From NCBI GenBank assembly GCA_012517775.1, contig JAAYUJ010000563.1, forward strand, positions 1-32,390: 32,390 nucleotides of DNA, in the 5' to 3' direction. Each line of letters starts with the position of its first letter. Position 1 is the stretch's first letter. Origin of the DNA: Deltaproteobacteria bacterium (GTDB lineage: Bacteria; Desulfobacterota; Syntrophobacteria; Syntrophobacterales; Syntrophobacteraceae). The notes under the pieces were generated by a model, which saw only the letters and a program-made list of their open reading frames with translations, searched no databases and was not told where the DNA came from. This document shows positions 1 to 32,390 of the stretch, piece by piece. Made by a program: the position numbers and the translations under genes.

Positions 1-1234
1 ATCCCAGGACCGTCTGGACTCTTGCGAGGTTCGGGTTCAGGGTGGCCGCCTGCCGTGCGGCCTCCATGGCTCCATCGAGGTCTCCCGTGGAAAGCCGCAG
101 CTCCGCAAGCCTGGCCCAGGCCAGTGGATTGCCGGGGCTGAGCCGGACCGCATTCTTGAGGCTTTCCAGGGCGCCTTTGATGTCGAAGTGGGCCTGCTGA
201 GCATAAGAGAGGGCCACACGGGCGCCTGAAGAAACAGGGTCCGTTCTGGTGGACTTCCTTGCGAGTTCGAGGGCCTTCTGTTTCTCGTTCTGAGCCACGG
301 CGATGACGGATTGAAGCGCAAACGCCGGGGCATGGAGGGGGTCGATCTCCAAAGCACGGGCGATGTCGGTTTCCGCCTCGTTCACCCGTCCGACGGACAG
401 CAGAAGTGCTGCTCGATAGGTGAAAAAACGGGGATCGAGGATACCGTCCGAGGTTTTCGGAAGGGATGAGAATGCCGAGGCTATGTCATTTTCCCAGTAG
501 CTCTCGATGGACCTTCCAACGTCGGCGGCCCAGTCCCCATGGTCTCTGACTGCAAAATCATGGCGCTGAAAGTCCAACACCGGCGGATAGTATATGGCCC
601 AATGCACTGCATCCCTTGGGCGGACGACTACAAAGGACTCGGGAGCACTCCCCTCCCGTGCGAAAGCCGACTGGCCGCCTGTCAGCGTCAGGCTTCCGAC
701 TTCATTTTCAGTCGTCACACTTCCTTCAAAGACGGAGACTGAGGAGCCCCCCGAATCGACTTTGATGACGAACTCGGTTCCTCCAATGGCGGCATTCATG
801 AACGGTGTGATGACCTTGAGCTTTTTCGGTTTTCGGCTGAAAAAATGAATGGACCCGCCGATCACCCTCAGGAGGAGCGTCTCTTCCCTGTCCGCACTGA
901 CAAAGGTGATGACGGTATTCTGGTCGAGCCGGAGGACGGAGCCGTTCTGGAGCACAACCGCCGCCCTGCTGTTCTCCCCCACGCGAACCATATCCCCCTC
1001 GCGATAGGTGTCGTCCAAATGAACGGGTGACCAAGTCGTCTCAGAAGCTCTTCTGGCTTCGACGGTTCCCTCGACGGATACGACTCGCGCCGCCCATTCC
1101 GCATCCTTGGCGGCTTCAGCTTCAGAGGCATGAGCACGGACGGGGATGCATCTTATGAAGATGTTGATGGCGAGCAGGAGGGAGATGAAGAGACAGAGCG
1201 CAGTCAGAAGAAAGGGTCTTCCTTCGGTCCGCAT
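1..1234 (-). CDS. FecR-domain protein with C-terminal TPR repeats (partial, runs off left edge)
   Basis: Open minus-strand frame from ATG at 1234 to the window edge, missing from the ORF track because it has no stop in the window. N-terminal hydrophobic signal/anchor (MRTEGRPFLLTALCLFISLLLAINIFI); FecR-like segment GDMVRVGENSRAAVVLQNGSVLRLDQNTVITF; TPR-like repeats toward the C-terminus (ARALEIDPLHAPAFALQSVI..., LKNAVRLSPGNPLAWARLAELRLSTGDLDGA). Confidence 0.8.
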   Translation of the reverse strand, partial: MRTEGRPFLLTALCLFISLLLAINIFIRCIPVRAHASEAEAAKDAEWAARVVSVEGTVEARRASETTWSPVHLDDTYREGDMVRVGENSRAAVVLQNGSVLRLDQNTVITFVSADREETLLLRVIGGSIHFFSRKPKKLKVITPFMNAAIGGTEFVIKVDSGGSSVSVFEGSVTTENEVGSLTLTGGQSAFAREGSAPESFVVVRPRDAVHWAIYYPPVLDFQRHDFAVRDHGDWAADVGRSIESYWENDIASAFSSLPKTSDGILDPRFFTYRAALLLSVGRVNEAETDIARALEIDPLHAPAFALQSVIAVAQNEKQKALELARKSTRTDPVSSGARVALSYAQQAHFDIKGALESLKNAVRLSPGNPLAWARLAELRLSTGDLDGAMEAARQAATLNPNLARVQTVLG

Positions 1235-1640
1235 AGTTTGTCCTCGTTGTTGAAGAGGGTGATTCCCCCTTCAAAACCCGTTCGCTATCTTGCCTCCAAG
1301 ATTTCCGTGCCCTCCTTTTCAGGATTCGGTTCCAGTGGACAACGGATTCATGAGAAAACCTCACGGCAAATTGCGTAACGTAAACTGAAATGGTGATCGG
1401 CTGTGGATAATCCACTTTCGTAGGGCTGAGATTGACATGGGCGGCAAAATGGAAAGACGGAGGAACCAGGCATAGGGCGGCGAGGCAGCTGAAGTGCCAC
1501 AGATCCTGAAAGCGGTCAATGTTCTAAAACGTACCCCTGTTTCCATATGGGAATATTCTCGCTGGTCTCAGAGGATCGTGTCAATCTCACGTGTAGGGTG
1601 TTTAATTTATTTCATATACGTCCGGCGCAAGAAATGCAAT

Positions 1641-1668
1641 CATGAAATCCCTGACCAGGGATTTCATG
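1641..1668. other. Perfect 13-bp-arm inverted repeat with 2-nt centre (CATGAAATCCCTG-AC-CAGGGATTTCATG)
   Basis: Direct reading of the sequence; lies between azlD (3' end) and the FecR/TPR gene (5' end). Confidence 0.9.
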
Positions 1669-1747
1669 GTGAATGCCTCCCAATGTAAAGCGTATCCCTC
1701 TGCGACATCCAGGAGACCGGGAAAGACAAACTCACGGCACACGCAGA

Positions 1748-2073
1748 TCAGAGAACCCTCTCCAGGGCCCAGAACAGCAGCATCCCCAGGACGACGGTTC
1801 CCCCAAGGGATTTGGTCTTGATGGCAAACAGGAAAGTCGGGATGGCAGCGAGGGACTTGGTGTTGAGAAAATCGAGATGGCGGGAACCACTGGAGACGAA
1901 GAGCTCACCGAAGATGAGAGCACTCAGGATGGCCACGGGGATGAGATTGAGCCATTCAACAAACCATTCCGGCAGGTTGCGTTGTGTGAGAAGGATGACG
2001 GGAAGCCACCTCGGCAGATACGTGACAATCCCCATTCCCAGGACGAGGATCAAGTATTCAGGATGGGTCAACG
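1748..2073 (-). CDS. azlD: AzlD-family branched-chain amino acid transport protein
   Basis: THPEYLILVLGMGIVTYLPRWLPVILL..., typical AzlD size and N-terminal motif. Probable TTG start overlapping the 3' end of azlC (start approximate; the track ORF extends to 2140). Confidence 0.8.
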
Positions 2074-2777
2074 GATGCCGCCTTTCCACGAAGGTGCTGC
2101 TTGATAGCGAATCCAGCCGTAGCAGCGACAAGGGATGCAATGATCACGTATGCATTTCCCGGTATCAGAACCGCTCCGATAATGGCGAGGCCCCCTGATA
2201 TCACGGCTGTGAATGCGTAGACTCTCCCCCGGAGCTGATAGACCAGGAGACAGAGAAACATGGCACTGAGGGCGTAATCCATGCCTAGGCTTCCCTCTGG
2301 AATGAACTGCCCCCCATATCCTCCGAGCACCGTGCTTAGAACCCAGACCGCGTTGGAAAATTGGTTGACCACGAGGGCCCTCCCCGAGTCCCATGCTCCC
2401 TCTCTGAACCTGGCCGTATTCACCGCAAAGCTCTCATCGGTGACTCCGTATGCAAATACCGTCAGGAAGAGTGGGCGGGCATCGCGACTCAGGTGAACGC
2501 TCAAAGCGGAGCTCATAAGCAGATGTCTCAAGTTCACCATGAAAGTGGTGATGATAATGGGAAAAGCCGATGAACCGCCGGACAGCATGGAAACCGCTAT
2601 GAACTGGGCACTGCCGGCAAAAACGAGAAGGGACATGAGCCCGATTTCATGGGGGCGCAGACCCGCCTTCTGGGCGAGCACTCCAAAGGCAAGGCCAATG
2701 GGAAGATATCCGAGGCATATGGGCCAGGCAGCCTTGAAGCCGTCCCGCACCATGCTCCATGAAAACCCTTTTTCCAT
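2058..2777 (-). CDS. azlC: AzlC-family branched-chain amino acid permease
   Basis: AAWPICLGYLPIGLAFGVLAQKAGLRPHEIGLMSLLVFAGSAQFIAVSML is characteristic of AzlC; overlaps azlD. Confidence 0.9.
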   Translation of the reverse strand: MEKGFSWSMVRDGFKAAWPICLGYLPIGLAFGVLAQKAGLRPHEIGLMSLLVFAGSAQFIAVSMLSGGSSAFPIIITTFMVNLRHLLMSSALSVHLSRDARPLFLTVFAYGVTDESFAVNTARFREGAWDSGRALVVNQFSNAVWVLSTVLGGYGGQFIPEGSLGMDYALSAMFLCLLVYQLRGRVYAFTAVISGGLAIIGAVLIPGNAYVIIASLVAATAGFAIKQHLRGKAASVDPS

Positions 2778-2879
2778 ACTCTCCAGTGGAATTCTCAGCT
2801 AAGAAACGTATTTCGGCAAGTCTCAGCTGACTCCGTGATTTCTGTGGTAAGTCCGTCGCTTTTCATGGTTCAGGGTAAT

Positions 2880-2984
2880 TTCTCAATAGATCCAGGTAAT
2901 GACAGGATTGTAGGTCGGGTTTCCATACCCGACACCCTGGCGCAAAAGCTCCCGGGATTGGAATCCCCACCTGCTTGTCAAGAG
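2880..2984 (+). repeat. ~105-bp palindromic REP/BIME-like element, copy A
   Basis: TTCTCAATAGATCCAGG...GTAGGTCGGGTTTCCATACCCGAC...CCCGGGATTGGAATCCCCACCTGCTTGTCAAGA; aligns with the copies at 6697, 7704, 20094, 22313 and 24374. Intergenic between nadC (3' end) and azlC. Confidence 0.85.
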
Positions 2985-3038
2985 GGTGAGGTGCAAGCAG
3001 CCTCGGGGGGCGGAGGCAAAGGGAGGAGACGATATTCT

Positions 3039-3896
3039 TCATACTTCCAGCCACGCTTCGGGGAAGTTGACTTCCATGCTGATATCGATGGCCCGGGCAG
3101 AGTGAGTCAAGGCCCCACAACTGACGAAATCCACACCGGTTTCAGCGATTTGACCGATTCTTTCGAGCGTCACCCCTCCGGAGGCTTCGAGTAAAGCCCG
3201 GGACCGGTTGCAAATCACTGCTTCCCGGAGCATCTCCAGGGAGAAATTGTCGAGAAGGATCACATCGGCACCGGCATCCAAGGCTTCTTCCAACTCCTCG
3301 ATGGTTTCCACTTCCACTTCGATCTTCAGAAGGTGGGCGGCATGCCTTCGCCCCCTCTCCACCGCCTGCCGCACTCCTCCGGCGGCGGCGATATGATTAT
3401 CCTTGATGAGAATTCCGTCAAATAATCCAAAACGGTGGTTCACTCCCCCTCCATGGCGGACAGCTGCTTTCTCAAGTTCCCTCCAGAGGGGAGTGGTCTT
3501 TCTTGTATCCAGCAGTCGGCAGGAACCTCCGCTCATGGCATCGACCATCCGGCGTGTGAGGGTTGCAATGCCGCAGAGCCTTTGAAGGAGGTTGAGAGCA
3601 GTGCGCTCCCCCGAGAGCAGTGCCCTCATTGATCCTTCCAGTGTGAAAGCGGGCACATCGGCTTCAATGGTGTCACCATCCGTGAAAGCACTCCGAATGC
3701 GGACGTCGGAGTCAAGGAGCTCGAAAACCCTGCGAAAGGGATAGGAACCGGAAAGCACGAATGACTCTCGACCGAAAACCACCGCCTTGCCACGGGCATC
3801 CGAAGAAATGGTGGCATCAGTGGTAATGTCTCCATGACCGATGTCTTCCTGTAATGCGAGAGCAATGAGACTGTCAAGCCGACCGATCATGCTCAT
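3039..3896 (-). CDS. nadC: Nicotinate-nucleotide pyrophosphorylase (carboxylating), quinolinate phosphoribosyltransferase
   Basis: LALQEDIGHGDITTDA, SGERTALNLLQRLCGIATLTRR, LLDTRKTTPLWRELEKAAVRHGGGVNHRFGLFDGILIKDNH, all diagnostic NadC motifs. Confidence 0.97.
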   Translation of the reverse strand: MSMIGRLDSLIALALQEDIGHGDITTDATISSDARGKAVVFGRESFVLSGSYPFRRVFELLDSDVRIRSAFTDGDTIEADVPAFTLEGSMRALLSGERTALNLLQRLCGIATLTRRMVDAMSGGSCRLLDTRKTTPLWRELEKAAVRHGGGVNHRFGLFDGILIKDNHIAAAGGVRQAVERGRRHAAHLLKIEVEVETIEELEEALDAGADVILLDNFSLEMLREAVICNRSRALLEASGGVTLERIGQIAETGVDFVSCGALTHSARAIDISMEVNFPEAWLEV

Positions 3897-3897
3897 G

Positions 3898-6576
3898 TCA
3901 CTCCTTTGCGGCGGCGTTTGCTTTCAGGGAGTTGATACGACTCATCTGATGACGCAACTTGTCAATCTTCTCACTCAACCGGCCTCCCTTTTCCCTCTCC
4001 TTCTCAATGACTTCAGCAGGTGCTTTCTGGAGATAATCCTCGTTGGACAGCTTCTTCTGCGTACTGCCGTATTCTCTTTCAAGTTTTGCCATTTCTTTTT
4101 CTAGACGTCTGGCCTCAACATCGAAATCGATGATGTCCTTCAAGAGGACGAACACTTCCACCTTCCCGGCAATGGTACTCGCTGCAACCCGCGGTCGCTT
4201 CGTGTCACCCGCGTCTCCGATTTCCAGCCGGGATACCTTGGCCAGATCGGAGACCATTCCTCCGTGTCGCAAGAGGAGCTCTTTTTCCATGGTGTCGTCA
4301 CACCAGCACTTCACTTCCACCCGCGTTGCCGGCGGAACGTTCATCTCTCCCCGAATATTTCGAATTCCGCTGATCACACCCATAAGGCAATCCATTTGTG
4401 CTTCAGCTTCGGGATCCAACCGCTCCGGTTCCGGCCGTGGCAAGGAACTCTTCATAATGGAATTCCCCTTGTGGGGAAGCTTCTGCCAGATCTCTTCCGT
4501 CACAAAAGGCATGATGGGATGAAGAAGAACGAGCACCCGCTCGAGGACTGTCACAGAGACTGCCTGGGCAAGGGATCTGGCTTCGGGGTCTGTCCCGTAG
4601 AAATCAGGCTTCACCATTTCGAGGTACCAGTCGCAGTACTCATGCCAGAGGAATTGATAGAGAGAGCTTGCATACTGGTTGAAATGGTAGTTTTCCATGG
4701 CCTCGTCCACTTCGTCTACGACCCGCTGCAGGCGACTGAGAATCCAGCGGTGGATGAGGCTGGAGGGATGCAGAGGAATTGTGACAGGCTCCTGGTTTCC
4801 ATCGAGATTCATGAGGACGAGCCGGGCCGCATTCCAGATCTTGTTGACAAAGTGCTTGTAGCCTTCGATACGTTCGGGGGAGAGCTTCACATCCCTACCC
4901 TGAACGGCAAAAGCGGTGAGAGTGAACCGAAGGGCGTCCGTTCCATACTGATCCATCATGATAAGGGGATCGATAACATTCCCCTTGGACTTGCTCATCT
5001 TCTGACCTTGAGCATCCCGAACGAGAGCATGGACATACACATCATTGAAAGGAATCTCGTTCATGAAGTGGATACCCATCATCATCATGCGGGCTACCCA
5101 GAAATAGAGGATATCAAAACCCGTGACCAGCACCGACGTGGGATAGAACTTGTTCAAGTCCGGTGTCCGATCCGGCCATCCCAAGGTCGAGAAAGGCCAG
5201 AGCGCGGAACTGAACCATGTATCGAGCACGTCCGGGTCCTGCTCGAGGTGGTCATTTCCGCAGTCGGGGCAAGCAGTGGGGTCTTCCATGGAGACAATGG
5301 TTCTCTCACATGCTTTGCAGTACCAGGCGGGAATGCGGTGCCCCCACCAGATCTGCCTGCTCACGCACCAATCCTCGAGATTCTCCAGCCAAATGAAGTA
5401 ATCCTTCTCCCATTTTGCAGGAACGATACGGGTTCTGCCTTCCCGAACCGCCTCCATGGCTTTTTGGGCAAGGGGTTGCGTGGCGACGAACCACTGGAGG
5501 GAGAGCATCGGCTCCACCACGCTCTTGCACCGATAGCAGTGGCCCACGCGGTTCTTGTGACTCTCGATTCTTGCAAGAAATCCCCCCTTTTCCAGATCCT
5601 TGAGGATCTGCCTGCGGCAGGCATAGCGGTCCATTCCCCTGTAAGGTCCTGCCTCATGGGTCATGGTTCCGTTTTCTGCGATGACCTGAATAGACTCCAG
5701 ATGGTGTTTCCGGCCGATCTCAAAATCATTGAAGTCGTGGGCAGGGGTAATCTTGAGCGCACCAGTGCCAAACTCACGATCCACATATGGGTCCCCAATG
5801 ACGGGAATGTGCCGCTTCAGAATGGGGAGGATCACTACCTTGCCTATGTGTGCCTTATAGCGGGGATCTTCAGGGTGAACGGCAACCGCGGTGTCTCCGA
5901 GCATGGTTTCAGGTCGCGTTGTCGCCACCACAAGGGCTCCTTTCCCAACCGCCAGTGGGTAGCGAATATGGTAGAGGTGGCTGTCCAGTTCCTCTCCTTC
6001 CACTTCGATATTAGCCAGGGCGGTCATACATCGAGGGCACCAGTTGATCATTCGCTTGCCCCGGTAGATCAGTCCCTCTTCGTAGAGGCGCACGAAAACC
6101 TCTCGAACCGCCCTGGAGAGGCCTTCATCCATCGTAAAACGCTCTCGTGACCAGTCGCATGAAGCTCCAAGCCGTTTCAGCTGATTGATGATGATTCCGC
6201 CGTATTTCTGTCGCCAGTCCCATACCCGATTTAGAAACTCTTCTCTTCCAAGACTGTGCCGATCAGTTCCCTCCTGGGCAAGCTGACGCTCTACGACGTT
6301 TTGTGTGGCAATGCCCGCGTGATCGGTTCCGGGAACCCACAAGACCTCAAAACCCTTCATGCGCTTATATCGACAAAGAATATCCTGGAGGGTGTTGTTC
6401 AGTGCATGTCCCATGTGCAACTGCCCGGTCACGTTGGGAGGAGGAATGACAATGCTGAAGGAAGGCTTCGCATTGTTCTCGTTCGCCCGGAAATAGCCCT
6501 GCTCCTCCCAATGCCTGTACCAGCGGGATTCCACCTCTTTGAATGTGTATGCTTTAGGCATTATGCCTTCACTCAT
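3898..6576 (-). CDS. valS: Valyl-tRNA synthetase
   Basis: [31 protein letters not shown] (HIGH motif), [13 protein letters not shown] (KMSKS), C-terminal coiled-coil arm; 892 aa. Confidence 0.98.
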
Positions 6577-6696
6577 ACGAATGCTCCCTCAAGGCTCATA
6601 TACCCCTGCTTCTGTCGAGCAAGACATCGGCAACCGGCAGAGAATCCGAAGTGTCCTACCGCCCCGCCGCAGAAGCGAATACGGCGATCTTGCAGC

Positions 6697-6802
6697 TTCT
6701 CGATAGGTGTACATCACGGCAGCTTTGCAGATGGGGTTTTCATACACCTCACCCCCGTGCAAAGGCTGCCGGGATTGAAATCCCGACTTGCCTGTTGAAA
6801 AA
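6697..6802 (+). repeat. ~105-bp palindromic REP/BIME-like element, copy B (diverged left half)
   Basis: TTCTCGATAGG...GGGGTTTTCATACACCTC...GTGCAAAGGCTGCCGGGATTGAAATCCCGACTTGCCTGTTGAAAAA; the right half matches the family. About 20 nt past the stop of the 6822-7547 gene. Confidence 0.75.
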
Positions 6803-6821
6803 GCACGCAGAGTCCGTGATG

Positions 6822-7547
6822 TCAGGAAAAATCTTTCTTTAGGTTCTCGATTTCTTCGCGAAGCAGAGTCCGTACAATATCCGGCAGCCTGGCCTCCACG
6901 ATCTCCCTTATTGTCTGAGTCAGCTTCGATTCGATTTGATCGATCAATTCATCGAGGTCCCGGAACTCGTATGGTTCCGCCATCACTGGCACTTCTTCCG
7001 ATATGGACGCGGCGGTTGCCTTCGTTTCCAATCCCGCAGGCAGTCGCTCCCCGCCGCTGGAGCCCACCTTTTTGTCATCTCCCATGTCAAGGAGCTTTTC
7101 GAAGTCGTCCTTCTCTCCGTCCTTCAATAGAAAATCGAGATCAGAATCCAGTCCCTCCAGTGACCCCGTTTCCTCTTTCCTGGAGGTCCCAGAATGGATG
7201 TTCCCTCCTTTGTCCCCGCCATGAGAGCGGCTCTCCTGCTCAAGTTGCGGTTCAAGTTCGACCGTCTCGTCAAATCCGAATTCTTTTAACAAATCCGCCT
7301 CGAGAGTGTCTGCCTCTCTATCATCCTGGTCCACGTCCAGAGCACTCAGGTCCAGTTCTCCATCCGCATCCAGGATTTCTTCATCTGCATCAGGTTTTGC
7401 AGCTTTTTCTTCGAGTCCGAGTTCAATGATATCCTCAAGGTCGATGATGTCTTCATCAAGTTCTTCTTCCTCCGAGAGGATTCCCAGATTCCTGGAAGGT
7501 CTGCTATCGTCCTGTTCCCGATCGAGGCTTTTTTTTGCTTTTTTCAT
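6822..7547 (-). CDS. Highly acidic, likely disordered protein with PopZ-like C-terminal helix
   Basis: Start MKKAKKSLDREQDD at 7547. Asp/Glu-rich centre; C-terminus LIDQIESKLTQTIREIVEARLPDIVRTLLREEIENLKKDFS resembles the PopZ/DUF2497 C-terminal segment. Confidence 0.75.
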   Translation of the reverse strand: MKKAKKSLDREQDDSRPSRNLGILSEEEELDEDIIDLEDIIELGLEEKAAKPDADEEILDADGELDLSALDVDQDDREADTLEADLLKEFGFDETVELEPQLEQESRSHGGDKGGNIHSGTSRKEETGSLEGLDSDLDFLLKDGEKDDFEKLLDMGDDKKVGSSGGERLPAGLETKATAASISEEVPVMAEPYEFRDLDELIDQIESKLTQTIREIVEARLPDIVRTLLREEIENLKKDFS

Positions 7548-7703
7548 ATGGTTTCTCTCACAGATCCCGAGGCTTGAATGGCACATCGTTCGTGGTGGTA
7601 TCGAACCACGAAAGCCATCTAAATGTATTTGACGGCGCGAAAAGGCAGTATTGTAATTCTGCACATGCAACCGCGAAATATCCGCTTGTTCTCCATGAGG
7701 AAC

Positions 7704-7809
7704 TTCTCAACAAGTCCTGGTGACAAATGCATGCTGGGTCGTGTTCCCATACCCCGCATCTGTGTGCAAACCCTGTCGGGAGTGGAATCCCGACCTACTC
7801 ATCGAGAAA
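7704..7809 (+). repeat. ~105-bp palindromic REP/BIME-like element, copy C
   Basis: TTCTCAACAAGTCCTGG...TGGGTCGTGTTCCCATACCCCGC...GTGCAAACCCTGTCGGGAGTGGAATCCCGACCTACTCATCGAGAA. About 50 nt downstream of the dgt-like stop. Confidence 0.85.
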
Positions 7810-7858
7810 ATACCTCCATGAAAAGCAAGCAACCGATACCACGCGGAAAAATTCCCTG

Positions 7859-8965
7859 TCAAGGCGCATATTGATTGGGAGCAGATCCTCCGACCTTCAT
7901 CCATGGCCGGGGAAGGAACAGCCGGCTGTAAAGATCCAGGGCATAACGATCGGTCATTCCCGCAATGTAATCACACACCTGGCGTTCCCGAGAAGAGCCC
8001 GCCTGGAATACACCCAATTCACGGCAAAAGACAGTATCATCTTCCATAAACACAGCGTAAAGATCTCCTATGATTTTCTTTACGCGCCTGAATTCCTGCC
8101 TGAACCGGGGCAAATCATAAACACGCTCGAAGAGGAACGCACGCAGTTTATCCACTCTCTCCAGCATCTCCTCACTCAACCTGATTTCGGATAGACCGGC
8201 ATCAAGACTGGTATAGATAATATCCTCAACGAGTCTGTGAATTCTCCCGGCATGACTGTCTCCCACGTTATTCCGAATATCATCGGGAATATCGTGGTAA
8301 TTTAGAATCTCAGCCCTCAAGGCGTCATCCAGATCGTGATTCACATACGCGACAATATCTGCAAGCCGGACGACCTGGCCCTCAAGAGTCGTCGCCTTTT
8401 GCTCAGGATCCCCCAGGATCGGTCTTGATCTTCCTTTCGAGTGTTTGATGATTCCATCCCTCACTTCGAAAGTCAGATTGAGCCCCTGTCCCTCCTTTTC
8501 CAGTTCATCGACAATGCGAAGACTCTGCTCATTGTGAAAAAAACCGCAGGAAACCAGATCGTTGAGCGCACGCTCGCCTCCATGCCCGAACGCAGTGTGC
8601 CCGAGGTCATGTCCCAGTGCGATTGCCTCGATCAGATCTTCATTTAGAAACAGAGCACGCCCGATGGTTCGGGCAATCTGCGAAACCTCCAGCGTATGAG
8701 TCAGACGAGTCCTGTAGTGGTCGCCGGTAGGAGAGAGGAAAACCTGGGTTTTGTGCTTGAGGCGCCGGAAAGCCTTACAGTGGACGATCCGATCCCGATC
8801 CCTTTGATATGCCGTCCTCAGAGGACACTCCGGTTCTTCCCTGAGCCGACCTCGCGTCAACTCGCTCAACTGCGCCTGGGGAGCAAGATTTTGCCTTTCC
8901 CTTTGCTCCAGAGCAAACCGAAGTGGTCGCCCAAGCATTTCCGGGAAATGTCGGGAATCAGCCAT
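7859..8965 (-). CDS. dgt: Deoxyguanosinetriphosphate triphosphohydrolase-like protein (HD domain)
   Basis: YQRDRDRIVHCKAFRRLKHKTQVFLSPTGDHYRTRLTHTLEVSQIARTIGRAL...AIALGHDLGHTAFGHGGERAL: HD-domain dNTPase signature. Confidence 0.95.
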   Translation of the reverse strand: MADSRHFPEMLGRPLRFALEQRERQNLAPQAQLSELTRGRLREEPECPLRTAYQRDRDRIVHCKAFRRLKHKTQVFLSPTGDHYRTRLTHTLEVSQIARTIGRALFLNEDLIEAIALGHDLGHTAFGHGGERALNDLVSCGFFHNEQSLRIVDELEKEGQGLNLTFEVRDGIIKHSKGRSRPILGDPEQKATTLEGQVVRLADIVAYVNHDLDDALRAEILNYHDIPDDIRNNVGDSHAGRIHRLVEDIIYTSLDAGLSEIRLSEEMLERVDKLRAFLFERVYDLPRFRQEFRRVKKIIGDLYAVFMEDDTVFCRELGVFQAGSSRERQVCDYIAGMTDRYALDLYSRLFLPRPWMKVGGSAPNQYAP

Positions 8966-9279
8966 CTACTGGTGCTCCGCCCCTTTTGTCTCACGAGGTG
9001 AAAATCCCTCACCCAACATATCCGCTCTCCCACAAATCATCGACCGCTTTCAGTTCATGCCGCGATGGTAAAAACACGCTCGCTCTGATATATGATCATG
9101 ACCTAACACCTGTATTTCCAGGATCACATGCTTGGAAAGTGTAACCCAATTTAGACAGAATGGTGAGCCGTGACGATCGGACTCACCTGAAAACACAAGG
9201 CCGATTCCAAAAGGCGAGGAGGCATGTTTTGCCACTCCTGCCTATTGGGCAACAGTTCTTGAAATTGTAAACGAGACCG

Positions 9280-10470
9280 ATGTTGACAACCCTGACGCGA
9301 TATCTTCTCAAAGAACAGCTCATTCCCCTGAGCATTTGCTTTCTTGGGCTCAGTCTCATCCTGATCACAGGTCGACTGCTTCAACTCACACGCTATCTTT
9401 TCGTCTCCTCGGTCAACCTGTGGGACTTTGCCGAACTCATGGGCTTTGCCATGCCCAAGCTCATTATTTATGCCTTTCCAATGGCCACTCTCATCGGGAT
9501 TCTACTGGCATTGCTGCGCTTGAACAGCGACAGTGAGCTCATTGCACTTCGCGCCGCGGGAATCGGCTTCGCCCAGTTGTTTCCAGCCATATTTCTCGTG
9601 GCAAGCCTCGCGACGCTGCTCTCTTTCTGCAACAGCATCTACCTGCTCCCCCAGGCCAATACCTCGTTTCAGAACAAACTGAAATCCATCGGTCGCATCA
9701 GCATACCGGCGATTCTCACAGAAGGCACGTTTATCGACCTAATCCCCAATCTGGTCTTCTTCTTTGACTCCGTGAAAACAACTGAGCTCACTGTGAAAGG
9801 CATTCTGGTACAGGATCAAAGACAACCGGACATAAGGATCGTTATCATTGCCGAGAGTGCTCAGATCGCATATCAGAAAGACTTCAGCCACATCATCTTC
9901 AAAATCCGCAATGGCATTATCACACGAATCCCTGACAACCTGAAGGAGGCGCAGGCCATCACCTTCAAGACCTATGAACTCTCTCTCGCTCTTGATGAGA
10001 TCTTCGGCAGTCTTTCCACCGGATCCAAAGGGAGAAAGGAAATGAACCTGACGGAGCTCTATCGCGCGAGCTACGGCGACCAGAAGAAAGCCGATCCCCG
10101 TTTTGCCCTCGAATTCCACAACAGACTGGCTCTCCCAATGAGCTGCCTGTTTCTCGGTCTGGCGGGCGCCCCGCTTGGAGCTCTCTTCCGCCAGCGAAGC
10201 CGATTGACGGGCATTACTCTTGGCATACTCATCTTTTTGGCCTATTACCTGGGACTTTCCGCCGGCAGGGGGCTGGGGGAGAATCGGTTGGTTTCTCCTC
10301 TAACAGCCATGTGGACCCCAAATCTCTGCACTGCTTTCCTTGCCGCTTATCTTTGGATCAAGATAAACAGGGAAGCACCTTTTGGACCGGTCATTTTGTG
10401 GACCCGCATTCTGCGGAGATTTCCCCGAATACGGGATTTCTTTTTTCGAAGAACTACAAGGACTCGCTAG
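9280..10470 (+). CDS. lptF: LPS export ABC transporter permease LptF
   Basis: YjgP/YjgQ-family topology; LTRYLLKEQLIPLSICFLGLSLILITGRLLQLTRYL, MPKLIIYAFPMATLIGILLALLRLNSDSELIALRAAGIG; followed by lptG. Confidence 0.92.
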   Translation: MLTTLTRYLLKEQLIPLSICFLGLSLILITGRLLQLTRYLFVSSVNLWDFAELMGFAMPKLIIYAFPMATLIGILLALLRLNSDSELIALRAAGIGFAQLFPAIFLVASLATLLSFCNSIYLLPQANTSFQNKLKSIGRISIPAILTEGTFIDLIPNLVFFFDSVKTTELTVKGILVQDQRQPDIRIVIIAESAQIAYQKDFSHIIFKIRNGIITRIPDNLKEAQAITFKTYELSLALDEIFGSLSTGSKGRKEMNLTELYRASYGDQKKADPRFALEFHNRLALPMSCLFLGLAGAPLGALFRQRSRLTGITLGILIFLAYYLGLSAGRGLGENRLVSPLTAMWTPNLCTAFLAAYLWIKINREAPFGPVILWTRILRRFPRIRDFFFRRTTRTR

Positions 10471-10476
10471 TCTTCC

Positions 10477-11547
10477 ATGAAAATAATCCCAAGGTACGTG
10501 CTGCAACATTTCTTTCCGGTGTTCGGGCTCTGTATTCTTGCTTTCACCGGCCTCTATCTTATTATCGATTTCTTCGAAAAGATAGAGGACATTGTGAAGA
10601 GCTCCCTTCCTGCTTCCGACACCATTCGGTACTTCCTGTACAAGACTCCTTTGATCATTACCCAGGGATTCCCCATGAGCACTCTGCTGGCAGCCCTGAT
10701 GACACTGGGCATTCTCAAGAGAAACCGTGAGCTCGTTGCTTTGAGAGCCGCCGGAATCGGATCGATGCTTTACGTGGGGCCAATCGTGGCAGCTTCCCTC
10801 GCTCTTTGTATCGCCCATTTCGCCTTTGATGAGACGATTGCCCGTTCTCTCAACAAAGAGGCACAGGAGCTCTGGCAACAATCCAGAAAAAAGGGCTCCC
10901 CCGCCTGGAGGCATGAGAACGTCTGGTTCAAGGGGCAGGAGGCCATATATCAAATCCGGGTTTACGACCAGAACAATCTTACCATGGAAAAAGTGTCCCT
11001 GTTCTTCATCGACCCTGAGTTCAGAATGACTCGAAGACTGGATGCAAAGTCTCTCTGGTGGAACGGCCGAAAATGGGTGGCCAGGGAGGGAATTCTCCTC
11101 ACATTCACCGAGGACACAACCAGGCAGGAATGGTTCGAAGAGAAAACACTGGACTTGACTGAGACTCCTCTCGACTTCTCCAGTATCGAACGCCTCCCCG
11201 AACAGCTCAACTGGGTGGATCTGTTCCGCTACACCAGGAAGATCCGCCAGGAAGGTTACAACTCCGCCCCATACGAGGTGGAGCTGCATTTGAGACTTGC
11301 ACTTCCTGTCACTTCGGTCATTCTTGCACTGCTGGGAATATCCATCGGCCTGCGGCAGGGTATTCACGGGGGAATTGCCGCAGGTCTGGTGATAGCGTTA
11401 ATTGTTGCTTTTCTTTACTTAAGCGTTTTACAAGTAGGATGCTCTCTTGGCACTGCGGCAGTTCTTCCTCCCATCGTGGGGGTGTGGGCATCCAGCGTCA
11501 TCTTTCTGGCTTTGGTGGGCTACCTCTCTCTTACGGATTCCCAGTAG
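10477..11547 (+). CDS. lptG: LPS export ABC transporter permease LptG
   Basis: RYVLQHFFPVFGLCILAFTGLYLIIDFFEKIEDIV..., FPMSTLLAALMTLGILKRNRELVALRAAGIG; YjgQ family, in tandem with lptF. Confidence 0.92.
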   Translation: MKIIPRYVLQHFFPVFGLCILAFTGLYLIIDFFEKIEDIVKSSLPASDTIRYFLYKTPLIITQGFPMSTLLAALMTLGILKRNRELVALRAAGIGSMLYVGPIVAASLALCIAHFAFDETIARSLNKEAQELWQQSRKKGSPAWRHENVWFKGQEAIYQIRVYDQNNLTMEKVSLFFIDPEFRMTRRLDAKSLWWNGRKWVAREGILLTFTEDTTRQEWFEEKTLDLTETPLDFSSIERLPEQLNWVDLFRYTRKIRQEGYNSAPYEVELHLRLALPVTSVILALLGISIGLRQGIHGGIAAGLVIALIVAFLYLSVLQVGCSLGTAAVLPPIVGVWASSVIFLALVGYLSLTDSQ

Positions 11548-11590
11548 GGTTCTCGCCACTTCCATAGCCAGTCTTGAATCGCACGATCCA

Positions 11591-12442
11591 ATGCCTCATA
11601 AAGATCGTGCCGAGTCAGAGGAGTCGTCCTGCCGGAACGGAATTTCGTGGAGAATTCATTCTTGCCGTCTCCACGGGCAGGATCCTCGATGCAGATTCCA
11701 ATGTGAAGGACTCACGGCCACGGAAACAGACATTTCGATCATTATCCCCCTCAAGGATGAAGCGGAAAACATTGAGCAGCTTGCAGAAGAGCTTTCGAAA
11801 GTAATGGGGAATACCCCCTGGCGTTGGGAATGCATATGGGTCAACGACGGCTCCAGTGATGGTTCGCAAGAGATTCTGGAGAATCTCGCCGGGAAAGACC
11901 GCCATCATCGTTACATTACCTTCGAGCGGAATGCGGGGCAGTCAGCTGCTTTCTGGGCCGGTTTCAAGGATGCGAAAGGAGCGATACTCGCAACCATCGA
12001 TGGAGACGGACAGAACGATCCGTCCGACATTCCCCGTCTTGCGAAGATGGTACTGAGCGGGCAGGTTGACATGGCAAACGGCTATCGGGCCAGCAGAAAG
12101 GATAGTGTTTTGAGGAAGCTCTCCTCCATTGTGGCCAATTCATTTCGCAACATCGTTACAGGGAAGACCGTTCGCGATGTGGGATGTTCCACTCGTGCCT
12201 TCAGGCGGGAATGTGTCGAGCACATTCCTCATTTCGCAGGGATGCATCGTTTTCTTCCAACACTTGTCGCGTTGCACGGATATCGACTTGGTGAGTTTCC
12301 CGTTCGCCACCGTCCTCGATTGAAGGGGAAGAGCAAGTACAGTATCAACAATCGCCTGTGGATAGGCCTTATCGATACGTTCGGCGTCTGCTGGCTCCGC
12401 AAAAGGGCGTTCCGGTATAGGATACTCAAGCGTTCAGAATGA
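11591..12442 (+). CDS. Family 2 glycosyltransferase, DPM1/ArnC-like polyprenyl-phosphate sugar transferase (soluble form)
   Basis: DISIIIPLKDEAENIEQLAEELSKV..., WVNDGSSDGSQEIL, ATIDGDGQNDPSDIPRL, GYRASRKDSVLRKLSSIVANSFRNIVTG. Start uncertain: no alternative in-frame start was found between 11591 and the conserved core. Confidence 0.87.
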   Translation: MPHKDRAESEESSCRNGISWRIHSCRLHGQDPRCRFQCEGLTATETDISIIIPLKDEAENIEQLAEELSKVMGNTPWRWECIWVNDGSSDGSQEILENLAGKDRHHRYITFERNAGQSAAFWAGFKDAKGAILATIDGDGQNDPSDIPRLAKMVLSGQVDMANGYRASRKDSVLRKLSSIVANSFRNIVTGKTVRDVGCSTRAFRRECVEHIPHFAGMHRFLPTLVALHGYRLGEFPVRHRPRLKGKSKYSINNRLWIGLIDTFGVCWLRKRAFRYRILKRSE

Positions 12443-12473
12443 AGAAGACTGTCTTGCTACCGGTGACTGGCAT

Positions 12474-14369
12474 GTGAATCCTTCTGCAACAGGGGTGAAA
12501 GGGGGTTGGCGCAGAACCGATTCCATGAGCTGGGGAAATATGACACGAGGTGTTTTCCCCGGTTCACTTCTCCCACAGACCATGGGCAAACCGCCGGGAT
12601 ACGTTGTGAAGCAATCCACCGCATCTGAGACTATAAAGCATTATGCCCCGTTGATCATCTTCGTCACGGGTATTGTCCTCCTTTTCCCCAGCATCTGGTC
12701 CGAAACCAGCATAACAGGTCGCGATGAGTACTGGCTTTCTCTGCGTACTCCCATGGAAACGCTTGCCCGGGGCGATTGGTTGACGCCATGGGTTAACGGA
12801 GAGCCGCGGCTCAGGAAACCACCTCTGTTGTACTGGGCGATTGCTCTGACCTACAAGCTGCTTGGTATCAACCTCATTGCGGCAAGGCTTTGGGGAGTCC
12901 TTTCCGGAGCCTCACTGGCGGTTTGCTCCTGCCTCATTTCCAAGGAACTCTTCGGCAAGAGTGGGCTCCTTGCGGGCCTGATGACTCTGGGGACTGTCGG
13001 TGTGGCCATCCAGGGTAGGTTGGCCATGATCGATCTACCCCTCGCTTTTTCAGTCTCCCTTGCTGTCTACCTATCCCTCAAGTGGTGGAAATCCGGATAC
13101 TGGCATCTCATTCTGGGAGCATCCCTTTGTCTTGGAGCCGCCTTTCTGCTCAAGGGACCTATTGGTTTTTACTTTTTTGCCATAGCAGCCATCACGGGGT
13201 TAATCGTTTTCAGAGGCTGGAACATTCTTTTCGTTCGTCTGCATCAAGTTGTGGCTTCCGGCATGCTGATTCTGGCCGTGTCCCTTCCATGGCCCCTTGC
13301 GATGGCTCGCATGTGGCCTGCCTACAGCAAGACCATCGGCGACGAACTCGGAGCCAGGCATTTTGGAGACTTCGATTTCATCTCACCCTTTTCGGCATTG
13401 GGCGGGGCATTGGGGCTCGTCTTCCCCTGGTCTCTCGTGCTGATCGCCGCAGCCCTGCAAACCCTGCTGCGCGCAAGACAATCCACGGATCGTCGTCGCC
13501 TGTGGCTGGTGCTCTGGTATCTTTGCAGCGCCATTCCTTTTTTCTTCATGCATGCTTTCGAACGATATATGCTCCCTTTGATTCCGCCCATCTGTGTTCT
13601 GTGCTGCGAGTGGTTGGAAGAGGTGACCGACTCCATCAAAATCCTACTGATACAGATCTCCATGTACATGACAGCAATACTGGCATTGCTCATCAGCCTC
13701 TTTTCACTCTGGTTCGGAATTGGAATCGTCCCTGCCGTCATCAATCTCAGCTTGATAGTGCTCATCCTATGGGGTGCGCATCAAGCTGGAAAATCAAGAC
13801 CTGCTCCCAGCCCTCAAGAAAAGGGAGGACCTGTCTGGAGGGAGAACCTCAGGCTCCGTCATGACCGATTCCCTCATCACCCATGGCATAGCATCCATGT
13901 CTCCGTCGCATCGATTGCTCTTCTTCTCGCTGTCATCATGGGCGGTCTCTATCCGTCCCTGGGGATCAACGCCATGCCGGAGAATCTGGACGAAATTGTG
14001 GGAGGCCTGCCTGCCGCGGTTTTCAAAAGCTCGCAGCCTTCAATGCTTTCCATTCGTTTGAAACGAAGTGTCATCCCTCTGACCCTCACAGAAATACCAG
14101 GTAAACCCTCACTTGCGAGATTCAATGGATTCGTGTTTCTGGAAGAGGCCGATGCGGATGCATTTGAAAAAGCAGCATCTTTATTTGGGCTTGAGCTGAC
14201 CAAAGTCGGTGGGTTCAGGACGTTTTTCTCGCGAAAAGCATGGCTCAGGTTCGTAAAACGAGACGCGACCATCCATGATTGGAAACGGGCCATAAAAGGC
14301 CGCAGTCTCGAAGAACTCAAGTCGGTCATTTGTTACTACCGAGTCCGTCCCAGGGATGCTTCCTCGTGA
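12474..14369 (+). CDS. ArnT-like family 39 glycosyltransferase (multi-pass membrane)
   Basis: TGRDEYWLSLRTPMETLARGDWLTPWVNGEPRLRKPPLLYWAIALTYKLLGINLIAARLWGVLSG is the characteristic ArnT/PMT-like N-terminal loop; many hydrophobic segments. Start could be internal (for example ATG at 12525). Confidence 0.9.
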   Translation: MNPSATGVKGGWRRTDSMSWGNMTRGVFPGSLLPQTMGKPPGYVVKQSTASETIKHYAPLIIFVTGIVLLFPSIWSETSITGRDEYWLSLRTPMETLARGDWLTPWVNGEPRLRKPPLLYWAIALTYKLLGINLIAARLWGVLSGASLAVCSCLISKELFGKSGLLAGLMTLGTVGVAIQGRLAMIDLPLAFSVSLAVYLSLKWWKSGYWHLILGASLCLGAAFLLKGPIGFYFFAIAAITGLIVFRGWNILFVRLHQVVASGMLILAVSLPWPLAMARMWPAYSKTIGDELGARHFGDFDFISPFSALGGALGLVFPWSLVLIAAALQTLLRARQSTDRRRLWLVLWYLCSAIPFFFMHAFERYMLPLIPPICVLCCEWLEEVTDSIKILLIQISMYMTAILALLISLFSLWFGIGIVPAVINLSLIVLILWGAHQAGKSRPAPSPQEKGGPVWRENLRLRHDRFPHHPWHSIHVSVASIALLLAVIMGGLYPSLGINAMPENLDEIVGGLPAAVFKSSQPSMLSIRLKRSVIPLTLTEIPGKPSLARFNGFVFLEEADADAFEKAASLFGLELTKVGGFRTFFSRKAWLRFVKRDATIHDWKRAIKGRSLEELKSVICYYRVRPRDASS

Positions 14370-15538
14370 AATCCAGGCATGCGGCAGGTCTCATGATCGT
14401 AGCGTGCCTGCTCTATTCATGGGCAATCCTTCAGACTGCCTCTTCTCCCTTCTCATCTTCTCCTGCCTTTGCCGTCACAAATTTTCCCCGTCCATCCGCC
14501 GAAGAACAACGTCCGTTTTTCTCGGAGGGGTTTATCACTCCTTCCGTTCACGGAATGACTGTTCACTCGGGCTCCATCTGTGAGCTTTCCGGTGGTATTC
14601 TGGCTTCTGTATGGTACGGTGGCAGCAGGGAGGGAGGACAGGACGTGTGCGTCTATTTCTCTTCGCGTTCCCCTGGAGAGGGTGGGGAGTGGAATAACCC
14701 CAAATCCATAGTCAGCAGAGATTCCGCCTCAGAGGAATTGAACCGTTATATCAAGAAAGTGGGCAACCCCGTCATTTTCAGCAATTCAGGGCAGAAGCTA
14801 TGGCTGCTCTATGTATCCGTTTCCCTGGGAGGCTGGTCGGGAAGCTCGCTAAATCTGAAGACGTCGGAGGACTGCGGAATAACCTGGTCCAGGAGTGTGA
14901 GACTGATCCTGAATCCTTTCTTCAATGTGAGCGAACTGGTTCGAAACAGGCCTCTTCCTCTTGCAGGCGGCGGTTTTGCCATACCAATCTACCATGAATT
15001 CCTCGGGAGATTTCCTGAAGTCCTCTGGCTCTCCCAAGGCTCACCCGGTTCCCCTGCGGCCTATCGCAAATCGAGGATGGCAGGTGGAAGGAGTTACATC
15101 CAACCATCTCTTGTACCCCTGGACGCTCACAACGCTGCGGCATTCTACCGGAACATGACCCCGGAGCGGTCGGTGGCCATGGCGACCACCTGCAATGCAG
15201 GCCTCTCCTGGTCTCAGCCTCGGTCCGTGGACCTTCCCAATCCCAATTCCGCACTCCACGCCATCTTGATGCCTGGAGGGCAGATTCTCATGGCATTCAA
15301 CGACAGCAGGAAGGAAAGGGACAACCTGCGGCTGGCGATATCCGATGACAAAGGAGAAGATTGGAAGCGTATCGCAACCCTGGAAAACAGCGAGGGAGCG
15401 GAGTTTTCGTATCCTTACCTGGTTCGCGACCATGGAGGGTTGACCCATCTGGTTTACACATGGCGGAGAAAGCGCATAAAGCATATCGTGTTCAACGATG
15501 CATGGGTTCAAAGGCAGATGAAAAGCGCAACTCCCTGA
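14366..15538 (+). CDS. Predicted sialidase (COG4692-like, BNR/Asp-box beta-propeller)
   Basis: GTG start in a GTGA overlap with the upstream stop. N-terminal hydrophobic segment; ITPSVHGMTVHSGSICELSGGILASVWYGGSREGGQDVCVYFSSR; Asp-box-like SEDCGITW, TCNAGLSW, SDDKGEDW. Confidence 0.8.
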   Translation: MKSRHAAGLMIVACLLYSWAILQTASSPFSSSPAFAVTNFPRPSAEEQRPFFSEGFITPSVHGMTVHSGSICELSGGILASVWYGGSREGGQDVCVYFSSRSPGEGGEWNNPKSIVSRDSASEELNRYIKKVGNPVIFSNSGQKLWLLYVSVSLGGWSGSSLNLKTSEDCGITWSRSVRLILNPFFNVSELVRNRPLPLAGGGFAIPIYHEFLGRFPEVLWLSQGSPGSPAAYRKSRMAGGRSYIQPSLVPLDAHNAAAFYRNMTPERSVAMATTCNAGLSWSQPRSVDLPNPNSALHAILMPGGQILMAFNDSRKERDNLRLAISDDKGEDWKRIATLENSEGAEFSYPYLVRDHGGLTHLVYTWRRKRIKHIVFNDAWVQRQMKSATP

Positions 15539-15584
15539 TTATCGGATCTGCGGGCTCTCACATTCACAGGAGGCATCCATCCCG

Positions 15585-16304
15585 ATGCGTGCCGATGTTA
15601 TTTCGTTCCTTTTCACTTTGCTGGCACTGACTCTTGGATTACAGGGGCTGTTAGAGCATATCGCGGGCAACATGAGCAGAGTGAACAGGACTTACTGGGC
15701 CTTCGTCACCGCACTCAGTATCGTCTTGATTCCGGTCCAGGGCATTCCGGTTGCCAGATGGCTCGCATCAATAAATGCGAGCGTCAGCATCCCTTTATTG
15801 ACAATGCTTCTCAACGGAATCTGGGCCAGGTCTTCCGGTGCCCCACTGATGGATGGGAAGTCCCGCAGGACTGCGTGGATTTTCGGGTTGACAGGAGGAC
15901 TGTTCCTTTACCCGATGGCTCTGGGTTGGGGCTCATTCGATCCCTACGAGCCAGGTTACGGTTCCGTATGGCTTCTCCTCTCTTTCATGGGGCTGACTCT
16001 TCTGCTCCTCCAAAGGAAGAATCTCTTCGGTGCGGTCCTCGTTGTGGCAATCCTTGCTTACGATTTGCACCTACTGGAATCACGGAACGTCTGGGACTAT
16101 TTCGTTGACCCCCTGTATGCCCTTTCATCTTTCGTTGCACTCATCGTCCCATTCTCAAAAAAAGCCTCCCATCACACGACTCATCAGAAAGAGCTTCCCA
16201 GGCAGAATCCCTTGAACAGTGAAAGTGGGAAGACCATAACACCCAACCGGGACTTCCAGTGTCTTCCCTTTGTGGAGGAGAAGGCTATCGGCTGGAGGGA
16301 ATGA
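15585..16304 (+). CDS. Multi-pass membrane protein of unknown function
   Basis: 239 aa with about six hydrophobic segments; follows the sialidase gene in the same orientation. Confidence 0.7.
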   Translation: MRADVISFLFTLLALTLGLQGLLEHIAGNMSRVNRTYWAFVTALSIVLIPVQGIPVARWLASINASVSIPLLTMLLNGIWARSSGAPLMDGKSRRTAWIFGLTGGLFLYPMALGWGSFDPYEPGYGSVWLLLSFMGLTLLLLQRKNLFGAVLVVAILAYDLHLLESRNVWDYFVDPLYALSSFVALIVPFSKKASHHTTHQKELPRQNPLNSESGKTITPNRDFQCLPFVEEKAIGWRE

Positions 16305-16316
16305 AGGCTTCACCGT

Positions 16317-16682
16317 TCAGGAGGGCAGTCGGGTCTCCAGCGCCATCCCTATCTTTTTCTTGAGCTCTGTTAGATCAAAGCTCTTGACCACGTAGAAATC
16401 CGCTGCGATGGATTTCGTATCTTCTTTAAAGGTGTCATATGCTGTCGATAGAATCACCGGCAGGTCATAGAATCGATTGCGGATGTCCTGGAGAAGATCC
16501 AAGCCATTGTAATCCACCATCTTGATGTCGAGCACGACAAGATCGGGCTTTTCTTCCTCGATACGTTCCAGCAGCTTGTAACCGCTGTCCGCTGTAGTGA
16601 CTTCATACCCTGCCTCTTTGAGCTCTTCGGAATATAGTAAGCGGATATGCTCTTCATCATCAACGACTAGAATCTTCGACAT
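16317..16682 (-). CDS. Single-domain CheY-like response regulator
   Basis: MSKILVVDDEEHIRLLYSEELKEAGYEVTTADSG...PDLVVLDIKMVDYNGLDLLQDIR...PVILSTAY...FYVVKSFDL; acidic pocket, phospho-Asp and conserved Lys present. Confidence 0.92.
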   Translation of the reverse strand: MSKILVVDDEEHIRLLYSEELKEAGYEVTTADSGYKLLERIEEEKPDLVVLDIKMVDYNGLDLLQDIRNRFYDLPVILSTAYDTFKEDTKSIAADFYVVKSFDLTELKKKIGMALETRLPS

Positions 16683-16707
16683 TTCCTGACCTCCTGATAT
16701 CTTCGAA

Positions 16708-17922
16708 TTATTCCCATATCTTCGCAAGGTAAGGCTTGTTCTCTTCAAAGACCGTGCACTCATTTTCAATGTACTCTTCTGCCTGTTGCAAGGACATGCG
16801 CTCTGTCTTTTTTACGAAAGAAAGAACCTTTCCGAGGTACAAAGGCAGGAGAGAATCCAGAAGTGTCGCGCGCTCAGGTTCGCCCATCCGGTGATAAGCG
16901 TTGGCAGCATCAAATATGATCCTCGCCCATGTCTGGGTGGGAAATGAGAAGTGCTGCAAACCAAGACTTCGGATCTCCTGGATCTTTGGACAGATCGTTT
17001 GATCGTACATGCGCTCCCACATCCCCTGATACTTGTCAAACCCTTGGAGAAAGCGTTCGTACAACTGGTTTACGTTGACCTCAACAGGAAGAGGGGTCTC
17101 CACCTCGTGGGAGTCGGTCCCGAAAAGGGAAGTAGGCTTGCTCCATCTGACCTGAAGCCAGAAGTTCGAATAGATGGCCATTTGATCGAAGATTGTCCGC
17201 ACCACCTGCTGAAATAGCACCGAAAGATGTGCGTAGGGGTCTTTGACCCTGTGGATCTTCGGAACTCCCATCACAGCCTGGCATATTGGTAATCGCGAAT
17301 TGAGGGCAATAGTCGTCATCCAGATGTCCACCCCATACAACTGGACGGATTCCGTCCACAAAGGCGAATTCAGAAAGGAATCCAGAAGCTTTCCCGTGAA
17401 CCCGAAATCACCTACGTTGGGTTGCCGGACCCTTCTTCCATAAAGGCATCGCATGAGGGGGTAAACCACTGAGCTTGTGAGTGTGGCTTCATATTTGTGT
17501 CTGAGGTAAAGGGGGCACACGTAACCCGCGCCTTTGAGGACTGGTTCTGCAAGGTTCCGGATCCAGTGGGGCGAGATGTTCTTGATGTCGGCCTCTACAA
17601 CGACAACAACTTTTGCTTGCAGGTCACGTGCTTTTTCATAAAGATTTCTCAGATTACTCCCTTTTCCACTCGTTCCTGGCGGGGTTGACAGGTAAATCCT
17701 GGGGACATCGCCTGGTGCGGAGAAGAACACATCCTTTGTTCCATCGGTCGAGTTATTGTCGCAGTTGACCAGGACACTGTCCAGAGAGGAGAAATATTGC
17801 CTGATCCCTTTACTGGCTTGTTCCACAGTGTATCCAATGCTTTCAGCTTCATTGCATGATGGGATCCCCACCACCAGATCCGCTTTCTTGATTTCTTTTG
17901 GATTTTCCTCATAAAACGGCAT
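16708..17922 (-). CDS. GT-A glycosyltransferase resembling glucosyl/mannosylglycerate-type synthases
   Basis: MPFYEENPKEIKKADLVVGIPSCNEAESIGYTVEQAS..., VLVNCDNNSTDGT, VVVVEADIKNISPHWIRNLAEPVL (DXD-like), GVDIWMTT, long C-terminal helical extension. Confidence 0.8.
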   Translation of the reverse strand: MPFYEENPKEIKKADLVVGIPSCNEAESIGYTVEQASKGIRQYFSSLDSVLVNCDNNSTDGTKDVFFSAPGDVPRIYLSTPPGTSGKGSNLRNLYEKARDLQAKVVVVVEADIKNISPHWIRNLAEPVLKGAGYVCPLYLRHKYEATLTSSVVYPLMRCLYGRRVRQPNVGDFGFTGKLLDSFLNSPLWTESVQLYGVDIWMTTIALNSRLPICQAVMGVPKIHRVKDPYAHLSVLFQQVVRTIFDQMAIYSNFWLQVRWSKPTSLFGTDSHEVETPLPVEVNVNQLYERFLQGFDKYQGMWERMYDQTICPKIQEIRSLGLQHFSFPTQTWARIIFDAANAYHRMGEPERATLLDSLLPLYLGKVLSFVKKTERMSLQQAEEYIENECTVFEENKPYLAKIWE

Positions 17923-18251
17923 CTTTTTCTCTCCTGCGCTACTTCCGCGCCACTGCTCCGGCCCCTTCCGGCCGTCCCAACACATCCACTCCTGTGGACA
18001 GAATAAACCACCCTGGGAATTCTTGAGTGTGCAATGGAAACCCCGGTGTCTTGGATGACCCGCGGTAAATCAATATCTTCCTGTCGTGAATGAGCATTTG
18101 CCCAGAGGTATCAGAGCCCGCCACGAGCTCGTCCAAGGAGACAAACGCAGACCTCTCAAGACGGCTCGACCCGAAAGAACGGCATTCAATGCCACGAGCC
18201 ACGCCCCACATTGACCATCGCTGACATGAATCTGCGCCGGATGCGCGAGGA

Positions 18252-18431
18252 TTAATGCGAACCGTCATTTCCTTTGCGAATGTATTCAAACATATACGCG
18301 AAAAAAACAAGAAGCAGCGCTGTGAATATGTATACACCGAACCCCGCAGCTGGATAAAAAAACCTGAGCAGGAAGAAAGCGAACAAAAGTCCAAGAGCGA
18401 TTCGAATAAAAAAAACTCGTTTACGAATCAT
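18252..18431 (-). CDS. 59-aa putative small membrane protein
   Basis: Read directly from the sequence; shorter than the ORF-track cutoff. MIRKRVFFIRIALGLLFAFFLLRFFYPAAGFGVYIFTALLLVFFAYMFEYIRKGNDGSH*: two hydrophobic helices, a basic N-terminus and a plausible start context. Confidence 0.5.
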   Translation of the reverse strand: MIRKRVFFIRIALGLLFAFFLLRFFYPAAGFGVYIFTALLLVFFAYMFEYIRKGNDGSH

Positions 18432-19086
18432 TGCCTGACCTATTCAAAGAAATGGCGCTCCCGCATCAGATAGTATGCCGCTCTCTGCCCCAACCTGGAG
18501 CATTCGGCCTGTTATCGAAGAGCATCCTAATGAGGGCGCCCACCATTGTCAAGCTTGCTCAGAGGAGAGTATCCCCCCTTTCTCGTCGACCGGACCCGTG
18601 GAATCGCTGTCCTGATCCAGGAAAACAAGATTTAGACTCACTTCAGCCAGGACGAAGTGGAGAAGAAAATGCTGTCCGCCAAAAGACCCATCATTGCTCT
18701 CATGGAAAACGCCCCCAAGCCTGCGTTCCCATAACAGGCTATGACGGAAGTTTGTGGTCTGGATCTCGCGTGCCCCACTCACGATGCATTAGCTGTTGCG
18801 TTCCCCTTCAGGGTCGCTGTATAAGATGAGAACTCTTTTCCAGGGAAGTGGATGACTTCCGCAGATGGATTCTATTCAATTAAACTGCTAATGTTTTGTG
18901 CTCCTGAGTCTTGGTTCAAACCTTTCCAGAGTGTGTTGTCGGAAGCCGGGGAGTTGCCTGAAGAGCATACCGTTTCGGATGCCGCTGTCATCTTCTTTCA
19001 CGCCGGGGCAGGCGATGCTGGCCAAGAACTTGGTATGATTATAGTATGGATCAAGAATGTGAAATCCAATCTGATTGGAGAATCCG

Positions 19087-19575
19087 ATGGAACATCTGCT
19101 CATTGCCCTCGACAAGTCACCCGCCTCCATGAAGACCATCCATTACATCAACAGGTTGCTTGTGCCATCCCAACAAATCCAGTTCATCCTTTTTCATGTC
19201 ATCCCGACTGCATCGCCTGATCTGCTCAAGAAGGATGAGATGCAGCGCATTGAGGCACTCCATATGGATCATCCGCATTTGAGCGGGTATTTCTGGAGAG
19301 AAGAAGACCAGGAAAGAATGGGAAAGACCTTTCATGAGGCGACACAACTCCTCCTTGAAGCCGGATTCGACAGGCTCCGGATCAAGACTCACTTCTCTGT
19401 CCAGTATGACGATATTGCCCAGGTTATCGTGAAGGAGGCCCGGAAACTCGGCTGCGCCACCATCGTTCTGGGAAGACGAGGACTGGGCAGAGTCAAGGAA
19501 TTCCTTTTGGGAAGCGTTTCAAGCAGTACAACCAGGCTTGCAAGGGGAATGACCGTCTGGGTTGTTGATTATTGA
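19087..19575 (+). CDS. Universal stress protein (UspA family)
   Basis: MEHLLIALDKSPASMKTIHYINRLL...IVLGRRGLGRVKEFLLGSVSSSTTRLARGMTVWVV; G2xG9xGS ATP-binding motif. Confidence 0.9.
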   Translation: MEHLLIALDKSPASMKTIHYINRLLVPSQQIQFILFHVIPTASPDLLKKDEMQRIEALHMDHPHLSGYFWREEDQERMGKTFHEATQLLLEAGFDRLRIKTHFSVQYDDIAQVIVKEARKLGCATIVLGRRGLGRVKEFLLGSVSSSTTRLARGMTVWVVDY

Positions 19576-19605
19576 TATGCACACCAGGTTTGAGGAGACA
19601 AGATC

Positions 19606-20103
19606 ATGTCTGACAGCCTTTTCAACAGTATAGCGTTCTGTACCGATTTCTCCGAAAATGCCGACGAGGCATTCAGAACGGCGAAGGACCTTGCATGGCG
19701 CTACGGAGCCCAGCTGCACATCATCCATGTGATGGTCAACTTCTCTCTGTCTCCACCAATTCATTCCACTTATATGCCCATAGAATACGATCCCCAGTTC
19801 ATCGAGCAGGTGACGCTGGCCGCCAAGGAATCCATACAGCAAAGATACATTGCAAAGCTGAAGGAGAAACAACCGTATGAAACGCATCTCCTCTCCGGAT
19901 ACGCCTCCTCTGAAATCCTCCGCCTTGCAAAAGAGAAGCATTTCGATCTCATCGTCATGGGATCGCACGGCCTCACTGGCATTGCCCATGTTCTCTTTGG
20001 AAGTACCGCAGATCGAGTAGTGCGGAAAGCTCCCTGTTCTGTGCTCACAGTGAGACTTCCCCAAGGAAAGACTGATATGGTGCGATCCGTACCTTCTCAA
20101 TAA
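19606..20103 (+). CDS. Universal stress protein (UspA family)
   Basis: IAFCTDFSENADEAFRTAKDLAWRYGAQLHIIHVMV...LIVMGSHGLTGIAHVLFGSTADRVVRKAPCSVLTVR; canonical UspA. Confidence 0.95.
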   Translation: MSDSLFNSIAFCTDFSENADEAFRTAKDLAWRYGAQLHIIHVMVNFSLSPPIHSTYMPIEYDPQFIEQVTLAAKESIQQRYIAKLKEKQPYETHLLSGYASSEILRLAKEKHFDLIVMGSHGLTGIAHVLFGSTADRVVRKAPCSVLTVRLPQGKTDMVRSVPSQ

Positions 20104-20198
20104 GTTCAGATCACGACTGCTGCATAGGTCGGGTTTCCACAACCGACGCTTGGATGCAGAAGCTGTCGGAACTGGAATGCAAACCTGGTTATTGAGAA
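20094..20198 (+). repeat. ~105-bp palindromic REP/BIME-like element, copy D, overlapping the stop codon of the upstream usp gene
   Basis: TTCTCAATAAGTTCAG...ATAGGTCGGGTTTCCACAACCGAC...GATGCAGAAGCTGTCGGAACTGGAATGCAAACCTGGTTATTGAGAA; perfect TTCTCAATAA/TTATTGAGAA ends. Confidence 0.85.
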
Positions 20199-20268
20199 CG
20201 TACTGGAATCCTTACATCAATTGGGAATGTTGTAGGTTGTTCTTTGTTCCATCTCCTGGAGAACAGGC

Positions 20269-21291
20269 ATGAGCAAGATCGAATCACCGGGGCTCATAAC
20301 CGGCGTTGCCGGCTTCATCGGCTACCATCTGGCCCTTCGTCTCTTGAACGAGGGACAGAAGGTCGTGGGGATAGATAACGTCAACGACTATTACGATGTG
20401 AATCTGAAATGGGCGCGTCTGAATCAACTGAAGGTCTTCCGGGATTTCGAGTTTTGTCGCCTGGATCTCAAGGACCGCAATGAGGTGGAAACCGTCTTCA
20501 AGGATCATGAATTCGATACCGTCGTCCATTTGGCAGCTCAGGCTGGAGTGCGCTATTCCCTCACCAACCCTCACGCATATGTGGACAGCAATCTTGTCGG
20601 TTTCACGAATATCCTGGAAGGATGTCGCCACCACGGCGTGAAGCACCTGGTTTTCGCGTCGTCAAGCTCCGTATACGGTGCCAACACAGCCATGCCTTTC
20701 TCCGTTCATCACAACGTGGATCACCCTGTCTCTCTTTATGCAGCTACAAAGAAGGCCAATGAACTCATGGCCCATGCATATGCCCACCTGTACGGCTTGC
20801 CATGCACCGGCCTCAGGTTCTTCACGGTGTATGGACCATGGGGAAGGCCGGACATGGCCCTTTTTCTCTTCACGCGGGCGATACTCGAAGGGCAGCCCAT
20901 TCAGGTCTTCAACTACGGGAAAATGCAAAGAGACTTCACTTATATCGATGACATCGTGGAGGGAGTCAAGCGCGTCATGCGCCGTTCACCCCTGCCAAAC
21001 CCGGAATGGAGCGGAGACAAGCCGGATCCGGGATCCAGCTATGCTCCCTATAAAATCTACAATATTGGAAACAACCAGCCTGTGGAACTTCTCGGGTTCA
21101 TCTCTGCTCTTGAAGAGTGTCTGGGAATCGAGGCAAAAAAGGATTTCCTTCCCATGCAGCCGGGTGACGTGCCCGCAACCTATGCGGATATTCACGATCT
21201 CACCCGGGACTTCGGATTCCGCCCCCGAACCTCCATCAAAGAGGGCATTTCCCAGTTCGTGAAATGGTATAGGGATTACTACAAGACTTGA
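20269..21291 (+). CDS. NAD-dependent epimerase, UDP-glucuronate 4-epimerase-like
   Basis: [118 protein letters not shown]. Confidence 0.94.
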
Positions 21292-21319
21292 TAAAAATAG
21301 ATCGGGCGGTGTCCGAGTC

Positions 21320-21367
21320 GTTCACCTTTGAATCCCGTGCGATGACCGGGGCGAAAGAAAGGTGAAC
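21320..21367. other. 10-bp inverted repeat GTTCACCTTT...AAAGGTGAAC in a convergent intergenic region
   Basis: Arms at 21320-21329 and 21358-21367, downstream of the epimerase gene. Confidence 0.75.
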
Positions 21368-21384
21368 ATGGACCCGTCAAAAAA

Positions 21385-21469
21385 GGTTCAGGGAGAACCG
21401 ACGCCTGCCTGGGTCAGGGTGATGATTTCCGCTGACTCTTGGAATGGGGCTGTGCCTTCTCCCTGAACC
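21385..21469. other. 13-bp inverted repeat GGTTCAGGGAGAA...TTCTCCCTGAACC
   Basis: Arms at 21385-21397 and 21457-21469, perfect, ~59-nt spacer; between the epimerase and cheW 3' ends. Confidence 0.8.
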
Positions 21470-21520
21470 GTGTCCCGTCTTCTCAGCTCATCACGAGGAA
21501 TCAGACAGCTGCCGATCTCT

Positions 21521-22033
21521 TCAGGCAACCTTGTCGAAAATGGTCAGATCCTCGGCATTGAGTATGCGATCGATGTCAAGGAGTATTTTGACTCCGCCGC
21601 CCATCTTGGCCATTCCAAGAATGTAATCCGTCTCCAGCTTGGTACCAAACGTCGGTGTCTCCTCAATATCCGATCCCTTGATATTCAGGACCTCTGACAC
21701 CGAGTCCACAACAATGCCGATGGGGATCCGCCCTGAAGCACTCTGAATCTCCACAACAATGATACAGGTCCGTTCACTGTATTCGATGGACTCCATGCCG
21801 AACCGCAACCTGAGATCGATCACGGGAATAACCTTGCCGCGGAGGTTGATCACTCCCTTGACAAATTCGGGAGTCTGGGGCACCGGCGTAATCCGCATCA
21901 TCCCTATGATTTCCTTGACTTTCAATATCCCAATTCCATACTCTTCGGTATCCAGGGAAAAAGTCAGGTACTTCCCTTCCTTCTCTCCTGTGTTCTTCAT
22001 CATCTGATCGATCACCTCAACTTCTCCTTTCAT
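21521..22033 (-). CDS. cheW: CheW-like chemotaxis coupling protein
   Basis: KYLTFSLDTEEYGIGILKVKEIIGMMRITPVPQTPEFVKGVINLRGKVIPVIDLRLRFGM is the CheW signature. Confidence 0.95.
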   Translation of the reverse strand: MKGEVEVIDQMMKNTGEKEGKYLTFSLDTEEYGIGILKVKEIIGMMRITPVPQTPEFVKGVINLRGKVIPVIDLRLRFGMESIEYSERTCIIVVEIQSASGRIPIGIVVDSVSEVLNIKGSDIEETPTFGTKLETDYILGMAKMGGGVKILLDIDRILNAEDLTIFDKVA

Positions 22034-22312
22034 GATTCCACCACTCCTGATTGACAAGGTCAAATCGCTTTCCTTCACTCGTATTCGACGGGGAACTTAT
22101 GGGGTTTCCATCTGTTAATCGGCAGGGAACTGAAAAAACATGGCAGAAAAGTGTTCGCCGCTTGATGAAAAAATGAAACAGTGTTCTTTCATGCCTCCTC
22201 GAAATCCCGCCGACGCCATGCCACATTCGACCCGGTATGGGGATACACCCTTCCTGCGCACTGCATGACTCCCGGGAATGATGGTCAGGATGGACCTGTG
22301 GAAGAAATACGC

Positions 22313-22417
22313 TCTCAATAAGCAGTTCGGGATTTCGATCCCGACACTTATTGCGCCAAGGTATCGTGTATGGAAACCCGACCTACAGAGCTGTCCCCAC
22401 CCGGGTTTATTGAGAAT
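22313..22417 (-). repeat. ~105-bp palindromic REP/BIME-like element, copy E (inverted orientation)
   Basis: Minus strand reads TTCTCAATAAACCCGGG...GTAGGTCGGGTTTCCATACACGATACCTTGGCGCAATAAGTGTCGGGATCGAAATCCCGAACTGCTTATTGAGAG. Confidence 0.85.
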
Positions 22418-22494
22418 TTGCTGGAAGAACTTGTTACTATTGAATTTCCAGGATGAATTCACCAGGCGTCCGAAAACGCAAGACGATCCGACGA

Positions 22495-22866
22495 TCAGAT
22501 TCCATGGGTCTTCAGGTACTCTGCCAGGGCATCCTTTACGCACTGATGCTCCCGGCGGATATCGGCCACCAACAGTCGAGCCTCCTCCATGCTCCCTTTT
22601 TCGCCCGCCGCCTCCAAATCCCGGCACAGGGTCGAAAGACGCAAGGCCCCAATATTGCCACTACTGGATTTCAGGGTATGCGCCGTATTTTGGATTGCTT
22701 TCGAATCATCCTGATGAATGGCGTCCTCCATGTAGCCGATCAGATCCGCCGAATAACTGATGAATACGTTCACAATGCGTTCAAGCGGGTCTGGCTTTCC
22801 AGCTTTTCTGAGCATCAGAATGGTGCTGAGGATACTCTGGTCTATCGGTCCGGAACACTCTTTCAT
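22495..22866 (-). CDS. Stand-alone histidine phosphotransfer (Hpt) domain protein
   Basis: DDSKAIQNTAHTLKSSSGNIGALRLSTLCRDLEAAGEKG: HPt signature with the phospho-accepting His in AHTLKSSSGNIGA. Confidence 0.92.
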   Translation of the reverse strand: MKECSGPIDQSILSTILMLRKAGKPDPLERIVNVFISYSADLIGYMEDAIHQDDSKAIQNTAHTLKSSSGNIGALRLSTLCRDLEAAGEKGSMEEARLLVADIRREHQCVKDALAEYLKTHGI

Positions 22867-22979
22867 AAATTCCTCTTCACATAGAACGTCGTTTTCGAAT
22901 CATTCTTCCGTTTGGCCCTCTGCCCTGCGGAATTCTGAGGAATCGTTCGTCACAAATCCAGGAAATCTTGACACAGGGG

Positions 22980-24095
22980 CTAAAAGGAATAAATGAGATC
23001 CTGCCGATTGAGCACTTCACAACCAGTGGCTGTGACTCTCACCATGTTCTCGAGTCGAACACCACCATATCCTGGGAGATAAATCCCCGGTTCGACGGTC
23101 ACTACCATATTTTCCTGAAGCACCATGCCTTTGACTCTCCGCAAACCAGGCTTTTCATGCACCGCGAGGCCCACACCGTGTCCCAAACCATGTCCGAAGC
23201 GCTCACCATACCCTGCCTTCGTAATCAGAGCCCGCGCTGCTGCATCCACATCAACGCTCTCAACCCCTGATCGGACAGCGTCCTGAGCAGCGAGCTGGGC
23301 CTCACGGACAACACGGTAAATCTCACGGAGCCAATCACTTGGCGTACCGGCAATCCATGTCCTGGTCATATCCGAGCAGTAATGATGCAATCTGGAACCC
23401 AAGTCGAGAATCACCGGTTCGCCCGCTTCAATCCGACGGTCGGACGGTACAGCATGTGGCAATGCTGCATTGGGACCACTGGCCACAATGGGAGGAAATG
23501 ACACGTCTTCGCCACCCGACTGTCTGATAAAGCTCTCGATGGCCCAGGCGACATCCCTCTCCCGTCGACCAATCGTCAGATCCTCCCACACCGATACAAG
23601 TGCCTCCTCGGTAAGGTTCAGAGACTGACGGATCAGCTCGATTTCCCCGGGCTCCTTGATAACCCGAAGCTCCTCCACCAGTCCGTCAGTTGCAACCATT
23701 TGACCTGATGGACGAGACTCTCTCAAAGCCTTTTCCACTTCCTGAAATCGGACCCAAGTCAGGAAGTGCCCTTCAACTCCAAGTCTCTCCGTACCCAGGG
23801 AGAGGAAGAGATCTTTGAGAACCTGAGGCATCCCGTCACTGTAAATATGAATCTCGTATCCGGGCGCTTGCTCTTCCGCCTCTTCCCTGTAACGAAAATC
23901 AGTAAGGAGAAACTGGGAAGAGGGGGACACGAGAAGAGCTCCGGAGCTCTCCGTGAGTTGCAGGTCATCAGCTTCGAATCCGCTCAGGTAAAAGCGGTTC
24001 TCAGGTACCGTAACGAGAAAGGTATCGATCTTCTCCCTGTCCATCAACTCGCGGAATCTGTAAAGTCTCTTGTTCACTGAATCACTTATCATCAT
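22980..24095 (-). CDS. M24-family aminopeptidase (Xaa-Pro aminopeptidase-like)
   Basis: VILDLGSRLHHYCSDMTRTW, GYGERFGHGLGHGVGLAVHEKPGLR, NMVVTVEPGIYLPGYGGVRLENMV: metal-ligand motifs of M24 peptidases. Start at 24095 or 24092. Confidence 0.95.
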   Translation of the reverse strand: MMISDSVNKRLYRFRELMDREKIDTFLVTVPENRFYLSGFEADDLQLTESSGALLVSPSSQFLLTDFRYREEAEEQAPGYEIHIYSDGMPQVLKDLFLSLGTERLGVEGHFLTWVRFQEVEKALRESRPSGQMVATDGLVEELRVIKEPGEIELIRQSLNLTEEALVSVWEDLTIGRRERDVAWAIESFIRQSGGEDVSFPPIVASGPNAALPHAVPSDRRIEAGEPVILDLGSRLHHYCSDMTRTWIAGTPSDWLREIYRVVREAQLAAQDAVRSGVESVDVDAAARALITKAGYGERFGHGLGHGVGLAVHEKPGLRRVKGMVLQENMVVTVEPGIYLPGYGGVRLENMVRVTATGCEVLNRQDLIYSF

Positions 24096-24373
24096 TCCCC
24101 CGTAATCCATGGATATGCCACGCAGCCGGTTGCTAAATCCATCGTCCAGTCGGTCGTCACAGTGCTTCTCCATCCATGCAGGCACCTCATGCATTTCATT
24201 TCAAGTGAGCTCAACGAATGATTCACCATCTCGCTGCATAGAACCATTACAAAGTGGTTGCACAATGATCCATAATCATCCCTTGACAGGCAGTGGCAAT
24301 TCCCATAGCGTTTTTGGCGGAAAAGCGATTTCTTGTCAACTTTTTGGAGCCTTAATAAAAAAAAGGGCAACTA

Positions 24374-24476
24374 TTCACTAAATCCCGGGTACTACTGCCT
24401 CGTAGGTCGGGTATCCATGGCCGGCAGCCGGGTGCAAACGATGTCGGGATTGGAATCGCGACCTACTTGTTGAAAA
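24374..24476 (+). repeat. ~105-bp palindromic REP/BIME-like element, copy F
   Basis: TTCACTAAATCCCGGG...GTAGGTCGGGTATCCATGGCCGGC...GTGCAAACGATGTCGGGATTGGAATCGCGACCTACTTGTTGAAAA. Confidence 0.85.
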
Positions 24477-24530
24477 ATTACAAGAAAGGCCTGCGTGAAT
24501 CGATGGAAAAGTAGGGAGGGAGAAACAGAC

Positions 24531-25295
24531 ATGCTGCAAAGACTACTCAATTTATTTAGGGGATTCCTGAGTCTATTCATTTCAGGCCTTGAAAAGCAGA
24601 GTCCCGAAGCTTTGCTCGAAGTGGAAAAGGAAAACGTACGCAAGCAGGTGGCCAAGTATAATCAAGGTCTGGCTTCCCATGCAGGCTTGTGTGAAAGGAT
24701 CATGACACAGGTTACAAAGCTTGAGGCAGAAGAGCGCGAATTGAAAGCAAAGGCTGCCGCCAACCTCAAAGTGGGCAATCGGACCATTGCGGGTCAGTAC
24801 GCCTTGCGATTGCAGACGGTTACCCGGGAATTGGAAGAGAACCGCCTTCAGTTGCAGCAAGCCGAAGAAACGTATAAGAATCTCATTAAAGCCCGTGATG
24901 CCGCGGTAAGTGCTGCGAAGATGAAGATCGAAGGGCTGAGGCGCAGCCTGGATGACCTTAAAATCAAACGAGCCATGGCCGAGCTCAGTGAAGTGGCATC
25001 GGGCATGGTGACTTCCATAGGCGGGTCCGGCGATACTCTTGACCGCCTGCAGCAGATGGTCGAAGAGGAGCGTCTCATCGCAGCCGGAAAAGCCCGTGTG
25101 GCGCGCGACTCTGTGCTCGGCGCCGAAGTAGAGATGAAAGAGGCTGAAGAACAGGCGCTCGCCGAGCAGGCGCTGGCCGATTTTGCCGCTGCGGAAGGGA
25201 TCGCCCTGTCCACGGAAAGCGAACCGCAATCCAAGGCGAATGTCTCGACGGACAGGGCCAGATCGATGGGGCCCGTATCGGAAGAAAAGGAATAG
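24531..25295 (+). CDS. PspA/IM30 (ESCRT-III-like) family protein
   Basis: MLQRLLNLFRGFLSLFISGLEKQSPEALLEVEKENVRKQVAKYNQGLASHAGLCERIMTQVTKLEAEERELKAKAAANLKVGNRTIAGQYALRLQTVTRELEENRLQLQQAEETYKNLIKARD: long helical hairpin pattern typical of PspA/Vipp1; short acidic tail. Confidence 0.8.
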   Translation: MLQRLLNLFRGFLSLFISGLEKQSPEALLEVEKENVRKQVAKYNQGLASHAGLCERIMTQVTKLEAEERELKAKAAANLKVGNRTIAGQYALRLQTVTRELEENRLQLQQAEETYKNLIKARDAAVSAAKMKIEGLRRSLDDLKIKRAMAELSEVASGMVTSIGGSGDTLDRLQQMVEEERLIAAGKARVARDSVLGAEVEMKEAEEQALAEQALADFAAAEGIALSTESEPQSKANVSTDRARSMGPVSEEKE

Positions 25296-25308
25296 GAAGC
25301 GGCGGTGT

Positions 25309-27024
25309 ATGGCCATGACTGACAGTGGCACAAAGCATGGACCAAGGGAAAACGATCTTCCCGATTGGGCTGTGGAGCTCATCGCCTTATATGAAAGCAA
25401 AGCGAGCAGTCAATTCATCCTCTACGGAAATGTCGAGGATCGCTTGCTCCTGCCGGGGGATGACAGCGTGGAACTGGGGAATCTGGCAGATTTCTTGATG
25501 TGTGTCATGCTGCCCCGTTTTGATGTGGTTCTGAGCTATGATCTGGGGAATGGTATCCGGATCGAAAAAGGGGGAGAGGTTTTCGCTCAATGGCCGCATT
25601 TCAAGGAGAATCCGCAGCTACCCAAATCACCCCGCGCAGCGGTTGAGATTCTCACCCACTACTTCCGCTACTGTGGCAATCTCCGCAGGTTGAAGGGTCT
25701 GCGACTGCAGATAGGGTGCATTGTCAAGGCGGCCCACCTGGCCATACCCGCCTTCCCGGGCGGTCTGAGTTATGACTTGAATGCTATCGCCCTGCTGATC
25801 AGGGAATGGACGGCCGAAAGCCTGCTCTCCGAACATCCCCTGGTCACTTTTCTCATCACGGAAAACTTGAATGATCTGCATCCGTTGCTGGTAAACAACC
25901 CGCGCGCGTCCCACATCAAATTGCCTTTGCCCGGTCGGGATGATCTCAGGCACTGCCTTGAAGCACTGACGCCGCGCTACAGAGTGGCCCTCGGGGAAGC
26001 CGCCGCCAACTTTGATCGTTATGCAGAACAGCTTTGCGGGACCACCCTGAGCGCTATCGAGGGTTTGCTCCGAACCAGGGAGTATCAGAGACGAGGACTT
26101 GGAGCCGACGATCTTGTGAAGATAAAAAAGAGTCTCGTTGAGAAGGAATGCAGCGGCCTGATCGAATTCATCGAATCGAAGAGAACCCTGGATGATTTCC
26201 ATGGACAGGAAAAGACCAAGAACTGGTTGCGACAGGATATCGCGTTGTGGAACCGGAATGATTTGGCGGCGCTGCCCATGGGGTACCTGCTGTGTGGGCC
26301 GGTAGGCACGGGAAAGACCTTCCTCGTGGAATGCCTGGCGGGGGAAGCCGGAGTACCCGTCGTCAAGTTGAAAAACTTTCGCGACAAATGGGTTGGCAGC
26401 ACCGAAGGGAATCTTGAGAAAATTTTCAGGCTGCTGCAGGCGCTGGGACGCTGTTTTGTTTTCATCGATGAGGCGGACCAGGCCCTGGGCAGGCGTGATT
26501 CGGACAGTGGAGACTCCAACGTCTCCGGCCGCATTTATGCCATGATCGCCCAGGAAATGGGAAACACGGCAAATCGTGGCAGAATTGTCTGGATTCTTGC
26601 CTCCAGCCGGCCCGACCTCATTGAAATCGATCTCAAGAGGCCGGGGCGAATCGATGTCAAAATTCCCATTTTTCCAGCCACCAGCGCGCTCGAGGGATTC
26701 CAGCTCATTGCGGGGCTGTGTCGCAGGCGCGGCATGGACATCCAGCCTTCGCACTTTGCCGCGGTTGAATCGCTGATACCCTCGGGACTCACTCCGGGAG
26801 CCGCTGAAGCCCTTGCCGTGAAAGTCTATCGATATCACCGCACACAGTCACAATCCCTTGAGATCATCGACGTGCTGCGTGATTGCCTGGTGGACTACCA
26901 GAACCCGGTGCCGTCCGATGTGATGAACTTCCAGATTCAACTGGCGATCAGGGAGGCGAGCGACCTGGATTTTGTGCCGCCTGCTCTGCTGGCGTGGGCA
27001 AGAGATGCCGAACATTATAAATGA
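25309..27024 (+). CDS. Classical AAA ATPase (Ycf46/Vps4-like) with divergent N-terminal AAA-like region
   Basis: Walker A GPVGTGKT, pore-loop-like KWVGSTEGN, Walker B CFVFIDEAD, sensor-1 region ILASSRPDLI, arginine-finger-like LKRPGRID. The N-terminal ~300 aa resemble the non-canonical AAA half of Ycf46-type proteins. Confidence 0.87.
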   Translation: MAMTDSGTKHGPRENDLPDWAVELIALYESKASSQFILYGNVEDRLLLPGDDSVELGNLADFLMCVMLPRFDVVLSYDLGNGIRIEKGGEVFAQWPHFKENPQLPKSPRAAVEILTHYFRYCGNLRRLKGLRLQIGCIVKAAHLAIPAFPGGLSYDLNAIALLIREWTAESLLSEHPLVTFLITENLNDLHPLLVNNPRASHIKLPLPGRDDLRHCLEALTPRYRVALGEAAANFDRYAEQLCGTTLSAIEGLLRTREYQRRGLGADDLVKIKKSLVEKECSGLIEFIESKRTLDDFHGQEKTKNWLRQDIALWNRNDLAALPMGYLLCGPVGTGKTFLVECLAGEAGVPVVKLKNFRDKWVGSTEGNLEKIFRLLQALGRCFVFIDEADQALGRRDSDSGDSNVSGRIYAMIAQEMGNTANRGRIVWILASSRPDLIEIDLKRPGRIDVKIPIFPATSALEGFQLIAGLCRRRGMDIQPSHFAAVESLIPSGLTPGAAEALAVKVYRYHRTQSQSLEIIDVLRDCLVDYQNPVPSDVMNFQIQLAIREASDLDFVPPALLAWARDAEHYK

Positions 27025-27172
27025 GAATACCGGCGGATATTTTCATGCTTCGTGGTCCCCGCCAAGGCATGGGAGTCAGCCGGAAACGACGGAATCCTAT
27101 TTCTGACAGCTTTAACAACGGCCCGGTACTTGAAACCGATATGGGCACGTGAAGACTCCGGGAGAAGAGGCC

Positions 27173-28921
27173 ATGCCATCACCGACGAATCACAGCACGA
27201 CCGGCAAGATCTCCTTAAAGGTCACCAACACCTTGGTGGCACTCGCCTTCGTCGTACTTTGCGGCGTTCTGGTGTTCAATTATTTGAAGGGTCCGGAAGG
27301 AGCGGCACCGACATCTCCCGGAGCAGCTCTTCCAGCCTCATCCAAGACGGGCGAAAAGGTCCTGAACATTACTTTTTACAGCTCGAGCGCCAAGAAGAAC
27401 TGGGTGGACAAGATGGTGGAAGAATTCAACGCATCCGGAGCCAGTGTGGGTGGGAAGGTGATCCGGGTGCAGCAGTACCACGTCAACTCGGGCGAGAGCC
27501 TCGATGATCTGAAGGCGGGAAAGATCCAGCCCGACCTCTGGTCGCCGGGTGATGAATCCTGGCTTGAGCTGGCGGCTGCGCACTGGAAGAATGTCAAGCA
27601 ACGGACCCTTTTTGACGATTATGTTCCTCTGGTCAACATTCCCCTGGTGATCGCCATGTGGGAGCCCATGGCCAGGGCTTTGGGACACCCGGGGCCCATC
27701 GGCTGGAAAGACGTTGCCAAAGTGGCTGCCGATCCGCGGGGTTGGGAAGCCTTTGGACACTCGGAGTGGGGCAAGTTCCGATGGGGTCACGCACACCCGG
27801 ATGCCAACTCGGGCTTTCTCACGATCGTGTCGGAGGTCTACGCAGCCCTGGGGAAAACAGAGGGGATGACCGTCGAGGATCTCAAGAACCCTCAGGTGAT
27901 GGCGTTTCTGAAAGAATTCGAGGGGGCGGTCGAACACTACGGACTGTCCAACAGCTGGATCGACGACCTCATGCACGCCAAAGGTCCGGCTTATCTCTCC
28001 GCAGCGGTGCAATATGAAAACACCATCATCGAGGCCAATGAAAAGTACGGAAACAAACCGTTCAAACTGGTTGCCGTTTACCCCACCGAGGGAGCATTCT
28101 GGACCCGCCATCCGGTCGCGTTGTTGAAGGAAGCCTGGATGACCGGGGAAAAGGAAGAAGCCTGCAAGGAGTTTGTTGATTTTCTACTGGGGGAGAAGGC
28201 TCAACAACAGGCCATGGCCATGGGACTGAGACCGATTGCCCGGAACATGCAGCTCTCCAGCCCCTTTGACGTCGACCACGGCGTCGATACCAGGATCGCG
28301 TCCGACAAGGTTTTCCAGGTGCCGGACGAGACCGTGCTGAAGAGGATTAGAGACCTGTGGGAAGAGGTAAAGATCCCTGCCACAATCGTCCTGATCCTGG
28401 ACCGCTCGGGCAGCATGAAGGGCGAGCCCATGGACAATGCCAAAGAGGGTGCCGTACACTTTATCAGAAGCATGAAGCCCAGAGATAACCTTGAGGTCGT
28501 TGTCTTCAACAATCAAGTCACTGTGCTCTCACCCCTCTGCCCCGTGAAGCAGTGCGGGGAAGATGCCGTAACCCGCCTGGAAGGCGTCTTTGCAGAAGGA
28601 GGAACGGCTCTCTACGATGCGATCGCACAGGTCTACGCAGGTCTACGCGCGGAGGAAAGAAGACACCCGAATAGACGTTACGGCATTGTTGTCCTTTCGG
28701 ATGGCAAGGATACCGGCAGTGCCGTCAATCGCCATGATTTCATGGACTCACTGCCCAAGGGGGAGGACTTCGACGTTCCCAAAATCTATACCATTGCCTA
28801 CGGCCCTGAAGCAGACCGCAATCTGCTGGCGGAAATATCCAATCGGACCAATGCGCGCTTGTTCAGCAGTTCGGCCGAAAAGATCGCCACCACCTACAGG
28901 GAGCTGAGTGCCAATTTCTAA
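27173..28921 (+). CDS. Membrane-anchored extracellular solute-binding protein fused to a C-terminal VWA domain
   Basis: N-terminal TM (TNTLVALAFVVLCGVLVFNYLKG); SBP-like region VLNITFYSSSAKKNWVDKMVEEFNASG...DLWSPGDESWLELA...; VWA with complete MIDAS motif DRSGSM...GGTALYDAI...LSDGKDTG. Confidence 0.87.
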   Translation: MPSPTNHSTTGKISLKVTNTLVALAFVVLCGVLVFNYLKGPEGAAPTSPGAALPASSKTGEKVLNITFYSSSAKKNWVDKMVEEFNASGASVGGKVIRVQQYHVNSGESLDDLKAGKIQPDLWSPGDESWLELAAAHWKNVKQRTLFDDYVPLVNIPLVIAMWEPMARALGHPGPIGWKDVAKVAADPRGWEAFGHSEWGKFRWGHAHPDANSGFLTIVSEVYAALGKTEGMTVEDLKNPQVMAFLKEFEGAVEHYGLSNSWIDDLMHAKGPAYLSAAVQYENTIIEANEKYGNKPFKLVAVYPTEGAFWTRHPVALLKEAWMTGEKEEACKEFVDFLLGEKAQQQAMAMGLRPIARNMQLSSPFDVDHGVDTRIASDKVFQVPDETVLKRIRDLWEEVKIPATIVLILDRSGSMKGEPMDNAKEGAVHFIRSMKPRDNLEVVVFNNQVTVLSPLCPVKQCGEDAVTRLEGVFAEGGTALYDAIAQVYAGLRAEERRHPNRRYGIVVLSDGKDTGSAVNRHDFMDSLPKGEDFDVPKIYTIAYGPEADRNLLAEISNRTNARLFSSSAEKIATTYRELSANF

Positions 28922-28990
28922 TGTGCGTCTCATGCCGGCGGCCGTTGTACAAAGTCGATTCACTTCCAACACAAGAGCAAGAGAAAAAGT

Positions 28991-29050
28991 GGCAGGTCAG
29001 ATTTCCACAACCGACGCGTTCTTGTCTCTGACTGAATCCCGACCTGCTGC
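28991..29050 (+). repeat. Degenerate/partial copy of the palindromic repeat family (candidate copy G)
   Basis: GGCAGGTCAGATTTCCACAACCGACGCG...GACTGAATCCCGACCTGC retains the inner arms but lacks recognisable TTCTCAA.. termini. Confidence 0.45.
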
Positions 29051-29089
29051 CGGGTGCATTTTCATGACAACTCCTGCAGGTCGTGAAAA

Positions 29090-29842
29090 ATGAGCAGATA
29101 CCTTCGCAAACTCCTCACACCCATTCCTTTGATGACCCTCCTGACCTCGGGCGTTACTTTCTGGGTCACCGGGGTCTGGTGGATAGTCCTGCTCGGCATT
29201 GCCGCCGCAGCGATCACCACAATGCAGAGCGTCGCGGAAGAGAGCCGCCGGGGAGAAAGCGAGGAAGACCAGGCACCCTATGCACTGTCTGCCTTGGATC
29301 CCGAACTGAGAGAAAAATTTCGGCTGATCCTGAAAGAACGGCAGCGGCTGCTGTTGCAGCTTTACGAGAAGGAGAATCATGCATTCTTCAATCCTGAAGA
29401 AATCGCAACGCGCATCCATGAACTGGTGGACAGTTACTATGATCTGCTCCTGAAGCTGGAAAAGGTCCGACCGTTTATCGAGGAGAGAGCGATGACTGAG
29501 CTCAACGGGTCCATCGAGGAGCTCAAGGGGGAGATTGACCGATGCAGGGATGCAGTCGCTCGCGAAAACCTGACTCTGGCCCTGAAGAGCAAGATCAATC
29601 AACAGAAGTCCATGGTGGAACTGGCCACATACAAGGAAAGGATCGAATCACAACTGGTGAATTTGCTCTCTACCCTGAGCAGCCTCTCGGTTCGCATTGT
29701 CCAGATGAGGCTCTCTCCCGACAGCTCCATCGATCCCACCAGTGAAATCAAGGAAAGCATCAACAACGTGCTCCTGGATGTGGAGATCTCCGAAAAAGTC
29801 ACGCGGGAGTACCAGCGCATCATCAGTGAAAACGCTCTCTAA
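29090..29842 (+). CDS. Membrane-anchored coiled-coil protein of unknown function
   Basis: N-terminal hydrophobic hairpin (LTPIPLMTLLTSGVTFWVTGVWWIVLLGIAAAAITTM) followed by ~190 aa of charged helical sequence; same strand as the PspA-AAA-VWA genes. Confidence 0.75.
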   Translation: MSRYLRKLLTPIPLMTLLTSGVTFWVTGVWWIVLLGIAAAAITTMQSVAEESRRGESEEDQAPYALSALDPELREKFRLILKERQRLLLQLYEKENHAFFNPEEIATRIHELVDSYYDLLLKLEKVRPFIEERAMTELNGSIEELKGEIDRCRDAVARENLTLALKSKINQQKSMVELATYKERIESQLVNLLSTLSSLSVRIVQMRLSPDSSIDPTSEIKESINNVLLDVEISEKVTREYQRIISENAL

Positions 29843-29898
29843 GCGGCTATCCCCAAGGATTGGAACCCCGAGCTGCAACTAAGGAGACAAAGGATTTT

Positions 29899-30639
29899 TC
29901 AGAGCACCGAGCCGCTCAGTGGAAGTGAGAGGACGGAAGCATGGGGTTGCCGGTCTTTCTTGAGATAATGCTTCACTTCGCGTACCTGTCCCGTATCGTA
30001 GACGACGAGTGTTTGTGCAAAAGCGCTGATATCGGCGGGATCGTGGGTGACCATGATGACGGGGATCTTGAAAGCGGCCTGGACCCGAGCGAGCTCTTCT
30101 CGGAGCTTCCTGCGCAGGAGAGTATCCAGAGAGGAGAAGGGCTCGTCCAGGAGCAGACAGTTGGGTTTTCGGATGAGGGCCCTGGCCAGAGCTACTCGCT
30201 GTTTCTGCCCGCCTGACAGGGCCATGGGAAGGCTTCGGGCCAGATGGGAGATCTCAAAAACCTCCATGTGCTCCTGGACGCGGCGTCTGTCCTCTTTGGA
30301 CAGGCGCCACTGCAAGTTTCTCTTCAGTCCGAATCCTATGTTGTCGAACACGGTGAGATGCGGAAACAGGGCGTAATCCTGAAACAAGTACCCGATATCG
30401 CGATGGCGGGCGGGAACGTCGACCCGGTTCTTGGAGTCGAAGAGCACGCGACCGTTGAACGCGATCTTTCCCGAATCCGGAGTCGACAGGCCGGCGATGG
30501 ACAGCAGGGTGAGAGTCTTCCCGGATCCGGAAGGCCCGAACAGGACCACAAACTCCTCCTCGGAGGAAAAGGCCGCCTGCAGCGTGAAGCGGCCCCCTCG
30601 GGAGACCATGGTCTTTTCCACATCCACATGGATCAACAT
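29899..30639 (-). CDS. modC: Molybdate-type ABC transporter ATP-binding protein
   Basis: FGPSGSGKTLTLLSIAGLSTPDSGKIAFNGRVLFDSKN, LSGGQKQRVALARALIRKPNCLLLDEPFSSLD, DIGYLFQDYALFPHLTVFDNIGFGL; adjacent to modA/modB. Confidence 0.9.
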   Translation of the reverse strand: MLIHVDVEKTMVSRGGRFTLQAAFSSEEEFVVLFGPSGSGKTLTLLSIAGLSTPDSGKIAFNGRVLFDSKNRVDVPARHRDIGYLFQDYALFPHLTVFDNIGFGLKRNLQWRLSKEDRRRVQEHMEVFEISHLARSLPMALSGGQKQRVALARALIRKPNCLLLDEPFSSLDTLLRRKLREELARVQAAFKIPVIMVTHDPADISAFAQTLVVYDTGQVREVKHYLKKDRQPHASVLSLPLSGSVL

Positions 30640-30640
30640 T

Positions 30641-31411
30641 TCAGGGTTTCTCAAATCCGTGTTTGGCCAGAATCTGCTGCCCTTCAGGGCTGAGAACATA
30701 GTCGATGAATCGTTGGGCCGGCTCCTTTTTCTGAGTCCCGACAACGACAGCGATGGGATACCGGATGGGCTTGTGCTTTTCCAGGCGGCACACCACACGC
30801 ACCTTGCTCTTCGCCACCACGGCATCGGTTGAAAAGGTGATACCGGCATCCACCTCGCCCCGACTGACATAGTCCAAAGCCTGGCGCACGGTCTCGGCAT
30901 TGATGTACTTGGGCTTGAGCGTATCCCACAACCCCTCGTTTGTCAGGACCTCCTGAGCATATCGCCCCGCCGGCACAGTCTCAGGATTTCCCATCGTCAC
31001 CTTGGTGACTTCCTTCATCGTCAGATCCTGGAGGCCCTTGATCGGCAATTTGGATTCCATCGGCACGATGAGCACCAGTTGGTTGCTCACGAAATCCTTG
31101 CGCGTCTCGGTAAGGACCAGCTTCTTCTCAACCGCCTGGTCCATTGTCTTCTGATCGGCCGATGCGAAAACGTCCACCGGGGCGCCCTTTTCCATTTGCT
31201 GTAACAGCACCCCTGAGGCAGCAAAGTTGGGAATTACCCTGACGCCGGTGTTGGCTTCCTGAAACTTCTGAATGATTTCCTGGAACGCGTTGGTCAGGCT
31301 TGCGGCGGCCGAGACGATCAGTTCCTGCTCGGCGCGAGCTTGCAAGGGACAACACAGCAACAACGGAACAGCGAACAACAGCATCCACCACGCAACCGCT
31401 TTTCCCCTCAT
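30641..31411 (-). CDS. modA: Molybdate ABC transporter substrate-binding protein
   Basis: ELIVSAAASLTNAFQEIIQKFQEANTGVRVIPNFAASGVLLQQMEKGAPVDVFASADQKTMDQAVEKKLV; ModA signature plus signal peptide. Confidence 0.96.
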   Translation of the reverse strand: MRGKAVAWWMLLFAVPLLLCCPLQARAEQELIVSAAASLTNAFQEIIQKFQEANTGVRVIPNFAASGVLLQQMEKGAPVDVFASADQKTMDQAVEKKLVLTETRKDFVSNQLVLIVPMESKLPIKGLQDLTMKEVTKVTMGNPETVPAGRYAQEVLTNEGLWDTLKPKYINAETVRQALDYVSRGEVDAGITFSTDAVVAKSKVRVVCRLEKHKPIRYPIAVVVGTQKKEPAQRFIDYVLSPEGQQILAKHGFEKP

Positions 31412-32100
31412 CGATGGACCTCCCTAAGATATTGAGTTTTAAAGATCCTCCCGGAAGACACCAGCACCAGAATGCAGACCGCCGATGTAATCCCGACCAG
31501 AATCCCTGCCAGTTGGTCGTTTCCCGCCTGTACCGCATCGTATACGGCCAGCGAAAGGGTCTGGGTTCTGCCGGGGAGGTTGCCCGCCACCATCAGGGTG
31601 GCACCGAACTCACCCATGGCACGTGCAAAGGCGAGCATTGTTCCTGCGAGGATGCCCCTCCAGGCCAGTGGGAGCGATATCCGGAAGAAAACGCCGGTCT
31701 CCGAGAGACCCAGGGTCCTGGCTGCCTTTTCGAAATCGTGATCCACACTTTCGAAGGCGCTCCGTGCGGCTTTGAAGACCAGCGGAAGCGAAACGACACT
31801 CGATGCCACCACCGCGCCCTGCCAGGTGAACATCAAGGTGAACCCGAACTGTTCATACAGCCACCGACCGATCCACCCGTTTCGCCCAAGGAGCACGATG
31901 ATGTAGTAGCCGAGAACGGTGGGCGGCAAAACCAGCGGAAGGGTCAGGGCGGCATCGAGCCAGTCCCTGCCCCAGAACTGCCGGCGTGACAGAATCCACG
32001 CCAGGGCAACGCCTATGAGAAATGCCGCCAAAGTGGCCAGCCCCGCCACTTTCAGAGTCAGGAGAAGGGGAGTCACGCTTCTCATCACGGCACACATCAC
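31408..32100 (-). CDS. modB: Molybdate ABC transporter permease
   Basis: LTLPLVLPPTVLGYYIIVLLGRNGWIGRWLYEQFGFTLMFTWQGAVVASSVVSLPLVFKAARSAFESVD...RTLGLSETGVFFRISLPLAWRGILAGTMLAFARAMGEFGATLMVAGN. GTG start; 4-nt overlap with modA. Confidence 0.96.
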   Translation of the reverse strand: MMCAVMRSVTPLLLTLKVAGLATLAAFLIGVALAWILSRRQFWGRDWLDAALTLPLVLPPTVLGYYIIVLLGRNGWIGRWLYEQFGFTLMFTWQGAVVASSVVSLPLVFKAARSAFESVDHDFEKAARTLGLSETGVFFRISLPLAWRGILAGTMLAFARAMGEFGATLMVAGNLPGRTQTLSLAVYDAVQAGNDQLAGILVGITSAVCILVLVSSGRIFKTQYLREVHR

Positions 32101-32390
32101 CCCTTTTCAGCCACCATCGCATAGACCTTGCGACTGAACCGGTGAATGACAGGAGTTCCCGCGCCATGACGAACGGCTTTCAAAATGCCTTCCTTGTCCA
32201 CGGGAACGGTCCCCGCCAGTATGTGAACAGGTAGATGACCGAAAGCTTCCACGATCATGGGGGTGCTCGGTCCAAGCATGACGACCTTTACACCAGGGGT
32301 AAGACGGCTGAGCACCTCCTCCGTGCTGTTGTTCAAAATGGAGGTCGAGGTCAGCAACAAGACTTCCGCCCATCCGTCCAGTTTCCCATA
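32097..32390 (-). CDS. DUF364-like (putative heavy-metal chelation) protein, partial, runs off right edge
   Basis: YGKLDGWAEVLLLTSTSILNNSTEEVLSRLTPGVKVVMLGPSTPMIVEAFGHLPVHILAGTVPVDKEGILKAVRHGAGTPVIHRFSRKVYAMVAEKG; conserved TSTSILNNSTEE...VVMLGPSTPM pattern. Confidence 0.7.
   Translation of the reverse strand, partial: YGKLDGWAEVLLLTSTSILNNSTEEVLSRLTPGVKVVMLGPSTPMIVEAFGHLPVHILAGTVPVDKEGILKAVRHGAGTPVIHRFSRKVYAMVAEKG

Follow-up and report, generated by a model that had tools for sequence, protein, structure and literature searches.

A tail-tagged PspA and its co-inherited tandem AAA ATPase in a Syntrophobacteraceae locus: a putative bacterial ESCRT-III-type coat with a dedicated motor

Analysis of 32,390 nucleotides of DNA from a Deltaproteobacteria bacterium of the Syntrophobacteraceae (hereafter, the window) suggests, with a probability of roughly 0.6, that a four-gene locus specifies a bacterial ESCRT-III-type coat together with a dedicated recycling motor. 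This proposal is built on what can be read from the sequence, namely gene content, domain composition, catalytic residues, the conserved pspA-aaa pairing and a PspA tail tag that correlates with the presence of the AAA protein. The four genes, encoding PspA, a classical AAA ATPase, an SBP-VWA fusion and a TM/coiled-coil protein, follow one another on the plus strand between genes of the opposite strand. The initial annotation of this DNA had described the same arrangement, and all of its ORFs are where it placed them. The relevant features are as follows.

22980-24194, minus strand: M24 aminopeptidase-like gene, left neighbour of the cassette
24531-25295, plus strand: pspA, 254 aa; PspA/IM30 family, with an N-terminal amphipathic helix
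25260-25274, plus strand: C-terminal tag RSMGP (PspA residues 244-248), after a variable linker
25309-27024, plus strand: aaa, 571 aa; tandem AAA protein (Pfam AAA, 1.6e-24)
About residues 17-285 of the aaa product, plus strand: degenerate N-terminal AAA domain without Walker A
About residues 290-550 of the aaa product, plus strand: predicted active C-terminal AAA domain with intact motor residues
27173-28921, plus strand: SBP-VWA gene, 582 aa; Pfam SBP_bac_11 (5e-16) and VWA (8.6e-14)
29090-29842, plus strand: TM/coiled-coil gene, 250 aa; TM hairpin and cytoplasmic coiled coil
29899-32100, minus strand: modC, modA and modB (molybdate transporter), right neighbours directly convergent to the cassette

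Tight coupling within the cassette is limited to pspA-aaa, because these genes lie 13 bp apart, whereas 148 bp separate aaa from the SBP-VWA gene (for which an alternative upstream GTG start at 27149 is possible) and 168 bp separate the latter from the fourth gene. Promoter and terminator scans of the locus yielded signals no richer than those in shuffled sequence, and an Rfam search gave no match. A palindrome-like sequence (GTAGGTCGGG ... GATTGGAATCGCGACCTAC) occupies positions 24400-24470 upstream of pspA; the fourth gene is flanked by degenerate partial copies (29000-29085 and 29857-29874), which make the sequence look like a dispersed repeat. The first protein had been assigned to the PspA/IM30 family of the ESCRT-III superfamily, with a match to the family HMM set beforehand as a check. 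The PspA_IM30 profile does match (5e-10), its score of 39.8 bits exceeding the Pfam gathering score of 33.9 and the match spanning 3-216 of its 220 positions, and this is the one PspA_IM30 match in the whole genome. PspAs adjoining the same AAA at loci L002-L005 are 58-63% identical to it.

Comparison across genomes indicates that pspA-aaa is a real, co-inherited unit; its recurrence in distant phyla argues against a chance pairing. A genome-wide look-up placed pspA directly upstream of aaa in Inquilinus limosus, Dongia deserti, a Desulfobacteraceae MAG and a Planctomycetota MAG, whose AAA proteins are close relatives of that in the window (51-59% identity). A profile search found PspA-linked AAA proteins in one other member of the same phylum (G315), in 1/289 Alphaproteobacteria and in 34/296 Planctomycetota (about 11%). 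In several phyla, 30 loci carry the two genes on one strand, with separations of as much as about 6.4 kb in the longer operons, and PspA and AAA distances are strongly correlated (Mantel r of 0.93, or 0.76 within the closest group alone; 0/5000 permutations reached either value). PspA_IM30 proteins are encoded in 33/34 AAA genomes searched, the exception being G774, versus 39/247 genomes of the own-phylum sample. Among the 40 nearest relatives no close match to the window PspA was found, and nearest relatives likewise returned no SBP-VWA match. In G001, G015 and G008, the genes left of the cassette are shared up to the M24 gene, where the genomes diverge. Since these genomes diverge at this left border, and matches to pspA and the SBP-VWA gene are absent from the nearest relatives, the cassette was apparently gained by horizontal transfer, with loss elsewhere or rearrangement as further possibilities.

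The AAA protein had been called Vps4-like, and that description stands in part. It is indeed a classical AAA ATPase: across 24 aligned orthologues, the C-terminal domain keeps Walker A, a DEAD Walker B and both arginine fingers in 24/24, with a pore loop of the form K/R/Q-W/Y/F-x-G. The Vps4 identity itself does not hold, given the second AAA domain, the missing MIT domain and the VAT/Cdc48 and Drg1 proteins as nearest relatives. The N-terminal region, which has no Pfam match to MIT, models as a degenerate AAA domain. Walker A is present there in 0/24 orthologues, although a sensor-1 and lid-like stretch is kept, and the region aligns with the C-terminal AAA over its length (probability 38%, E of 3e-4 in a single comparison). 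Profile scores favour CDC48 (4e-20) over CdvC (1.1e-9), and VAT/Cdc48, Drg1/Afg2 and Rix7 are the closest solved relatives. The confident structure model (mean pLDDT 84, pTM 0.74) matches Drg1, Rix7 and Cdc48 over both domains, with a differing relative domain placement and a TM of about 0.45. On the strength of motif conservation, domain self-alignment and model matches, this is a tandem Cdc48/Drg1-type protein with a dead first domain and not a Vps4 orthologue. The alternative name Ycf46 found support in no profile hit and was dropped, and a role in phage defence was dismissed, the domain matching IetA alone, and weakly, with no defence system found. Searches for relatives of the AAA protein found none on plasmids and only distant matches on viral contigs. 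A distant branch of the family was found without pspA. In several genomes of one family of the same phylum (L010-L015), a distant tandem-AAA relative lacks an adjoining pspA and mostly lies beside a thioredoxin-like gene.

The PspA tail may supply the link between the two proteins. Alignment of 35 AAA-associated and 32 other PspAs shows helix alpha5 common to both groups, as ALADFAAKEGI in the former and ALAELKRKAGL in canonical PspA. Beyond it, AAA-associated PspAs continue with a linker, variable and for the most part rich in Pro/Ala, that ends in a tag of consensus [K/R]-x-[M/L/I]-G, mostly then P. The tag is found in 35/35 PspAs from AAA genomes and in 0/32 others (30 from the same phylum and one paralogue each from G842 and Inquilinus), counts that rest on gene predictions from a simple custom script and represent non-independent events, the tagged PspAs being mutually related. 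Tail shuffles predict the tag by chance in 0.8 of 35 tails. The strict motif occurs in 23/433 predicted proteins of the loci, and 22 of those 23 are PspAs. The tag is also present where pspA lies well away from the AAA gene, on other contigs (G720 and G789); for the tagged PspAs of G925 and G986, a contig break leaves linkage undecided. In three genomes KTMG forms the very end of PspA, and in one PspA the tag occurs twice. An origin from the canonical PspA C-terminus (LKxKMG) was rejected because the tag sits past helix alpha5, with which ALADFAAKEGI aligns. The tag resembles the MIM tail of ESCRT-III proteins and, as a sequence feature correlated with AAA presence, would be a candidate recruiting motif for the ATPase; it constitutes the best evidence for an AAA action on PspA. 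To our knowledge, [KR]x[MLI]G(P) is not among the known MIM sequences, and no publication on such a PspA tail tag was found in the limited collection of papers searched.

From these features we infer binding of the tag by the AAA protein, the place where it would bind, disassembly of PspA and the roles of the last two genes. PspA would polymerise on the inner face of the cytoplasmic membrane and present its tag, on the flexible linker, to the tandem AAA protein, which would recognise it most likely through the dead N-terminal domain or else in the substrate channel. Hydrolysing ATP, the active C-terminal ring would then extract PspA subunits from the coat, in the manner of Vps4 acting on ESCRT-III. 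The SBP-VWA and TM/coiled-coil proteins would form the membrane-spanning part of the system, the former as a periplasmic ligand- or metal-sensing head, replaced in relatives by a peptidoglycan-binding SBP-OmpA or SBP-LysM head, and the latter as a cytoplasmic scaffold setting where or when the coat assembles. Several observations count against this reading: the kinship of the tagged PspAs, the AAA genome G774 with no PspA match, the distant AAA branch that lacks pspA, and, in the window, the gaps of about 150 bp before the SBP-VWA gene and the fourth gene, two genes whose family pairing differs from that in the relatives.

The window SBP-VWA protein (SBP_bac_11 at residues 66-353, VWA at residues 405-567) has one N-terminal TM segment near residues 12-41, is predicted to face the periplasm and retains an intact MIDAS start, DRSGS, at residue 410. 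Its SBP half and the neighbouring ModA apparently belong to one broad SBP family (ModA-type/SBP_bac_11). At the other pspA-aaa loci examined, the anchored SBP is usually an NMT1-type SBP-OmpA fusion and once SBP_bac_3-LysM, and none has an SBP-VWA. OmpA and LysM are peptidoglycan-binding domains. The check proposed in the initial annotation, that homologues of all four genes be neighbours in other genomes, thus divides: the pspA-aaa core recurs, the exact set does not, and the four-gene set as found is this lineage's version. Sequence comparison shows the membrane-anchored SBP partner to be modular, appearing as SBP-OmpA, SBP-LysM or, here, SBP-VWA.

SBP-VWA proteins themselves form a separate, widespread family (23-33% identity) on plasmids of Actinomycetota, Proteobacteria and Cyanobacteria. 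The next gene usually encodes a small protein, and several of these small proteins have a TM hairpin; the loci hold neither pspA nor aaa. On Sphaerotilus and Variovorax plasmids (L093:4376-7906 and L094:2969-6883), telA precedes the SBP-VWA gene and a small TM protein gene, possibly a parallel system in which TelA takes the part of PspA. The fourth protein of the window has no Pfam family and a hydrophobic segment at residues 17-50. A search for plasmid relatives of its gene found none. TM-hairpin/coiled-coil genes recur in related pspA-aaa operons, as do anchored SBP fusions. Profile comparison of the fourth protein with the TM/coiled-coil family of those operons gave a probability of 14% when used alone and 74% when combined with the product of the gene following a Miltoncostaea SBP-VWA. 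As a coiled-coil control, the family did not match PspA in a profile comparison. Homology of the fourth protein to this family is thus likely, not proven. An ESCRT-III fold for the TM/coiled-coil protein was rejected, with no PspA profile match and no significant fold match for its model (pLDDT 61, low confidence). Planctomycetota operons encode two more recurring, uncharacterised proteins of about 200 and 96 aa (L072:7559-8233 and L084:4477-4767) among the SBP, AAA and PspA genes.

Two unrelated modules might lie side by side here, with the system consisting of pspA and aaa only. The 148- and 168-bp gaps, the SBP-VWA relatives that lack pspA and sometimes adjoin telA, and the restriction of SBP-VWA to this one among the pspA-aaa loci examined speak for such a split. 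Nevertheless, an anchored SBP fusion and a TM/coiled-coil protein repeatedly accompany pspA-aaa in relatives, which makes coincidence unlikely, and the whole block is missing in relatives that diverge at the same left border. We consider this division rather unlikely.

The main rival to a recycled PspA coat is that PspA provides a docking site for an extractor of the Cdc48 type that acts on other membrane proteins. The AAA protein would then unfold or extract, for example, an ABC transporter or the TM/coiled-coil protein, with PspA as its adaptor or membrane platform; the tag would hold it at the membrane instead of delivering PspA to the pore. Cdc48, VAT and Drg1 extractors are indeed nearer to it than Vps4, longer related operons also encode an ABC ATPase and permease beside SBP-OmpA, and docking would yield the same tag-AAA correlation. 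Transporter genes are, however, lacking in the window cassette and several relatives, whereas pspA is the constant partner of aaa, so that we give such an extractor little probability. A similarly small chance goes to the tag being the lineage mark of one PspA clade, for instance an additional element for membrane binding or self-interaction, comparable to the Vipp1 tail, rather than a handle for the AAA protein. Since all tagged PspAs are related, the tag may mark a clade and serve some other function, and the Vipp1 C-terminal extension is functional as well according to Ravi et al. (mSystems 2024, PMC11237479, citing its reference 71). Against this, the motif is fixed across strongly diverged PspAs within linkers that do not align, and two AAA genomes (G842 and Inquilinus) also contain untagged PspA paralogues.

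The recycled coat that we favour has recognisable counterparts. PspA is related to the ESCRT-III proteins that reshape human membranes. As in ESCRT-III/Vps4 and archaeal CdvB/CdvC, a polymer of this superfamily is encoded together with an AAA ATPase, and its subunit bears a short C-terminal tail motif, although the window AAA protein lacks MIT and is tandem and Cdc48/Drg1-like. With the canonical pspFABC phage-shock operon the locus shares PspA, here extended by a tail past helix alpha5. The initial annotation had reported the window to be free of PspB, PspC and PspF, and we found none of them among the other genes that we scanned there. SBP-VWA loci elsewhere, some of them TelA-associated (Sphaerotilus and Variovorax plasmids), share the fusion and a following small protein, which in several of them contains a TM hairpin. 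They hold neither pspA nor aaa, and their SBP-VWA is only 23-33% identical to that of the window.

The suspicion that PspA-AAA neighbourhoods might already have been noted proved right, and the pspA/double-AAA core is not new, since a neighbourhood of PspA, double-AAA, PBPB-OmpA and ABC transporter was published in 2024 (PMC11237479). As that article presents it, the double-AAA protein has an inactive N-terminal copy. Its neighbourhood and the window thus share PspA beside a two-AAA protein of this kind, a TM-containing partner and an SBP fused to a periplasmic domain. They differ in that the window SBP belongs to a different family, SBP_bac_11, and has VWA as its fusion partner, and in that no ABC genes belong to the cassette: PBPB-OmpA, ABC ATPase and permease are confined to longer operons, and the window has convergent modABC adjacent. 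The main text of PMC11237479 does not mention VWA, LysM or a PspA tail tag, and its supplements may contain the VWA variant. Relative to that main text, the new elements here are the PspA tail tag tied to AAA presence and the replacement of OmpA by LysM or VWA.

We suggest tentatively, at somewhat less than even odds, that some bacteria possess a true functional counterpart of ESCRT-III/Vps4, in which a PspA polymer with a MIM-like tag recruits a dedicated Cdc48-type tandem AAA protein and is linked across the membrane to a periplasmic sensor or anchor that can be exchanged (SBP-OmpA, SBP-LysM or SBP-VWA). The agent that disassembles bacterial PspA/Vipp1 polymers is an open question, for which 2024 structural work suggested that chaperones or PspF fill the place of Vps4 (PMC11746142), and PMC11237479 calls it unknown how PspA regulates its assembly without an AAA protein. 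A tagged PspA with a co-inherited motor addresses this question and offers a simple two-protein test of a bacterial ESCRT-III/Vps4 counterpart. Such a test would show whether bacteria follow the logic of ESCRT-III plus AAA with another kind of motor, one of the Cdc48 type.
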